Assembly: GCF_937951745.1 (NCBI RefSeq)
Contig: NZ_CALFBQ010000007.1
Span: 1-64,000, forward strand
DNA length: 64,000 bases
Source of the DNA: an uncultured Chloroflexus sp.
GTDB taxonomy: Bacteria; Chloroflexota; Chloroflexia; Chloroflexales; Chloroflexaceae
Direction: 5' to 3'
Under the pieces are notes generated by a model. It saw only the letters and a program-made list of their open reading frames with translations, searched no databases and was not told the DNA's origin. Shown here one piece after another: positions 1-64,000 of this stretch; the stretch's first letter is position 1, and each line of letters opens with the position of its first letter. Made by a program: the position numbers and the translations under genes.

Positions 1-1493
1 GCCATTGTAATCCGTTGCAGCTTACCGGTCGCACCGCGTGGCAACGCGCTGAGGATATGGATCGCGCGCGGCACTTTGAAATCGGCCAACCACCGGGCAC
101 AGTGGTCGCGCAGTTCGCGTTCGCTGGCCTCCATCCCCTCGCGCAAGACCACTGCTGCATGCACTTCTTCGCCCAAGGTAGGGTGGGGCGCCGCAAAGGC
201 CAGCGCCTCGGCTACCGCCGGGTGGCGCAGCAGCACATCGTCAATCTCAAGCGGTGAAATCTTCTCGCCGCCGCGATTGATCAGCTCCTTGATCCGGCCG
301 GTCAAGCACAGGTAGCCATCGTCATCGAGATAGCCCTGATCGCCGGTGCGAAACCAACCACGCACAAATGCGGCCGCATTCGCTTCAGGATTGTTCTCGT
401 AGCCGTCAACCACATTCGGCCCCCGCACGACCACCTCGCCTTTCACTCCCTTCGGCAACAAGTTGCCGCTTTCGTCCATGATGCCGACTTCTACGCCAAA
501 ACCGATCCCGACCGAGCCGGGTTTGCGCTGGCCGGGAGGCAGCGGGTTCGAGGTCATCTGGTGCGATGCTTCGGTCATACCGTAGCTCTCGATCACTGGT
601 GCGCCAAACACCGCCTCCATCTGCTCCATCACCACCGGGGGCAGCGGCGCGCTCGACGAGCGGATGAAGCGAAACGGGTTGGCGGCGATGATCGCGGCAT
701 TGCGCTCAGCGCGGGCCAGCAGCACCTGATGCATCGTCGGCACTGCCGAATACCACGTTGGCCGCGCTTGTTCAACCCAGCTCCAGAACTTGAGGCCATC
801 GAAACCGGGAGGGCAGATGACCGCGCCGCCCGCCGCCAGTTGACTGAGCAACGAAGCGACAATGCCGTGAATGTGGAACAGCGGCATCACGCAGAGCGAG
901 CGGTCGGCGGGGCTAAGCTGGTAGGTGGTGATGATGTTGGCGGTCGAAGCAACCAAATTGCGATGGCGGATCGGCACTCGCTTGGGCCGACTGGTCGTAC
1001 CGCTGGTATGTAGGATCATCGCCACATCGTCGGCTTCAGCCCAGCCATCACGGCGCGGCGGGCCGGCCTCGCTGGCCGCGCTGAAGATTAAGCGGCCAGC
1101 AGCGTCGAGCGCCGCCTCGATTAACAGCATCCCCGGACGCAACGCGGCCCGCGCTTCGTCGCCCTCGCCGGGAGCTACAATCAGCGCGCGGGCATTGGTA
1201 TCTTCGTAGTAGAACGCAAACTCATCGCGGCGGTACTTGGGATTGAGCGGCGCAGCGGTGGCCGCCGTCGCCGCAGCCAGAAAGGTCATCGCCATCGCCG
1301 GGCCATTACCCAGCGCGATCGCGATCCGGTCTCCCCGGCCCAACCCATGGGCTTGCAACCATTCGGCCAACCGGCTAACCTGCGTGCGCAGATCGGCAAA
1401 TGCCCACACCAGCCCGCCCGGCGCGATCAACGCCGGATCGTGCTCGGCGCCAGCGCGCAAGAGGTCAAACAGTGTTGCTCTGTTTGTGGTCAT
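1..1493 (-). CDS. AMP-forming acyl-CoA ligase, oxalate-CoA ligase (AAE3/Pcs60) type, 3' end cut by window edge
   Basis: Adenylate-forming enzyme that activates a carboxylic acid with ATP and CoA. The frame is open from an ATG at 1493 to the window edge (497 codons seen). The AMP-binding P-loop SGTTSRPKRVP lies near residue 165, YGMTEASH near 306, GWFRTGDQG near 383 and GEKISP near 408. The C-terminal catalytic lysine is in TGKLQR (K491), so only the last few residues are missing. The unusual TTSRPK form of the P-loop, plus segments such as WYSAVPTMHQ and MTEASHQMTSNPLPP, match what I recall of plant AAE3 and yeast Pcs60 oxalyl-CoA synthetases better than generic FadD. The substrate is inference. 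It lies 35 bp downstream of the gamma-glutamyltransferase-like gene and is probably co-transcribed with it. Confidence 0.85.
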   Translation of the reverse strand, partial: MTTNRATLFDLLRAGAEHDPALIAPGGLVWAFADLRTQVSRLAEWLQAHGLGRGDRIAIALGNGPAMAMTFLAAATAATAAPLNPKYRRDEFAFYYEDTNARALIVAPGEGDEARAALRPGMLLIEAALDAAGRLIFSAASEAGPPRRDGWAEADDVAMILHTSGTTSRPKRVPIRHRNLVASTANIITTYQLSPADRSLCVMPLFHIHGIVASLLSQLAAGGAVICPPGFDGLKFWSWVEQARPTWYSAVPTMHQVLLARAERNAAIIAANPFRFIRSSSAPLPPVVMEQMEAVFGAPVIESYGMTEASHQMTSNPLPPGQRKPGSVGIGFGVEVGIMDESGNLLPKGVKGEVVVRGPNVVDGYENNPEANAAAFVRGWFRTGDQGYLDDDGYLCLTGRIKELINRGGEKISPLEIDDVLLRHPAVAEALAFAAPHPTLGEEVHAAVVLREGMEASERELRDHCARWLADFKVPRAIHILSALPRGATGKLQRITM

Positions 1494-1528
1494 AGCACCG
1501 TATTCCTCATCCACACGTGCAATGCGTG

Positions 1529-3139
1529 TTACCATCCGACCGCCAAGCCATCGCAACGTGGCTCGGTGCCGGCGACGTAGCAACCGCTTGGCAAGCGCCA
1601 AATGATCTGTCCTCGACCAAACCCGCTCAACTCGCTTTCGACCACTACCTGATGACCACGAGCAGCGAGACCCTCGATCACGTGGCGCGGCGTTTCGAGT
1701 TCGAGGCGCAGCGTACCGTCGCGCTCCCACCTCCACCGCGGCGCATCGAGGGCCGCCTGCGGATGCATCCCGTAATCGAGGGTATTGACAACCACCTGCA
1801 CGTGACCTTGCGGCTGCATATGACCACCCATCACGCCAAAGGGGCCGATCGGTGCGCCGTCTTTGCTGAGAAAGCCGGGAATGATAGTATGGAATGGGCG
1901 TTTGCCCGGCGCAACGTGATTGGGATGGCTAGGATCGATCACAAACCCGCAGCCGCGATTGTGCAGCGCGATGCCATACTCAGGCACCACTACCCCTGAC
2001 CCAAACCCCATATAGGTCGATTGGATCATACTCACCATCATACCATCACGGTCAGCGACGGCGAAATAGACCGTGCCGCCCTTGGGCAACGCCGCTGGAC
2101 CATAGTCGTTGGCCTGCTCGCCGATCAACCGGCTGCGTGCCGCCAGCCGGTTACGGTCAAGCATCTGGGCAACCGGCACCGGCGCTTTGGCCGGATCGGC
2201 CACATACGCGAAGTTATCGGCAAACGCCAGCTTCATCGCCTCAATCTGCCAATGGAACGCCGCCGCTGACTCGCGGGGGAAGCGGGCCAGATCAACGTGG
2301 TCAAGGATGCCGAGCGCCATCAACGCGGCAATCCCTTGCCCATTCGGCGGAATCTCGTGAACGGTGTAGCCGCGGTATTGCATCGTGATCGGCGTCACCC
2401 ACTCTGAGCGATGGGCAGCCAAATCCTCAGCTCGCAACAGGCCGCCGGTTGCGCGGGCAAAGCGGTCGATCGCCGCAGCAATTTCACCCTGATAAAACGC
2501 ATCCGCGCCGTGACGGGCGATCAAGCGCAGGGTGCGGGCATGGCCGGGGCTCACGAACCGCTCGCCGGGGCGCGGGGCGCGGCCATCGCGGCTAAAGGTC
2601 GGCAGAAAACCGGCGAACGCCGGGCCGGTGCGAGCATGAGCCGCCGCCACCCCACGCGCCCAAAAGTAGGCCACCATCGGCGGTACCGGCGCACCCTCTT
2701 CGGCGTATGTAATCGCCGGTGCCAGCACCTGTGCCAGCGGCAAGCGGCCAAACCGCTCGTGCATATCGCCCCACAATCGCACCACCCCCGGCACTGTCAC
2801 CGGCCACCAGCCATGCACCGGCAGCTCGGTATGACCAGCAGATGCTAACGCCTCGGCAGTCAAGCCGGCTGGCGCCGCTCCCGAACCGTTGATGCCGTAG
2901 AGCGTATTGCCGGCCCAGATCAGGGCAAAACCGTCGCCCCCCAACCCATTCGAGGTCGGTTCGAGCACCGTCAACGCCGCCGCCGTCGCAATCGCCGCAT
3001 CAACCGCATTGCCGCCGGCTTGCAACACCTGCATCCCGGCCTGCGACGCCAGCGGATGGCTGCTCGCGACCACGCCACGCTCGGCCACGACCGGCACTCG
3101 CCGTCCGGGGTAGGGGAAATGGTGCAGGTTGAGATCCAT
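1529..3139 (-). CDS. gamma-glutamyltransferase family protein (cytosolic YwrD-like)
   Basis: N-terminal nucleophile hydrolase family that cleaves or transfers gamma-glutamyl groups, for example from glutathione. The 536-residue protein starts at an ATG preceded by GGAG at a 7-nt spacing. The N-terminal segment ASSHPLASQAG followed by GGNAVDAAIA is typical of the family, as is PPNGQG in the middle. The autoprocessing threonine is in KGGTVYF (about T356), and GKRPFHTI follows. There is no signal peptide, so the protein is probably cytoplasmic, unlike the periplasmic E. coli Ggt. It is first in a two-gene operon with the acyl-CoA ligase. The physiological substrate cannot be read from sequence, and an acylase of the same fold is possible. 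Confidence 0.85.
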   Translation of the reverse strand: MDLNLHHFPYPGRRVPVVAERGVVASSHPLASQAGMQVLQAGGNAVDAAIATAAALTVLEPTSNGLGGDGFALIWAGNTLYGINGSGAAPAGLTAEALASAGHTELPVHGWWPVTVPGVVRLWGDMHERFGRLPLAQVLAPAITYAEEGAPVPPMVAYFWARGVAAAHARTGPAFAGFLPTFSRDGRAPRPGERFVSPGHARTLRLIARHGADAFYQGEIAAAIDRFARATGGLLRAEDLAAHRSEWVTPITMQYRGYTVHEIPPNGQGIAALMALGILDHVDLARFPRESAAAFHWQIEAMKLAFADNFAYVADPAKAPVPVAQMLDRNRLAARSRLIGEQANDYGPAALPKGGTVYFAVADRDGMMVSMIQSTYMGFGSGVVVPEYGIALHNRGCGFVIDPSHPNHVAPGKRPFHTIIPGFLSKDGAPIGPFGVMGGHMQPQGHVQVVVNTLDYGMHPQAALDAPRWRWERDGTLRLELETPRHVIEGLAARGHQVVVESELSGFGRGQIIWRLPSGCYVAGTEPRCDGLAVGW

Positions 3140-3185
3140 GAAACAGCTCCTTCACCTCACAAAGGCGCTAAGGGTGAGATAGTTG

Positions 3186-3215
3186 ATTATACAATGGATC
3201 GTACATCCAAATGAC
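3186..3215 (-). promoter_or_regulatory. candidate promoter of the gamma-glutamyltransferase operon
   Basis: A perfect TATAAT -10 hexamer is read on the minus strand at 3191-3186, about 47 bp before the ATG. The -35 region is poor. It lies back-to-back with the rel promoter. Confidence 0.4.
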
Positions 3216-3220
3216 GCAGC

Positions 3221-3249
3221 TTGACATTGCCGCCCGCGAGTGTTATCCT
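3221..3249 (+). promoter_or_regulatory. sigma-70-type promoter for rel
   Basis: TTGACA at 3221-3226, a 17-bp spacer, then TATCCT at 3244-3249. Transcription should start near 3256, giving a leader of about 320 nt before the rel start codon. Confidence 0.7.
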
Positions 3250-3310
3250 ACATAACAAAGACATAATGTGCGTTGCGATCGCAGATGATCGTTTCAGTAG
3301 TAGGATGCGG

Positions 3311-3336
3311 CCTGGCGTTGCACGCCGGGCGTTTTT
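3311..3336 (+). terminator. terminator-like hairpin inside the rel leader
   Basis: CCTGGCGT (3311-3318) pairs with ACGCCGGG (3322-3329) around a TGC loop, with one T-G wobble, followed by CG and five Ts. The T-run is on the plus strand only, so it acts on transcripts from the promoter at 3221. It would give an RNA of about 80 nt unless read through into rel. Confidence 0.6.
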
Positions 3337-3576
3337 GATCAGCTACTTCGATCGCTATCAAGGTTCTCTCATCAGTGACTATTTCACTGTCGCCAAACGA
3401 ACCTGCTTTCTCTTACACTTGCCGGAAATGCTATTGAATGACGGTGGTGATATGCCATCTGACGAATGCGATAAACTGGCATTGCCGTCTCAGAGCTGCG
3501 TTGCTATCCGCATATCATCTGGCCAGCCACGCGACAGATCGGCAGTACATAGCCTGCCTGAACAGGAGCGGCTACC

Positions 3577-5949
3577 ATGGACGATGTAACTGCTACCGCT
3601 GATCCGGTTGAATTGATTGCAGATATGCCAGACGGTCCGGTGATGAGGGATGAACTTCCGCCCCTCGCATCTGAACTGCTGAAGCACAAAGTCATGCTCA
3701 CCATCGTCGAGCAACAACAGCGACGTGGTTGCCAATCCTCGCTCGAGACGGTGCAAGCTGCGTTCATCCATGCCTATCTCTCGCCCTCGGTCGAAGCGCT
3801 TATTGCCCGTCACCGCGAATATCTTCCTACCGCCGATTTTGATCTGATTCGCCGCGCGTATGCGCTCGCCGCCGTGGCCCACGAAGGCCAGCGCCGCCAA
3901 TCAGGCCAACCTTACATTGATCACCCAATTGAAGTTGCCCTGATTCTGCTCGATTTGCGCCTCGATACCGAATCGATCGCCGCAGCGCTACTACATGATG
4001 TGGTCGAAGATACCGGTGTGCCGATCGAGGTGATCGAGCGTTTTTTTGGCAAGCAAGTCGCTAATCTCGTTGATGGCGTGACCAAGCTCTCGGGGTACGA
4101 GAATAAAAGCAAAGAAGAGGTGCAGGCCGGCACCTACCGCAAACTGATTATCGCTTCGGCTGATGATCCGCGGGTGGTGTTGATCAAGCTGGCCGACCGC
4201 CTGCACAATATGCGCACCATTCACGCTACTCCGCCCCACAAACAGCAGCGCGTCGCGCGCGAGACGCTTGACATTTATGCGCCACTCGCTCACCGTCTCG
4301 GCATGTGGCAGATGAAGTCGGAGCTTGAGGATCTGGCCTTTAAGACCCTCCATCCCGATCGCTACAAAGAGATTGCCCAAGGGCTGGCGATGCGGAAGGA
4401 AGCACGCGACCGTATCGTCCAGCGGGTGATTGCCCAGTTGAAAGAGGCGCTGGCCCGCGAAGGTATAAAGGCCGAAGTGACCGGTCGCTCGAAGCATATC
4501 TATTCGATCTGGCGCAAGATGGAGCGCAAAGGGGTGCCGCTAGAGCGGATCTATGACCAGCTTGCGGTGCGAATTATTGTTGATGATCCCAACAACGAAG
4601 TGGGGGAATGTTACCGGGCACTCGGTGTTGTTCATAGCAAGATGAACTGGACGCCGGTGACGCAAGAGTTCGATGATTACATCGCCGCCCCCAAAGAGAG
4701 TTCGTACCGCTCGATCCATACCACGGTCATCCTACCCGAAGGCGTTCACTGCGAAGTGCAGATCCGCTCGCGCAAGATGCACGAAGAGGCCGAGCACGGC
4801 ATTGCCGCTCACTGGCGTTACAAGGAAGGTTTCAACACTCGCAGTGATAAAGATTACGAAAACAAGATTCGCTGGTTGCGCGAGCTGATTACATGGCGCA
4901 ACGAGACGACCGATAGCGAATTCGTTGATATGCTGCGCGCCGAGTTTGAAGAGCGCGTCTTTGTCTTTACGCCCAAAGGTAAGATTATCGACCTGCCTGA
5001 AGGCTCGACGCCGATCGATTTCGCTTACCGCATCCACTCGGAAGTGGGTCATAATTGTATCGGCGCGAAAGTCAACGATCGCATGGTGCAGCTTAATTAC
5101 GAGCTGCGCAACGGCGAGATTGTCGAGATTCTGACCTCGAAGACGCCGCGCGGCCCTAGCCGTGATTGGCTGCGGATTGTGAAGACGCCGTCGGCCAAAA
5201 ACCATATCAAACGCTACTTCCGCCGGCTCGAGCGCGAAGAGAATATCGCCGCCGGACGCGAGATGCTTGAGAAAGAACTGCGGCGCGTTGGTCTTACCCA
5301 TGTGAGTTTTGAGAAGCTGGTTGAATTAGCCGGCCCGTCGGTGCGCTCGGTAGAGGATCTTTTCTACCAGATCGGGGTTGATGATATCAACGAGCGCAAG
5401 CTGGTCGCGAAATTACTCGATGGTCAAGCGCCTCCCGCACCTGCGCCGGTGCCCGCGCCCAGCCCCACCCAACCGCTGGCGCAGGTGAGCGCAAGCGGTG
5501 AGATCTATCTCGCTGGCACTGGCAAGATTCCATCACGCATCGCTCGTTGTTGCAATCCGATCTTTGGTGAACCGATCGTGGGCTTTACCACTCGCGGTCG
5601 CGGCGTTACCGTTCATCGAGCCGATTGTCGCACCCTTCAACATCTAAGTGAAGCTGAACGAGGCCGCCTCATGCCGGTCTGTTGGGGCAATGGTTCGGTG
5701 ACAAACCAGACTTTCCCCGTGCCGTTACGAATTGAAGCGTGGGATCGGGTTGGTTTGTGGCGCGATATATCCAATGTGATCGCCGAGGCCGGCATTAATA
5801 TCACCGAAGTCAATCATGGCAAACCACGCGCCAATGGGCGGATGGTGTTGAATGTCACCGTCTCGCTCCAGTCAATGGCTCAGCTCTCGCCGCTGATCGA
5901 GAAGATCAACCGCATTCCTGATGTGCTTGATGTCTATCGCAAGACGTAA
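3577..5949 (+). CDS. rel: bifunctional (p)ppGpp synthetase/hydrolase Rel
   Basis: Makes and degrades the stringent-response alarmone (p)ppGpp. The 790 residues show the full long-RSH order. The HD hydrolase domain carries the intact HDVVEDTG motif (H140-D141), so hydrolysis should be active. The synthetase domain includes YRSIHTTV near residue 375. A TGS domain starts at VFVFTPKGK near 461, followed by a linker with a proline-rich stretch near 620, the CCNP zinc-finger/RIS region, and a C-terminal ACT domain starting near 713. The start ATG is preceded by CAGGAG. The N-terminus has about 75 residues before the usual HD-domain start, slightly longer than typical. mutY follows 15 bp downstream. 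The leader holds a strong promoter and a terminator-like hairpin, which suggests control of read-through. Confidence 0.95.
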   Translation: MDDVTATADPVELIADMPDGPVMRDELPPLASELLKHKVMLTIVEQQQRRGCQSSLETVQAAFIHAYLSPSVEALIARHREYLPTADFDLIRRAYALAAVAHEGQRRQSGQPYIDHPIEVALILLDLRLDTESIAAALLHDVVEDTGVPIEVIERFFGKQVANLVDGVTKLSGYENKSKEEVQAGTYRKLIIASADDPRVVLIKLADRLHNMRTIHATPPHKQQRVARETLDIYAPLAHRLGMWQMKSELEDLAFKTLHPDRYKEIAQGLAMRKEARDRIVQRVIAQLKEALAREGIKAEVTGRSKHIYSIWRKMERKGVPLERIYDQLAVRIIVDDPNNEVGECYRALGVVHSKMNWTPVTQEFDDYIAAPKESSYRSIHTTVILPEGVHCEVQIRSRKMHEEAEHGIAAHWRYKEGFNTRSDKDYENKIRWLRELITWRNETTDSEFVDMLRAEFEERVFVFTPKGKIIDLPEGSTPIDFAYRIHSEVGHNCIGAKVNDRMVQLNYELRNGEIVEILTSKTPRGPSRDWLRIVKTPSAKNHIKRYFRRLEREENIAAGREMLEKELRRVGLTHVSFEKLVELAGPSVRSVEDLFYQIGVDDINERKLVAKLLDGQAPPAPAPVPAPSPTQPLAQVSASGEIYLAGTGKIPSRIARCCNPIFGEPIVGFTTRGRGVTVHRADCRTLQHLSEAERGRLMPVCWGNGSVTNQTFPVPLRIEAWDRVGLWRDISNVIAEAGINITEVNHGKPRANGRMVLNVTVSLQSMAQLSPLIEKINRIPDVLDVYRKT

Positions 5950-5964
5950 CTCCCGCGCTCAGCG

Positions 5965-6891
5965 ATGATCGAATCACTCCGTGCCGGCCTGCTGCAATGG
6001 TTTGCCAACCATGCCCGCGACCTGCCATGGCGCCGGACTCGCGATCCGTATGCGATTATGGTTGCCGAAGTAATGCTCCAGCAGACGCAGGTTGACCGGG
6101 TGATTCCGAAGTATCAGGCCTTTTTAGCCACATTCCCTACTATCGAAGCCCTTGCTGCTGCGCCCACCGCTGATGTGATCCGGTTGTGGGCTGGGCTTGG
6201 CTACAACCGGCGCGCCGTCAATTTGCAACGGGCAGCGCAGGTGATTGTCGCTCAACACGGTGGGAAGGTGCCGGATTCGGTGGCCGCCTTGCGCACGTTG
6301 CCCGGTATTGGCCCCTATACTGCCGGCGCGATTGCCTGCTTTGCCTTCGAGCGTGATGTCGCTTTTCTCGATACCAACATCCGGCGGGTGGTGCGCCGGC
6401 TTTGCGTTGGCCCTGACCATTTGGCTGCGGTTGCCGATAGCGTATTGCTGGCCCACGCCGAGGCGCTGATTCCGCCGGGGCAAGGCTGGGCATGGAACCA
6501 AGCGATCATGGAGCTAGGCGCGCTGGTTTGCACTGCCGTTAGCCCAACTTGTTGGCGCTGTCCGCTGCGTCAGTACTGCCGCGCATACGCTGCCGCAGTC
6601 GCCGCTGATACCGCTCTGGCTGAAATGATGACCACTCCTGCGCTTAAGCGCGTTGCCGAGCCGCGCCCTGCCGAACCGTTCGTCGGGTCGCGCCGTTGGT
6701 ACCGAGGCCGGATTATCGCCGCGCTGCGCGCTTTGCCTGCCGGGACGGCGTTACCCCTATTCGAACTAGGCCGGCAAGTGCGGCCTGATTTCGCGGCTGA
6801 CCATGAACAGTGGCTTCTGCAATTGGTGCACGATCTCGCCCGTGATGGGTTGTTGGTGATCACGGAACAAGGCGTGCGCTTGCCCGCTTAA
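5965..6891 (+). CDS. mutY: A/G-specific adenine DNA glycosylase MutY, short C-terminal form
   Basis: Base-excision repair enzyme removing adenine mispaired with 8-oxoguanine. The HhH-GPD core is clear: EVMLQQTQVDRV holds the catalytic glutamate, LPGIGPYTAGA is the helix-hairpin-helix, and FLDTNIRRV holds the catalytic aspartate. The [4Fe-4S] loop has the canonical C-X6-C-X2-C-X5-C spacing (C189, C196, C199, C205). At 308 residues it is shorter than E. coli MutY, and the roughly 100 residues after the cluster do not look like a NUDIX-type 8-oxoG recognition domain. They resemble the short winged-helix-like tails I recall from actinobacterial MutY. There is no clear Shine-Dalgarno sequence; translation may be coupled to rel, which ends 15 bp upstream. 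Confidence 0.88.
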   Translation: MIESLRAGLLQWFANHARDLPWRRTRDPYAIMVAEVMLQQTQVDRVIPKYQAFLATFPTIEALAAAPTADVIRLWAGLGYNRRAVNLQRAAQVIVAQHGGKVPDSVAALRTLPGIGPYTAGAIACFAFERDVAFLDTNIRRVVRRLCVGPDHLAAVADSVLLAHAEALIPPGQGWAWNQAIMELGALVCTAVSPTCWRCPLRQYCRAYAAAVAADTALAEMMTTPALKRVAEPRPAEPFVGSRRWYRGRIIAALRALPAGTALPLFELGRQVRPDFAADHEQWLLQLVHDLARDGLLVITEQGVRLPA

Positions 6892-7136
6892 CTCTGGCAG
6901 AGGCCGTTGAGCGTGCGGTAAGCTCATCTTGTTTGCAACCAACACGGAACGAGCTGCGTATGGCTATATGTATATGCCAATCTGGTCTTTGCCCTCGTTT
7001 AGTACGACAAAAGGTATAAAATATCTTTAGCGACTGGTGATAGACGCAGGCAGCCTGTCAGCCAATAGCTGTCGTGCAGTTTCACCAATGCCTCCTTTTT
7101 GGACAGGCAACGGCGCGCTACAAGGAGACTTCCTAC

Positions 7137-9533
7137 ATGCACACCATTCCGTCGCCCGTGCGCGGATCGCTGATCGGATTGTGGAGTGCTGCTATCGTGG
7201 TGGGGGTGATGTCTTGGCTCTTAGCACCGGCTACCCTGCTTGATGTGGGCACATGGCTGGCTATGATCCTCTTTGCGCTCGGTCTGACCATCTTTGAAGG
7301 GTTGACTATCGTGCGCCAGCATGATCGTCCACTTACTATCACCCTCGTCTTGCTCATTGCTGCAATGATCATCTTGCCGTGGCCACTGTTTCTGCTCGCG
7401 GTTGCGATTGGCGCGGTGGCCGGCGCATTAGCGCGCGCGGCGCCATGGTGGCAGGCGCTCTCGTTAGCCGCGACGCGCTGGATCGCTTTAACGGCTGGCA
7501 GTGCGGTTTTGATGATTTTTGCGCAACAGCATACCTATGGCGCAACCATTGCTTCGCCATCGGCACTCATTGGCTTGATCGGCAGCGGATTGGTTGTCTA
7601 TCTGATCGAACGGGTGGCAAGCGCGAGTTTGGTTGCGCCATTCACAGGGGAACCCTTACCGGCGGCGCTGCGTTTGCGTCTCGACGATGCCGGTTGGTAT
7701 GCGCTTATCTTTGCCCCGCTGGGGGGGATGTTGGCTATCCTCTGGCAACAGGAGGTGTGGGCCTTTGCTCTTGGCATCGTCCCGCTGGCGATGGTGCAGA
7801 TCAGTTTGCGTCGCCAGCACAAACTTGAAGAGGCGTTAAGCATCGCCGACGCCCAACTGCGCACCGCCAACGCCCGGCTGTTATCCCTCTCACGCCAAAG
7901 TGAACATTTGCAAAATCTGGTCGTCTCATTGATGGCTAGTCGTGATGTGCCAACAATGCTCAATCTGCTCGGCGAGCGGCTGAGCGCGCTGATGGAAGCG
8001 GATAGCGCATGGGTGACGCTGTACGATGAGCATGGCAATCTGCAATTGGTTGCGTCACACCATTTGCCGGCACCGACCGAAGGAGTGGGGCCGCAACCTA
8101 TTCCCTTGCCTCGTGACTACGATCTCGCCCTCGAACGGCGGCGCGTCACCCTCTTTACCGACCAGCACGTGCAGACGCTGGCGCCAGTGGCTGCGTTGAC
8201 CGAGCACTCACCTTGGCAAGCGATCATTCTCTTGCCGCTATTGGACGAGCAGCAACCGCTTGGCGCCGTCTGTTTAGCTTTTGAGCAGGTTCGTGGTCTC
8301 AAAGAGGACGAGCAACTTCTCTTGGCCGCCTTTGCCCGCCACGCTGCTGCCGTGATTCAAAACGCGCGCCTCTTTCGCCGCTGGCAAGAGATGCAGATCG
8401 AATTGGGCCGGTCGGCGAAGCTGGCGGCTGTTGGCACGTTTGCTGCCAGTATTGCGCACGAATTTAACAACCTTCTCTCTGGCATGCTCGGCTATGCCCA
8501 ATTGGGTTTAGCTGATGATGATGTTGAGACGAAAAATGAGGCGTTAAAGGTGGTGCTCGATACCTGCAAGCGCGGGAGCAGCATTACCGGTAGTCTGCTT
8601 ACCTTTGCTCGCCGGCGCGAATCGCGGCGTGAGTTGTCGGATCTGCGTGAAGTAGTTGACGGTACGCTCACTTTGATGGAAATTGAATTACGCAAACACG
8701 GCATTCAGGTGGTGCGCCAGATCGAGGCGGTGCCCCTAACGATCTGTGATGCCGGCCAGATTGCGCAGGTCTTCCTCAATCTGCTCACCAATGCTCGTGA
8801 TGCGATGAAACCGCAGGGTGGCACGTTGACTGTCACGCTTAAGGCAGAGCAAGGCTGGATTGTGTTGCGAGTTGAGGATACCGGCTGTGGCATTCCCGAA
8901 GCCATTCGTCGCCAGATCTTTCAGCCGTTTGTCACAACGAAGAATGCTACCGGCAACCAATCGGGCACCGGTTTAGGGTTAGCAGTATCGTATGGGATCA
9001 TCCAAAATCACAACGGTCGCTTCGAGGTCGAGAGCGAGGTGGGTAGGGGGACGACGATGACCATCCGCTTGCCGATTGTGCAGGAAGAGCCGGCCGAAAC
9101 GGCGCCAGCGCCGATCCCATCGCTTCACCTGCTTGTCATTGACGATGACGAAACGACAGCTCGCGGATTAATTGACTTGTTGGAAAGAGCTGGCCACCGT
9201 GTCACCTATTGCGCTCACAGTGCCGAGGCGGTCGCTATCTATACCGCTAACCAGTTTGATATAGTGCTGAGCGATGTAGTGATGCCAGAACTCGATGGGA
9301 TTACGTTGCTCAATGTCTTGCGCTCGTATGACCCGGTCGCTAGTGTCATTCTCTTTACTGGTCATATTGAACCGGATCAGGTAGCAGCAATGGCGGCGAG
9401 TGGCGCGTATGCGGTGCTACGCAAGCCGTTTGCCGCCGATGAGTTGATGGCTGCCGTGCAAGCCGCCTACCACGACCGCGAACGTACTCGCCGCGCTCTC
9501 GCTAGCATTACCGAACCGGCCTCGCTGCGGTGA
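7137..9533 (+). CDS. membrane hybrid sensor histidine kinase (GAF, HisKA, HATPase, receiver)
   Basis: Signal-sensing kinase with its own receiver. I start at the ATG at 7137 because AAGGAG sits 9 nt upstream, giving 798 residues. Residues up to about 200 contain several hydrophobic membrane segments. A GAF domain follows (about 260-415), then a phosphoacceptor H-box IAHEFNNLLSG with H441. An ATPase domain ends with the G-box GTGLGLAVSYG. A C-terminal CheY-like receiver begins at LLVIDDDE and has its phosphoryl-acceptor in SDVVMPELDG (D713). The HEFNN H-box is of the NtrB/PAS-hybrid type. No separate response regulator is adjacent, so output may go through a distant partner. The signal is unknown. 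It converges with the ABC permease gene. Confidence 0.9.
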   Translation: MHTIPSPVRGSLIGLWSAAIVVGVMSWLLAPATLLDVGTWLAMILFALGLTIFEGLTIVRQHDRPLTITLVLLIAAMIILPWPLFLLAVAIGAVAGALARAAPWWQALSLAATRWIALTAGSAVLMIFAQQHTYGATIASPSALIGLIGSGLVVYLIERVASASLVAPFTGEPLPAALRLRLDDAGWYALIFAPLGGMLAILWQQEVWAFALGIVPLAMVQISLRRQHKLEEALSIADAQLRTANARLLSLSRQSEHLQNLVVSLMASRDVPTMLNLLGERLSALMEADSAWVTLYDEHGNLQLVASHHLPAPTEGVGPQPIPLPRDYDLALERRRVTLFTDQHVQTLAPVAALTEHSPWQAIILLPLLDEQQPLGAVCLAFEQVRGLKEDEQLLLAAFARHAAAVIQNARLFRRWQEMQIELGRSAKLAAVGTFAASIAHEFNNLLSGMLGYAQLGLADDDVETKNEALKVVLDTCKRGSSITGSLLTFARRRESRRELSDLREVVDGTLTLMEIELRKHGIQVVRQIEAVPLTICDAGQIAQVFLNLLTNARDAMKPQGGTLTVTLKAEQGWIVLRVEDTGCGIPEAIRRQIFQPFVTTKNATGNQSGTGLGLAVSYGIIQNHNGRFEVESEVGRGTTMTIRLPIVQEEPAETAPAPIPSLHLLVIDDDETTARGLIDLLERAGHRVTYCAHSAEAVAIYTANQFDIVLSDVVMPELDGITLLNVLRSYDPVASVILFTGHIEPDQVAAMAASGAYAVLRKPFAADELMAAVQAAYHDRERTRRALASITEPASLR

Positions 9534-9576
9534 AACAGTGTTAGCGCAAAGCCGCAAAGCGAGCCAAGATGCAGGA

Positions 9577-9598
9577 GAGCCGGATGGCTGTCCGGCTC
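9577..9598. terminator. hairpin between convergent genes
   Basis: GAGCCGGA (9577-9584) pairs perfectly with TCCGGCTC (9591-9598) around a 6-nt loop. There is no T-run on either side. The position, between convergently transcribed genes, suggests a weak or factor-assisted bidirectional terminator. Confidence 0.4.
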
Positions 9599-9672
9599 CG
9601 CAGAGAACGCAAGATATTTGGGATGGGATCATCCTTCGCATACTCGGCGGTACAAATCCTCCAGCCGGAGCC

Positions 9673-10404
9673 TCACTCAAGAATCAGTCGCGTCCGTTGG
9701 AAGCGCCGCATCGCCGCGCCGATCAACACGCTGTCGATCACGGCCAATACAGCAATCGCAGTTAGCACCGCTTGTGGCACATTCCAACCAGCAATGAGAT
9801 GCAACAGCCGTTCTTGCCACGCTGCCGGCAATGCCTGTAGGCCAAACGTCGGCACAAAGATTAACAACATCACCGCGATGCTCAACATTTGTGTGGCTTG
9901 CTGCACAGTTTTCGCCCGCAGCGACACCAAGATTCCCGCGCCGGCAGCGAGGCCGCCGCTGAGCAACGAGATGCCGATCACGCCTAACGCTACTGCTGGC
10001 GGGTAGAAGAGCAAGCGCCCTTCACCGTGAACGAGGTTGATGGTGATCAGCCCTACCAGCAGGCTGACCCACGTGAGTCCGACCCCATACGCCAACGCGG
10101 CCAGTAGTTTGCCGAATAAAATCGCCTGATCGGCCAGTCGGCTGGCGAGCAAGGTTTCCAGCGTGTGCCGTTCGCGTTCGCCAGCAAACGAATCCGCCAC
10201 AACCGCATTGACCAGAAAGAGCGGTACCCAGCTCCAGTAGATGAGCGTGATCGGTGACTCAACCCACGATTTGCCCATTTGCCACGGTAACAAGATACCG
10301 AAGGAAAGGATCATGAAGAGGATGCCAAATTTGCCAACCCGATCGCCAAAGTTGAACGCCTCTTGCAGCTCTTTGCGCATGACTGTCCAGACATCAGTAA
10401 GCAT
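9673..10404 (-). CDS. ABC-2 type transporter permease
   Basis: Membrane subunit of an ABC exporter. The 243 residues contain about six hydrophobic segments and begin with VWTVMRKELQEAF, typical of ABC-2 permeases of the NatB/YhaP kind. The cytosolic segment DSFAGERERHTLETLLASR is a hallmark coupling loop of that group. The start overlaps the end of the ATPase gene by 11 bp, so the two are translationally coupled. It is the last gene of a four-gene minus-strand operon. The exported substrate is not predictable. Confidence 0.88.
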   Translation of the reverse strand: MLTDVWTVMRKELQEAFNFGDRVGKFGILFMILSFGILLPWQMGKSWVESPITLIYWSWVPLFLVNAVVADSFAGERERHTLETLLASRLADQAILFGKLLAALAYGVGLTWVSLLVGLITINLVHGEGRLLFYPPAVALGVIGISLLSGGLAAGAGILVSLRAKTVQQATQMLSIAVMLLIFVPTFGLQALPAAWQERLLHLIAGWNVPQAVLTAIAVLAVIDSVLIGAAMRRFQRTRLILE

Positions 10405-11335
10405 GGGCTTCCTCCTCTTCCATCAAGGTCAGGAAGACCGCTTCGAGACTGGCATGGCTGCGGCGCACTTCTTCGATCTGTCCGCCGTGCTCAACCACTA
10501 GCTTCACCAGCGAGGCCGGATCGCTCGCGGTGGCGAGTTCGATCAGCAGGCGCGAGCCGTTGGCTTCCACTCGCTTCACAGCCGGTTGGGATTGGAGAAC
10601 CGTCACGACATGCGGCGTGAAAGCGCGCCCGATGATTTCGAGGTGCAGCGTTTCATGGCGGCGTAGCTCGGCGAGACTGCCTTGCGCCAACAGCCGCCCT
10701 TGCCGGATAATCCCGACTCGGTGGCAGAGTTTCTCGGCTTCGGCGAGATTGTGCGTGGTGAGAAAGACGGTCACCCCTTCGCGTTCAACCAGTGTGCGCA
10801 GATCGTCGCGCAATACGGCGGCAGCAATGGGATCAAGGCCAGCAGTTGGTTCGTCGAGGAAGATGAGTTGGGGCCGGTGCAAAAGCGCGCGCGCAATCGC
10901 GAGCTTCTGCTTCATACCGCGGCTCCACATCTTGACCTGTTCGTTGCGTCGTTCCCACAATCCCAACGGCTCTAACAGTTCGCGGATGCGTTGGTTGCGC
11001 TCGGCAGCCGGCATTCGCCAGATACGCCCATAGTAATCAAGGTTGTCAGCGGCACTCAGCCGTTCATATAAGCCAGCGTGTTCCAGCAGTGCGCCGGTGC
11101 GCTCACGCACCTCGGCAGCTTGCTGCGGCACCGGCAAGCCTAACACCTCGATCTGGCCGGCATCGGGTTGTAATAAACCTAGCAACAGCCGGATCGTAGT
11201 TGTCTTGCCCGATCCGTTTGGTCCCAAAAAGCCGAAAATTTCACCCTGCCGGACTTCAAGCGTCAATTGGTCAACTGCTCGCACCGGGCCAAAGGTGCGG
11301 GTCAGTTGCTGGGTGCGGATGGCGAACGTGTTCAT
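10394..11335 (-). CDS. ABC transporter ATP-binding protein
   Basis: ATPase subunit energising the adjacent ABC-2 permease. The ATG at 11335 (MNTFAIRTQQL) has AGAGG upstream and gives 313 residues; a longer reading to 11374 lacks such support. Walker A is GPNGSGKTT, the Q-loop follows, the signature is WSRGMKQKLAIARAL, and Walker B is LIFLDEPTAGLD followed by a switch histidine in TTHNLAEAE. The C-terminal 90 residues form the accessory domain common to DrrA/NatA-type exporters. The gene lies 42 bp after a winged-helix regulator that may control it. Confidence 0.93.
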   Translation of the reverse strand: MNTFAIRTQQLTRTFGPVRAVDQLTLEVRQGEIFGFLGPNGSGKTTTIRLLLGLLQPDAGQIEVLGLPVPQQAAEVRERTGALLEHAGLYERLSAADNLDYYGRIWRMPAAERNQRIRELLEPLGLWERRNEQVKMWSRGMKQKLAIARALLHRPQLIFLDEPTAGLDPIAAAVLRDDLRTLVEREGVTVFLTTHNLAEAEKLCHRVGIIRQGRLLAQGSLAELRRHETLHLEIIGRAFTPHVVTVLQSQPAVKRVEANGSRLLIELATASDPASLVKLVVEHGGQIEEVRRSHASLEAVFLTLMEEEEAHAY

Positions 11336-11377
11336 TATGCGCCTCTGATCGACTAGCTTCCCAACGGCCACCACTCT

Positions 11378-11695
11378 CTACCCCGCCGGTGCCGGCATTA
11401 TAGCTGGCGGCTCATCACTATTGCCGGTGGCGGCCACCAGATGGTGCAAACTGCACCAGTAGTACTGAAACGCTTCCTTGCCGGTCTCGGTCAACGAACA
11501 AAGGGTCAATGGCGACTTGCCGCGATAGGTCTTCTCGATCCGCACATAGCCGGCCTGTTCGAGTTTGGCGAGATGAACCGATAAATTCCCTTTGCTGAGG
11601 CCGGTCTCGCGTTGCAAAAAGAGGAAATCGGCGCTATCGACCGTATACAGCAGCGCAACGATCATCAGGCGCGCCGGTTCATGAATGACGATCAA
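11378..11695 (-). CDS. winged-helix transcriptional regulator (HTH_27 type) with an apparently frameshifted 5' end
   Basis: DNA-binding regulator of the small MarR/ArsR-like class: IHEPARLMIVALL, FLFLQRETGLSKGNLSVHL (recognition helix) and LEQAGYVRIEK (wing). The readable frame offers only a TTG start at 11695 without a Shine-Dalgarno sequence. By contrast, ATGs at 11729 and 11726 overlap the upstream stop codon and follow GAGG at good spacing. They encode MKLQLHQLASLDR in another frame, which hits TGA after three more codons. Homologues I recall read LDR-x-IHEPARL without a break, so two bases seem lost (or one gained) near 11695. The gene could be inactive, or the sequence could be wrong. 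It probably regulates the neighbouring ABC exporter. Confidence 0.75.
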   Translation of the reverse strand: MIVIHEPARLMIVALLYTVDSADFLFLQRETGLSKGNLSVHLAKLEQAGYVRIEKTYRGKSPLTLCSLTETGKEAFQYYWCSLHHLVAATGNSDEPPAIMPAPAG

Positions 11696-11725
11696 GACTG
11701 GCCAGTTGGTGTAGCTGGAGTTTCA

Positions 11726-12334
11726 TCATGATACCTCGATCGATGTGTGTTGGAGATAGCGGTAGAGCGTGACACTGCCGCTAATCAGCATCCACGCGCC
11801 TGCCGTTGCGATCACCAGACTGGCGCCGAGAAAACCATTCACTGGCGTCCAGTGCATGAATATGCCAAGTGCCGTCACAAATGCAGCTAAGGCGTAGAAG
11901 CGCCGCATACCAAGATATGCACCGAGGTAGCCCAAGCCGGCGGCCAAGGTCGCGCCCATAAGCACCGGCATCCATGCCTCGGCGAGCTGGACATTGAAGG
12001 TGAGGTTGGCCAATGCGATGCCTACCCCGATTCCCACCAACCCACCGAGCGCGCGTTGCCATCGAGGCGGTTGGCGATAGGCGACATAACCGGTGCGCGG
12101 GTAAGTGATGCGTATCTTGAGCGCGTGGAGGATCGTTCTGCCTAACAGGATCAGCGGGATTAGCGCGAGCGGTAGCAAGAGATTGGTCCAGTCGGCGATG
12201 TTGGCCGGCGCTGACAATAGTATAAGCTGGACAGAGCCGGTGAACAAAAAGATGCTGCCGATCAGCAATTCCGGCAAACCGTCGATCATCCAGTAGCGCC
12301 GAGTGCGTTGACTGAGGTCGGGAACCGGGTTCAT
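11726..12334 (-). CDS. polytopic membrane protein of unknown function
   Basis: I do not recognise the family. The 202 residues contain about five to six hydrophobic segments: WMIDGLPELLIGSIFLF, a leucine-rich segment near 50-70, and three further ones up to residue 190. A basic cytosolic stretch (YPRTGYVAYRQPPRWQRA) lies near residues 78-95. It is the first gene of the operon with the winged-helix regulator and the two ABC exporter genes, and its stop codon overlaps the likely start of the regulator. A role as sensor or accessory for the exporter is a guess from position only. Confidence 0.75.
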   Translation of the reverse strand: MNPVPDLSQRTRRYWMIDGLPELLIGSIFLFTGSVQLILLSAPANIADWTNLLLPLALIPLILLGRTILHALKIRITYPRTGYVAYRQPPRWQRALGGLVGIGVGIALANLTFNVQLAEAWMPVLMGATLAAGLGYLGAYLGMRRFYALAAFVTALGIFMHWTPVNGFLGASLVIATAGAWMLISGSVTLYRYLQHTSIEVS

Positions 12335-12424
12335 GGCTACACTTTTTGTAAACTGGTCTGTGTTACAAACCTGTTTTTACTATAAGACAACCGGGATGAG
12401 CTTGTCAGGGATTTTTAGGCGGGA

Positions 12425-12780
12425 GCAAGCCCTCACCTCAGCCTTCCCCCTCCGAGGTCAAGGGCGGACAGAGCGTATGAACGTAGATGCAGGTTATGGC
12501 CTTAGAATGGGTCATTTGACCCTCGTCCCCAACCCTGTTCCCACTAACGCGGGAGCGGGGCGCTGCTCTGTTTCGCTGTAGCAATATCTTTGCCGCCAAT
12601 CCGGCGATTCCCCCTCTCCTGCCGTGAGGAAGGAAAGGAGGGGCGGGGGTGAGGGCTACCACCGAGTTGCAGGGGAATAGCCTCAAAGAGATACAAAAAC
12701 CACAACAATTTTTTGTGCTGCTTGGGTCTTTGTAGTGGCTATTCCCCACCTCATAGCGGGAGAGGAGGCCGGGGGGAACT
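12425..12780. repeat. cluster of GC-rich dispersed repeats (CCCCTCTCC...GGAGAGG type)
   Basis: The 500 bp between the membrane protein and the zinc-ribbon gene hold no convincing gene. They contain at least three degenerate copies of a palindromic motif built from CCCCTCTCC or CCCCCTCTCC, a short loop, and GAGAGG/GGAGGGG followed by GGGGTGAGGG. Related copies occur at 36700-36845, 43675-43921 and 51072-51215. Confidence 0.65.
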
Positions 12781-12781
12781 C

Positions 12782-12829
12782 AGCCCGCGCAGCGGGCTTC
12801 GTAATCGTAGCCCGGCCCTTCAGGGCCGG
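12782..12829 (-). terminator. double hairpin downstream of the zinc-ribbon gene
   Basis: Two consecutive perfect stems: AGCCCGC/GCGGGCT (12782-12798, loop GCA) and CCGGCCC/GGGCCGG (12812-12829, loop TTCA). They lie just after the stop codon of the minus-strand gene ending at 12838. There is no T-run. They may be a REP-like repeat that also ends transcripts. Confidence 0.5.
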
Positions 12830-12837
12830 ACTCCCTC

Positions 12838-13941
12838 TTACCGCTGCCGGATCGTGATCTCGTCGAAGCGCACGATGATCCCGCTCTCATCGAAACTGGT
12901 GACCGCCAACCCAACCTCGCCGCGAGTAAAGGTCGGATCGCGCGTCTGCTCCAACCGGCGGTCGTTGATGTACAGCGTAATCTCGTCGCCGCGCAGCTCG
13001 ACCCGCATGCGGTTGTTTCCCGGTTTAATGGCCTCGTGCTGCGTCCAGTCAATGATCGTCTCCCACTGATTATCTTCCAGCAATTCAAGCGCGTAGTAAC
13101 CGTCGTTCGAGACGCTAAACAAGTAGAAGTTGTCTGCGTCTTGATAGTGAAAGATCAATCCGGCGGCGCCAGCCGGACTATTGCGCGGGATTGAATAACT
13201 TGCCTTGATCACGACATTGCGATAGCTGCCGTCAACGAGTGCCCACACCAACAGCTCCGGCTCCTTGACTTCGATGATGTAGTTTCCCTGCTCGTAAGCG
13301 TAGCGCGCCCTGCTGTCTTCACTAGTGCCTAAGTTGCTGTCCGCTGGGTTCTCGAAATCATCGCGGAAGACAATCTCGCCGCCAATCACTGATTCCACTG
13401 CACCGCCACCGCTTGTAGAAGGCTCTCCGGTAACAGGGGTCGGTGTATTGGTCACGTCGCTGAAGCTAAATGAGGACAGCGAGATCACGATAAAGACGCA
13501 TGCGCCAATAAAGATGAGCAGCAGCAAGCCAATACCGCCAACCAGCAACCAGATGAGCTTGTTGTTCGGAGGGGTAGCTTGCATCTCGACGCTCGATGGA
13601 ATCTGGTGCGGCGGAGGACTGCTGGCCGGTATCCCATACGATGGTGGTGGCGGTATGAAAGGATCGGGCGGGCTGCTGGCGCTTTGGGTGGGCGGAATGA
13701 CCGGTGGAGTAGGTGGGGCGGCGGGCCGGTCGGGCGGGATGATGGTGGTCGGCGGGGCGGCGGGCCGCTCCGGCGGGATGATGGTGGTCGGCGGGGCGGC
13801 TGGCTGGTCGGGCGGGATGATGGTGGTCGGCGGGGCGACCTTTTCTGGCACGCGCGCGCCGCACTCCGGGCAAAAACGGTCGTTCGCCGTTAGTTTGTGG
13901 CCGCATTGCGGGCAAAAAGATGGTTGTTGCGGTTCACTCAT
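12838..13941 (-). CDS. zinc-ribbon, proline-repeat, single-pass membrane protein with C-terminal LamG-like domain
   Basis: The 367-residue protein starts at an ATG with AGGAG 6 nt upstream. An N-terminal zinc ribbon has paired CPQC and CPEC motifs within the first 30 residues. Three near-identical 13-residue proline-rich units (APPTTIIPPDRPA type) follow, then a longer proline-rich stretch, then one strong membrane segment near residue 130-155. The C-terminal 190 residues begin with FRDDFENP and continue as a beta-rich domain (AGLIFHYQDADNFYLF, MRVELRGDEITLYIND). This resembles concanavalin/DUF1080-type sugar-binding sandwiches. The topology suggests a cytosolic zinc ribbon tethered to an extracellular domain. 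The role is unknown. Similar zinc-ribbon membrane proteins are common in Chloroflexota. Confidence 0.85.
   Translation of the reverse strand: MSEPQQPSFCPQCGHKLTANDRFCPECGARVPEKVAPPTTIIPPDQPAAPPTTIIPPERPAAPPTTIIPPDRPAAPPTPPVIPPTQSASSPPDPFIPPPPSYGIPASSPPPHQIPSSVEMQATPPNNKLIWLLVGGIGLLLLIFIGACVFIVISLSSFSFSDVTNTPTPVTGEPSTSGGGAVESVIGGEIVFRDDFENPADSNLGTSEDSRARYAYEQGNYIIEVKEPELLVWALVDGSYRNVVIKASYSIPRNSPAGAAGLIFHYQDADNFYLFSVSNDGYYALELLEDNQWETIIDWTQHEAIKPGNNRMRVELRGDEITLYINDRRLEQTRDPTFTRGEVGLAVTSFDESGIIVRFDEITIRQR
13721..13837. repeat. 39-bp tandem repeat, three units, in coding sequence
   Basis: Units at 13721-13759, 13760-13798 and 13799-13837 differ at few positions. They encode the 13-residue proline-rich units of the zinc-ribbon protein. 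The period is a multiple of three, so unit gain or loss would keep the frame. Confidence 0.85.
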
Positions 13942-14101
13942 ATCTACTCCTGATCAGTGCGTGACCTCTCTGTGTCGATGGGTGGCCGGGAACGTGCGCC
14001 GCCGGCCCGCTGGCGCAGGGCCTCAGCGTGCGTGCTGCCAGTCCGTGGTACGCCAACCTCGCGCCTAGGCGAACCAGCCGCCGCCGAGTAGTGCAAATCG
14101 T

Positions 14102-15175
14102 TCACTCATTGGCCAATATCTCACCTAACGCTGCAATACAAGCGTGGTTCTCGTCATCGGTACCGAACGAAATCCGAATCCAACCCGGCAACCCCCAACC
14201 ACTGAGCGGCGTCACCAGCACCCCGCGCTAGGCTAGTGCCGCTGCCAGCCCCTGATCGTCAGCCACCGCCACAGCTACGAAGTTTGTCTCGCCGGGAATG
14301 ACGGTCAAGCCTACGGCTCGCAAACCCTCGCTCAGCACCGTGCGGCTGTGCGCAGCGTGGGCCAACGATCGTGCGAGATGTTCGGCGTCATCGAGCGCAG
14401 CTAGGCCGGCAATCTGCGCCAACGAATTGACGTTGAAGACGGGCCGCGCCCGTTCCAGATAGGCGATCAGTTCAGGCACAAAGGCATACCCAAGCCGCAG
14501 ACCGGCCAATCCGTGGATTTTGGCAAAGGTGCGCAACAGCAGCAGATTATCGCGTCCGGCCCGGATGAGTGGCGGCAGATCGGGAAAGTCGGGCCGGGTG
14601 ACAAACTCGATATAGGCTTCATCCACCACCACCAGTACCTCATCCGGCACCTGATCGAGGAAAGTGCGCAGTTCCGCCTCCCCGACCGTCGTGCCAGTGG
14701 GATTATTGGGATTGCAGACGAAGACGAGCCGGGTGTTCGGCGTGATCGCTGCGGCCATTGCCGGTAAGTCATGAGTCATATCGCGCAGCGGAATCTGGCG
14801 CGCAATCGCGCCTTGCGCCTGTATGCGCCGCACGTAGCTGATGAATGAGCCGTGTGCTAGCACCGCTTCATCGCCTTCTCTCAGCATGGCATGGCAAATC
14901 AACATAATTAATTCGTCAGAGCCATTGCCTAGCATCACGCTTTCCGGGGCAAGCTGGACGCGCGCGGCGAGCGCATGCTTGAGCGCTACCCCGCCGGCGT
15001 CAGGGTAGCGATGGAGTTCGGCCAACGCTGCTTGCACCGCGGCCACTGCCCGTGGTGATGGCCCTAAGGGGTTTTCGTTGGCAACCATGCGAATCGGTGG
15101 CCGCCCTGCCGGCCCAAGTCGCGGTGGCGGCGCCGGTGAGAGGGCTTGGAGAAACAGCTTCTTTCGGATCGGCAC
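14102..15175 (-). pseudogene. hisC: histidinol-phosphate aminotransferase gene interrupted by an in-frame TAG
   Basis: PLP enzyme of histidine biosynthesis, fold type I. The N-terminal part carries VANENPLGPSP, GNGSDELI, CNPNNPTGT and VVDEAYIEF, then the PLP-lysine region TFAKIHGLAGLRLGY. A GTG at 15175 preceded by GGAG at 8 nt is the likely start. Translation stops at a TAG at 14230-14228, yet the same frame continues for 41 perfectly homologous residues to a TGA at 14102. These include GWIRISFGT, whose arginine binds the substrate carboxylate in the family. One C-to-T change (CAG to TAG) explains everything. The stop would remove this arginine, so the product is probably inactive unless the codon is read through or the base is an error. 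Confidence 0.85.
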
Positions 15176-15247
15176 AGGCAATACTCCGGGTCACTGCAAA
15201 TCTGTCGTATGGTAATGATACGGCGGTTTGCATGATGTTCTTCGTTA

Positions 15248-15282
15248 TCATTGCGAGGGTGCGCAATGCCCGCAGCAGTCTC
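15248..15282. repeat. dispersed repeat TCATTGCGAGGG...GCAGCAGTCTC, copy 1
   Basis: A TCATTGCGAGGG arm and a CCCGCAGCAGTCTC arm enclose a variable centre. ATTGC and GCAAT-like ends make it an imperfect palindrome. A second copy lies 118 bp away and a third at 43616. Confidence 0.7.
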
Positions 15283-15365
15283 TGTGAGGGTGGGAGTTGC
15301 CTGCTGTTTGCCCCGCCGTGCCGGTGCGAGCCACCGGTGGCGGCAACCCACCGTCTTCTCCATTG

Positions 15366-15400
15366 TCATTGCGAGGGTGCGTCACACCCGCAGCAATCTC
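15366..15400. repeat. dispersed repeat TCATTGCGAGGG...GCAGCAATCTC, copy 2
   Basis: Same arms as copy 1 and the same 35-bp length, with a different centre. The remaining sequence from 15182 to 15583 holds no gene that I can support. Confidence 0.7.
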
Positions 15401-15583
15401 CTGCGAGAGTGAGATGAAACCACTGTTCATTCATTGCTATTGCGCGTCATCCAACCCTAAATCGCTCGCTTGCAGCAGCAATTGCCTGAGGGTAGGACGA
15501 TACGTTCCATCGCCTCACCCCATTGCAATGATCTGAAGGTGCAGGATCTGACTGCCGTTTGCTCCACCATTGTCGCTTTTTGC

Positions 15584-17788
15584 TCACCATCCCTCATTCC
15601 CTACTCCCATCTCTCGTGGCCGCTCAACCGGCAACAACACCATAAATGTGCTACCCTGCCCTTCGCGGCTCTCGATCCAAATCTGGCCGCCGTGCAACTG
15701 CATAATCTCGCGGCTCAGATACAAACCGAGGCCCAATCCCTCGCCCCGCCGCCCCGGTGACCGGTAATAGCGTTGGAAGACCCGTTCTTGTTCGCTCACC
15801 GGAATGCCTAGCCCTTGATCGCTGACGCTGATCAAGACTGCTGGCGCGCTGTTAGCCGGCAGCAACGCGCTGCGCAGGCGTACGCTGATCACACTATCGG
15901 GTGGGCTGTATTTAATCGCGTTGTTGAGCAAGTTGGTCAATACTTGCCGGATGCGGACAGCATCGCAGACGATGAGTAATTCGGTAGTTTCGGTTTCGAG
16001 CAAGAGTTCACGATTGCCAGCGCTAGGCCGCTGTTGGTCAATCACTTGCTGGGCCAGCATCACCAGATTGGTTGGCTGGTATTGGAGATCGAACTGGCCG
16101 GCGTCGAGCCGTGACACATCGAGTAGGTTATCAACGAGACGCAGCATATGGGCGACTTGCTGGATGAGGATGGTCAGCCCGTGAATATCGCGCGGATCGC
16201 CGTCACGCTGCTGTTCGCGGCGGAGCAGGTGATCGGCATAGCTGCGCACCGCCGCCAGCGGGCTGCGCAGTTCATGCGCAGCCACGGCCAGAAACTCGTC
16301 TTTGGCGCGCTGTACCTTCTGGTTGGTTGTGATGTCGCGGAAGGTGATCACTGCTCCTTCCACATCACCTTGTTCGTTCACCGCCGGCGCGCCAGTGAAG
16401 CTGAAAAAGCGTTCGCTCCCGTCTGCCCGCCGGCGCATCAACCGGTAGTCGTAGAAGGTGTTGCCGCGCAAGGCGCGGGTAAATGGCAGATCGTCAGGCG
16501 TCAGCGGATTGCCGTCTAAATCGCGCAAATCGTATAAGTCAGGAATGGCAGCCAACGGCATCTCAAAGCTGAGGTTGTCTTGTTCGAGCAATTCATGCGC
16601 CGCCTGATTGGCCAAGGTTAAGCGTCCGTAACGATCACAGAGCAGCACCCCCTCGGCAATTGACTCGACGACCGTATTCAGCTTGCGACGCTCGCGCTGG
16701 CTGTCTTCATACAACCGCACGTTGGCAATCGCAAAACCGACCTGATTGCAGATCGGCATCAGCAAGTCCTTATCGATCTGGCTGGTCAAGTCAAGACCGC
16801 CAAAGAGGGCTAACACGCCGGTCACAGTGCCGCCGGCCAGCAAGGGCAAGTAGGCGGCAGCCGTCATCCCGGCGGCGATCAATGCCGTCTCGCCACGTTC
16901 GCTCAGCAGGGGCCGGATCGCCGGTTGGCCGTAACGCACGACTTCGGCGCATGGACTAGCATCAACCGGCGCTTGATCAAAACAGGCCAACGCAGCCACA
17001 TCAATCCCGTGCCATGCATCGATCTGTAGGCGTTCTTGCGCCGGATCGAAGATCAGGAGCGCGCCCCTGTGGGCCGGGGTCAATTCCAACACGACGGTGA
17101 GCACACTCTGCACCAGATCCGTCAAATCGGCCGCGGTACTAATTGAGGTAACGACAGCGTCAAACGCTTTCAACCGCTGATTGCTCCGCCGGATCTCATC
17201 GTACAACTGGGCATTGCGGATGGCCGCCGCGACAATGCTGGTGATCATTTCGAGATTGTCCGGCTCCAGCTCCAGTGGTTCGGTATCAACGCCAATGAGT
17301 TCGAGTACACCAACAAACTGATTGCCGGCGCGCAATGGCGTGGCCGTAATCGTCAAGCTGCGCGGCACGAGATCGCTTAACTCTTGAAAGATGGTTTGGG
17401 CCTGCGCCGAGACCAACCCCTGCAATTCGCGGTAGCTATGCTCGCCGTGCTGTTGCACGATAGTGTCACGTTGCCATGCTAGACCGGCCACGCCCTCGCC
17501 TATCCGCAATTTAATTTGCCGCCATTGCGCTTCGAGGAGCGGTGGCATCGTTAACCCAGCCTGCGCCACTGGTTGCAATCCGCTAGGTGTGGCGAGCCAG
17601 AGGATCGCCGCGCGCAGCGCCGGCCCAACCTCAACAAAACTGCCGACCAGCGCCGGAAAGAGCCGTTCTGGCTCTTGCAACGCCAGCCATGCAGTGCTCG
17701 CCTGCATCCAACGCCGCACCCGCTCGGTTGGGATAAAGCGTGTATGAGGTTGGGTCATTGCGGCTAATTCTTGTTGCGGCTCGGTCAT
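15584..17788 (-). CDS. soluble sensor histidine kinase (GAF-GAF-PAS-HisKA-HATPase)
   Basis: Cytoplasmic sensor kinase with no membrane segment. I start at the ATG at 17788, which shares ATGA with the epimerase stop and follows GGAG about 10 nt upstream; this gives 734 residues. Two GAF domains occupy about 40-190 and 215-350, each ending in the helix IRNAQLYDEI or IANVRLYEDS. A PAS domain follows (VVESIAEGVLLCDRYGRL, to about 490). The H-box is AAHELRSPLAAVRSY with H505. The ATPase domain has NLLNNAIKYSP, DQGLGIP and GLGLGLYLSREI. No receiver is fused and no regulator is adjacent. Coupling to the epimerase gene is through overlap only; a functional link is uncertain. Confidence 0.92.
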   Translation of the reverse strand: MTEPQQELAAMTQPHTRFIPTERVRRWMQASTAWLALQEPERLFPALVGSFVEVGPALRAAILWLATPSGLQPVAQAGLTMPPLLEAQWRQIKLRIGEGVAGLAWQRDTIVQQHGEHSYRELQGLVSAQAQTIFQELSDLVPRSLTITATPLRAGNQFVGVLELIGVDTEPLELEPDNLEMITSIVAAAIRNAQLYDEIRRSNQRLKAFDAVVTSISTAADLTDLVQSVLTVVLELTPAHRGALLIFDPAQERLQIDAWHGIDVAALACFDQAPVDASPCAEVVRYGQPAIRPLLSERGETALIAAGMTAAAYLPLLAGGTVTGVLALFGGLDLTSQIDKDLLMPICNQVGFAIANVRLYEDSQRERRKLNTVVESIAEGVLLCDRYGRLTLANQAAHELLEQDNLSFEMPLAAIPDLYDLRDLDGNPLTPDDLPFTRALRGNTFYDYRLMRRRADGSERFFSFTGAPAVNEQGDVEGAVITFRDITTNQKVQRAKDEFLAVAAHELRSPLAAVRSYADHLLRREQQRDGDPRDIHGLTILIQQVAHMLRLVDNLLDVSRLDAGQFDLQYQPTNLVMLAQQVIDQQRPSAGNRELLLETETTELLIVCDAVRIRQVLTNLLNNAIKYSPPDSVISVRLRSALLPANSAPAVLISVSDQGLGIPVSEQERVFQRYYRSPGRRGEGLGLGLYLSREIMQLHGGQIWIESREGQGSTFMVLLPVERPREMGVGNEGW

Positions 17789-18729
17789 GGCGCTTGCTCT
17801 CCGTGCGACCATGCCACAGCACGCCGGATCCCCTCGGCTAGGGGTACCTGCGGTTGATAGCCCAACAGCTCGCGGGCGCGCCGGATGTCGGCAACATAGT
17901 AACCGACTTCACCGACTCGCTTGATTGGTTGCACGATGATGTCGGGCCGGCGACCAAGGGCAAGACCGATCAATTCGGCGGCGCGAATGAGGGTGTTACC
18001 TTCACCGTAGGCCAAATTAATCGTGCGGTTACCAACTTCTCCTCTCAATAAACGGGTGATCCCGCGCACAATGCCGTCAACGCAATCGTCAATGTAGGTA
18101 AAATCGAGCACCTTATCGCCGCCGAATACCGTTACCGGCTCACTGCGGCTGATCCGATGAATGAACAACGGGATGACCCGCTCCATCCGCGCTAAGTCAT
18201 TGTCGTAGCGGCCATAGACGTTCGAGAAGCGAAAGACAATATAGCGCAGGCCATAACAGCGCGAGTAGGCGTAGATCAACGCCTCGCCGGCAATCTTCGA
18301 GGCCGAGTATGGGCTTTCGGTAAAGCTGAAATCGGCCCGCGTCTCTTCGGTGAGGTAGCGGTGAATGTCACCGTAGACTTCGCGTGACGAAGCAAAAATG
18401 ATTGGCAGGTCATGCGCGCGGCAATATTCGAGCACGTTGTAGGTAATGTTGATGTTTTCGAGCGCGCGGTACGGCTCGCTCACCAGCTCGTAGACCTTGG
18501 CATTGGCCGCTAGATGTACGACCAAGTCGCACGCCGGATAGGGCGCACCACCGATCCCGGCCCGGAAGTCGCGCTGCGGCGTGGCAAGGTCTTGCAAGAG
18601 CGTTGGAATGCGGTCAGTCCACGGATTGACCCGCCGGTCAATCCCAAAGACCTGATACCCCTCCGCTAGTAAGCGCAGGCCGAGATTGGTACCGATCATG
18701 CCTGACGAGCCGGTGATCAAGATGCGCAT
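17785..18729 (-). CDS. NAD-dependent epimerase/dehydratase (extended SDR)
   Basis: Nucleotide-sugar modifying enzyme of the UDP-galactose epimerase/GDP-mannose dehydratase class. The Rossmann motif GSSGMIG is at residues 7-13, followed by an NAD-selective acidic residue in GIDRR. The catalytic pair is Y141-x3-K145 in SPYSASK, with the upstream serine in FASSREVYG. The length of 314 residues is normal. The C-terminal part shows the sugar-binding FRFSNVYG and TYIDDCVDGI typical of the family. The histidine kinase gene downstream overlaps by 4 bp. The sugar substrate cannot be assigned; glycolipid or cell-surface polysaccharide synthesis is a reasonable expectation. Confidence 0.9.
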   Translation of the reverse strand: MRILITGSSGMIGTNLGLRLLAEGYQVFGIDRRVNPWTDRIPTLLQDLATPQRDFRAGIGGAPYPACDLVVHLAANAKVYELVSEPYRALENINITYNVLEYCRAHDLPIIFASSREVYGDIHRYLTEETRADFSFTESPYSASKIAGEALIYAYSRCYGLRYIVFRFSNVYGRYDNDLARMERVIPLFIHRISRSEPVTVFGGDKVLDFTYIDDCVDGIVRGITRLLRGEVGNRTINLAYGEGNTLIRAAELIGLALGRRPDIIVQPIKRVGEVGYYVADIRRARELLGYQPQVPLAEGIRRAVAWSHGEQAP

Positions 18730-18789
18730 CGCCGTACTATGTTCCTTACTGCGGGATTATGCGGTCTATTGCTCCTCAGTATATCACGC

Positions 18790-20037
18790 TCACTCATACC
18801 GCAACGCCGCGATCGGATCGAGTCGTGCCGCCCGGTCGGCAGGATAGAGACCAAAGAAAATGCCAACGGCAATCGACGTAACCGTCGCTAGCAAAATGGC
18901 GTCAAGGCTGACTTCAGCGCGGGCATTGGGCGAGAAGTTTGCCAGCAAGGCGGTGCCGATTGCGGCTAAGCCGTACCCTAGCGCAATACCGAGCACCCCT
19001 CCCATCAGGCTCAAGACTGTCGCTTCAACCAAAAACTGGAGGCGAATGTCGTTGCGCCGCGCGCCAACCGCTTTGCGTAGCCCGATCTCGCGGGTGCGTT
19101 CGGTCACGCTGACCAGCATAATGTTCATAATCCCAATCCCGCCCACTACCAACGAAATGGCGGCAATTGCCCCCAAAAAGATGGTGATCGCGCCAGTGAT
19201 GGTCGCAAACGAACTGACCAGATCTTGTTGGGTGACGATGGTGAAGTTGTTGTTTTGGTAGGTCAGTCCGTTTCGTTGGCGCAGCAAGGCGGTGATCTGG
19301 TCGATCAGCTCATCAATGCTGTCTTCATCGCGGGCCTGAATATAGACGACTGTTACTTCGACCCGGCGGGCAACATTTTGTGCCGGCGGGAAGAGTCGGG
19401 TTTGGGCGGTCGTGATCGGTACGAAGATCTGGTCATCTTCGTTCGAGGCAAAACTGCCGCCGCGTTCGGCCATCACCCCGATCACTTGAAAGCCAATCCC
19501 ATTGATCCGGATGCGCTGCCCAATCGGGTCCGCGCCGTCGGGAAAGAGGCGTTGCGCCACCCGGTGGCCGAGCACCGCTTCACGCGAACGCAATTCAATC
19601 GCCCGATCGTCAAAAAAAGTTCCCTCCGCCACCCGCGCATTGCGCACTTGCGGGTAATTGGCGCTGACGCCGGCGATCAGGGCGTCGTAACTGGCCCCGC
19701 TGTAGGTTGTGAGCGCGCGCCGGCTGAACTCGGCGCAGACGGCTGCGACCGCCGGTACGTTGAGCGGATCGGCGATAGCGGCAATGTCTTCGTTGGTCAA
19801 GCGCGGCGGCACTCGCCGGTTCGTTTCCGGGTCGTTGGTGCCGGGGAAGAGAAAGACCAAATTGCTGCCCAGCCCTTGCAATTCGCTGGTGACCAGCGTT
19901 TGGATCGCGCCCCCCAATGCCAGCAGCGCAATGACGGCTCCCACGCCGATAATAATGCCGAGCATCGTTAGAATAGCCCGCAGCTTGTTGGCCAGTAGGC
20001 TATTGAATGCAATGCGAAGCGCTTCAAGGATGTTCAT
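18790..20037 (-). CDS. MacB/FtsX-family ABC transporter permease
   Basis: Membrane subunit of a mechanotransmission-type ABC exporter. The 415 residues comprise one N-terminal membrane helix (LRAILTMLGIIIGVGAVIALL), a large extracytoplasmic MacB_PCD domain (about 50-280), then three C-terminal helices with the FtsX signature GGIGIMNIMLVSVTERTREI. The last residues, LYPADRAARLDPIAALRYE, are the classic C-terminus. It starts 18 bp after the efflux adaptor gene, forming an operon with it. Unlike E. coli MacB there is no fused ATPase, and no ATPase gene is adjacent, so a subunit encoded elsewhere must energise it. Confidence 0.93.
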   Translation of the reverse strand: MNILEALRIAFNSLLANKLRAILTMLGIIIGVGAVIALLALGGAIQTLVTSELQGLGSNLVFLFPGTNDPETNRRVPPRLTNEDIAAIADPLNVPAVAAVCAEFSRRALTTYSGASYDALIAGVSANYPQVRNARVAEGTFFDDRAIELRSREAVLGHRVAQRLFPDGADPIGQRIRINGIGFQVIGVMAERGGSFASNEDDQIFVPITTAQTRLFPPAQNVARRVEVTVVYIQARDEDSIDELIDQITALLRQRNGLTYQNNNFTIVTQQDLVSSFATITGAITIFLGAIAAISLVVGGIGIMNIMLVSVTERTREIGLRKAVGARRNDIRLQFLVEATVLSLMGGVLGIALGYGLAAIGTALLANFSPNARAEVSLDAILLATVTSIAVGIFFGLYPADRAARLDPIAALRYE

Positions 20038-20055
20038 AGACGTTGCTCCGCGCCA

Positions 20056-21882
20056 TCACCGGTTACGCACGCCGGGAGGTGGCCCGCCGGCGTTAAACAG
20101 GTTGATCCGCGCATCTACCCCCGGCACATACACGCAACTGTTCAGGTCGATGTTGCCGGAGACGATCTCGATTACTTGATCGTTGCTCAACCCTAATTGC
20201 ACGGCGACAGCCTGCAATGCCGGTTGCGGCGGGCGCTGCGCAATATCCACCTTGCACAAACCGGGATCGGCGGTGACATCAACGAAGAACTGGCCACTGG
20301 CGGCGCGCACTGCCCGGCGCGGCACGATCAATGCGTCGCTCTTCTCGGCCACGATAATGTCGGCGCTGGCCGACATCCCCGGCCTGACCGCCGCTGGCGG
20401 ATTGTCGGTGACGATCCGTACCGTATACGCCGTGACCCCCGATTGCACAATCGAGAGCGGGTTGATCCGCGCTACCTTGCCTCGTAGATCGAGATTGGGC
20501 AGTGCATCAAGCACCAGTGTGACCGGTTGGCCCACCGCGATCTGGGCAACATCTATCTCATCAACGGTGACATCAACATAATAACCGCTGAGATCGGCCA
20601 GCACCACCGCTGGGCGAGCCGCGTTATAGAATTCACCGATCTCGAGGTTGACCTCGGCCACGACGCCGGTAATCGGGGCGGTGAGAGTCGCTCGCTCTAG
20701 CGCCAATTGCGCTTGGGCGAGGCTGGCGCGGGCACTGGCAACTTGAGCTTCGGCGCTAGCCAAATCGGCCTCGCTCGGCGGCGCAGTGATCCGTTGTAAG
20801 TTGGCCTCGGCGCTGGCAACCGCAGCTTGCGCGGCGGCCAAGCTGCCGGCTCGCTGATCGCCCAGCAACTTGTTCAGGTTGGCTTCGGCCTGCGCCAATT
20901 GGGCGCGCGCCGCCGCGACTTGGTCGCGATCAGCACCGGCCAAGATCCGTTCAAGGTTGGCCTGCGCGCTACGCAGTTGCGCTTCGGCTTGGGCAATGCC
21001 GGTAATTTCGGCTTGCTTGGCCTGCTCAAAGGCGACTTGGGCCTGCCGCATCTGCTCTTCAGCATTCTCGACCGCGCGCAATGCCGCCGCTTCTGTATCG
21101 AGTGCCGATTGTGGCAACGATTGGCCAAACCGCGCCAACTGCTGCTCGCGCTCGCGGTTTTCGTTGTAAATGCGGCTGTACTCGGCTTGGCGATCTCGCA
21201 AGGTGTTCGCCGCTTGCAACAACTGCGACTCGGCCCGCGTTTTGGCCGCCGACAGCGAGTCGCGTTGGGCTTGCAAGGCCGCTGCCGCCTGATCAACCTG
21301 CGCTTGCGCCTGCGCTACCTCGCTAGCTTTTGGCCCTCCTAAGAGCCGTTCGAGATTGGCTCGTGCCTGTTCAACTTGCGCCTGCGCCGCAGCCAGATCC
21401 TTCTCGGTCACGTTGCCGGTGGTTTGGCGCAGTTGCGCTTGCGCTTGAGCTAATTGCGCTTCCGCAGCCGCAACTTCGGCTTCGCGCGGCCCGACCCGTA
21501 GCCGGTCGAGGCTTGCTTGGGCTTGGGCTAATTGCGCCGCCGCCTGCTCGACGCGCAATTCCAGATCGCGCGTGTCGAGCCGGGCCAGCGCTTGTCCGGC
21601 TGTGACCTGATCTCCCACTTGCACCAGCACTTCGCTGATCAACCCGCTGCTGGTAAAGGTGAGATCGAGCACCTGCTGCGGCTGGATCGAACCACTCGCG
21701 TTGACCGTGGCACTAATTGGGCCGCGTTGCGGAGTGGTAAGCGCATAGTTGAGCCGGACATTCGTGGGTTGACCGCGATTAAAAAAGAAGAGACCGGCAA
21801 CGATGCCTCCGATGATGAGCAACGCGCCGATCCCCCAAACGAGACGATTCTGGCGGCGGCGGAGGTGGGTTGATTGGCTCAT
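20056..21882 (-). CDS. efflux adaptor (HlyD/MacA-type periplasmic membrane fusion protein) with long coiled coil
   Basis: Adaptor subunit working with the adjacent MacB-like permease. The ATG at 21882 follows GAGGATC and gives 608 residues. One membrane anchor (LLIIGGIVAGLFFF) lies near residues 20-35. A split lipoyl/barrel domain flanks an unusually long alpha-hairpin region of about 300 residues. This is built from repeating alanine/glutamine-rich units such as QAQVEQARANLERLLGG and AAARAQLAQAEANLNKLLG. The barrel returns near ERATLTAPITGVVAEV and VTVDEIDVAQIAVGQPV. The C-terminus is the membrane-proximal domain. MacA homologues are usually about 370-400 residues, so the hairpin here is much longer. 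The MarR gene lies upstream in the same direction. Confidence 0.92.
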   Translation of the reverse strand: MSQSTHLRRRQNRLVWGIGALLIIGGIVAGLFFFNRGQPTNVRLNYALTTPQRGPISATVNASGSIQPQQVLDLTFTSSGLISEVLVQVGDQVTAGQALARLDTRDLELRVEQAAAQLAQAQASLDRLRVGPREAEVAAAEAQLAQAQAQLRQTTGNVTEKDLAAAQAQVEQARANLERLLGGPKASEVAQAQAQVDQAAAALQAQRDSLSAAKTRAESQLLQAANTLRDRQAEYSRIYNENREREQQLARFGQSLPQSALDTEAAALRAVENAEEQMRQAQVAFEQAKQAEITGIAQAEAQLRSAQANLERILAGADRDQVAAARAQLAQAEANLNKLLGDQRAGSLAAAQAAVASAEANLQRITAPPSEADLASAEAQVASARASLAQAQLALERATLTAPITGVVAEVNLEIGEFYNAARPAVVLADLSGYYVDVTVDEIDVAQIAVGQPVTLVLDALPNLDLRGKVARINPLSIVQSGVTAYTVRIVTDNPPAAVRPGMSASADIIVAEKSDALIVPRRAVRAASGQFFVDVTADPGLCKVDIAQRPPQPALQAVAVQLGLSNDQVIEIVSGNIDLNSCVYVPGVDARINLFNAGGPPPGVRNR

Positions 21883-22002
21883 AATGATCCTCAGTCGTTG
21901 TGACACACACACTACCTACCAGCATCATCATACTACGAAGCTGGGATAGTATTCCTACATTTGACGGGTGATTGTGAAAAAGGTTGCGGATCCGTGCGCC
22001 GT

Positions 22003-22524
22003 TTAGGCGCTGCGCGAGAGTGATGATGGGTTGGATTGACCATTGGTGGCGTGCGAGAGGTCGCCTTCGCTGATCAATTCAGTAATCCCATCGAGCAACA
22101 ATTGCAGCAGATGCTCAAGATCGCGTAGTTGTTCGAGGCTAAACCGGGCCAGAATCCGATCCATATCAGCGCGGCGCGCCGCTTCGACGAGCGCCAATCG
22201 TTGTTCGCCTTGCCGGGTGAGCATCACTTGCACCACCCGCCGATCTTCGCCATTGCGCACTCGCCCGACCAGATGCTCGTCAATCAGCCGATCGACAATT
22301 CCGGTCAGCGTGCCGGCTGATTGTTGAGTAATCTCGGCTAATTCGCTCATGCGGCAGACGCCGGCTTCGCGAATGGCAAACAATGTGACCATCTGTGGCA
22401 GCGTCAGGTTGATTTCAGGCCGGCTGAGCGTTTGCAACAACTGCTTCTGGCTTTGCCACGTAATCTGGCGGACAATATCGTCAATTGCGCTGGTATGATG
22501 AGAGCGGGGGTTGTGCTCGTGCAT
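22003..22524 (-). CDS. MarR-family transcriptional regulator
   Basis: Winged-helix repressor likely to control its own gene and the efflux genes that follow. The ATG at 22524 has GAGG 6 nt upstream and gives 173 residues. The core shows LTLPQMVTLFAIREAG, SELAEITQQSAGTLTGIVDRL (helix-turn-helix) and the wing VRNGEDRRVVQVMLT with its conserved DRR. A C-terminal dimerisation helix follows. The adaptor gene starts 120 bp downstream, so co-transcription is possible. A promoter with an inverted repeat lies just upstream, consistent with autoregulation. The inducer is unknown. Confidence 0.9.
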   Translation of the reverse strand: MHEHNPRSHHTSAIDDIVRQITWQSQKQLLQTLSRPEINLTLPQMVTLFAIREAGVCRMSELAEITQQSAGTLTGIVDRLIDEHLVGRVRNGEDRRVVQVMLTRQGEQRLALVEAARRADMDRILARFSLEQLRDLEHLLQLLLDGITELISEGDLSHATNGQSNPSSLSRSA

Positions 22525-22556
22525 GCACGTCCTCACTGGTAAGTATGCTCAAGGTG

Positions 22557-22625
22557 TAAATTATTCTGGCTACAAATATTTAGACTTCTGATAACCATCG
22601 TAACCGATTGCTGGTGGAATGTCAA
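22557..22625 (-). promoter_or_regulatory. promoter and candidate operator of the marR-efflux operon
   Basis: On the minus strand TTGACA (22625-22620) is followed after 17 bp by TACGAT (22602-22597). Just downstream, 22557-22582 holds an imperfect AT-rich inverted repeat (TAAATATT and AATAATTTA arms). That is the size and position expected for a MarR-dimer operator. Confidence 0.55.
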
Positions 22626-22730
22626 TGTCTTGCACAGGTAATATCCTAGCCTTTTTACCACTGTGCTATGCCCGATCCATTTTTGTGGTACCCTTCCGCA
22701 CAGCAAGCAAACAATGATACGGAGGAAGCG

Positions 22731-24131
22731 ATGACCACTGAGGACATGGCTCGTCTGGCTGCGCTTGGCCCGCTCGATGGCCGTTACCGCAACGATGTGG
22801 CGGCGCTGGCCGGCTTTTTCAGCGAAGCGGCGCTCTTTCGCTATCGGGTGCGGGTTGAGGTTGAGTATTTGATTTTTCTCGCGCGCGCCCGCGGCATCAC
22901 GTTCGTGCCATCCCTAACCCCGCCGCAGCAAGCGGCGCTGCGCGCGCTCTACCGCCAGTTTAGCGATGAAGATGCGCTGGCGATTGCCGCGTGGGATCGA
23001 CGGGTTAATCACGATGTCAAAGCGGTTGAGTATTGGTTGCGCGAAAAGCTGACGGCGCTTGGCTTGACCAGCCACCTTGAGGCGGTGCATTTTGCGATCA
23101 CGTCCGAAGATGTCAACAATTTGGCCTATGCGCTTATGGTGAAAGAAGCGCGTGAGCTGGTGGTGTTACCGGCACTTGAAGCATTGCTCGAGCCACTACG
23201 CTGTTTGGCCGATGAAGAAGCGGCGACGCCGATGTTGGCTCGTACCCACGGCCAACCTGCCACCCCCACTACCTTCGGTAAAGAGATAAATGTCTTCTAT
23301 ATGCGCTTGCGACGCGCTATCAATGATGTCGCCGCCATCCGCATCACCGGCAAGCTCAATGGAGCCAGCGGCGTCTTTGCTGCCCATCAGGCGGCCTTGC
23401 CGCAGATCGACTGGCTTAAGTTTTCGCGCGCCTTCGTTCGCTCGCTCGACCTTGAACCGATCTTACTCACGACCCAGATCGAGCCGCACGATACCTTGGC
23501 CGCACTCTGCGACGCGCTCAAGCGGGTGAATGCCATTTTGACCGATCTTAGCCAAGATTGCTGGCGCTATATCAGCGATGGTTATCTCGTGCAGGCAGCG
23601 CGCGCTGGCGAAGTGGGTTCATCAACGATGCCGCATAAGGTGAACCCGATTGATTTTGAGAATGCCGAGGGTAATTTGGCCTTGGCCGGTGCGCTGCTCG
23701 AGCTGTTCAGCCGCAAGTTGCCCATTTCGCGCCTGCAACGCGATCTGTCCGATAGTACTGTGCTGCGCAATTTAGGGCTGGCCTTCGGCTATTGCCTGCT
23801 CGCTTATCGGCGCTTGTTGCGCGGCTTGCAGAAGGTCGCGGTTGATCGCACCCGCCTGCGCCGCGATCTCGAAGCCCATCCCGAAGTGTTGGCGGAAGCG
23901 ATTCAGACCATCCTGCGCCGCGAAGGCTTTGCCGAGCCTTACGAGTTGCTGAAGGAGTTTACCCGTGGCCGCGCTCTCACCGCTGATGAGCTGGCCCGCT
24001 TCATCGCTAGTCTGCCGGTGAGCGATGCCGTGCGCGCCGAGTTGCAGGCGCTGACGCCGGCAGCCTATATTGGGTTAGCCGTAAAGCTTGCCCAACTTCG
24101 CGATGAGGCGACCGTCGGCAATTGGACGTGA
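22731..24131 (+). CDS. purB: adenylosuccinate lyase
   Basis: Purine biosynthesis enzyme that cleaves SAICAR and adenylosuccinate with release of fumarate. I start at the ATG at 22731, which has GGAGG 5 nt upstream; an ATG at 22668 lacks such a site. The 466-residue protein is the E. coli PurB type: LGPLDGRYRNDV at the N-terminus, INHDVKAVEYWL, TSEDVNNLA, RTHGQPATPTTFGKE, and the fumarase/aspartase signature SSTMPHKVNPIDFENAEGN with its catalytic serine loop. TTQIEPHDTLA and LQRDLSDSTVLRNLG also match. It stands alone, divergent from the MarR operon. Confidence 0.96.
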   Translation: MTTEDMARLAALGPLDGRYRNDVAALAGFFSEAALFRYRVRVEVEYLIFLARARGITFVPSLTPPQQAALRALYRQFSDEDALAIAAWDRRVNHDVKAVEYWLREKLTALGLTSHLEAVHFAITSEDVNNLAYALMVKEARELVVLPALEALLEPLRCLADEEAATPMLARTHGQPATPTTFGKEINVFYMRLRRAINDVAAIRITGKLNGASGVFAAHQAALPQIDWLKFSRAFVRSLDLEPILLTTQIEPHDTLAALCDALKRVNAILTDLSQDCWRYISDGYLVQAARAGEVGSSTMPHKVNPIDFENAEGNLALAGALLELFSRKLPISRLQRDLSDSTVLRNLGLAFGYCLLAYRRLLRGLQKVAVDRTRLRRDLEAHPEVLAEAIQTILRREGFAEPYELLKEFTRGRALTADELARFIASLPVSDAVRAELQALTPAAYIGLAVKLAQLRDEATVGNWT

Positions 24132-24342
24132 GACGGCGGTCGTTATCGCGCGTGCTCTCTTGTCATGGCCAAGCTGCTTGAGCAGGAGCATCGCACCACG
24201 ATGCCCCTGCTTAGGCGGTATATAACTATCGTTCGCTTCCCAATGGACGGAGCGAGATTCGTTTGCCAGATAATTCCACGACTCCAACTGGGAGGTTGGA
24301 GCCGCGCTGTTCGTTTGGCTCAACGTATGCACAATTTTGTAT

Positions 24343-24371
24343 TTGCAATCTATTGGCAAAGCGTGTACACT
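24343..24371 (+). promoter_or_regulatory. candidate promoter for the ferredoxin-like gene
   Basis: TTGCAA, a 17-bp spacer, then TACACT, about 240 bp before the gene. The rest of 24132-24608 shows no gene that I can support and is somewhat richer in A and T than its surroundings. Confidence 0.35.
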
Positions 24372-24608
24372 AGAAGAGTACGTTGTGCTTGTTTGCACAG
24401 ATATTGCGTATCGGCCTCGATATTCATTGCAGCAACGGCGACTCGCTCAATGTTGATACGATGCCTCGTAGTTTATTTCAACCTTGCAGCGGTGGCCGTT
24501 CTGGCATCTCTACACGCATGAACGCATTGTACACATTTCATTGTACCCTAGCAATCCAATGGCCTCTTGCCTTTGGCCCGGCGCTCAGATCAGAAAGGAA
24601 GGCAGAGG

Positions 24609-24851
24609 ATGGCCGTGGTTGAATTAACCGTCTGCCGGCTTTGCGCGCGTAGCCGCCCCGATATTTGGCAGACGTTGGCCCGCCTGCGCGCTGCCCATCC
24701 CAACGAGCTGCACATTGTTGAGCTTGATTGTATGGCCGCCTGTGATGACGTGCCAGCAATTATGATCGAGTACGACTATCACCCCCGCGTGACGCCTCAG
24801 CAACTGGTTGAGTTGATCGAGAGCCGTCTGAAGGCGATGGCTGCGTCGTAG
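24609..24851 (+). CDS. small thioredoxin-like [2Fe-2S] ferredoxin-like protein
   Basis: The 80-residue protein starts at an ATG with an AAGGA element upstream. It has four cysteines in two pairs: C9 and C12 (VCRLC) and C41 and C45 (DCMAAC). The second pair follows a predicted beta strand (ELHIVELDC). This arrangement resembles thioredoxin-fold [2Fe-2S] ferredoxins related to the NuoE/24-kDa subunit. However, the first pair is closer together than in classical members, so the cluster type is inferred. There are no membrane segments and no partner gene adjacent. A zinc-binding alternative cannot be excluded. Confidence 0.65.
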   Translation: MAVVELTVCRLCARSRPDIWQTLARLRAAHPNELHIVELDCMAACDDVPAIMIEYDYHPRVTPQQLVELIESRLKAMAAS

Positions 24852-24953
24852 GGCAATATTTTTCACCTGCCGGTATGAGATTGGTCGTAAGATCCTTTCA
24901 CACTGTCAGTGGGGAAGACTGGCGCGGGGAAGCGACGAGTTTACCGCCACGAT

Positions 24954-25066
24954 GGGCACAGAGGATAAAGAAATGATGCTTCATGCTCGCCTCCGCTGCC
25001 CTCTGCGCTTTTGCGTTTCACCCTCTGCGATCTTTATGCCCTCTGCATCTTGATGTTAGCATCTTT
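24954..25066. repeat. degenerate intergenic repeat (CAGAGG / CCTCTGCG type)
   Basis: The sequence is built from CACAGAGG, CCCTCTGCG and TTTGCG words, shared in spirit with 36850-36935 and 43744-43852. It is noncoding and sits downstream of two converging genes. Confidence 0.45.
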
Positions 25067-25089
25067 ACCTGCCGGCTGGGTAATCGCCC

Positions 25090-26037
25090 TCACCCCACTA
25101 CGCCCTCAGTCACTTTGAGGAAGATCTCTTCCAGATTGCTGGTTTGGGCGGCAAAATGGGTAATCTCGACCTTATTCCGCACTAATTGCCCTAACAAGGC
25201 ACTCACCGCATGGTCATCGCCGTCGATGTCTACCTCAATCCGCGGTGGGCCATCGTCGTTGAGCACCCGTACTGCCAGTACGTGTTCCGCGGTAGCGGCC
25301 ACCTCAGCCGCTGCTTGCGCATCGCTGATCACATGCGCCACAAACGTGCGATGCGGGCGTAACGAACGCATAATGGTCTCGACATCACCCGATGCTAGCA
25401 ACGTGCCGCGCTCGATAATGCCGATATGGGTACACATCTCGGCCAGCTCGGTGAGGATGTGCGAGCTGATCATGATCGTCTTGCCCAGCCGGCGCAACTC
25501 GCGCAGCAGTTCGCGCAATTCCACCCGCGCGCGCGGGTCTAGCCCGCTGGCCGGTTCATCTAAAATCAGCAACTGCGGGTCGTGGATGAGTGTGCGGGCT
25601 AGACTGAGCCGCTGTTTCATGCCGCGCGACAGCGACATCACATCGCTATCCCGCTTGTGACCGAGATCAACCAGTGCCAGCAGATCGTCAATGAGGGCAG
25701 GCCGGCGGGCCGGCGGCACGTGGTAAGCAGCGGCAAAGAAGTCAAGATATTCGGCGGCGGTCATGTTATTGTAGAAGCCGAACGAGTCGGGCATAAAGCC
25801 GACTGCGCGCCGCACCTCAGCGCGTTGATGCGTGACCGACGATCCCGCCACCCATGCTTCACCGCCTGATGGACGCAGCAGGGTTGTCAGAATCCGCATG
25901 GTGGTCGTCTTGCCGGCACCGTTAGGGCCAATAAACCCGTATACAGCTCCCGCCGGGATCTGCAAGTTCAAATGGTTGAGGGCAAGGTGTTCACCGTAGT
26001 AACGGGTCAGGTTTTTCGTTTCGACAATAGCGGTCAT
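25090..26037 (-). CDS. ABC transporter ATP-binding protein without adjacent permease
   Basis: ATPase of the ABC-2/CcmA-like group. The ATG at 26037 gives 315 residues beginning MTAIVETKNLTRYYG. Walker A is GPNGAGKTT, the signature is LSRGMKQRLSLARTL, Walker B is LLILDEPASGLD, and the H-loop is SSHILTELAEM. The C-terminal domain of about 90 residues is that of exporter ATPases. It is the last gene of a five-gene operon starting at guaA and lies 16 bp after a large membrane protein. That membrane protein is not a normal permease, so the transport partner is unclear. It resembles Gld-type gliding ABC loci, where an ATPase travels with a GATase-like membrane protein; this is only a lead. Confidence 0.92.
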   Translation of the reverse strand: MTAIVETKNLTRYYGEHLALNHLNLQIPAGAVYGFIGPNGAGKTTTMRILTTLLRPSGGEAWVAGSSVTHQRAEVRRAVGFMPDSFGFYNNMTAAEYLDFFAAAYHVPPARRPALIDDLLALVDLGHKRDSDVMSLSRGMKQRLSLARTLIHDPQLLILDEPASGLDPRARVELRELLRELRRLGKTIMISSHILTELAEMCTHIGIIERGTLLASGDVETIMRSLRPHRTFVAHVISDAQAAAEVAATAEHVLAVRVLNDDGPPRIEVDIDGDDHAVSALLGQLVRNKVEITHFAAQTSNLEEIFLKVTEGVVG

Positions 26038-26053
26038 AAGCGATTCCAATGTG

Positions 26054-27925
26054 CTAACGCAGCGCAATGATATACAACGTTTCGCCGCGGGCAGCCGCCG
26101 GTGCGCCATCGATCTGCACGACCGGCGCCACCTGATCGCTCCATCCGATCAAGTAGATGTCATCGCCGGGTAGTGCCGGGCCGTTCATGAATGGATCGAA
26201 GCGACTCGACACGTACCAAAACAAGTTTTCGAGCACAAAGGTATGGCTAAACAGACTCTCTGCCTCGATGGGCATAAAATCGTGCAGAAAGTTATCATTG
26301 TCGATACTCAGATCGATTGCGACTTCAGCGCCGGGAGCCAGCGCGCCGATCCACTGCATATCATTCCGATGCACCACCATCGCATCGCGTAAGGGTATCG
26401 AACTGGCGTTGGCGAGGGTTCCAATCCAGCGCTGGCCATTCAGCGCGATTTGGTGGCGGATTTGCACTGGGCTAGTTGTCATTTGTTCGACGATCAAGGT
26501 GCGGAAGGCCGCCGCATCCAGCAAGAGGTCGGGGATGGTGAGTCCGGCATCGCTATGTTCGATCACAAGGCGTTCGTCTATCCGCAACGGTGTGACGAGA
26601 GCCGAGTCGGCAAAGGTCAAGGTATAGCTCTGCCGTTGCGGCGCAAAGATGCCGGCAAAGGTCGTAGCTGTCGCCTCGCCGCCGGTGGCTGCGCTTTGCA
26701 CGATCGCCAATTGCAGCAGTTGGGTTTGCGTGCCGCGCAGCGCAAAACTCATTCCGTAAGACGTAGCCAGAAAGATGACGACAAGGAGCGGTGTCGTTAC
26801 CCAAGCCCATTCTAACCGGCGCAACCGGCGCAGGGCGAGGAAGTTGATCGGGCCGATTACGATGATGTATACGCCAATCAATGCCAGCAATGCCATCGTG
26901 GAGGGAAGCGGGAAGAGGCTGGTGTTTAAACTGCTTTGCAGCAGGTCATTGAAGCTGAAACGGAAGGTAGCACCGATATCGAGCCGCGGTTGCAGGTCGA
27001 GCACAGTTGCCCACACGTTGCTCTCTCCCGGCCATGCCCGCAGCGCGGCGAGATCGAACGAGGCGAAGATGATCTTACCGGCGCCGATCGTTATTTGGCT
27101 AATCAGTCCATCGTTGGTCAGCGTTTGCGCATTAGGCCGGAGCGTCACCGTATTGGCGGTGAGCGATGGCACGAAGTTGCTGATCCCGCTCAGATTCGCC
27201 AATCGCTCCAACTCGCCAACCGGCGCATCGCGGCGCAGCGGCCCTACCGTGACCGGCAAGACATCGGCAAACGCGCGGATCGCCGTCTCGCCCACGGCGC
27301 CGCCACCGATTAGCAAGGTGCCTCCTTGCTGCACCCAGAGGATGATCGCGTCACGTTGGGCTGGCCGTAAATCCGTGGTCAATTCCCGTACAACCAGCGC
27401 GTCGAACGTTTTTAGCAAGAGCGGATCATCAGCTAGCACGGTAGGATTGAGCGGCAAGATCACTGCGCGCCGTCCGCCGTCAAAATCGGCAGTGGCAATG
27501 CTGCTCAATACGGATGGATCGGCGCTGAGTAACCCGATTGTCATCAGATCGTTTCTCAGTTGATTGAGGTTGATCCGCTGGCGGAAGATCTCTGACCCAT
27601 CAGCGGTAGCGACGAGCTGCGCCGATGATCCCGACTGCATCACCGGGAAGGTAATCTGCTTGCGCGCGCCGCCGGGCAAGTCAATTGCATACCGTTGGCT
27701 CAGGATGGCATTGTTCAGATCGCGCCATTCGAGCGTCACCCGGCGATCAGGCCCGTCATTGGCGAGTGTGACCTGTACCGGAAACCAGTGGTTAGTGCGG
27801 AAGGAACCCTCGCCATCAATACCGGCCTTCAACGAGATGCTAATCGGTGATGGCGGTTGGGCAGCGACGGGGAACGGCGCTAACAACAGCGCCAACAGCA
27901 AGATCAAACCAAGATACCGGATCAT
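26054..27925 (-). CDS. signal-peptide-bearing membrane protein with beta-sandwich and glutamine-amidotransferase-like fold regions
   Basis: No firm family. The 623 residues begin with a signal peptide (hydrophobic IRYLGLILLLALLLAP, cleavage after AAQ). An immunoglobulin-like beta-rich part follows (WFPVQVTLANDGPDRRVTLEW). An alpha/beta domain then has strands such as FDALVVRELT and GGTLLIGGGAVGE, like the class I glutamine-amidotransferase-like domains found in membrane proteins. Two membrane helices lie in the middle (STMALLALIGVYIIVIGPINFL and WVTTPLLVVIFLATSY), and a C-terminal beta-rich part follows. Its start overlaps the PH-domain gene by 4 bp and the ABC ATPase follows. The architecture suggests an extracytoplasmic partner of that ATPase. 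Confidence 0.8.
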   Translation of the reverse strand: MIRYLGLILLLALLLAPFPVAAQPPSPISISLKAGIDGEGSFRTNHWFPVQVTLANDGPDRRVTLEWRDLNNAILSQRYAIDLPGGARKQITFPVMQSGSSAQLVATADGSEIFRQRINLNQLRNDLMTIGLLSADPSVLSSIATADFDGGRRAVILPLNPTVLADDPLLLKTFDALVVRELTTDLRPAQRDAIILWVQQGGTLLIGGGAVGETAIRAFADVLPVTVGPLRRDAPVGELERLANLSGISNFVPSLTANTVTLRPNAQTLTNDGLISQITIGAGKIIFASFDLAALRAWPGESNVWATVLDLQPRLDIGATFRFSFNDLLQSSLNTSLFPLPSTMALLALIGVYIIVIGPINFLALRRLRRLEWAWVTTPLLVVIFLATSYGMSFALRGTQTQLLQLAIVQSAATGGEATATTFAGIFAPQRQSYTLTFADSALVTPLRIDERLVIEHSDAGLTIPDLLLDAAAFRTLIVEQMTTSPVQIRHQIALNGQRWIGTLANASSIPLRDAMVVHRNDMQWIGALAPGAEVAIDLSIDNDNFLHDFMPIEAESLFSHTFVLENLFWYVSSRFDPFMNGPALPGDDIYLIGWSDQVAPVVQIDGAPAAARGETLYIIALR

Positions 27926-29613
27926 GCAGACTTCTGCTCCTCGGTAGCGCGCGGTTGCTGATCATCGTGGCTTGGTGGCGTCCTATTCCCTTGCAGTGGG
28001 AGCAGTTCAACCATTGCGGGCGGCGATTGGCCGGCAGCAGCGGGTGCTTTCTCATCTCCCGGTGGTAAGAGCAGTGTGGTTGTCGCCTCTGGCGCTGGTG
28101 CAATATGCGTGGCGCCATTGGGATGAGGAGAGAGGATTTCATTGTGCCGTTGCTGGGCAAGATGATAATGGCGCAACAATTCGAGCATATCATTCAGCGA
28201 GCGCTCTTTTTCGCTCCGCTTGAACATGACGTAGTAGTCATTAATAATCGACACGACATTGCGCGGGTTAGGCACGTGCGTAAACGTGAACTTGCCGCCG
28301 CTGCCTGCCGTCTCGACCACAACATTGCCGTAGCCGAGCAGGTTGCTGACAAACGTCGTCTCAAACGAGACATTGGTAATCGCACCGAGACTAGCGGCGC
28401 GCCGATCTTCGGGGCCGATCGGTTTCTTCTCTACGTCAATAATGTTGGTGGGGGTGAGAATGTACACATCGTTGCGATAATCCTCCACCTCCCACGCCGA
28501 CCATGCCAGAAATGCGATCACGAGGGCAATGCTCAGCACCGTCAGCCACACGGGCGGTAACAACCCCCAACTCCCCAGCAACACGATCAGAATCCAGCCA
28601 ATGAAGAGCATCACCAATGGCGGAAAGATGCCTTGCAACAAAAATAGCCAATGTTGGCGCCAGATGATGGTCTCTTTTTCAGCTTGGACTTCCGGGTTCG
28701 GCGGCAAGATCCAGCTCAACCATCCCAAACTTGGCCGTATTTCTGGCAGCGGGCGCTTCACCTTGGGCGGCGGTTCATTATACACCCGAGTTTCGATCAT
28801 CTTCTCTAAATCGGCTTCGCTCCGTTTGCGCCGGTTTTCATTCACCTGCGTCATAATCCGGCGCTGCATCTCCTTCGGGTTGCGCGCACCGTGAAACACG
28901 ATGTTGCCGCCAATCCGGGCCGATTTCACTTCGATCGTGCCATACTTGAGCCAGTGTTGTGGGTAGGTCTTGGTGGCCGCCTGCACGTCTTGGATTTCTT
29001 CGATGAAAATCTGTTGCTGGATGCGCTGTTCGAGCAATTTAGGGATGAAGACTTGGTCGTTATCATACACAACACGGCGGTTGGTGAGAATCAGCTCATC
29101 GTTGAGCCAGTCGTAGACGACGAAGAAGACAAAGAAGAGACTCACCGTCGCTAACCCTATCAGCAGCAGGTTAAGCGGATCGAAGGCTTGGCCGAAGAAG
29201 CGACCGGGATCGATATAGAAGATGCGTCCGCCATTGTAGCGGAAATAGATTAAGCCGAGTACGGCCAGATTGGCTGCCAGCAGCACCCGGCCCGGATTAG
29301 GATCTTTGCCGCCGCGCACCCACAACGCCACCCAGAAGAGCATCAACACCGCTTCGATCAAGACCAGAATAATGTTGAAGAGATCGAAGCCGGTTGGCTC
29401 GCCGGTTTCGGTGACGAGAAAGCTGCCACCGATCGCGCGATAGATCGCAATGCCGCCAAAAAAGCTAATTCCCAACAATGGGATAATAAGCCGTGACAGG
29501 AGAATGACCCAATGCCGGCCCGTCACGTAGAGAATCTGCTCATTTTCCGCCAGATCGAGGGCGGCATCGGCGTCTTCATATAAAAGCTGGTCGATGAGAT
29601 TGCCGAGCTTCAT
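27922..29613 (-). CDS. membrane protein with two tandem bacterial PH (YdbT-like) modules
   Basis: The 563 residues contain two copies of the same plan, a pair of membrane helices followed by a PH-like beta domain. The first has helices near 35-190 and NDELILTNRRVVYDND, then VQAATKTYPQHWLKYGTIEV. The second has helices near 340-390 and RNDVYILTPTNIIDVEKK, then FVSNLLGYGNVVVETAG. The PH parts share the alternation xVILTxxR/N-I-I-D and a G-x-V-x-V-x-T strand. The C-terminal 100 residues are proline-rich and probably disordered. GGGGAG precedes the start. The gene follows cmk by 39 bp and overlaps the next gene by 4 bp. Its function is unknown. Confidence 0.85.
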   Translation of the reverse strand: MKLGNLIDQLLYEDADAALDLAENEQILYVTGRHWVILLSRLIIPLLGISFFGGIAIYRAIGGSFLVTETGEPTGFDLFNIILVLIEAVLMLFWVALWVRGGKDPNPGRVLLAANLAVLGLIYFRYNGGRIFYIDPGRFFGQAFDPLNLLLIGLATVSLFFVFFVVYDWLNDELILTNRRVVYDNDQVFIPKLLEQRIQQQIFIEEIQDVQAATKTYPQHWLKYGTIEVKSARIGGNIVFHGARNPKEMQRRIMTQVNENRRKRSEADLEKMIETRVYNEPPPKVKRPLPEIRPSLGWLSWILPPNPEVQAEKETIIWRQHWLFLLQGIFPPLVMLFIGWILIVLLGSWGLLPPVWLTVLSIALVIAFLAWSAWEVEDYRNDVYILTPTNIIDVEKKPIGPEDRRAASLGAITNVSFETTFVSNLLGYGNVVVETAGSGGKFTFTHVPNPRNVVSIINDYYVMFKRSEKERSLNDMLELLRHYHLAQQRHNEILSPHPNGATHIAPAPEATTTLLLPPGDEKAPAAAGQSPPAMVELLPLQGNRTPPSHDDQQPRATEEQKSA

Positions 29614-29652
29614 GGCGTTCTCCCCTTCTGCAACCCGCAGCGGGGCGAGTGC

Positions 29653-30345
29653 TTAGTGCCCGCTCTCAAGCGCTTGTTCGCCATGCACAAATTGGCGCAG
29701 CACCCATGCCACCTCTTCATCGGGCGATAACCCGTCGTTCACCAATACAATCGCATCGGCAGCCGGTTGCGACACGTGAGCATCGAGCGCGTCACGTTCG
29801 GCCAATGCTGCGGCAATCTGATCGAGCGGCAGATCAATATTGCGCTGGCGCAGATCGGCCAACCGCCGGCGGGCCCGTTCGGCCAGCGACGCCTGTAGGT
29901 AAATCTTGAGGTCGGCGTCGGGCATGACCACCGTGCCGATGTCGCGCCCGACCATCACCACCCGCCCACGGCGGCCAATGATCTGTTGTTGGCGCACCAT
30001 TTCGCGCCGTACCGCCGGGAAGCGGGCTGCACGCGAGACGATCCGTTCAACTTCTGGCGCCCGAATCGCCCACGTCACATCCTCGCCATCGATCAGGACC
30101 GTGTATTGCCTCCCGTCGGCAACGGTTGGCGGGAGCACATCAATGGCCAGCCGGTGCGCCAATTCCGTCAGCGCCGTTTCGTCATCAGGATCGATGCCGG
30201 CGCGCAGGGCAGCTAACGCCAATGCGCGATACATCACGCCGGTATCGAAATACAGATAGCCGAGCGCATTGGCCAACAATGCGCCGAGCGTGCTTTTGCC
30301 TGCGGCTGAGGGGCCGTCGATTGCGATGGTTTGTGGTACGCGCAT
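29653..30345 (-). CDS. cmk: cytidylate kinase
   Basis: Phosphorylates CMP and dCMP with ATP. The 230 residues show the P-loop GPSAAGKST at 11-19 and the CMP-binding YFDTGVMYRALAL. The family's internal insert carries IRAPEVERIVSRAA, VRREMVRQQ and VVMVGRDIGTVVMPDA. The lid region is RARRRLADLRQR. The length is normal for the long bacterial form. The gene lies 33 bp after guaA, so nucleotide genes lead an operon whose later members are membrane proteins. There is no strong Shine-Dalgarno sequence at the ATG. Confidence 0.95.
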   Translation of the reverse strand: MRVPQTIAIDGPSAAGKSTLGALLANALGYLYFDTGVMYRALALAALRAGIDPDDETALTELAHRLAIDVLPPTVADGRQYTVLIDGEDVTWAIRAPEVERIVSRAARFPAVRREMVRQQQIIGRRGRVVMVGRDIGTVVMPDADLKIYLQASLAERARRRLADLRQRNIDLPLDQIAAALAERDALDAHVSQPAADAIVLVNDGLSPDEEVAWVLRQFVHGEQALESGH

Positions 30346-30378
30346 GGCTTCATTGTAGCATGTCAGCGGTGATTGTGG

Positions 30379-31920
30379 CTACTCCCACTCGATCGTTGCC
30401 GGCGGTTTGGAAGAAATATCGTACACGACGCGGTTAACGCCTTCGACCTCATTGACGATCCGGCTGCTGACGTGGGCTAGCAGTTCATACGGCAAGCGCG
30501 CCCAATCTGCCGTCATATAGTCTTCGGTTGTGATGGCCCGCAGCGCAATTGTCACCCCGTAGGTGCGGCCATCACCCATCACGCCGACGCTCTGCACCGG
30601 CAGCAGCACCGCAAACGCCTGTTGGGTAGCGCGATAATAGCCGCTCGCGCGCAGTTCATCGAGGAAAATCTTGTCGGCTTGGCGCAATATCTCTAACCGC
30701 TCCCATGTGACTGCGCCGATAATTCGCACCGCCAAGCCGGGACCGGGGAAGGGGTGCCGCCAGACCCACTCTTCGGGCAGGCCGAGCTGTAAACCGGCGG
30801 CACGTACTTCATCTTTAAACAAGTAGCGTAGCGGTTCGACCAGTTTCAACTCCATATCGGCAGGTAAACCGCCGACATTGTGGTGAGTCTTGATCTTGGC
30901 CGCCTTGGGTCGGTCAGGCGCCGTCGACTCGATCACGTCGGGGTAGAGGGTGCCTTGGGCGAGAAACTCGACCCCTTCCAGCGCGCGTGCCTCGCGCTCG
31001 AAGATGCGGATAAACTTCTCGCCGATGATCTTGCGCTTCTGTTCGGGATCGACGACCCCCTCTAGGGCAGCGAGAAACTCTTCGCAGGCATCGACCGCGA
31101 TCAGCGGCACATGGAAATGTTCGCGGAAGGTGCTGATCACTTGTCTGGCTTCACCAGCGCGCAAAAGACCGTTATCTACGAACACACAGGTCAACCGGTC
31201 GCCGATGGCGCGATGGATAATCAACGCTGCCACCGCCGAATCGACCCCGCCAGAGAGGGCGCAGATCACGCGCCCCTGCGGGCCGACTTGCTCGCGCACT
31301 CGCTCGACCGCTTCGGCTACGAAACTGCCCGGTTGCCATTCGGGTTGGGCGCCGCACAGTTTGGCGAAGTTGGCTAGCAACGCCCGCCCGTACACCGTAT
31401 GCACCACTTCGGGATGGAACTGGACGCCGTACCAGCGCCGTTGATCGTCGGCGATCGCGGCAAACGGCGTCGCCGGGTTCGCCGCGATCGAGCGAAACCC
31501 AGCGGGCAATTGCTCGATCCGGTCGCCGTGGCTCATCCAAACCGGCTGCTCGGTGGGCGTATCGGTAAAGAGCGGGTGCGGTTGGGTGACGGTAATCATC
31601 GCCGGGCCGTACTCGCGTCCGGCTGGCCGGTTGACGACCCCGCCGAGGGTGTGGCTGATCAATTGCATCCCATAGCAGATGCCGAAAACTGGCAGATTAC
31701 TCTCTGCTAGCCACGCCGGCAAGGTAGGTGCATCCGGTTCGTACACGCTGGCCGGCCCGCCGCTCAGCACGATCCCAACCGGGTTGAGGGCGCGCACCTG
31801 CGCTTCGGGCGCATCGTGCGGCAATAGTTCGCTGTAATAGCCCAATTCGCGCAGCCGGCGCACGATTAATTGCGCTGTCTGCGAACCAAAATCGAGCACG
31901 GGTATGCTGTGTGTGGTCAT
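30379..31920 (-). CDS. guaA: GMP synthase (glutamine-hydrolysing)
   Basis: Converts XMP to GMP using glutamine and ATP. The ATG at 31920 follows AAGG and gives 513 residues. The N-terminal class I amidotransferase domain has the nucleophile in FGICYGMQ (C82) and the histidine-glutamate pair in FHPEVVHT. The ATP pyrophosphatase domain has the PP-loop [11 protein letters not shown]. The C-terminal dimerisation domain ends in the conserved IEWE, preceded by [19 protein letters not shown]. It is the first gene of an apparent five-gene operon. Confidence 0.97.
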
Positions 31921-31967
31921 GATATACCTTATGCTGGTAGCGTGTGATCGGTGATTAGCCATCAATA

Positions 31968-32002
31968 TGCGAAAGGGCGCAGGTTGCTGCGCCCCTCTCG
32001 CA
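31968..32002 (-). terminator. long hairpin between the CBM48 gene and guaA
   Basis: GGGCGCAG (31975-31982) pairs with CTGCGCCC (31987-31994) around GTTG, extended by TGCGA/TCGCA outer arms at 31968-31972 and 31998-32002. It lies downstream of the minus-strand CBM48 gene and 48 bp before the guaA start. It is a terminator or leader structure without a long T-run. Confidence 0.55.
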
Positions 32003-32031
32003 TCGCTACCGGCATTATAACAAACTTTTTC

Positions 32032-32424
32032 TTAGCCGGTTGAGACGAGGCGAAGGCGCGTGTGAACGTGCGGAACAGGCGTTATCGACTCACCCACTGC
32101 GCGCACTTCTTCTTGCTTCAGTTCGGCAAAAATCGTTGTATCGATGACCGAATTGTCGCCACCATAGGGGTTTGGCGCATACCCGTCAGCGTTCCAGTCG
32201 TTATGCCATTCGTTGTCATTAATCAAATAGCGGTACTGGTAGGTGCGGCCAGCTTCAAGGTCAAGCGTAATCATCCAGCCGTGTTCGGTGGCGCGTAGCG
32301 GGGTAGCGTGGCGATCCCAACCGTTAAAGTCGCCGACGAGGTAGATGGTGTCGGCCCATAATGCTGAAGGCAGTGAAAAGGTGACACGCACTTTACCGGA
32401 AGGGTCGAGACGTTTCGTGATCAT
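32032..32424 (-). CDS. stand-alone CBM48 (isoamylase N-terminal-like) glycogen-binding protein
   Basis: The ATG at 32424 has AAGGAG about 9 nt upstream and gives 130 residues. Almost the whole protein is one CBM48/AMPK-glycogen-binding domain: VRVTFSLPSALWADTIYLVGDFNGWD, then a tryptophan in HGWMITLDL, YQYRYLINDNEWHNDW, and ADGYAPNPYGGDNSVI. No catalytic domain is attached and no glycogen enzyme is adjacent. It may target or regulate glycogen metabolism. The hairpin downstream and the separate orientation of other genes suggest a single-gene transcript. Confidence 0.88.
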   Translation of the reverse strand: MITKRLDPSGKVRVTFSLPSALWADTIYLVGDFNGWDRHATPLRATEHGWMITLDLEAGRTYQYRYLINDNEWHNDWNADGYAPNPYGGDNSVIDTTIFAELKQEEVRAVGESITPVPHVHTRLRLVSTG

Positions 32425-32573
32425 GGCCAAACTCCTTTGTCGGGCCGTTGGTTTGACAACATTGTCACAGTTTGATTGCCATTATAGCACGGCTGCTGCG
32501 GTGAGTCGAGGGGAAGAATACTTGTCCAATCCCAACCATCGTTTGCCGGCTAAGCAGAGGAATGTCGGCTCGC

Positions 32574-34160
32574 TCATTGACCCGCGGCAAATGGCAGTTC
32601 GGCGATGATGGTCTGGTTGCGCCCATTCTGTTTGGCCTGATAGAGCGCCACATCGGCGCGTTGCGCCAGTTGTTCGAACGTTTCGTCGCGGGTATGCGTG
32701 CTGATGCCGGCGCTAAACTTGATGGCTAGAGGTTCGTTGTGAGCGGCTAACGGTGTGGTTAGCGTCTTGCCCCGGACGCGCTCGACTAGTTGCCGGGCTT
32801 GTTGCTGGTTGGTTTCTGGCAGTAGCAAAATGAACTCTTCGCCGCCCCAGCGGGCAAAGATGTCTTGGGCGCGCTTTTCCGCCGTCCAAACTGCCGCGAA
32901 GTATCTTAACACTTCGTCGCCGGTGTGATGGCCAAACCGGTCGTTGATCGCTTTAAAATGATCAATGTCGATCAAAACCAGTGCTAGATCGTGCTCATAG
33001 CGTTGCGCGCGCCCGAGTTCAATAGCAGCCAGCCGCACGAATTCACGCCGGTTGTAGATGCCGGTCAGGGGGTCATAGTTGGCGAAATGTTGCAATTGGG
33101 CTTGCAGATGTTTGAAGTCGGTAATCTCACGCCACACAATCAAATGCCCGAGCAGTCGGTGACGTAGATCGTAAATTTGGGTCACTTGTAGGTCGAGCAC
33201 ACGCCCCGTTCGTTCGAGGGTGACTTCGAGCCGCTGGTCGTGATCGAGCGGAAGCTGTTGCAATGTGACCGGTAATTGATCCCGCAGTTGGTTGAGCGAG
33301 TCTCCAATCGCGACATATGGCAACCATTGTTGACCCGCTAAGTTGATATCAACGATCCGCTTGTTGGCATCGAGCACTAACACGCCATCTTTCATTTGTT
33401 CGATGACTAAACTGCGCGCTATCGGCACAACATCGAATAGGCGATAACGGAACAAGGCATACGCAAAGAGGCTACTTGCGATTGAAAAGGCAAAGGGCGT
33501 GTTATCGGTTCCCGGCAGCGGATTGATACCGGTGACGAAGATGATGCTGTTGGCCCACGTGATGGCAAAGCTCAGCAAGACGATCAGAATCTGTTTGCGG
33601 AAGATGCCGTTGGCTCGCGCATAACCGGCGGCCAGAATGCTCAGACTGAGCAACAAGAGCAGATATGAATAGATGACATTGCTCCAGAACAATAGACCGC
33701 CGCGTAAAATCACGCCTTGATAGTTGGTGCGCAACCCGGCAAAAAAGAGGTTGTGCCACTGGTCAGTCCATAATGCCAGCAAGGTGAGGATTGGCTCAAT
33801 CGCCATCACGAGAAAGAAGGGCCAGCGCAGCAGCCGTGAGGAGTCGAACAGGCCACTGATCTGGATCGCAAAGATGAAGATGAGCGTTGGCGTGCTGACG
33901 ACGCCAACGTAGGTCACATCAACCCAGAATTGGTCAGTGGGCGCCGGTGCGTCAATCCAGTACAACGCATAGGTGATGTCCCACCAACTGAGGGCAATCA
34001 GGAGTAATCCTAGAGTGATGGCGTCCGGCGAGTGGCGCGCAAGTAGGAAAATCTGCAAGGCTAGGATGAGGCATATCAGCCCGATTGCGAAAAGCGCTGT
34101 CCCATACCAGAGCACTGGTGGAACTAAGGTGGTAGTTGCTAGGAAGAAATGCTCTGGCAA
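32574..34160 (-). CDS. membrane diguanylate cyclase (7TM-like sensor, PAS, GGDEF)
   Basis: Makes cyclic di-GMP in response to a membrane-sensed signal. The start is a TTG at 34160 with AAGGAG at an ideal 7-nt spacing, giving 528 residues. Residues up to about 225 hold seven to eight hydrophobic helices of the HisK_N 7TM type. A PAS-like segment (MKDGVLVLDANKRIVDINLAG) follows. The GGDEF domain begins at YDPLTGIYNRREF and has an intact GGEEF active site near 439. An inhibitory RxxD site (RAQD) lies exactly five residues before it, implying product feedback. No EAL or HD-GYP domain is present. Confidence 0.92.
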   Translation of the reverse strand: MPEHFFLATTTLVPPVLWYGTALFAIGLICLILALQIFLLARHSPDAITLGLLLIALSWWDITYALYWIDAPAPTDQFWVDVTYVGVVSTPTLIFIFAIQISGLFDSSRLLRWPFFLVMAIEPILTLLALWTDQWHNLFFAGLRTNYQGVILRGGLLFWSNVIYSYLLLLLSLSILAAGYARANGIFRKQILIVLLSFAITWANSIIFVTGINPLPGTDNTPFAFSIASSLFAYALFRYRLFDVVPIARSLVIEQMKDGVLVLDANKRIVDINLAGQQWLPYVAIGDSLNQLRDQLPVTLQQLPLDHDQRLEVTLERTGRVLDLQVTQIYDLRHRLLGHLIVWREITDFKHLQAQLQHFANYDPLTGIYNRREFVRLAAIELGRAQRYEHDLALVLIDIDHFKAINDRFGHHTGDEVLRYFAAVWTAEKRAQDIFARWGGEEFILLLPETNQQQARQLVERVRGKTLTTPLAAHNEPLAIKFSAGISTHTRDETFEQLAQRADVALYQAKQNGRNQTIIAELPFAAGQ

Positions 34161-34316
34161 GGACTAGCTCCTTTGCGCTGATGGTTGGGAGTGGAATGAT
34201 TGGGGAGTGCAGCGGCAACGTGTACGGATCAAGTTTGGCTTATATCATACCGCAGTGTAGATGCACGTTGAGGGGTGAACAAGTTCACGCGGAATAGTGG
34301 TGCTATAAGATTTGGA

Positions 34317-34337
34317 TGCGGCAGGATCACTGCCGCA
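34317..34337 (-). terminator. hairpin downstream of ilvE
   Basis: TGCGGCAG (34317-34324) pairs perfectly with CTGCCGCA (34330-34337) around a 5-nt loop, 34 bp after the ilvE stop. A shorter palindrome, GTGAAC-AA-GTTCAC, lies at about 34276. Confidence 0.5.
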
Positions 34338-34370
34338 CTCCGTATGATTTCGCTGTGATGGTGTTGCCAC

Positions 34371-35294
34371 TCACGCTGCGTACACCGGCGTACACCAGTG
34401 GCGGTACGCGCCGATCCGTCCGCGCACCACGTCGGCGTACAAATTGACCAGCATCGTACCGATCGGGCCGATCGCACCGGTACCGATCGGGCGGCGGTCA
34501 ATCTCGATAATCGGCTTAATCTCGGCCCCGGTGCCGCAGAAGAAGGCTTCGTCGGCGACGTAGAGTTCGGTGCGGTCAATCGGCGCTTCCCGCACCGGAA
34601 TGCCCAACTGGTTGCGAGCCAGTTCCATTACCACCTGCCGGGTGATACCTTCGAGAATGTCGCCGCTGGTAGGCGGCGTGATCAGCACGCCATTGCGCAC
34701 AATAAAGAGGTTCGCTGCCGACGCTTCGGCCACGTGGCCATCATTGCTGAGCACGATCGCCTCGTCGTAGCCATTGAGCAGCGCCTCGCTCTTAGCCAGC
34801 GCCGAGTTGAGGTACGAGCCGCAGGCTTTGGCCCGCGAAGGAATGATGTTGTCGTCGATCCGCCGCCACGATGAGATGCATGCTCTGATAGCTGAACCGG
34901 CGAGATACTGGCCGAAACCGACTGCGAACATGGTGAAGCTGTCAGTCAGATGATGCATCTGCACCGCAATCGCCGGATCGCTCTTGTAGAGCAGCGGGCG
35001 AATGTAGACATCTTCGCGAAACTCTTCGCGCCGCAGCAGATCAATCGTAATGTGGCACAGTTCATCAACACTGTATGGCAATTTCATCAACAAAATGCGG
35101 GCCGAGCGGTGGAGCCGCTCCATGTGTTCGCGCAGACAGAAGACGTAGAGCTGTTGGTAGTCAGGGTTCCAGTAGCCGCGAATACCTTCAAAACAGCCAG
35201 TTCCATAATTGAGCGCATTGGTCATCACGCTGACCTGCGCTTGCTCAATGGGTACAATCTCTCCGTTAAAAAAGGCGAAACGATTATTGGGCAC
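34371..35294 (-). CDS. ilvE: branched-chain amino acid aminotransferase
   Basis: PLP-dependent fold-type IV transaminase for the last step of valine, leucine and isoleucine synthesis. The likely start is a GTG at 35294 preceded by AAAGGA at 8 nt, giving 307 residues; an upstream GTG in frame at 35330 lacks a ribosome site. Diagnostic parts are FFNGEIVPIEQA, NALNYGTGCFEGIRGY, IRPLLYKSDP, the PLP lysine in SRAKACGSYLNS (K156), DEAIVLSNDGHVAEASAANLF and EAFFCGTGAEI. It is a single gene with a hairpin after it. Confidence 0.93.
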   Translation of the reverse strand: MPNNRFAFFNGEIVPIEQAQVSVMTNALNYGTGCFEGIRGYWNPDYQQLYVFCLREHMERLHRSARILLMKLPYSVDELCHITIDLLRREEFREDVYIRPLLYKSDPAIAVQMHHLTDSFTMFAVGFGQYLAGSAIRACISSWRRIDDNIIPSRAKACGSYLNSALAKSEALLNGYDEAIVLSNDGHVAEASAANLFIVRNGVLITPPTSGDILEGITRQVVMELARNQLGIPVREAPIDRTELYVADEAFFCGTGAEIKPIIEIDRRPIGTGAIGPIGTMLVNLYADVVRGRIGAYRHWCTPVYAA

Positions 35295-35388
35295 GGTGGT
35301 TATCCTTTCTTGGCTAACAAGGTGTGGCACCTATTGTAAAACATCGATGCCGATGCATGGTAGCGCCGGTAGCGCGGCGTATGCTTTG

Positions 35389-36606
35389 TTACCGCTGTTG
35401 CACCCCGACCAGATGGGCGGTGGCACGACGTTGTTGCAGGTAGTTGCCGAGGATCATCAAACCAATCGCGCTGGCCAACCCGATACAGGTGAAGGCGATC
35501 CACGGCAGGGCCGGCGCTTGGAGCGCATTGGCGAGGTCAATCAGCAGGCCGCCGCTGAGATTGCCCAATCCGCCGCCGACAGCCAAGGCCAGCGCGTTGA
35601 CGCCGAAGTATGAGCCAAGCGCGCGCGGATCGGCCAGTGCTGCGGTCACACTCTGTTGCGAGGGGGTAGCGAGGAGAGTGCCGAGGGTGAAGACGATGAC
35701 GCAGCCGATCAAGCGTGGGAACGAGTCGGCCAGTGCCACCATGCCCAGCCCCAACGCCATCAGGGCAATGCCAAGAATGAGAATGCTGAGCGGGCGCAGC
35801 CACCGTTCCAAGAATCCGATTAGCGGCAATTGCAATATGACCGTCATCCCAGCGTTGACACCATAAATCCAGCGCACCGCATCGGCAGCGTTGGCCAGCC
35901 GTTCGCCGGCCAATGGTAAGCTGATGGTCAGTTGCACCCACATATACCAGAAACCCATCAGCAGGGCGGTGAAGATGAGGAAGGGTCGGTCGTGCAACGC
36001 CAGCCTTAAGCCGAAGCCGAGGCGGCTACGGTCGGTGGCCGTCTCGATCGGGGGCAAGAGCAGGCTCATCGCGCCGATCAGGGCGAAACAGGCTGCCGCC
36101 GCCAGCGCCACGGTACTGAAGCCGAATTCGAGCAGTAGTGATCCTGTAAAGGGGCCAATGACCATGCCTAGCCCGCCGCCAACGCCGTTGATCGAAAAGG
36201 CGCGCGCCCGTTCGTCTTCGGTGGTGAGGGTGGCGATCCCGGCCCGGCTCGGCGCTTCAAACAGTGCGCCGCCCAACGCCGAGAGCAGCATAGCGAAGAA
36301 CAGAAACGGCGGCGTGTTGGCGAACGCGAGACTGGCAAAACCGGCAGCGCGCACCAAGACGCCGGCAGTGATCAAGCTGCGCCCGCCAAACCGATCTGAG
36401 AGCACGCCGCCGCCGACGCTGACCCCTTGCTGCACCAATTGGCGTAACGCTAGCGCTATTCCTACCGTTACCGCGGCAAAGCCGAGCGTTTGCACGTAAT
36501 GCACCGACACCAGCGGGATGACCATAAAAAAGCCGGCATACATCATGAAGTTGATGACGATCAAGAGAATCAAGCCCCGGTAACGGGCGGCGCGCGAGAG
36601 GGTCAT
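35389..36606 (-). CDS. major facilitator superfamily transporter
   Basis: Twelve-helix secondary transporter of the drug/multidrug exporter type. I use the ATG at 36606, giving 405 residues; a TTG three codons upstream is the alternative. The conserved cytosolic loop between helices 2 and 3 is GGVLSDRFGGRSLI, followed by a motif near helix 5 (INGVGGGLGMVIGPFTGSLL) typical of antiporters. Its substrate is not predictable. It lies between ilvE and a repeat-rich gap and has no local regulator. Confidence 0.9.
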   Translation of the reverse strand: MTLSRAARYRGLILLIVINFMMYAGFFMVIPLVSVHYVQTLGFAAVTVGIALALRQLVQQGVSVGGGVLSDRFGGRSLITAGVLVRAAGFASLAFANTPPFLFFAMLLSALGGALFEAPSRAGIATLTTEDERARAFSINGVGGGLGMVIGPFTGSLLLEFGFSTVALAAAACFALIGAMSLLLPPIETATDRSRLGFGLRLALHDRPFLIFTALLMGFWYMWVQLTISLPLAGERLANAADAVRWIYGVNAGMTVILQLPLIGFLERWLRPLSILILGIALMALGLGMVALADSFPRLIGCVIVFTLGTLLATPSQQSVTAALADPRALGSYFGVNALALAVGGGLGNLSGGLLIDLANALQAPALPWIAFTCIGLASAIGLMILGNYLQQRRATAHLVGVQQR

Positions 36607-36699
36607 GGCGTACAACTTTCTGATCCGTCAACTAATCTCGGTATACAGTACCATAGCCGGTTGTGGTTTGCGATCAATCGTTGGATGGATCGTTGCGTC

Positions 36700-36945
36700 C
36701 CTCATCCCCTGTCCCTCTCTCACTTCGTGGGAGAGGGGCAATCATTGCGTTCGGCGGAGGGTATGGCTTGGCCGGCAGTGCAGCGGCTCACCCTCGCCCG
36801 CCGTCAGGTGGGCGAGGGGGCTGGGGGGTGAGGGAAGCTGCCGCCGGACGAGTTGCCCCGCGAAGGGCGCGGAGGACGCAGCGATCCGTTTCCTAATCCT
36901 TCGCGCCCTCTGCGTTCTTTGCGGTAAAATACGTTATCCCCACCT
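36700..36945. repeat. repeat-rich noncoding gap with two palindromes and a CAGAGG/CCTCTGCG segment
   Basis: An 11-bp stem (36713-36723 with 36727-36737, loop TTC) forms a copy of the CCCTCTC...GAGAGGG repeat. A second palindrome, CCCTCGCCCGCC with GGTGGGCGAGGG, follows near 36790-36820. From 36850 to 36935 there is a segment with CGCGGAGGACGCAG and CGCGCCCTCTGCG words related to 24954 and 43744. No gene is supported here. Confidence 0.65.
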
Positions 36946-36947
36946 CC

Positions 36948-38135
36948 CTACACCCCCCTCCCCACTCCCTCAGCACACACCACCGCTACCGGCCCGCTTG
37001 GCATCTGCGTCAACACCACCACTAACGCCCGGCGACCCTTCCCGCTTAGTTGGCGCGCCAGCGCATCGGGATCGAGGGGCGAACCGCGCTTCTTGACTGT
37101 CACCGGCCCGGCGTTGAGGTCGCGCAGCAATGTGCGCAGCCGCTTGAGTTGGAACGGAATCCACGTGATCACCGGCCATGCGCGGGCAAATGGCGTCGGG
37201 CGATAGGCCGGTGCGGTGAGGTAAGCAATATCGGGCGCGAGTTGGGCTGCGCCGAGTTCGGCGGCCAAGGCGGCCACCAAGCCGGCGCGAATCACCGCCG
37301 GGTCGGGTTCGTAGAGGATGGCCAGCGGTGCGCTCAACGGCGGTGGCGATGCGGCGGCGTCCGCCATTGTTGCCGTTGCACCATCGCTGCGCAGCACCGT
37401 CGCTCGCCGGTTGGCCGTCGCCAACGGCCCGCACCAGAGCACTGCTTCTTTCAGTTCACCATCAAGTGAAACAAACTCCACCTCGGCATCAATCGGCAGG
37501 TGTGCCAGATCAATCCCCGGTGCCAGTTTCACCGCCAGCGCTGCAGTCTGTTGCCGCCAACCCAGCACGTGACTAAGCGGCGGTTGGAATGATTCAGGAT
37601 CGAACACGCGCCGGTCGCCGGCGCGGCGGGCCGGATCGCAAAATAACGCCGATGCCGGTGGCGGCGGTTCACGCAGCAGATCGCGTTCAAGGAACGTCAC
37701 CCGTTCGCTCAGCTCTAGCGCCGCAACGTTCGCATGCGCCAGCGCCAGCCGCACCGGATCGCGATCAACGGCTATCACCTGCGCGCCGGCGGCGGCCAAG
37801 GCAATCGTGTCACCACCGATGCCGCAGCCGAGATCAGCTACCAACCCAGCTTGGGCCAAACGCTGCGCGCGTTGGGCTGCCACTGGCGCTGCTGATGCCT
37901 GCTCAAGCGCCTCGCGGGTGAAGAGCATGCGGTCGGCATTGGGAAACTTGGTCGCCGCTTTTCGTCGCAGCAATGCCTGCTCAACTGCTGCTCGCGCCCG
38001 TTCAGCAGGCAAATGGCGGCGCAACCGGCTCAATTCAGCCAAGACATCACTCTCGCGCAGGTCGCGTCCGGCTAGGTCGGCCAGCAGTGCCGCGCCTGCG
38101 GCTGAACGCAGCCAGTTGATGAGGTCGAGATCCAT
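36948..38135 (-). CDS. class I SAM-dependent methyltransferase with THUMP-like C-terminal domain
   Basis: The ATG at 38135 gives 395 residues. The N-terminal 80 residues are helical. The Rossmann motif I is VADLGCGIGGDTIALA, motif II is VIAVDRDPVRLALA, and a downstream FCDPARRAGDRRVF corresponds to the catalytic-loop region. This DPARR form is characteristic of the THUMP-like methyltransferase family found in actinobacteria and chloroflexi. The C-terminus (GPVTVKKRGSPLDPDALARQ and LTQMPSGPVAVVC) matches the THUMP-like domain of that family. The substrate is unknown, probably RNA. The start lies only 129 bp from the divergent lipoprotein gene. Confidence 0.85.
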   Translation of the reverse strand: MDLDLINWLRSAAGAALLADLAGRDLRESDVLAELSRLRRHLPAERARAAVEQALLRRKAATKFPNADRMLFTREALEQASAAPVAAQRAQRLAQAGLVADLGCGIGGDTIALAAAGAQVIAVDRDPVRLALAHANVAALELSERVTFLERDLLREPPPPASALFCDPARRAGDRRVFDPESFQPPLSHVLGWRQQTAALAVKLAPGIDLAHLPIDAEVEFVSLDGELKEAVLWCGPLATANRRATVLRSDGATATMADAAASPPPLSAPLAILYEPDPAVIRAGLVAALAAELGAAQLAPDIAYLTAPAYRPTPFARAWPVITWIPFQLKRLRTLLRDLNAGPVTVKKRGSPLDPDALARQLSGKGRRALVVVLTQMPSGPVAVVCAEGVGRGV

Positions 38136-38263
38136 AGTGAGGTGACGTTTATAAATGGCTTTCCTGCAACTTCTCGCGTTGCGCTGCGTAGTATACCCCA
38201 AACCCACCGCAAGCGCGGTACAATAAATGAACGAGATCAAATGCTCTCTGGGGAGGTTCTGTG

Positions 38264-39517
38264 ATGCGCAGGATTAGCTGGTTCATCCTTGTTGCTTTTG
38301 TGTTGGCGGCTTGTACTACTCCAACCACCCAATCGCCAACCGCTACAGTCGCCCTGCCGCCCACAACGGTGCCAGCCACCAATACACCGGTGCCAGCGCC
38401 GAGCGAACCAACGCCGGTTACCGGTGCATTGACGCCGGAAGCGGTTGCGTCTGGTATTCAAACGGCGCTCGATAGCTATGTCGAAGCTTACAACACCAAC
38501 AACATTGAACTGCTCCGCTCAGTCGTTGACCAGACTAACGCCCCATTCCGGCGCTTGGTCGAAGAGCGGTTCAACACGTTTCAACAATCATCGTTCAGCG
38601 GTTCGCGGTTTAGCCGCATGCGCGTGCTTGAAGTCAAGCAACGTGAACACGGCTTCTGGCAGGCGGCGATCGATGATGGCGGCTACCGGCGTGACATTCT
38701 CTTCTGCCAGATGGAGGATGGACGCTGGGTGATGAGTGAGCCGACCGAAGAGCAGTTGGGTGCGAAGATCAAGATTGACAACGAGTATTTCACGCTCAAT
38801 ACCTACGAATGGTCGGCGGAAGTGAATGAGGTGATCGAAGATATGGTGCTGCGGGCGCGCCAACAGGTGATCGATACCCTTGGCCGCACACCTGAAAATA
38901 AGTTCAATGTGTACCTGCGCCCAATCTTCGGTATCACGCCGCCGGTCAATCCCAACTCGCTGGCGTGGTACTCTGCCGGTTCGCGCCCGCGCAACGATCG
39001 GGTTGATATCTTTGCCCCCTTCTCGTATGCCTTTGGCTTCTACGATCCGCAGGCCGGTTGGGAGGAGGATTTGTACGGCACGATTGTGCATGAATTGACC
39101 CACTGGGCTTATACTCGCGCCTTTGCCCAAGAGTACCGGATTACCGACTGGATGAGCGAAGGGTTGGCTGAATATGTCTCAAACAATCCGCGCCGCAACG
39201 CAGTGAGTGCCGCAGTGCGGATGGGTCGGATCATCCCGCTGGTTGATCCGAATGGTGGTGTGCGCCCGCAAGATATGGATCACATGACGACGCTCGAAGT
39301 CGATCGGAGCCTTGCCTATGGGTTTGCCTACTCGCTCGTGGCCTATATCGTCGAGACGCAGGGCGGGCTTGATGGCTTCTGGCGTCTTGCCGCGGCAGTG
39401 CGCGATACGCCGGGTACCGGGATCGAGTTCTACGATAAGGCGTTGCAGAAGGCGTTTGGCATGACCTACGCCGAATTTGATGCCGGCTGGCGGCAGTGGC
39501 TGCAAGAAAATTATTGA
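38264..39517 (+). CDS. lipoprotein with peptidase MA-like (gluzincin) domain
   Basis: Secreted lipid-anchored metalloprotease. The ATG at 38264 follows GGGAGG at 7 nt. A signal peptide ends in the lipobox VLAAC, with the lipidated cysteine near residue 17, followed by a threonine- and proline-rich linker. A helical/beta region (about 60-190) precedes the zinc-binding HELTHW (H276, E277, H280). The third-ligand glutamate is probably in WMSEGLAEYVS near residue 300. The arrangement is that of the peptidase MA-like family. A C-terminal part reads FGMTYAEFDAGWRQWL. It probably acts outside the cell on proteins; the substrate is unknown. Confidence 0.9.
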   Translation: MRRISWFILVAFVLAACTTPTTQSPTATVALPPTTVPATNTPVPAPSEPTPVTGALTPEAVASGIQTALDSYVEAYNTNNIELLRSVVDQTNAPFRRLVEERFNTFQQSSFSGSRFSRMRVLEVKQREHGFWQAAIDDGGYRRDILFCQMEDGRWVMSEPTEEQLGAKIKIDNEYFTLNTYEWSAEVNEVIEDMVLRARQQVIDTLGRTPENKFNVYLRPIFGITPPVNPNSLAWYSAGSRPRNDRVDIFAPFSYAFGFYDPQAGWEEDLYGTIVHELTHWAYTRAFAQEYRITDWMSEGLAEYVSNNPRRNAVSAAVRMGRIIPLVDPNGGVRPQDMDHMTTLEVDRSLAYGFAYSLVAYIVETQGGLDGFWRLAAAVRDTPGTGIEFYDKALQKAFGMTYAEFDAGWRQWLQENY

Positions 39518-39668
39518 CCCAGTAGCGATGGCCGGCCGTCTCCTCAGCGATGGACACGCCCACGCAGCGGGAAGGGGGGCGGGCGGTAGAGGTAACGCCA
39601 TCACCACGTCGCAAAACGTAGCGCCGGACGGCCTTCCGGATCCGCTACCGTACATTGAGCGACAGATG

Positions 39669-39685
39669 GCCGTCTCCAAGACGGC
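39669..39685 (+). terminator. hairpin after the metallopeptidase gene
   Basis: GCCGTCT (39669-39675) pairs perfectly with AGACGGC (39679-39685) around CCA. It lies 150 bp after the lipoprotein stop. There is no T-run. Confidence 0.35.
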
Positions 39686-39744
39686 GTAAAACCTAGTACC
39701 GTCCACCCGTCCGGATTCATCATTGTAAGGAAGGAGCACCCCGT

Positions 39745-40470
39745 ATGCCAGCGCCGCGCCTGATTCTGCCCGGATTGTACGAGCTGTCGTTACCGATCCC
39801 GCTGGGATCGGTCAACGTCTTTTTCATACTGACGGCGAGCGGCGTGATCTTGATCGATACCGGCTACCCCGATCGCGGTGCCGGGGCGCTCGCCGGGTTG
39901 GCTGCGTTAGGCCGCAAGCCAGAAGATGTGCAGCACATTATTGTCACTCATCATCACATCGATCACGCGGGGAATGTTGCCACATTGCAATCACGTACCG
40001 GCGCAACCGTGTGGATGCATCCGCTCGATGCCGAGCTGGTTGCACAAGGGCAGGCACTGCGGTCAACCGCTCACAGCGCTGCCGGTTGGGTTAACCGGTT
40101 GGCGTTTGGGGTGGGCAAATGGCTGATGCCGGCGACGATCAATCCGGCTCGCGTTGACCGGCTGGTCACCGATGGCGCTGTTATTCCGGTCGCTGGTGGT
40201 CTCAATGTGATTCACATTCCCGGACATAGTGCCGGTCAGATCGGGTTGTATTGGCTGGCGCAGCAAGTACTCTTTGCCGCCGATGCGGTAATGTATCGCG
40301 GCAAGGGGTTACAGTCGCCGATCGTGCTTGAAGACGAAACGGCGGCGATCACCAGTCTTGCCCGCCTCGATCGCTACCAGTTTACGACTCTTTGCTTTGG
40401 TCACGGCCCGGTCCTGAGCGAGAATGCCGCCGCGGCTTTTCATCGCTATGTAGCAGTACAGGCGAGGTAG
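39745..40470 (+). CDS. metallo-beta-lactamase fold hydrolase
   Basis: The 241-residue protein has AGGAG 8 nt before the ATG. The binuclear metal site motif is complete: THHHIDHAGN (H69, H71, D73, H74). A further histidine lies in IHIPGHSAGQIG, an aspartate in LFAADAVMY, and a final histidine in CFGHGPVL. This matches hydrolases of the glyoxalase II-like MBL branch rather than true beta-lactamases. No signal peptide is present. The gene precedes the hut cluster by 100 bp but probably has separate transcription, since a promoter candidate lies between. Confidence 0.92.
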   Translation: MPAPRLILPGLYELSLPIPLGSVNVFFILTASGVILIDTGYPDRGAGALAGLAALGRKPEDVQHIIVTHHHIDHAGNVATLQSRTGATVWMHPLDAELVAQGQALRSTAHSAAGWVNRLAFGVGKWLMPATINPARVDRLVTDGAVIPVAGGLNVIHIPGHSAGQIGLYWLAQQVLFAADAVMYRGKGLQSPIVLEDETAAITSLARLDRYQFTTLCFGHGPVLSENAAAAFHRYVAVQAR

Positions 40471-40497
40471 CTTTGTGTTGCTGCATTCGGCAAACGC

Positions 40498-40526
40498 TTG
40501 CCGCACGCCTCATTTTACGGTACCAT
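40498..40526 (+). promoter_or_regulatory. candidate promoter of hutU
   Basis: TTGCCG, a 17-bp spacer, then TACCAT, about 48 bp before the hutU start codon. Each hexamer matches consensus at four of six positions. Confidence 0.4.
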
Positions 40527-40573
40527 AGCGCCATACCGGCAACGCATGCCATTCCCGTACAAGGAGGTACGTT

Positions 40574-42226
40574 ATGCCCCGCACTATCCGCGCGCCTCGC
40601 GGTACGACCCTAACTTGCGCCAATTGGCTGATCGAAGCGGCGTACCGCATGATCCAAAATAACCTCGACCCTGATGTAGCGTTTGATCCTGACAACTTGA
40701 TCGTCTATGGCGGGCGCGGGCGCGCGGCCCGCAATTGGGAATGCTTTGACGCTATCCTTGCTACGCTACGCCGGCTCAAACCCGACGAGACGCTGCTTGT
40801 GCAGTCGGGCAAGCCGGTCGCCGTCTTCCGTACCCACCCCGATGCGCCGCGAGTGTTGCTGGCCAATTCCAATTTAGTGCCGGCATGGGCAATACAGGCC
40901 AATTTTGATCGCTGGGAAGCGGCTGGGCTGACGATGTACGGCCAGATGACGGCGGGGAGTTGGATCTATATCGGTACGCAGGGCATTTTGCAAGGCACCT
41001 ACGAGACCTTCGGCGCGCTGGCTCGCTCGGCTGGCTGGGGGACGCTGCGCGGCAAACTAGTGGTGACGGCTGGTTTGGGTGAGATGGGTGGCGCGCAGCC
41101 GTTGGCTGTGACGCTGAATGAAGGCGTGGTGATTGCCGTTGAGATCGATCGCTGGCGAGCCGAGCGCCGGCTACGTTTACGGCAGGTTGACCGGTTGAGC
41201 GATGATTTGGAAGAAGCGATGACATGGGCTGAAGAGGCTCGTGCTGCTGGTAGACCGCTTTCGATTGCGCTGATCGGCAATGCGAGCGAGTTGTTGCCCG
41301 ACATGCTCCGCCGGGGTGTTACCCCCGATGTGGCGACCGACCAGACCAGCGCCCACGATGTGCGTTATGGCTATATTCCCGCCGGGTTGTCGCTGGCCGA
41401 AGCCGCCGCGTTGCGCGAACGCGAGCCTGCTGAGTACGACCGCCGCGCTATGGCCTCGATGGCCGAGCACGTGCGCGTGTTGCTCGAGTGGCAGCGACGC
41501 GGTTGCATTGTGTTCGATTACGGCAACAATCTGCGCCAGCGCGCCTTTGATGCTGGTGTCAGCGATGCTTTTAGCTACCCCGGTTTCGTGCCGGCCTATA
41601 TTCGTCCGCTCTTCTGCGAAGGGAAGGGGCCGTTCCGCTGGGTGGCTCTCTCTGGCGACCCCGAAGATATTTACGTGACCGACCGCGCGATCAGCGCGCT
41701 GTTCCCCCACGACGAGCATCTTGGTCGTTGGCTGCGACTGGCCCGCGACTACGTTGCTTTTCAGGGGCTGCCTGCCCGGATCTGCTGGCTCGGCTATGGC
41801 GAGCGGGCTAAGGCCGGTTTGCTGCTCAACGATCTCGTCGCCAGCGGTGCGGTCAAAGCGCCAATTGTGATCGGGCGCGACCATCTCGATGCCGGCTCGG
41901 TGGCCAGCCCCAACCGCGAAACCGAAGGCATGCGCGACGGTTCCGATGCGATCGCCGATTGGCCGCTGCTCAACGCATTGATCAACGCGGTCGGCGGGGC
42001 GACGTGGGTCAGCATCCACCACGGTGGCGGGGTGGGGATTGGCTACAGCATCCACGCCGGGCAGGTAATTGTGGCCGATGGTACCCCCGAAGCAGCCCGC
42101 CGGATCGAGCGGGTGTTGACAACCGATCCCGGTATGGGGGTGGTGCGTCATGCCGACGCTGGCTACTCTGAAGCGATTGTATTCGCTCGTCGCTATGGAA
42201 TTGATATGCCGATGATCGCGCCATAA
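40574..42226 (+). CDS. hutU: urocanate hydratase
   Basis: Second enzyme of histidine degradation, converting urocanate to imidazolonepropionate with tightly bound NAD. AAGGAGG precedes the ATG at good spacing. The 550 residues show ENNLDPDVA-like opening text ([15 protein letters not shown]), [62 protein letters not shown] and [16 protein letters not shown], all diagnostic. hutI starts 44 bp downstream. The gene order hutU-hutI-hutH differs from the common hutHU order. Confidence 0.97.
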
Positions 42227-42270
42227 TCGTCGGGGCGACCCATACGTTGCTCGTGTTTCCGAGGAACCTT

Positions 42271-43557
42271 ATGGAACCATGCGACCTGCTTATCCATTCC
42301 GCCGCGCAGGTTGTCACCTGCGCCGGCCCTCCCGGCCCCCGGCGGGGTGTGGCTATGCGCGAACTCGGCATCATCAGCGATGGCGCCGTAGCCATCCGCG
42401 GCGCGACGATTGTTGGTGTGGGGCCGAGCACCGAATTGCGCCGCCGGTTTCACCCGGCCCGTGAGATCAATGCCCGTGGCCGCGCCGTCTGCCCCGGTCT
42501 GGTCGATTGCCATACCCATATCGTCTATGCCGGCGATCGGGTGGCCGAGTTTGAACAACGCTGCGCCGGTGCGACCTACCAAGAGATTATGGCTGCCGGC
42601 GGCGGGATTCTGCGCACTATGCGCCTCACCCGCGCCGCTACTACCGCCGAGTTGGTCGAGGCGACGCTGCCTCGCCTGAAGCAGATGCTGCGCCTCGGTA
42701 CCACGACCACCGAAGTCAAAACCGGCTATGGTCTCGCACGCGATCCCGAGCTGCGCCAATTGGCGGCAATTGTGTTGCTGGCCGCCGCCCAACCGGTCGA
42801 ACTCGTGCCGACCTTCTTGCCGGCCCACGCAGTGCCGCCGGAGTTTACCGGACGAGCTGATGCCTATGTCGATCTTGTGATTGAAGAGATGTTGCCCCTC
42901 GCTCGCGACTGGTACCGCACCTCGTCATTTGCTGCTCGCGGCATCCCGCTTTTCGTCGATGTCTTCTGTGAACGCGGCGCGTTCGATGTCGTCCAAAGCC
43001 GGCGCGTGTTGGCAGCGGCGCAGGCGCTTGGTTTTCCGCTCAAGGCACACGTTGATGAGTTTGCCGAGTTGGGTGGGTTGGCAATGGCGCTCGAACTCGG
43101 CGCAACGTCGGTTGATCATCTTGACGTAACGAGTCCGGCGCTGTTCCCTGCGCTGGCTGCGAGCGCTACGGTCGCCGTCTTGCTGCCATTAGTCTCGCTC
43201 AACCTTGGCCTGAGCCACTTTGCCGCCGCTCGGCAGATGATCGACGCCGGCGTCGCTGTGGCACTCAGCACCGATGCCAACCCCGGTTCGGCTCCGTCGC
43301 TGTCGTTGCCGTTGACGATGGCGATTGCCTGCCGCTACATGCGTATGGTCCCTGCTGAGGCGCTGCTAGCGACAACGGTCAACGCCGCGCATGCGATCAG
43401 CTTGGGTGGGCAGGTTGGCGCTATCATGCCGGGGATGCAGGCCGATCTGCTGCTGCTGGCCGAGGCGGATTATCGTTGGTTGATGTACGAATTGGGCGGG
43501 ACGCCGGTTGAGCTGGTGATTAAGCGCGGGCAGGTTGTGGTGGGGGATAATGAATGA
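42271..43557 (+). CDS. hutI: imidazolonepropionase
   Basis: Third enzyme of histidine degradation, hydrolysing imidazolonepropionate to formiminoglutamate. The ATG at 42271 has GAGG 6 nt upstream and gives 428 residues. Metal-ligand motifs of the amidohydrolase fold are present: VDCHTHIVYAGDR, KAHVDEFAELGG with a histidine and glutamate, VDHLD, and LSTDANPGSAPS with the catalytic aspartate. ERCAGATYQEIMAAGGGI-like text (QRCAGATYQEIMAAGGGI) is typical of HutI. It ends 430 bp before hutH, with a repeat-rich gap between. Confidence 0.96.
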   Translation: MEPCDLLIHSAAQVVTCAGPPGPRRGVAMRELGIISDGAVAIRGATIVGVGPSTELRRRFHPAREINARGRAVCPGLVDCHTHIVYAGDRVAEFEQRCAGATYQEIMAAGGGILRTMRLTRAATTAELVEATLPRLKQMLRLGTTTTEVKTGYGLARDPELRQLAAIVLLAAAQPVELVPTFLPAHAVPPEFTGRADAYVDLVIEEMLPLARDWYRTSSFAARGIPLFVDVFCERGAFDVVQSRRVLAAAQALGFPLKAHVDEFAELGGLAMALELGATSVDHLDVTSPALFPALAASATVAVLLPLVSLNLGLSHFAAARQMIDAGVAVALSTDANPGSAPSLSLPLTMAIACRYMRMVPAEALLATTVNAAHAISLGGQVGAIMPGMQADLLLLAEADYRWLMYELGGTPVELVIKRGQVVVGDNE

Positions 43558-43615
43558 TGTTTTCTGCGAGATGATAGCGGAGGGGTGGGGCGTGCCCTGA
43601 TGCCGTGCCCTGTTG

Positions 43616-43675
43616 TCATTGCGAGGGGGTGTAGCGGGTAGTGCGCCGCACTGCCTGCGCCCCCGCAGCAATCTC
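43616..43675. repeat. dispersed repeat TCATTGCGAGGG...GCAGCAATCTC, copy 3 (expanded centre)
   Basis: The same two arms as at 15248 and 15366, but the centre is 25 bp longer, making 60 bp. The central part can form its own stem (GGTAGTGCG/CGCACTGCC). Confidence 0.65.
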
Positions 43676-43921
43676 CCACTTCAGCGGGAAGGATGCCTGT
43701 ACGGGCTCCAATAGCACTCCCATCCCTTAGCGGAGGTGGGACAACATCGTTGTTTACCGCCGAGGGCGCAGAGGACACGGAGGAGGGCGGGGCACAAGTG
43801 CGCTTGGTTGCGTTCTATCGAATCTTTTGCGTGTAGCTCCTCTGCGGTTGTCCTTACCCTCCCCATTTCCTCCCGCAGCGGGGAGGGGCTAGGGGTGGGG
43901 CAACCGAGGGGCTAGGGGGGC
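43676..43921. repeat. repeat-rich gap between hutI and hutH
   Basis: Contains a degenerate CCCACTTCAGCGG/CCGCTAAGGGATGGG palindrome, a CAGAGGACACGGAGG segment (43744-43852), and a CCTCCCGCAGCGGGGAGGGG palindrome with a GGGGCTAGGGGTGGGG tail repeated twice (to 43921). No gene is supported. Confidence 0.6.
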
Positions 43922-43985
43922 AATATGTTTCATGCGGGCCGGTGGCTCGCGTTCCTACGTGTTTTGCACAAACGGCTGAGGGGTT

Positions 43986-45539
43986 ATGAACGACATTCTT
44001 CTCGACGGTGCCAGCCTGACCATCGAACAGAGCTTAGCAGTTGCCTATGGTCAACCCGGTGCTCCGGCGGTGCGCTTGGCGCCATCTGCCCGCGAGCGGG
44101 TGGTGCGGGCGGCGCAGGCGGTGCAAGATTTGTTGGCGCGTGGGGTGATGGCGTATGGTATTACCACTGGCTTCGGTGCGTTTAAGGATCGGGTGATTAC
44201 GCTTGAGCAGGTTGAGCAGTTGCAATACAACATTCTGGTCAGCCATGCGGTGGGAGTAGGGCCGGTCTTCGATATTCCCACTACCCGCGCAATCATGCTC
44301 ATCCGGGCTAATACCCTCGCCCGCGGCCATTCGGGTGTGCGCCTCGCGACGCTCGAACGGTTGATCGATCTACTTAACGCCGGGGTGCATCCCCGCATCC
44401 CCAGCAAGGGGTCGCTCGGCGCGAGCGGTGATTTAGCGCCGTTGGCCCACATGGCGCTGCCGCTGATCGGCTTGGGCGAGGTTGAATGGCGGGGCGAGGT
44501 GATGCCAGCCGCCGTTGCGTTCGAGCGGCTCGGTTGGCAGCCGCTGCAACTAGCCGCTAAAGAGGGGTTGGCCTTGACCAATGGCACCGCAGTGATGTGC
44601 GCGCTCGGCGTGCTCGCAACTGCGCGGGCCGAGTTGCTCAGCGCCACGGCTGATATTGCCGGCTGTCTCAGCCTCGAAGCGCTCTATGGCACGCCGGCAG
44701 CGTTTGATGAGCGTCTGCACGCCTTGCGTCCCTTCCCCCGCCAGATCGAGTGCGCGGCTCATCTGCGCCAGTTGCTGGCCGGCAGCGAATTTGTCCGCCA
44801 CAACGATCCGCGCCACGTGCAAGATGCCTATACTTTGCGCTGCATTCCGCAGGTTCACGGTGCGGTGCGCGACGCAATCGCTTATGCCCGCTGGGTGTTT
44901 GAGATCGAATTGAATGCTGTCACCGATAACCCGCTGCTCTTTGTTGGCGATGATGGCGCGGTTGAGGTGATCTCCGGCGGCAATTTTCACGGTGAGCCGC
45001 TGGCGATTGCGCTCGATTATCTGGGGCTTGCGGTAGCCGAGTTGGGTAATATCGCCGAGCGGCGGCTGATGCGTCTGACCGACGAAGCCTCGAATACACA
45101 TGTCTTGCCGGCCTTTCTCACTCGCGCTGGTGGTCTCAATTCGGGCTTTATGATTGTGCAGTATACGGCGGCGGCTCTCGCGACTGAGAACAAAGTGCTG
45201 GCCCATCCGGCCAGTGTTGATAGTATTCCCACCTCAGCCAACGTCGAAGATCACGTCAGTATGGGTCTGACTGCTGGCCTCAAATTGCGCACGATTCTCG
45301 ATAATGTCAGCCAGATTTTGGCGCTTGAGCTGTTTGCCGCAGCGCAGGGGATTGATTTCCGCCGCCAAGAGCTAGGAGCGCAAGCCCGGCTGGGGCGCGG
45401 CACCGGCCCGGTCTACGAGCTGATCCGCCGCCACGTGCCGTTCGTGGCCGAGGATACGCTGCTGCATCCCTACATTACTGCCATCAGCGAACTGGTCGCG
45501 CAGGGCCGGATCGTGGCCGCTGCCCAGCAGGGAGGATGA
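43986..45539 (+). CDS. hutH: histidine ammonia-lyase
   Basis: First enzyme of histidine degradation, eliminating ammonia to form urocanate. The MIO cofactor triad A146-S147-G148 lies in GSLGASGDLAPLAHMALPLIG. YGITTGFGAF near the N-terminus carries the catalytic tyrosine. QDAYTLRCIPQVHGA and ELNAVTDNPL are diagnostic. The length of 517 residues is normal for HAL; DNPLLF and SVDSIPTSANVEDHVSMG distinguish it from phenylalanine ammonia-lyase. The upstream gap of 430 bp is filled by repeats, so its transcription may be separate from hutUI. A formiminoglutamate-processing gene is not in this window. Confidence 0.96.
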   Translation: MNDILLDGASLTIEQSLAVAYGQPGAPAVRLAPSARERVVRAAQAVQDLLARGVMAYGITTGFGAFKDRVITLEQVEQLQYNILVSHAVGVGPVFDIPTTRAIMLIRANTLARGHSGVRLATLERLIDLLNAGVHPRIPSKGSLGASGDLAPLAHMALPLIGLGEVEWRGEVMPAAVAFERLGWQPLQLAAKEGLALTNGTAVMCALGVLATARAELLSATADIAGCLSLEALYGTPAAFDERLHALRPFPRQIECAAHLRQLLAGSEFVRHNDPRHVQDAYTLRCIPQVHGAVRDAIAYARWVFEIELNAVTDNPLLFVGDDGAVEVISGGNFHGEPLAIALDYLGLAVAELGNIAERRLMRLTDEASNTHVLPAFLTRAGGLNSGFMIVQYTAAALATENKVLAHPASVDSIPTSANVEDHVSMGLTAGLKLRTILDNVSQILALELFAAAQGIDFRRQELGAQARLGRGTGPVYELIRRHVPFVAEDTLLHPYITAISELVAQGRIVAAAQQGG

Positions 45540-45627
45540 GGGTTGGGGCTTGTATCGTGCGCTGGTGGTGAAGCACTGGTGGTTGTCGTAGTGAGACGGC
45601 TGCCTTTGCAAGAGAACGGCTAGCCAA

Positions 45628-46017
45628 TCAAGCCGGTGACGAGCCTTCAATACATCGGCTTGCCCACTCAACCACACGCCGGGCACGCGCAACCGCAGCC
45701 GCATGCTCTTGCTCGGTCACCGGCTCTTCGAAGCCGGGGTGGCGAGCTTACTGCGCAAAATGGTCAGCGTCACCGCTTCATACACCTCTGGCGGTAGCGC
45801 AAGACCGTTGCGGTGTAAACCGGCTAATAACTCTTGATATCGTGAGTGTACTGAAAATGCCAGCGGTCAGGGTGGTAGATAGCTTTAATGGCGTTCTCCG
45901 CTGTTTGCTGAGCATGAAAACATTAATTTCGTAAACGCTATCAGGTGGCAGCGTGATGCTCGCAATTGCGAGATCAGAGCGAGCGCGGCGCAGCCATTCT
46001 GCCGGATCGTCGGGCAT
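45628..46017 (-). pseudogene. HEPN-domain protein gene broken by at least three frameshifts
   Basis: The start ATG at 46017 lies 4 bp after the nucleotidyltransferase stop with AAGGGA upstream. Frame one reads PDDPAEWLRRARSDLAI. The homology then jumps to another frame, HAQQTAENAIKAIYH and FQYTHDI. It jumps again to QELLAGLHRNGLALPPEV, and again to GFEEPVTEQEHAAAVARAR and VVEWASRC, ending at TGA 45628. Joined, these give a normal HEPN protein of the MNT-HEPN pair. Each block is typical of the family, so the gene is decayed rather than misread once. In intact pairs the HEPN protein is the toxin-like RNase partner. Confidence 0.85.
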
Positions 46018-46021
46018 AGGG

Positions 46022-46355
46022 CTATCCCTTGGCGGCATAGAGTTCTTTCCCTTCACGCAGCGCCGGATATAACCCCAGCGATAGGTAGTCGCTGTAACGT
46101 TGGACATCGCTCTTGGTGACAACAATCAGATCTTTCGCTACGCCAAGAGCCATCAAATCGTGGTACAGATGTTGCGCTGTCTGTCGGCGATGGACGCCAT
46201 CAGGCATCGCGATGGGGATGTCAATATCGCTGTCAGCATGCATTTGACCGCGCTATCGATCCAAAGAGGATGCTGCGGCGCAGGTGGGCGATGGCGACCA
46301 TCTGCTGCCTAGGATCATGCAGCAGGCGATTACGATCAACCGGCGTATTGCTCAT
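46022..46355 (-). pseudogene. MNT-type nucleotidyltransferase gene, frameshifted
   Basis: Partner of the HEPN remnant. From an ATG at 46355 one frame reads RRSILFGSIARSNA and stops at 46233. A second frame continues HADSDIDIPIAMPDGVHRRQ to a stop at 46022. Together they form the polymerase-beta-like core GS-x10-DSDID that positions the metal aspartates. Two lost bases (or one gained) near 46240 explain the break. The remaining C-terminal part (GLYPALREGKELYAAKG) is normal for the family. In intact systems the MNT antitoxin AMPylates the HEPN toxin. The product here cannot carry the complete active site. Confidence 0.82.
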
Positions 46356-46391
46356 AGCATTCGGGTTGAAACGTAGCCTTGCCTACCTCGA

Positions 46392-47468
46392 TCATACCAC
46401 CAACCTGCCCCCGTCCACGATCACCCGATCATCGGCGCGCAAGCTGGCGGCAGTGGTGGCGAAGTCGATCGCGAGTGACGAGACATTGACCCCGCCGAGA
46501 TACTGGTTCTCGCCAAACGCGATGCTGATCGCCCCCTGAATGTGCCGGTCAACCAGCGGCCAGCCAATCGGCTGGCGCAGGTGTGGGTTAAGGCCAATCC
46601 CGATCGTGCTGATCCGGCCCAGTTCACCACTGCGTTGGGCCAAGAGCGCCGTGAGCTGATCACCGCCGCTGGCAGCTTCAATGCGGGTGATACGACCGTA
46701 GTTGAATTGGAGATGGGCGGCGCGCGCTGGGCCAGCCACCGGCAGGAAGAGTTCACCCTCGGCGCTCTCCTCAACGATCGTGGTGTAGAGCAAGCCTGCC
46801 GGCACGTTGCTCACAATCGTGTCTGCGGTTCCGCTGGTCGTTTCCAACCGGCCCGTATCGCGCAGCCATGACCGCTCGCCGCGCTGCACGCGCAGTTTGT
46901 AACCCGGCCCGCTGGTGATGGTGATAGTCTGCACCTGTGCCAACGTGCTTAGCACCCGCTCGCTGGCTGCGACCAATGCTGCCGGATCAAGCAGTAGCGC
47001 CGGCATTATGCGCAATTCCAAGTCTTCATGGCTGAGACCGAGCTGGGCCGCTTTGCCGATGGAGGGAATGGCGGCGATCACTTGCGGGATGCGGCGTTCG
47101 CACCGGATCGTTTCAAGCTGGTTGTACGTGGTTGTAAACGCGCGCAACGCTGCGTCCGGCGCGCGGCGCAGATCGGGTTGCGCGCCGATCAATGCCAACG
47201 AGCGATCTACGTGCTGTAGCCACTCCATCCGCCGCCGGTCACGGGAGGCGAGGATGTCTGGCGAGGTTGTGACCAACAATCGTTCGACGTGCTGCGCCGG
47301 CAGAATAGCGACCAGCGGCTCAGCACCAATGCTTTCCAGCGCCAGTAACACCGCATGCAACAGGCGCTGATTACCCGCCTCATCGCGCACCTCGACCAAT
47401 TCGCCGCGCTGCGCGCCGAGCGCATCAACTAGCCGCGCTGCTAGTTGATTCCACAAACTCTCGGCCAT
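46392..47468 (-). CDS. M29-like aminopeptidase-fold protein with most metal ligands lost
   Basis: The 358-residue protein starts with AAGGAG 7 nt before the ATG. Its second half aligns by eye with thermophilic M29 aminopeptidases (AmpS/AmpT). The segment usually written NLPDGEVFT is NVPAGLLYT, so the first metal glutamate is leucine. GEFGIGTNP becomes STIGIGLNP, replacing the second glutamate. The histidine of the HLALG strand is serine (ISIAFG). The HWD pair is AID. Only the final aspartate and overall fold signals (IDRHIQGA, YLGGVN) remain. It probably does not hydrolyse peptides with the usual metal site. It is the last gene of an operon with a U32 protein, 11 bp apart. Confidence 0.75.
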   Translation of the reverse strand: MAESLWNQLAARLVDALGAQRGELVEVRDEAGNQRLLHAVLLALESIGAEPLVAILPAQHVERLLVTTSPDILASRDRRRMEWLQHVDRSLALIGAQPDLRRAPDAALRAFTTTYNQLETIRCERRIPQVIAAIPSIGKAAQLGLSHEDLELRIMPALLLDPAALVAASERVLSTLAQVQTITITSGPGYKLRVQRGERSWLRDTGRLETTSGTADTIVSNVPAGLLYTTIVEESAEGELFLPVAGPARAAHLQFNYGRITRIEAASGGDQLTALLAQRSGELGRISTIGIGLNPHLRQPIGWPLVDRHIQGAISIAFGENQYLGGVNVSSLAIDFATTAASLRADDRVIVDGGRLVV

Positions 47469-47479
47469 GGCTGATCTCC

Positions 47480-49981
47480 TTACATCAACGGAATGTACTG
47501 GTAATTCGCCGGCACAAAGAAGCTACCTTCGGTGACGCCTTGCGGCGCGCTGTGCCGCCAGCGCCGGCCTAATTCGGCGGCGTCGATCTGCTGGTTGAGA
47601 TAGGCACGGAACGCTTCGGTGACAGCAGTGATCTGCGCTGCCGATTCATGCACGAATTCGAGTCGGTAGTGGGCGATGCCGGCGGCTCGCCAGCGGTCGA
47701 GGTATTTGCTCGCCTCTTGCGCTTCAGCGCCAAACACGGTGTTGCGGCAGCCGACGTCGGCGATCACCGGATGCGCGCGGCCCTGCGCGTCGCGCAACGC
47801 TACTCGGTGCCGTTCGCACGGGCGGCCACAATCTTTGTAGCTGGTACCGTTCGACAAGAAGCGGCAGAAGACGCAGTGTTCGGTATGGAACACGGGCAGA
47901 TGGTGATAGGCGATCGCTTCCAACCGGCTACCACCGATCTGCTCGGCCAGATGGGCGATCTGGTCGGCGTTGAGGTCGTGCGTCAGGGTGAGCCGTCGCA
48001 AGCCTAGACCAAGCAGCAGATCGGCGGTAAGAATGTTGGCAGCGTTGAGGCTGAAGTCGCCGGTCAACTCTACTGCCGGATCGTCGCGCAGCATGTTGAG
48101 CAAACCGGTCGAGCGCACCAAGAGCGGCGCGTCGAGTTTGCGCAAGAAGCGCACGACCCGATCGTCTTCCGGCTTGAGCACGCGCGGTGCAGCGATGCGA
48201 ACGGCGATGCCGGCGGCGCGCACTTGCGCTAACGCCGGCTTTAGCCCTTCCAGATCGAGATAGTCGAGCGTAATGCTGTCCGGACGCAGCGCAATCGCTG
48301 CTGCAAGCTGGTCAGGTGAGCGGATGAGCAGATGGAGATGGGTGGTGTCCGGCGGCGCTGCCGGCGCCACAGTGGCCAGCATCTCATCGAGCACGCGCGT
48401 CGGGTCGTGGATGGTGATAGCCGGCGGTTGGCCTTGCAATTCGGCGAGGGCGGCGGTAGCTTGCCGGCGCAACTGGTTGAGCAGCGAAACCGGCACGAAC
48501 GGCTTGCCCTCGATCACGGCAGTGAGTTCGGTTAACTGATACGCTGTGTCACCCAACCGGCCCAACTGGTCGCGCAGCGTTGCTTCATCAAGCGGGCGGT
48601 TTTGCGCTGTCGTCAGCGGTTCCGCACTCTGCACCACAACGGTGAGGTCTGGCTGATCAATCAGCGTCCAGCGCAGTATGAGCGGCGCGCCGGCGCAGGC
48701 GCTAGCGTCCACCCGCACCGGTTGGCGGCGCACCGGCGCGGCGGGCTGCACGAACGGACGGGCCACCCGTTCGGTCTGCGGGTCGCTGGTGCGCCAGAGC
48801 AGATCGCCAGCGCGGATGCGGCGCCGGTTGATCGCGCCTTTGGCAAAGGTCAGCGCCAGCAGGCCATTGCCGGCTGGGGTGACGGTAAAAATGCGCCCGC
48901 CCTCTTCCGGCTCTTCCGGGCTGCGCCAATCGGCGGCATCAAACACCACCCCATCGCCGGGTTTGAGTGGAGCCGCATCGCGGCCCGGCTCCGGTGCGAT
49001 AAGAATGGCGTCGGGCCGCACCTTCACCACCCGGCCCATCAACAAGCCGCGATGGCGCGGCGCGCGGCCCTCCACGACCGCCTGATGGTTGGTGCCGCGC
49101 AGGAAGTGCGGCCCTAACCCGCGTGAATAGACCTGCTCGAGGTGTAAGCGGTCGGCACTAGTTAGATCGGGCGGCAGACCGGCCCACGCCGCATCAAGCG
49201 CGCGGCGGTAGGCGTTGGTGGTAATCGCCACATACTCGGCATCTTTGTAGCGGCCCTCGATCTTGAGCGCGCTCACACCGAGGCGGGCAATCGTCGCCAT
49301 CTCGTCAATCGCCGCCAAATCGCCGGGTGAGAGCAGGTAACGGGCTGCGCCGAGCGGCTGATGTTGGCCGTCAACGATCAGATCGTAAGGCAACCGGCAG
49401 GCTTGGGCGCACTGGCCGCGATTGGCGCTGCGCCCGCCCCATGCTTCGGATGAAAAGCACTGGCCGGAGTACGAGACACAGAGCGCACCATGGACGAAGA
49501 TTTCCAGTTCGATCGGGCTGCGGGCACGGATCGCCGCGACTTCTGCCAGCGATAACTCGCGAGCCAACACCACCCGCGACACACCGTAACGAGCGGCTAG
49601 TGCGACTCCCTCGGCGCTGGTAATGCTCATCTGGGTACTGCCGTGGATCGGCAGATCGGGCGCGATCCGGCGGGCCAGCACCGCGATGCCTACATCTTGC
49701 ACGATAATCGCATCGGCCCCGGCAGCGGCAATCGCGGCTAGCGCCGTCGCCGCTGCACGCAACTCGTGGTCAAACACGAGCGTGTTAAAGGTCACATACC
49801 CTTTCACCCCCCGCCGGTGCAGCGTCTTCATCACCTCTGGCAGCTCATCAAGCGTAAAGCCTACTTTGGCGCGGGCGGTGAAATGGGTCAAACCAAAGTA
49901 GACCGCGTCGGCGCCGGCTTCAATCGCGGCGTGCAATTGCGGCCAATAGCCGGCGGGACTCATAATCTCAGGCTTGCGCAT
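47480..49981 (-). CDS. U32-family protein, RlhA/YdcP-like (peptidase U32, DUF3656)
   Basis: Large U32 protein of 833 residues from the ATG at 49981 (another ATG at 49996 is possible). The N-terminal TIM barrel begins PEIMSPAGYWPQLHAAIEAGADAVYFG and contains IHGSTQMSITS and IFVHGALCVSYSGQC. The four cysteines of the Fe-S site are present: C and C in ALCVSYSGQC, then RGQCAQAC. They match the cluster of RlhA/TrhP/UbiU-type enzymes, which hydroxylate RNA or quinone precursors rather than cleave protein. A DUF3656-like middle (RGLGPHFLRG) and a second barrel-like C-terminus with FHTEHCVFCRF follow. The closest known role is 23S rRNA hydroxylation, so an RNA target is likely but unproven. It lies between two apparently dead enzymes. 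Confidence 0.85.
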   Translation of the reverse strand: MRKPEIMSPAGYWPQLHAAIEAGADAVYFGLTHFTARAKVGFTLDELPEVMKTLHRRGVKGYVTFNTLVFDHELRAAATALAAIAAAGADAIIVQDVGIAVLARRIAPDLPIHGSTQMSITSAEGVALAARYGVSRVVLARELSLAEVAAIRARSPIELEIFVHGALCVSYSGQCFSSEAWGGRSANRGQCAQACRLPYDLIVDGQHQPLGAARYLLSPGDLAAIDEMATIARLGVSALKIEGRYKDAEYVAITTNAYRRALDAAWAGLPPDLTSADRLHLEQVYSRGLGPHFLRGTNHQAVVEGRAPRHRGLLMGRVVKVRPDAILIAPEPGRDAAPLKPGDGVVFDAADWRSPEEPEEGGRIFTVTPAGNGLLALTFAKGAINRRRIRAGDLLWRTSDPQTERVARPFVQPAAPVRRQPVRVDASACAGAPLILRWTLIDQPDLTVVVQSAEPLTTAQNRPLDEATLRDQLGRLGDTAYQLTELTAVIEGKPFVPVSLLNQLRRQATAALAELQGQPPAITIHDPTRVLDEMLATVAPAAPPDTTHLHLLIRSPDQLAAAIALRPDSITLDYLDLEGLKPALAQVRAAGIAVRIAAPRVLKPEDDRVVRFLRKLDAPLLVRSTGLLNMLRDDPAVELTGDFSLNAANILTADLLLGLGLRRLTLTHDLNADQIAHLAEQIGGSRLEAIAYHHLPVFHTEHCVFCRFLSNGTSYKDCGRPCERHRVALRDAQGRAHPVIADVGCRNTVFGAEAQEASKYLDRWRAAGIAHYRLEFVHESAAQITAVTEAFRAYLNQQIDAAELGRRWRHSAPQGVTEGSFFVPANYQYIPLM

Positions 49982-50014
49982 GGTTGATTGTTCCATAGGA
50001 TGATCGCGTCGCCG

Positions 50015-51016
50015 TCATCCACGATGTACCTTAAAAATCGACAGATACACATTCGCTGCATAACCGCAACTCGTGCAGCGGTTGCCTTCTAGCCCGACCT
50101 TCCGGCTTACCCCGTTCTGCCGGCTAATCAAGGTTGCTTGGCATACTGGGCAGCGCGTTGGCTGGTTAGGTTCCGGCCCATAGATAAACTGCAAACCGCT
50201 TTCGTGCCCGATGCGGCGCGCGCGCATGGTTGCGGCGGCAGTTTCACTGCCGGCATCACCCGGCAAAACGTGCCACGGCGTGTCCTCGCCGAGCGTGGTC
50301 TTGATCCAATTGACCATCTCACGTAGCTCATCGGGATGATCGTTAACGCCGTGGTGGATGCGGGTCGTTACTTCGATATGGCACTGCCAGCGTTGTTGCG
50401 CCTCTTCGGCGAAACGCAAAATCTGCCGCCAGTCGCTGATCCCGCCTAGCCGGTGGTAGGCATTATCGGAAAAGCCGCGCAGATCGAGGCTGATGCCGTG
50501 CAGGTACGGCCCTAACTCGCTCAGCGCCTCGCTACTCAGCATGCCGCTGGTGACAATAGCGGTATAGCGGCTGACAGCGCGGCTCAGTTGCAGCAACGCG
50601 AGCAGGTATTCAAAGTTCACCGCTGGCTCGCCAAACGCCCACACCACGCCGCGACAGAGCCGTTCGAGGGCGAAGTCGGCTGCGCGTTGCGGATCAAGCC
50701 GTCGTTGTTTGGCCGGATCAGTGGGCAACGCGCCGTATGAGCCGCGCTGTTGATCAACCGGCAATGCATAGCCCCAGCCGCCGATAGCTAGCGCCGTGGT
50801 GTCAGGGAAGAAGTGCCAAAGGCGATGATCTTCGATTGGGCCAATGGCGGCGCCGCTAATCAAGCCATGATTGAGCAGCTTGATGCCATCTGTACTCCCG
50901 ACCCGCATCTGGCAGCGTCCTACCTCTCCCGGCGCCAGTGTGCATCTCCAATGGCAGGCCAGACACTGAAAGCTTCCCTCGCCAAGCGGCTGTGCTAAGG
51001 TGGCCAGCGATGACAT
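50015..51016 (-). CDS. AmrS-like radical-SAM-fold protein lacking the CxxxCxxC motif
   Basis: The 333-residue protein follows the AmmeMemoRadiSam radical SAM plan throughout. The N-terminal zinc-like knuckle C18-x2-C21-x3-C25 with GRC35 is intact, as are IGPIEDHRLWHFFP, AFGEPAVNFEYLLAL, SLDLRGFSDNAYHRLGG and EVTTRIHHGVNDHPDELREM. Where the family has its cluster loop (a glycine-rich segment with CxxxCxxC), this protein reads GGWGYALPVDQQ (79-90), without cysteine. It therefore cannot bind the SAM cluster in the usual way. A C-terminal zinc ribbon (CPVC...CTSC) is added. It is first in the operon with the U32 gene. Loss of catalysis with retained fold suggests a binding or scaffolding role. 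Confidence 0.8.
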   Translation of the reverse strand: MSSLATLAQPLGEGSFQCLACHWRCTLAPGEVGRCQMRVGSTDGIKLLNHGLISGAAIGPIEDHRLWHFFPDTTALAIGGWGYALPVDQQRGSYGALPTDPAKQRRLDPQRAADFALERLCRGVVWAFGEPAVNFEYLLALLQLSRAVSRYTAIVTSGMLSSEALSELGPYLHGISLDLRGFSDNAYHRLGGISDWRQILRFAEEAQQRWQCHIEVTTRIHHGVNDHPDELREMVNWIKTTLGEDTPWHVLPGDAGSETAAATMRARRIGHESGLQFIYGPEPNQPTRCPVCQATLISRQNGVSRKVGLEGNRCTSCGYAANVYLSIFKVHRG

Positions 51017-51071
51017 AATCTCAGCTTTCTTCTATCTTCAATCAAGATGTGCGAGTGCCAAACGAATGCCT

Positions 51072-51215
51072 ATGCTTGCTCTTCCCCCTCGCGGAGAGGG
51101 GCGTAGTCAGAACATTTGATAAAGTATAACCGTTGATTGCTGGGCGATGCCTCGACGCTCGCCTCCGCGCTCCCCTCTCCCGCGTTGGTAGGAGAAGGGC
51201 TGGGGGTGAGGGTGA
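51072..51215. repeat. GC-rich dispersed repeats before lepB
   Basis: Two copies of the palindromic family: CCCCCTCGCGGAGAGGGG near 51082-51099 and CTCCCCTCTCCCGCG...GGAGAAGGGCTGGGGGTG near 51170-51208. The 490-bp region 51017-51510 otherwise holds the lepB promoter zone and no other gene. Confidence 0.6.
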
Positions 51216-51348
51216 ACCGGCTCATCCTACAGCAGGGATGCTTGTACCAACGCGATCTGTCGGCTGGCAGAGCAGCAAGCCCGCCGCCTGTCACCCAGCG
51301 CGTCATAATCGCTCCTCAAGACCTTCCCGGTTTTGCGTTGTTTGCGGC

Positions 51349-51417
51349 TTGTCACGCCTTTATCTACACTTTATCTATAGGTATGGGTTGGCAATTTGCC
51401 CCGTGTTCGAGTATAAT
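51349..51417 (+). promoter_or_regulatory. tandem candidate promoters of lepB
   Basis: First: TTGTCA (51349-51354), 17 bp, TATCTA (51372-51377). Second and stronger: TTGGCA (51388-51393), 18 bp, perfect TATAAT (51412-51417). The second would start transcription near 51424, just before the hairpin at 51428. Confidence 0.55.
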
Positions 51418-51427
51418 GCCAACGATT

Positions 51428-51450
51428 GCGGAGGGAAACCTTCCCTCCGC
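51428..51450 (+). promoter_or_regulatory. perfect 10-bp stem-loop at the predicted 5' end of the lepB mRNA
   Basis: GCGGAGGGAA (51428-51437) pairs with TTCCCTCCGC (51441-51450) around an ACC loop. No T-run follows, so it is not a terminator. It lies at or next to the predicted transcript start, where such structures can protect an mRNA or serve as a regulator site. Confidence 0.6.
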
Positions 51451-51510
51451 ACGCCATTCTCATGTTGCGCTCTATCCTGTAGTGTAGCATAGAGCACGCA
51501 AAACGGTGCT

Positions 51511-52221
51511 ATGAGCGACAGTCATTCGTCACCAGATCCATTGGCTACTTCCCTTGAGGTTGAGCCGGTGCGCCATCCGCGTGCGCCGTTACGCTATGTG
51601 GTGCGCGAATTGCTTGAGACAGCGATCTTTATTCTGCTCATCTTTCTGATCGTGCGCGGCGTAGTGCAGAATTTTAAGATCGAAGGCTCAAGTATGGAGC
51701 CAACGCTTCATACAGGCCAGTATATTCTGGTCAATAAGCTGATCTATTTTCACTTTGACCTGAATGCGCCGCTGCGCCTGCTTCCCGGTCAGGCCGATTT
51801 GCCGCCACGCGTGGTCTACCCCTTCCGACCGCCGCAACGTGGTGATATTGTCGTCTTTGAGTATCCGCGTGATGTACGGAAAGATTATATCAAGCGCGTA
51901 ATCGGTTTGCCCGGCGATGTGCTCGAATTCCGCGAGGGTCGGGTCTATGTCAATGGCGAGCTGCTCGACGAGCCGTACCTGCGCGGCGCGTTTACCTACT
52001 GTCTCGGCGGCTATCCCTGCGCGCGGGGGCCGATCACTGTGCCGTCCGGTTCGATCTTTGTGATGGGAGACAATCGCGGCAATAGCTCCGATTCGCGGGA
52101 ATGGGATGCGCTGCCGCTCGATCGGGTGGTCGGGCAGGCGTGGCTGATCTATTTTCCTTTCAGCGATTGGGGGTTGGTACCCCACCATCGCTACGATACC
52201 GTGACCGCCGCGACGCCGTAA
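51511..52221 (+). CDS. lepB: signal peptidase I
   Basis: Membrane serine protease that removes signal peptides after Sec or Tat export. The 236-residue protein has one N-terminal membrane helix (TAIFILLIFLIVRGVVQNF, near residues 37-55). Box B, GSSMEPTLHTGQY, has the nucleophile S61. Box D, YIKRVIGLPGD, has the general-base lysine K128. Box E is MGDNRGNSSDSR. The region RLLPGQADLPPRVVYPF is an insert typical of longer bacterial SPase I. The Shine-Dalgarno sequence is weak. A glycosyltransferase follows 11 bp downstream. Confidence 0.96.
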   Translation: MSDSHSSPDPLATSLEVEPVRHPRAPLRYVVRELLETAIFILLIFLIVRGVVQNFKIEGSSMEPTLHTGQYILVNKLIYFHFDLNAPLRLLPGQADLPPRVVYPFRPPQRGDIVVFEYPRDVRKDYIKRVIGLPGDVLEFREGRVYVNGELLDEPYLRGAFTYCLGGYPCARGPITVPSGSIFVMGDNRGNSSDSREWDALPLDRVVGQAWLIYFPFSDWGLVPHHRYDTVTAATP

Positions 52222-52232
52222 GATGTGTTGCT

Positions 52233-53366
52233 ATGCGCATTGCTGTTAATGCCCATCTCCTTGCTCATACCCGTTCGTTTCGCCGGGCCGGTGTTTCGCA
52301 CTATATCGAGCAGGTATTGCTCCATTTGGCGCAGATCGATCCCACCAATCACTATACCGTGTATACCACTCGCGGCCTTGATCAGGCGGCGTTGGGTCTG
52401 CCGGCCAATTTTGTAGTGAAGCCGTCCCGTTTGCCGACGATCAATCCGCGGGTGCGGATTCCTTGGGAACAGGGGATTGCGCCGCTGATGTTGCGCGGGA
52501 CGGCTGATCTCTACCATGGCTGTCTCAACGTGGCCCCGCTGCTCAGCCCGGTGCCAACGGTAATTACGATCCACGATCTGGCCTTTATCCGCTTCCCGCA
52601 GACCTTTCGCGCCTACAATCGCATCTATCTCGATCTGGCGACCCGGCTGAGCGCCCGCCGCGCGAGCCGGATTTTGGCGGTTTCCGAACACACCAAGCGC
52701 GAGGTGGTTGGTCTGCTCGGCATTCCGCCAGAGCGGGTGATTGTGACGCCGAACGCTGCCCGCAGCCATTTTCGCCCACCGGCGCCGGCGGCCATCGAGC
52801 AGTTGCGCGCACGGTATGGCTTGCCTGAGCGGTTTGTGCTTTATGTCGGTACGCTGGAGCCGCGCAAGAATCTGACCACACTGCTGGAGGCGTTCGCATT
52901 GGTGAGCCGGAGCGTGCCTGATGTGCCGTTGTTGATCGGTGGCGGCAAGGGCTGGATGTATGAGCCGATCTTCGTCCGGCTGGAACAGTTGAATCTGCGC
53001 GATCGGGTGAAGTTTGCCGGCTATATTCCTGAAGAGGAGTTGCCGCTCTGGTACGCGGCGGCGACCGTCTTCGTCTTTCCTTCGATCTATGAGGGGTTTG
53101 GGATGCCGCCGCTTGAGGCGATGGCCTGCGGCACGCCGGTGATTACTTCCAATACCTCGAGCCTACCTGAAGTGGTCGGTGAGGCGGGGTTGATGGTCGC
53201 GCCTACCGATCCGATCGCGCTGGCCGAGGCGATCCGGCGCGTGTTGGTTGACGCCGATCTCCGTGCCGAGTTGCGCCAACGCGGTTTGGTCCATGCTCGC
53301 CGCTTTTCGTGGGCGGATACCGCTGCCAAGACACTGGCGGCCTATCGGGAAGCGGTGGCGAGGTAG
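52233..53366 (+). CDS. GT4-family glycosyltransferase
   Basis: GT-B fold retaining glycosyltransferase of 377 residues from the ATG at 52233, which begins MRIAVNAHLLAH. The N-terminal Rossmann half contains PTVITIHDLAFIRFP. The C-terminal nucleotide-sugar-binding half begins with LYVGTLEPRKNLTTLLEAF. It holds the GT4 EX7E motif in SIYEGFGMPPLEAMACGTPVI (glutamates before GFG and at LEAM). PEVVGEAGLMV ends the site. The sugar and acceptor are unknown, probably membrane or cell-wall glycoconjugates. The gene is close behind lepB, so co-transcription is likely. Confidence 0.93.
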   Translation: MRIAVNAHLLAHTRSFRRAGVSHYIEQVLLHLAQIDPTNHYTVYTTRGLDQAALGLPANFVVKPSRLPTINPRVRIPWEQGIAPLMLRGTADLYHGCLNVAPLLSPVPTVITIHDLAFIRFPQTFRAYNRIYLDLATRLSARRASRILAVSEHTKREVVGLLGIPPERVIVTPNAARSHFRPPAPAAIEQLRARYGLPERFVLYVGTLEPRKNLTTLLEAFALVSRSVPDVPLLIGGGKGWMYEPIFVRLEQLNLRDRVKFAGYIPEEELPLWYAAATVFVFPSIYEGFGMPPLEAMACGTPVITSNTSSLPEVVGEAGLMVAPTDPIALAEAIRRVLVDADLRAELRQRGLVHARRFSWADTAAKTLAAYREAVAR

Positions 53367-53397
53367 GGGTGTTGCCGCCGCAACGTTACCCTTTGCG

Positions 53398-53425
53398 TTG
53401 ACACACCTTTACACTAGGGTATAAT
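53398..53425 (+). promoter_or_regulatory. consensus sigma-70 promoter of tatA
   Basis: Perfect TTGACA (53398-53403), 16-bp spacer, perfect TATAAT (53420-53425). Transcription should start near 53432, about 50 nt before the tatA ATG. Confidence 0.8.
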
Positions 53426-53480
53426 GATGAGGGACGCGCATCGCTGGTGCGCGCCGGTTGCACGAGGAAGGAGTGCGAGT

Positions 53481-53669
53481 ATGATTGGCGGTCTTGGTTG
53501 GGGTGAATTGTTAATTATCCTCGTGATCGTGATTGCGATCTTTGGCGCTGGCAAGCTGGCTGGCCTCGGCGGCGCGCTCGGCAGCAGCATCCGCGAGTTT
53601 CGCAAGGCGGTAAAGGGTGACGAAGAGCCGCGCAATGACGCCAAAACCGAGGGCGAAACCAAAGCGTAG
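53481..53669 (+). CDS. tatA: Sec-independent translocase protein TatA
   Basis: Pore-forming subunit of the twin-arginine translocase for folded proteins. The ATG at 53481 has AAGGAG upstream. The 62 residues show the family plan: a short N-terminal membrane helix ([20 protein letters not shown]), the hinge FGAGKL, an amphipathic helix ([15 protein letters not shown]), and a charged tail. The extended transmembrane glutamate is in WGELL. No tatC or tatB is adjacent, so the partner genes are elsewhere. A consensus promoter directly upstream implies strong, independent transcription. Confidence 0.93.
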
Positions 53670-54089
53670 CGGTGGGTTTGGCGAAAATTGAGTACATTCA
53701 CGTGTTCACTGGTTGCGGTGAACTCTCAACGTAGATGCTGCTCTATGAAGTGTGGCAGTTTAGCTGCTGCCCTGTTGTGATAGGGTCGCAAACGTTTTCT
53801 GATAGCGGCAATCCACTGCTTATGTCGCGCAGCTTCCGGTAAGGCAAGCCCGAGCATAGCTTTGTTGTCCAATTTCTTGGGTTGTACCGGTAACGGTGCG
53901 CTCACTCCCTTGTGATTGCGTGCAGCGCAGAGGGAAATGCGGCGCATGATCCCTCCATGCGTCAACGCAGCCCCCTTCGCTAGCGCGATTACTGCCTGAA
54001 GAGGGAGCATCACGAAAATAACCGTATCCGTGACATTGTTGCTAAAAAGAAACGGGGCGCGTTGATCCGCGCCCTCGTGCTGTTTGCGT
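53670..54089. other. 420-bp gap between tatA and obg, no supported gene
   Basis: The minus strand has an open frame of about 120 codons with a plausible basic C-terminus (KQWIAAIRKRLRPYHNR). There is no ribosome site, and a minus-strand terminator lies across its start, so I do not call it. The plus strand should contain the obg promoter. Confidence 0.5.
54041..54074 (-). terminator. intrinsic terminator, minus strand, just upstream of obg
   Basis: CGCGCCC and GGGCGCG (54055-54074) form a 7-bp GC stem with loop TTGATC. Read on the minus strand the stem is followed by CGTTTCTTTTT (54054-54044). It therefore faces transcripts running antisense to the obg operon. On the plus strand the stem sits in the obg leader, 16 bp before the start. 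Confidence 0.6.
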
Positions 54090-55403
54090 ATGACCACCGA
54101 TTTTTTTGATCAGGCAACCATCGTGGTGCGAGCCGGCAATGGCGGCAACGGGGCGGCGACCTTCCGCCGCGAGAAGTATGTGCCACGTGGCGGCCCCAAT
54201 GGCGGCGATGGCGGGCGCGGCGGCCATGTTTACCTCGTCGCCGACCCTGAATACAATACTCTGCTGCATTTTCGCTATCAGCGCAAGTTTATCGCCGAGA
54301 ATGGCGGCCATGGCGGCAAAAATGCGATGCATGGCCGCAATGGCGCCGATGTCTATGTACCGGTGCCTCCCGGTACGGTGGTGCGGGCCACGATCAATGG
54401 CGTACCTTACACCGTTGATCTTGCCCGGCCCGGCCAGCGGCTGCTTGCTGCGCGCGGTGGGCGCGGCGGCTTGGGGAATATCCATTTTGCTACGCCTACC
54501 CGCCAAGCGCCGCGGCTGGCTGAGTTGGGCGAACCCGGCCAAGAACTGACGCTGGAGCTCGAGCTGAAGATGCTGGCTGATGTGGGGTTGGTTGGCTTTC
54601 CAAACGCCGGCAAATCAACCCTGCTTTCAGTCATCAGCGCCGCTCGACCCAAGATTGCCGCCTACCCGTTTACCACTCTTACCCCCAATCTCGGTATTGT
54701 CGAGGTTGGGTTGCAGCGGTTTGTAGTGGCCGATATTCCCGGTTTGATCGAAGGGGCGCATGCTGGCGTCGGTCTTGGTCACGATTTTCTCCGCCATGTC
54801 GAGCGTACACGCTTGCTCATTCATATCATCGATGCCGCTGGTGTCGATGGCCGTGCGCCGTGGGATGACTACGAGCAGATCAATACCGAACTGCGCCTGT
54901 ACCAGCCTGAATTGGCCCAGCGCAAGCAGGTGGTGGCGCTCAATAAGGCCGATCTGCCTGCGGCGCAGGAAAACGTGCCTATCTTGCGTGCCCGCCTGCC
55001 AGTGGCGCCAGAGGATCTGTTTGTGATTTCGGCAGCAACCGGCGCCGGTATCGAACCGCTCTTGCAGCGGGTGGCCGAGCTGTTGCGCGCCGATCCGCCG
55101 CCCCAGCGCGATCCGGTTGATCCCGATGAGCCGCCGCTCGAGTGGCCGTTGCCGCCGGTTGATGAAAATGCCTTTACCATCGAGCGCGAAGGCGATGCAT
55201 TCCGGGTGCGCGGGGTCAAGATTGAGCGCCTGATCGCGATGAGTAATCTCGACCAAGATGAGGCGCTCGACCGGATTCAGCGCGTGCTGGAAGCGAGCGG
55301 CATTAACGAGGCCCTGATCGCGGCTGGCGTCCAAGATGGTGATCTGGTGCGCATTGGGCGCGCCGAATTGGTGTGGGATGATAGCGGACGGCATATCGCA
55401 TGA
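54090..55403 (+). CDS. obg: GTPase Obg (CgtA/ObgE)
   Basis: Essential ribosome-assembly and stress GTPase that binds the large subunit. The ATG at 54090 gives 437 residues. The glycine-rich N-terminal Obg fold carries [31 protein letters not shown] and [10 protein letters not shown]. The G domain has G1 GFPNAGKST near 170, G3 DIPGLIEGA, and G4 NKAD. Switch text [15 protein letters not shown] is standard. A C-terminal OCT domain of about 80 residues starts near [26 protein letters not shown]. Its last codons overlap the start of the S10 peptidase gene by 4 bp. Confidence 0.97.
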
Positions 55404-56878
55404 CAACAACGCAACCTACTGCCCCGGCGTCGCCACCCGCCGATCAGCTTGTGCAGACCCAGCATACGGTGGTAATCAATGGCGTTGAGATCGCGTATAC
55501 GGCCACCGCCGGCGTGATCATTATGAAGGAGGAGGCGGAGAAGGATGGCGTCAGCGCCGGTGAGCAGGCGCGAGCCGGTATCTTCTTCGTCGCTTATACC
55601 CGCGATGATGTGAGCGATTATAGCCGGCGCCCGATTACCTTTGCCTTCAACGGCGGTCCCGGCTCGTCGTCGGTGTGGCTGCACCTCGGCTTACTTGGCC
55701 CGCAGCGGGTGCTGATGAACGAAGAGGGGAGGCCGTTGCCACCTCCCGGACGTCTCGCGCCTAACCCGTACTCGTTGCTCGATGTCAGCGATCTGGTCTT
55801 TATCGATCCGGTCAGCACCGGCTATAGCCGTCCCGTTGCTGGCGAGTCTGCCAAGCAGTTTCACGATTTCCGCAAAGATATCGAGTCGGTGGGCGATTTT
55901 ATCCGGCTGTACACCAGCCGTTACGGGCGCTGGCTATCACCCAAGTATCTGGCCGGCGAGAGTTATGGCACCACCCGGGCCGCCGGCTTGGCCGGCTATC
56001 TGCAAGAACGGCACGGCCTCTACCTCAATGGCCTGATGCTGATCTCAGCAGTGTTGCACTTTCAGACCCTCTCGTTCGATCACGGCAACGATTTGCCGTA
56101 CATGCTCTTTTTGCCGGCCTACACCGCCACTGCCTTCTACCACTACCGGCTCGAACCAGCATTGCAGCGCGATTTGGTCGCGACTCTGCGCGCTGCTGAA
56201 GCGTTTGCGCTCGGCGACTATGCGCTGGCCTTGTTGCAAGGCGATCAGCTCGATCCGGACACCTTTGATCGCATCGCCATTCAATTAGCCCGCTACACCG
56301 GCCTCAACTACGACTATATTACCCGCTCGCGCTTGCGGATTCGCGACGACCGGTTTGTGAAGGAATTGCTACGCGATCAGCACCGCACGGTGGGCCGGCT
56401 CGACAGCCGGTTTATCGGCCGCGACCGCGACGCGGCAGGCGAGACGGTCGAGTTCGACCCGAGCCTTGCGGCGATTACCGGCCCTTATACTGCCGCACTC
56501 AATCATTACGTGCGCGAGCAGTTGGGTTTTAGCAGCGATCTGCCCTACGAAATCCTCACCGAGCGAGTGTGGCCGTGGAGTTTCAACGATCACCAAAATC
56601 GCTACGTTGATGTCGCCGAGACGTTGCGGCGGGCCATGCACCGTAACCCGGCGCTGCGGGTGCATGTCGCCAGCGGCTATTACGATCTGGCAACGCCCTA
56701 CTTCGCTACTCGCTATACGCTCAACCATCTCGCCCTCGATCCGGCGTTGCGCAGCCAGATCAGCGAGAGCTTCTACCCTGCTGGCCACATGATGTACATT
56801 CAGGAATCGTCATTAGCGGCACTCAAGGCGGTGCTGGCCGATTTCGTCGCTGTTGCGCCAGAGGGAGCAAGCCAATGA
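55400..56878 (+). CDS. S10-family serine carboxypeptidase-like protein, cytoplasmic
   Basis: Alpha/beta-hydrolase peptidase removing C-terminal amino acids. Of 492 residues, the oxyanion motif is [15 protein letters not shown], the nucleophile S188 is in [12 protein letters not shown], the aspartate in [10 protein letters not shown] and the histidine in PAGHMMYIQ, giving a complete triad. There is no signal peptide, although carboxypeptidases Y-type proteins are usually secreted; it may act inside the cell. Translational overlap (ATGA) with obg and with the next hydrolase suggests an operon of three. The physiological substrate is unknown. Confidence 0.92.
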
Positions 56879-57705
56879 CCGAACCATGCCATATCAACGC
56901 CCTACGCCATGTTGCCCAACTCGGCCATGGCCGGGTCAGTTTTCTCGAATGGCCCAACGCCGGCCCTACGGCCCTGCTTTGCCACGGTATCACCAGCAGC
57001 GCTGTTACGATGTGGCGGTTGGGGGAGGATCTGGCTGCCGAGGGCTGGCGGGTGATCGCGATTGATATGCCCGGCCACGGCCAGAGTGATCTCAGCCCGG
57101 CCTACGATATTGATACGGTGGCCGGCATTGTGGGTGATCTGATCGTGACGTTGGGGTTAAGCGACGTAGTGATGGTTGGTCATTCGTGGGGTGGGGCAAC
57201 AACGCTTGCCTTGTTAAGCCGTGACCATCCGGCGCGGGCAGCCGTGCAGCGGGCTGTGCTGATCGACCCGCTGATCCGGCAAGAAGCGGCGGTGGCGCCG
57301 TCGTGGCTGCCCCAGTTTAGCCGAGGAGTGGGTGAGCCACCGGAAGCGACCTTGCCGATGCTACGTGAGACAAACCCTGATTGGCATCCGTGTGACTATC
57401 ATTGGAAGGCGCAGGCGTTAGCCGAGTGCCGCTATGAGCAAGTGGCCGGCTTGTTCCTCATCCCGGATGACTGGACGCTGGCGCCGCGGATTGGGCAGGT
57501 GCAGGTGCCGTTGCTGATCTTGCTGGCCGAACCGGCGTACACGATAGTACCGCCGGCGGTGCAAGCCGAATTACGGGCTGCGGCGCCGCCGGGTCTCGTT
57601 TGGATGCAGCTTATTCCCGGCACGAATCATAATATGCTGCGCGGGCCGGGGTATGGCCCAACATACGCGGCAATCCGCGCCTTCCTTATCGCACCGTTGT
57701 CATAA
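56875..57705 (+). CDS. alpha/beta hydrolase
   Basis: Alpha/beta-hydrolase of 276 residues, overlapping the peptidase by 4 bp. The nucleophile is in VGHSWGGATT (S104), the oxyanion loop is LCHGITSSAV with HG, and the catalytic histidine is in GTNHNML near residue 250. The acid residue should lie near LLAEPAYTI, where no clear aspartate is visible; it may be replaced by glutamate. The DMPGHGQSDLS segment is typical of ester- or haloalkane-type members. The substrate is unknown. It is the last gene of the obg operon and meets the recombinase gene tail to tail, 2 bp apart. Confidence 0.9.
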   Translation: MTEPCHINALRHVAQLGHGRVSFLEWPNAGPTALLCHGITSSAVTMWRLGEDLAAEGWRVIAIDMPGHGQSDLSPAYDIDTVAGIVGDLIVTLGLSDVVMVGHSWGGATTLALLSRDHPARAAVQRAVLIDPLIRQEAAVAPSWLPQFSRGVGEPPEATLPMLRETNPDWHPCDYHWKAQALAECRYEQVAGLFLIPDDWTLAPRIGQVQVPLLILLAEPAYTIVPPAVQAELRAAAPPGLVWMQLIPGTNHNMLRGPGYGPTYAAIRAFLIAPLS

Positions 57706-57707
57706 CC

Positions 57708-58661
57708 TCACATCGCCTCGCGCCGGGGAGACGGGTGCAGATGGGCCGTCCGTTCGGCGGTTCGGGGCTGGTTGCGCACCAGCTCGGTGTAGCGGCGGGT
57801 TGAGCGCGGATCGCGATGGCCCAGAATCCGGCGTACTACCTGCTCTGGGTAGAAGGTAATCAGTTCGGCAGCGGCGGTGTGGCGCAGGTGGTGTAGCGTG
57901 TAACGCGGCTGCTCGCGCCCATCAACGATATCCATCAGCCGGGCTGCCTTGCACACCGCCACCCAGCGTCGGTGCAGCGTATCGTACGATGCGCGTGTGC
58001 CGCGCGACGACCGGAAGAGCGGTGTATCAGGCGGTAAATGCTCCATCTCGCGCACCCAACTGCGCAACCCGCGCAACGAACGCGGCATCGCGTCAGGGGT
58101 TAGCGCAATCATCCGCTTATTCCCGCTCTTGCTATCGCGCACCAGCAGCATCTCGCGCCCCGGCTCAAGAATGACATCACCGAGGTTGAGATTGAGCACC
58201 TCGTCGGTGCGAATGCCGATCTCGCGCAGCAGCGTGAAGATCAGCCGGTAAGGTTGCGGCGCTGCGGCGATGGCCTGATCAAGTGCGCGCAGTTCGGTCT
58301 CGTTGGCAATCGGTTGCGGATGGTGTTCAGTCGGAATCCGGCTGTTGATCTGCTCGACCGGATTGTGAGTCACATACCCACGCGCGAATGCCCAGCGGAA
58401 AAACCGGCCCAGACTCGCAATCCGCCGGTTGGTGGTGCCCGGCTGCTCTTTCCGGCTAGCCAGAAAGTGTTGGATGTCGCTCGCGGTAATGGCCGTAAGA
58501 TCTTTGCTCAAGACGGTTCCCGCTGTGCGCAAATCGCAACGGTACGAGGTGATGGTGTTTTCGCTCAATCCATCTTCCTGTTTCAAATCGGCCAAAAACT
58601 GTTCTAGCTCACTGATGATGGTGCGCGTCTGCTGCAGGCCGAATCCACTTGAATGGGACAT
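57708..58661 (-). CDS. tyrosine recombinase (XerC/XerD-like)
   Basis: Site-specific recombinase of 317 residues. The ATG at 58661 has AGGAG at 7 nt. The N-terminal SAM-like core-binding domain (ISELEQFLADL...LSENTITSYRCDL) covers about 15-100. The catalytic domain has every residue: the arginine in EIGIRTDEVLNL, the lysine in SKSGNKR, HHLRHTAAAEL (H-x2-R), GHRDPRSTRRYTEL with histidine and the nucleophilic tyrosine. The size fits Xer recombinases and small integrases. There is no partner xer gene and no dif-like site that I can recognise; it ends 2 bp from the convergent hydrolase gene. About 1 kb of gene-free DNA lies before its start, which could mean a mobile or recombination-prone locus. 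Confidence 0.92.
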   Translation of the reverse strand: MSHSSGFGLQQTRTIISELEQFLADLKQEDGLSENTITSYRCDLRTAGTVLSKDLTAITASDIQHFLASRKEQPGTTNRRIASLGRFFRWAFARGYVTHNPVEQINSRIPTEHHPQPIANETELRALDQAIAAAPQPYRLIFTLLREIGIRTDEVLNLNLGDVILEPGREMLLVRDSKSGNKRMIALTPDAMPRSLRGLRSWVREMEHLPPDTPLFRSSRGTRASYDTLHRRWVAVCKAARLMDIVDGREQPRYTLHHLRHTAAAELITFYPEQVVRRILGHRDPRSTRRYTELVRNQPRTAERTAHLHPSPRREAM

Positions 58662-59651
58662 AGGACTCTCCTCTTTCCTGCCGCGATGACAGCGCTCGGC
58701 AAAGGTCATCGGCAGCAAGCTGCTCGCAGCGCCGGGCGCTGCAACCGCCAGCGAGCGGTAGGGTTATGCGGCTGTCGCTTCCGCTGAAAAATGGAAGTAC
58801 GCATCATCGCATTGTGAGGACAGGCAAGGGTACAGCGCATGCTAGATGCTTACCACCTACCGCTGTCTCACACTGTAGCACGGCATCGTTGCTTGCTCTG
58901 GCGATCTGCTGCGTCGTCGTTGACACAGCCTGATCTTGGGGCAGCACAGCTCTACTGCCCACCATTTCAACCTCACTTGGCCGGTGCGACATGGGGCGAG
59001 CACTATCGCAACGCTGATCGGCTCGCCGGCCATTGACTGCTCGCTCCTCTGAAGGAGCTAGTGAGATGATGGCTCACTAGTCGAGTTTGGATCGTGCGCT
59101 GTGACTGCCCTTTGCTGGCCGGGCCACGTTACAACCACGATCTCGGCTCGGCGTGCAAATGCTTTACCTCAATGTCGTATCCGACGTTGATTGCATTATA
59201 GCAAATACTTTGACATCATGCTAGTTCTAACCATGAATATTTTTGATATTGATTAAACGTTGACAATGGCTTTGAATCAAGTTTGCAGCCAGACAGATGA
59301 CAGCAACAGATTGTTGGGCAAGCTCGGCGGTCACGGGCTGGCTGTGCTGGTTTCAAGCAACGGGTGCGTCATCGCACTGGTGAGCGTGATCGGCCTTTGC
59401 CGCTCTTGGGCAAGCTGGTGCATTGCCGGGCTTGGTTGTGCGAGCAGCGGTTTGTGCAATCAACTCCGTGTTGATCTGGTATACTATCAGTACATGGTGA
59501 AAAGTGTGTCTATGAGCCGGCATAGTCGGCTCACTCTGTCGTTAGGAAGGAGGAGCTTCCTATCGTTTGATGACAAGAAACGACAAGATAAAAACAAAAA
59601 AGACAGAAAAACATGGCTAAAAAAGATCTGAATATCTAAGGCTTTCATGAT
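58662..59651. other. 1-kb gene-free region between the recombinase and the PHP-AlbA_2 gene
   Basis: Both strands hold only short implausible frames. Features are the stem-loops at 59043-59080, an extended -10 element (TGGTATACTAT) near 59472, a word TTGGGCAAGCT occurring twice (near 59314 and 59405), and an AT-rich stretch at 59555-59650 unlike the rest of the window. It could hold regulatory sites or a recombination site. Confidence 0.6.
59043..59080. repeat. two adjoining inverted repeats
   Basis: GCTCCT/AGGAGC (59043-59058, loop CTGA) is followed directly by CTAGTGAG/CTCACTAG (59058-59080, loop ATGATGG). The 8-bp arm is perfect. There is no T-run. It lies 380 bp upstream of the recombinase start. 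Confidence 0.6.
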
Positions 59652-61967
59652 ATGAATACAATGGGAGAAGCGCGCAACGGGATGCGCTGGATCCGGGTTG
59701 ATTTGCATCTACACACGCCTGCGTCTGAGGATTACGCCGAACCAAACGTTTCTTACCTTGATATACTACAGGAAGCTGAGCGGCGCGGTCTTGAAATCAT
59801 TGCCTTTACCGATCACAATACCGTCGCCGGCTACGAGCAGTTCCAACGCGAAATTGAGTTTCTAACCACGCTCGAAAAGGCAGGGCGGCTCACTAGTGAG
59901 GAAGAGGCGCGGTTGGCCGAGTACCGCCGGTTGCTCGACAAGATTATGGTATTGCCCGGCTTTGAATTTACGTCCCATTTTGGCGCTCACATTATCGGCA
60001 TTTTTCCGCCCAACCGTCCGCTGAGTCTGATTGAGGCTACCCTGCTCCAACTCGGCATTCCCGCCGAGTTGCTGAAGGGTGGGGTGTGTAGTGTGGCCAA
60101 TACCCGCCATGTCACCGAAGCCTACGAGATTATTCATCGCGCCGGCGGTATTGTGATCGCTGCCCATGCCAATGGCCCTAATGGCGTGATTACCGAGACC
60201 TTGCGCATGGGTACAAGCGGTCAAGCGCGGGTGGCGGTGACGCAAAGCCCCTACCTCCACGCGCTAGAATTTATCAATTTCTACACCGATCACGAGAAGT
60301 TCACTTCGCCCGGCTTCTACAACGGCAAGACCGAGCACTATGAGCGCCGCATGTTCTGCATCCAAGGCAGTGATGCCCATCGTCTGCGCCGCTTGGCCGA
60401 GGCTGACGCACAAGCGACTCATCGCCACGGCATCGGCGATCGCTATTTCGAGGCGCTCTTGCCTGATCGTAGTTTCGAGGCGCTCAAGGCGCTCTTTTCT
60501 AGCCAAGACTTTGACCGGGTGCGCGTGCCCAAGCGCGATCAGAAGCAGTGGTCGCTCGATGTTGCCCGTTTCAGCGGTAGCACTGATCGCCAATTGCTGC
60601 GCGCGGTGGCCGATCCATCCGCAGCGGCGGCGCTCTGGCCCGATGTGGCGGCGTTGGCGAATATCGGCGGCGGGGTGCTGATCGTGGGCTGCGATCCCGG
60701 CGGCAAGGTGATCGGGGTGGAACGGCCTGACCAGATTACCGAGGCACTGCGCCAGAGTGTGGTGGATAATCTAATCCCTGCCCCCTATTTGTCATTCGAG
60801 CTGATGCACTATGAAGGCCGTGATGTGATCCGGGTCGAGGTGAAGGCGCATGAGCCGCCGCCGTATGTTGGCAGCAACGGCACGGTGTATGTCCGCCGCG
60901 ATAGCGAGACGGTGGCCGCTAACCGCAGCGAGATTATCCAGCTTTGCCGGCAGGCGATTGCCGCTGGTGAGCCGTCGCCACTCGAGAATGGCGAGACGCT
61001 CGAATTGCCCCGCTCTGGCGTCGAAATTGTCGGCAGTCAGCGCCGCGGTGGGACGTGGGTTTACGAGGTGCGCGATCTGCGCACGACTGCCGGCGTGACT
61101 CGCGACCGCGCGCAGGGGTTGTGGGCTTATGCGATTGGCCGTCACGAAGATTTGCGCGATGGCCGGATCGATTTGCACAGCCAAGTGCGCTGGCGTGGCC
61201 GGCTTGGCCTCTGGCGCGCCTACCGGCAGGGTTCGCGCGTGAAGTACGATCTGGTGCATCGCGACCAGAATGGTGTGATCGACCATATCTTCTACGGCGT
61301 GAGCGATTGGGGGCTGGGTGAAGCGTGGATGAGCCTGCTCACCGAGGCCGGTACTCGCGTCGAGACCGATACCGCCGATTTCGATCAGGAAGAGACGGTG
61401 GAAGCGCCGCCGCCGCCGTCTGAAATCGAGACGTGGGGTGAACGCCGCATCCGCTGGCGCGGCAGAGGTGGTTTGGTGCGAATTTCGCTCGATAACGATG
61501 GCCAGCCCCGCTTCGATCTGGTGATGAAGGATAAAGAGAGTGGCGCGGTGCAAGAGTATAACAATGTGCCCCGCGAGAAGCTCTCTGACGCATGGCTGGC
61601 GCTAATCCGGGTCGCTCGCCCTCGCACCGGCATCGAGGTCGTGAGCGCCACGCGCAATGAAGAGGGTGAGTGGCTGTACGTCTTCCGTAATTTGCGCACT
61701 GGTGATGTCAGCAGCGCACCATGGCGCTTGCAAGACATCGAACCCGGCACGGTGCGCGAGTATGCGGCTCGCATGTACCACCAAGATATGCCGCTCGACC
61801 AAGAAAAGGTGCGCTGGTGGGGCAATATTGGGTATCTGCGCCCGATGCGCTCGCAGGTCGATTTGGTCTATGTTGACGAGCAGGGAGTGACTCACGTCTA
61901 CTACGCTGCTCGCCGCGATGAGTTGACCGGTGAGTGGCGTGAGTTGCTGCAATTGTACGATGAGTGA
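59652..61967 (+). CDS. PHP phosphoesterase-AlbA_2 (Schlafen-like) fusion protein with repeated C-terminal domain
   Basis: A 771-residue fusion. The N-terminal PHP domain keeps metal motifs: DLHLHTPASEDY (H19, H21), FTDHNTVAGY (D54-H55), LPGFEFTSHFGAHI, AAHANGPNG and QGSDAHRLRR near 238. An AlbA_2 domain follows (about 295-440): ANIGGGVLIVGCDPGG, DVIRVEVKA and GTVYVRRDSET are its landmarks. This domain binds nucleic acid in Schlafen-like and defence proteins. The remaining 330 residues contain three copies of a unit with (V/I)RW-x-G-x2-G (near 512, 599 and 720) and two copies of an upstream segment (EIVGSQRRGGTWVYEVRDLRT, EVVSATRNEEGEWLYVFRNLRT). I do not recognise that unit. It may bind a ligand or mediate assembly. 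Start choices at 59661 and 59682 are possible. Confidence 0.85.
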   Translation: MNTMGEARNGMRWIRVDLHLHTPASEDYAEPNVSYLDILQEAERRGLEIIAFTDHNTVAGYEQFQREIEFLTTLEKAGRLTSEEEARLAEYRRLLDKIMVLPGFEFTSHFGAHIIGIFPPNRPLSLIEATLLQLGIPAELLKGGVCSVANTRHVTEAYEIIHRAGGIVIAAHANGPNGVITETLRMGTSGQARVAVTQSPYLHALEFINFYTDHEKFTSPGFYNGKTEHYERRMFCIQGSDAHRLRRLAEADAQATHRHGIGDRYFEALLPDRSFEALKALFSSQDFDRVRVPKRDQKQWSLDVARFSGSTDRQLLRAVADPSAAAALWPDVAALANIGGGVLIVGCDPGGKVIGVERPDQITEALRQSVVDNLIPAPYLSFELMHYEGRDVIRVEVKAHEPPPYVGSNGTVYVRRDSETVAANRSEIIQLCRQAIAAGEPSPLENGETLELPRSGVEIVGSQRRGGTWVYEVRDLRTTAGVTRDRAQGLWAYAIGRHEDLRDGRIDLHSQVRWRGRLGLWRAYRQGSRVKYDLVHRDQNGVIDHIFYGVSDWGLGEAWMSLLTEAGTRVETDTADFDQEETVEAPPPPSEIETWGERRIRWRGRGGLVRISLDNDGQPRFDLVMKDKESGAVQEYNNVPREKLSDAWLALIRVARPRTGIEVVSATRNEEGEWLYVFRNLRTGDVSSAPWRLQDIEPGTVREYAARMYHQDMPLDQEKVRWWGNIGYLRPMRSQVDLVYVDEQGVTHVYYAARRDELTGEWRELLQLYDE

Positions 61968-62100
61968 TCAGGGACGACCGATTGGTTGCTCCTTCCTACG
62001 ACTCAGTAGATGGCGTTTCACCCTTCCGTTTCATGATCAGGGGCGACAAGTCTGTCGCCCCTTCCTACACTTCACCAGATGTCGTGCCACTCTTCCGTTT
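61966..62100. repeat. tandem 66-bp imperfect duplication of a gene end plus hairpin
   Basis: 61966-62031 and 62035-62100 align over 66 bp without gaps. Each starts GATCAGGG, continues CCTTCCTACNACT, and ends TTCCGTTT. The second copy encodes the last residues of the DICT-STAS gene and its stop; the first is a decayed version with its stop in register. Confidence 0.75.
62040..62061. terminator. hairpin shared by the PHP-AlbA_2 and DICT-STAS genes
   Basis: GGGGCGACA (62040-62048) pairs perfectly with TGTCGCCCC (62053-62061), loop AGTC. It lies between convergent genes, with a weak TTCCT tail on the plus strand. Confidence 0.6.
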
Positions 62101-63162
62101 GCGGCAAATTTCAAGCCCCAGTACCCCAAGCGCTGCCTCTATCCCTTCCCGAAGGTTGTTCTTGGTGGTGACGTCGGCGAGATCAATGCCAAGATTGACC
62201 ATCGTCTGCGCCACTGATGCATGAATGCCGGTAAGGATGATCTGTGCTCCAAGCAGGCGGGCAGCACGGATCGCTTGCAGTAGGTAATTTGTGACTGCTG
62301 TGTCAACAATTGGCACGCCGGTAATGTCGATAATCGCAACATCAGCCGCTTGCTCGGCAATGCCGGTCAGGAGCTGTTCCATTATTCGTTGAGCACGTTG
62401 TGAGTCAATACTGCCAATGAGGGGTAAGAGAAGAACGCCTTTAAGCAGTGGTATTACTGGCACTCCTAGTTGCGCGATGGTTTCTTCTAATGTGCGTTGC
62501 CGTTCGTTGAGCTGCTGTAGCTCAATCAGTAGTTGACGCTGCTGATTGTAGCGCCGTTGCATGTGTTCCATTAGCGCACCTACAATTTGGGTGAGGTAGG
62601 GGCCTTGCGGCGAGCGAGGTGGAAAGTTCTGCCGTGCTTGGCGGAGTTCGGCTGCTCGATCAGGTCGATAACGTTCAACGGTCGTCATCAGTATATCGAT
62701 AACTTTCTCAACAACTTCCGGCTGGAACGTAAGAATGGTTTCAAATGTGCGATCACCTTCGTTATCCACCGCTAGTTGATTGTCAAGCCCACAAAGAACT
62801 GCACAAAAATATTCAGTTAACACGAGAACAAACCATTCTTGTCTGAGCGGATCACTTGGTTCGAGGGTGACGGCGATATGTTTTTCTTCGGGTATGGGTG
62901 GAGTGCCACCGGCAAAAATGCAGATTGAACTGGCAATGTGGGCTAATTCAAGGTAGCGTTGTGTTTCTTTCCGCCAGTGGCTGCTCTCTTGAAATCCGGT
63001 GAAGATGACGCTTGGTAATTTGTTGCGTAGCACACAGTCTTCTAAGGTGTGACTAAGATCAACTAACGTCGTTTTCGTTGCTGTGAACGGTGGGACATCT
63101 GGCGCTATCGCTTCTTGAATAATACGGTAGAGAGAGGGTAGTCTAGTTGATGCATTGCTCAT
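62065..63162 (-). CDS. DICT-STAS protein (RsbR-like signalling)
   Basis: A 365-residue signalling protein starting at an ATG with AGGAG at 7 nt. The N-terminal half looks like a DICT sensor domain: LSHTLEDCVL near 35, VIFTGFQESSHWRKETQRYLEL, ICIFAGG. A coiled-coil linker (HMQRRYNQQRQLLIELQQLNERQR) leads to a C-terminal STAS domain from about 235: VPVIPLLKGVLLLPLIG, QRIMEQLLTGI, and the site DITGVPIVDTAVTNYLLQAI. The residue in place of the phosphorylated serine/threonine in RsbR-type STAS is near IVDTAV (threonine). No kinase is adjacent. The last residues derive from a tandem duplication. It is likely part of a partner-switching or stressosome-like pathway. Confidence 0.85.
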   Translation of the reverse strand: MSNASTRLPSLYRIIQEAIAPDVPPFTATKTTLVDLSHTLEDCVLRNKLPSVIFTGFQESSHWRKETQRYLELAHIASSICIFAGGTPPIPEEKHIAVTLEPSDPLRQEWFVLVLTEYFCAVLCGLDNQLAVDNEGDRTFETILTFQPEVVEKVIDILMTTVERYRPDRAAELRQARQNFPPRSPQGPYLTQIVGALMEHMQRRYNQQRQLLIELQQLNERQRTLEETIAQLGVPVIPLLKGVLLLPLIGSIDSQRAQRIMEQLLTGIAEQAADVAIIDITGVPIVDTAVTNYLLQAIRAARLLGAQIILTGIHASVAQTMVNLGIDLADVTTKNNLREGIEAALGVLGLEICRKRKSGTTSGEV

Positions 63163-63443
63163 TCTACTGCTCCTACGTAGTCTTTTTTATTTTTGTGTGG
63201 GTTAAACAGTACCATGTTCTCTCTCAGTCTGCTAACAAGTATGATTGTGTTTCGTTAGAGCAATGACCTTTATTCGTCCGATAAGTAGTTGTTGGTAACC
63301 CTAACGCATGGGTAAAGGGATAACCGTTTGGATCACGGCTACTATCACAAAGTGCGAGCCGATACTTGTCCGATCATCCGAGCGCAGATGCTCTATGCTT
63401 GCTTGTTCAGGTTTTGGTGTGGCGAGTCAGGGGTGTTCTGATC
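63163..63443. other. 280-bp gap with no supported gene
   Basis: I see no gene, repeat or strong promoter here; the segment 63180-63260 is moderately AT-rich and upstream of the DICT-STAS gene, so its promoter should be there. Confidence 0.5.
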
Positions 63444-64000
63444 TTACTCAGCATACTTCTCGCTGATATACACCACCCGCGGCGCATCATCTGTTGCCGG
63501 CGTCCATTGCGGGGTGAGGCGCATAACCAAACGTAATCCACCGGCAGCGAGTGCTGCGGCGATCTGAGCGTCACTCCATGGCCGTTCGCAGTGGGTCTCT
63601 TCCCCGCGCCACCACCGCTCCCCGCGCCGCTGAAACCAGACGAACCGGCCATACGCACGTTGCTGGTGCTCATCGAAGTGCAGTCGGTTGACAACGAGCA
63701 GATCGCGCCCGTCGAAGAGCACCTGATCGTATTCATGCCACGTGCGAAAACCGGCGAGGGTGTTGAGGTCGAAGATGAATTGCCCACCGGGACGCAGCAA
63801 TCGGCCTACTGCCCGGCAGACCTTGGCTAGATCATCATCATCGGTGAGATGGTTAAGGCTGTCAAAGAGGCTGGTGCAGAGGTCGAAACTGCCCGGCGGC
63901 AACCGCGGGTCGTCCGGCAATGCGCGGATGTCAGCCTCGATCCATTCGATCGCCAACCTGCGCTGGTGTGCCTGCTCGCGGGCGATGGCCAGCATAGCCG
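63444..64000 (-). CDS. class I SAM-dependent methyltransferase, 5' end beyond the window
   Basis: The frame is open to the window edge, where it reads AMLAIAREQAHQ, the second-strand helix after a Rossmann motif that must lie outside. The visible part has IEADIRALPD with its acidic residue binding the adenine, FDLCTSLFDSLNHL (post-motif), VGRLLRPGGQFIFDLNT and a C-terminal beta-rich region with RVVYISEKYAE. The family is the methyltransferase domain 11/25 type acting on small molecules. The substrate is not predictable, and about 40-60 N-terminal residues are missing. Confidence 0.85.
   Translation of the reverse strand, partial: AMLAIAREQAHQRRLAIEWIEADIRALPDDPRLPPGSFDLCTSLFDSLNHLTDDDDLAKVCRAVGRLLRPGGQFIFDLNTLAGFRTWHEYDQVLFDGRDLLVVNRLHFDEHQQRAYGRFVWFQRRGERWWRGEETHCERPWSDAQIAAALAAGGLRLVMRLTPQWTPATDDAPRVVYISEKYAE

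Follow-up and report, generated by a model that had tools for sequence, protein, structure and literature searches.

The gene considered here lies in the window, i.e., the whole 64,000-nucleotide stretch of DNA that was analysed, and encodes a relative of AmrS, the radical SAM member of the AMMECR1/Memo/AmrS (AmmeMemoRadiSam) system, that is devoid of the CxxxCxxC motif and is called pseudo-AmrS in the following. The ORF starts at 51016 on the minus strand and ends with a stop codon at 50015-50017. The genes for an M29-like protein, a U32 peptidase and pseudo-AmrS form a tight same-strand run in the window, and a signal peptidase I gene is the steadiest neighbour on the other side:

50015..51016, minus strand: Cys-less AmrS-like (pseudo-radical-SAM) gene, 333 aa plus stop codon
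50741..50782, minus strand: former cluster-binding loop, residues 79-92 counted from the ORF start (GGWGYALPVDQQRG)
50912..50965, minus strand: N-terminal four-cysteine site, C18-x2-C21-x3-C25-x9-C35
50066..50152, minus strand: C-terminal four-cysteine site, C289-x2-C292 and C314-x2-C317, zinc-ribbon-like
47480..49996, minus strand: Peptidase U32 plus DUF3656 protein, 838 aa, 18 nt downstream of pseudo-AmrS
46392..47468, minus strand: M29-like protein (Pfam 26.1 bits, cut-off 27 bits), 11 nt downstream of the U32 gene
51511..52221, plus strand: signal peptidase I gene, head-to-head with pseudo-AmrS

This is a real Chloroflexus gene, in the frame and at the coordinates given by a sequence-only reading of this DNA, and its copy in C. 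islandicus is 95% identical. The curated AmrS model TIGR04337 matches the 333-aa ORF over residues 10-320 (E 2.1e-39), a similarity that includes both terminal four-cysteine sites, but the score of 135.4 bits falls below the cut-off of 220, which leaves the protein outside AmrS by curated score; the best clade member among the order matches listed reaches 178.7 bits. By common ancestry with canonical AmrS, as judged from the TIGR04337 match and a joint tree, it belongs to the family. The Pfam model Radical_SAM (PF04055) recognizes it with 33.6 bits, above the cut-off of 29.5; however, this alignment starts only at model position 25-26, past the cluster motif. The window's genome holds 14 Radical_SAM matches at E <= 1e-5, of which pseudo-AmrS is the weakest.

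Loss of the cluster cysteines across the clade

At the position of CxxxCxxC, pseudo-AmrS carries GGWGYALPVDQQ (GGWGYALP as read from the alignment), a loop which contains no cysteine, as the sequence-only reading had described it. The same region in the canonical relative L136 reads GTWGCNFHCQHCQN. An alignment of 120 rows comprises 62 with CxxxCxxC and 58 without; the latter are 57 clade orthologues, which stem from four families of the Chloroflexus order and three outside the order, and L052, a fragment of a canonical gene in which the region is missing. The canonical AmrS copy at L052 (G027:C30) seems broken, as two separate pieces match the family. The three-cysteine motif of radical SAM enzymes is found in 0/57 aligned clade rows, so the loss suggested by the single sequence is lineage-wide. 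The replacement loops differ within the clade: five loci of family f5 have GGYGxN[FY]P, L121 has GSSGGNAHS, and L116 (genome G087) has GGWGNNLACRH, which with its one cysteine looks intermediate. When the 57 rows were inspected for replacement ligands, a loop cysteine was present only in L116. Genome G087 encodes four AmrS homologues, L116 with its single loop cysteine and L123-L125, which possess CxxxCxxC. A relocation of the cluster to C121 and C212 was considered and is unlikely because neither cysteine is invariant (53/57 and 43/57, respectively).

The order search covered 82 genomes, of which 63 matched at E <= 1e-5. The orthologue was counted in 61 of them (a fragment in G037) rather than in 63 because G054 and G068 have only Cys-bearing AmrS. 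The gene was not found in 21/82 genomes, 19 of them without any match, including all 11 of genus g34, and some of the order assemblies without the gene are incomplete. In the class search 69 of 158 genomes matched and 67 contained the orthologue; 60 of these belong to the order, and the remaining seven (G082-G087, G089) come from other families. From the phylum, 400 genomes were drawn, and a near relative (at least 261 bits) was detected in 37 genomes outside the class; all 37 retain the three cysteines, as do 18 additional relatives at greater distance. When a tree was calculated from 80 rows without the loop columns, the 42 Cys-less rows all fell to the same side of a single branch (SH-aLRT 99); this was a quick search with midpoint rooting from which only the loop columns were removed, so that other eroded active-site columns may help to unite the clade. 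The simplest reading of these sequences is that the loss of the [4Fe-4S] ligands had one origin.

The sequence-only reading had named a sequencing error that removed a segment as a possible objection; with the same loss in all 57 orthologues this objection falls, and sequencing error or local deletion is ruled out. Among seven Chloroflexus orthologues, dN/dS was 0.055, 0.042 and 0.038 for the three pairs with dS < 0.6, the only ones relied on out of 21 pairs, as four were undefined and 14 had dS > 1.2.

Retained residues and predicted fold

Both terminal cysteine sites are kept, as had been noted from the single sequence. The N-terminal site is present in 57/57 clade rows and in 22/22 close canonical rows. 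The C-terminal site is present in 54/54 clade rows that reach it; the remaining three rows are L120 and L122, which were trimmed and have these cysteines in the untrimmed sequence, and the frame-broken L066. The further statement of the sequence-only reading that no other landmark of AmrS is missing was wrong: in the window D-P-[IV]-E-K-K-P has become GPIEDHR, WHxTRF has become WHVLPG, and CQNW is gone. The lysine of the DxK motif is R180 in the window, and K180 is found in 0/57 clade rows vs 22/22 close canonical rows. The clade likewise retains D59 in 0/57, K63 in 0/57, K64 in 1/57 and R252 in 0/57 rows, each of which is present in 22/22 close canonical rows. By the absence of CxxxCxxC, DPxEKKP, the DxK lysine and TRF, pseudo-AmrS thus differs from AmrS.

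Other positions show the opposite pattern. The arginines R38, R105 and R122 are each present in 57/57 clade rows vs 15, 9 and 4 of the 22 close canonical rows. Within the pocket, an acidic residue at position 130 and H213, E215 and N225 are each present in 57/57 clade rows and H249 in 53/57, and of these E215, N225 and H249 are invariant or nearly so across the 62 canonical rows as well.

An AlphaFold2 model of pseudo-AmrS has a pLDDT of 81.7 and a pTM of 0.78; it was calculated from ten sequences, four of which are canonical AmrS from viral contigs and may have steered the fold, and the loop is poorly defined (residues 88-93 with pLDDT < 50). An earlier model from six close sequences (pLDDT 48.6) was set aside. 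The predicted model adopts the partial TIM-barrel of radical SAM enzymes, and its top Foldseek match in the PDB is pyruvate formate-lyase activating enzyme (PFL-AE; E 4.5e-10), with which the predicted barrel superposes (PDB 3c8f, 3cb8). VIA-align of the model with 3c8f gives Z 21.4 over 216 residues with an rmsd of 2.6 A, compared with Z 16.7 for NifB. PFL-AE is also the best PDB match by sequence when a profile of 30 Cys-less rows is used (E 1.8e-5). In contrast to PFL-AE, with which it shares 14% identity, pseudo-AmrS lacks the cluster cysteines. The DxK lysine missing from pseudo-AmrS corresponds in the alignment to K131 of PFL-AE, a SAM-binding residue. The summary of the sequence-only reading, fold preserved and catalysis lost, therefore stands in its first half as a predicted fold (Z 21.4, pLDDT 81.7) and in its second half as far as the radical SAM cluster site is lost; a loss of catalysis would follow from the missing cluster ligands.

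Gene neighbourhood, AMMECR1 and Memo

The signal peptidase I gene stands head-to-head with pseudo-AmrS in 47/50 order genomes (the window, 28/29 loci L007-L035 and 18/20 loci L066-L085) and in 3/7 genomes outside the order, and it was not found beside close canonical AmrS at the 22 loci L136-L157. This pairing may reflect shared descent of the arrangement without a functional tie. The downstream neighbours vary by family. The U32 gene adjoins pseudo-AmrS in 7/7 Chloroflexus genomes and in 0/43 others, three of which (L025, L067, L078) have < 430 bases downstream; as the adjacency is confined to Chloroflexus, a general link to this peptidase, which is tRNA/rRNA-hydroxylase-like by NCBIfam at scores below the cut-offs, was rejected. 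The M29-like gene follows the U32 gene in the window, L002, L003 and L005, and its product had no match in NCBIfam.

A lipoate ligase cluster (c6) lies downstream on the same strand in seven loci, L079, L081 and L082 (f2), L083-L085 (f3) and L074 (f4), with gaps of ~330 to 710 bases, and is absent at L003 and L005, which are Chloroflexus loci. Clusters for glycine cleavage (c13, c14, c10) occur in parts of f2 and f4; the identities of the lipoate ligase and glycine cleavage clusters each rest on the scan of one representative. At L074, L079 and L081, lipoate ligase and glycine cleavage T, H and P clusters are found downstream of the Cys-less gene on the same strand. Kinase (c7) and PP2C (c8) clusters, as identified from representatives, are present in 7/7 loci outside the order and in 0/23 of the order loci compared.

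In the window's genome, neither AMMECR1 nor Memo was detected at E <= 1e-6; unlike an AmmeMemoRadiSam member, pseudo-AmrS is thus not accompanied there by detected partner genes. Among the 158 genomes of the class, AMMECR1 was found in 11 and Memo in 11, and among the 67 with the Cys-less gene AMMECR1 in 11, Memo in 10 and neither in 49, the window's genome included. In likeness to AmrS, the clade gene adjoins AMMECR1 in one related family, f2 (9/9 genomes), the only family with this adjacency; at L079-L082 the Cys-less gene comes first and AMMECR1 follows. Memo adjoins the Cys-less gene in 1/67 clade genomes, G087, directly after L116; elsewhere it is located on a different contig or at a distance of hundreds of kilobases. 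In the f2 AMMECR1 proteins the cysteine of the LRGC motif is replaced by serine in 2/9 (LRGSVGT; L079 in G049, L082 in G048), and it is kept in 19/19 AMMECR1 motif matches among canonical loci.

AMMECR1 is listed as an anaerobe feature in PMC13386939, whose Table 1 gives its prevalence as 3.38% of 4,227 aerobic vs 50.66% of 1,293 anaerobic bacteria, and it is placed among uncharacterised archaeal priorities in PMC6393860. Since AMMECR1 is rarer in aerobes according to that table, the loss of an oxygen-sensitive centre would fit a move of the lineage towards oxygen.

Proposed role of pseudo-AmrS

The most cautious conclusion is that pseudo-AmrS no longer has the site for the radical SAM cluster and is maintained for another purpose. 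As several families still keep the gene after the loss of the cysteines, a different, non-radical job is probable. Beyond this, we hold it to be quite probable that pseudo-AmrS is an old AmrS pseudoenzyme which lost its ligands, remains under purifying selection and is kept for binding or structure. In an ancestor of these Chloroflexota, the [4Fe-4S] ligands of an AmrS radical SAM protein would have disappeared, in the simplest case in one event, after which reductive SAM cleavage would no longer have been possible. The present work of the protein would be binding, via the barrel and the two putatively metal-stabilised ends, and the best guess for the target is either the macromolecule once modified by AmrS or a protein partner. 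The arginines R38, R105 and R122 might point to a negatively charged ligand, for instance RNA or a nucleotide, which is a guess from conservation. A new role, as the sequence-only reading had suggested, would agree with purifying selection and the invariant cysteine sites; of the roles named there (binding of RNA, SAM or a partner), SAM binding is the least likely because the DxK lysine is lost in 57/57 rows. Against the pseudoenzyme reading count the neighbours, which differ between families, the absence of a detected gene in 21/82 order genomes, the status of the fold as a prediction with a low-confidence loop, and the pocket, where the conservation of some residues makes residual or new activity possible.

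This last point leads to the main rival of the binding reading, a converted enzyme that has lost radical SAM chemistry and performs another, non-radical activity in the pocket of E130, H213, E215, N225 and H249. Such an activity would explain why these positions are invariant or nearly so in the clade, a conservation that a mere scaffold might not require; as E215, N225 and H249 are similarly constant in canonical AmrS they may have been inherited for structural reasons, none of the neighbours indicates one reaction, and we consider the conversion unlikely. Much less probable still is that radical or redox Fe-S chemistry persists with the N-terminal CxxCx3Cx9C as the cluster site. The four cysteines never vary in the clade (57/57), but they are equally invariant beside the canonical radical SAM cluster in 22/22 close rows and hence had another role before the loss; moreover, with four cysteine ligands no iron of the cluster would be free to bind SAM, and the DxK lysine is gone in 57/57 rows. 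Faulty sequencing or assembly, or a pseudogene in decay, in favour of which one orthologue with a frame broken near its end could be cited (L006/L066, from a metagenome assembly with a coverage of 4.6), can be dismissed in practice, given that 57 rows share the loss, single-contig genomes among them, with open frames and dN/dS of 0.04-0.06.

For the pseudoenzyme reading, the relatives contain what look like steps: one form retains a single cysteine and adjoins Memo, a second is Cys-less with AMMECR1 as its neighbour, and a third is Cys-less and stands alone. That a radical SAM enzyme has become a conserved protein without radical chemistry in this clade, with living step-like forms, and that it reveals the substrate or partner binding of AmrS apart from its chemistry, appears to us slightly favoured. 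If true, the pseudoenzyme would open a way into the AMMECR1/Memo/AmrS system, which is unexplained. A protein that has the shell but lacks the chemistry offers a clean route to asking what this system binds. In the titles and abstract openings of the open-access literature, a scope outside which most subscription journals lie, no description of a Cys-less AmrS or of a class-wide radical SAM pseudoenzyme was found.

A plasmid search returned six records with 26-29% identity. Viral contigs scanned with the alignment of the Cys-less clade yielded no relative, and other scans of viral contigs recovered canonical AmrS. Two IMG/VR viral contigs (L177:145-2346 and L178:148-2340) each encode a fusion of Memo, AMMECR1 and a radical SAM AmrS part in a single ORF (733 and 730 aa, respectively), with all three Pfam domains above their cut-offs.
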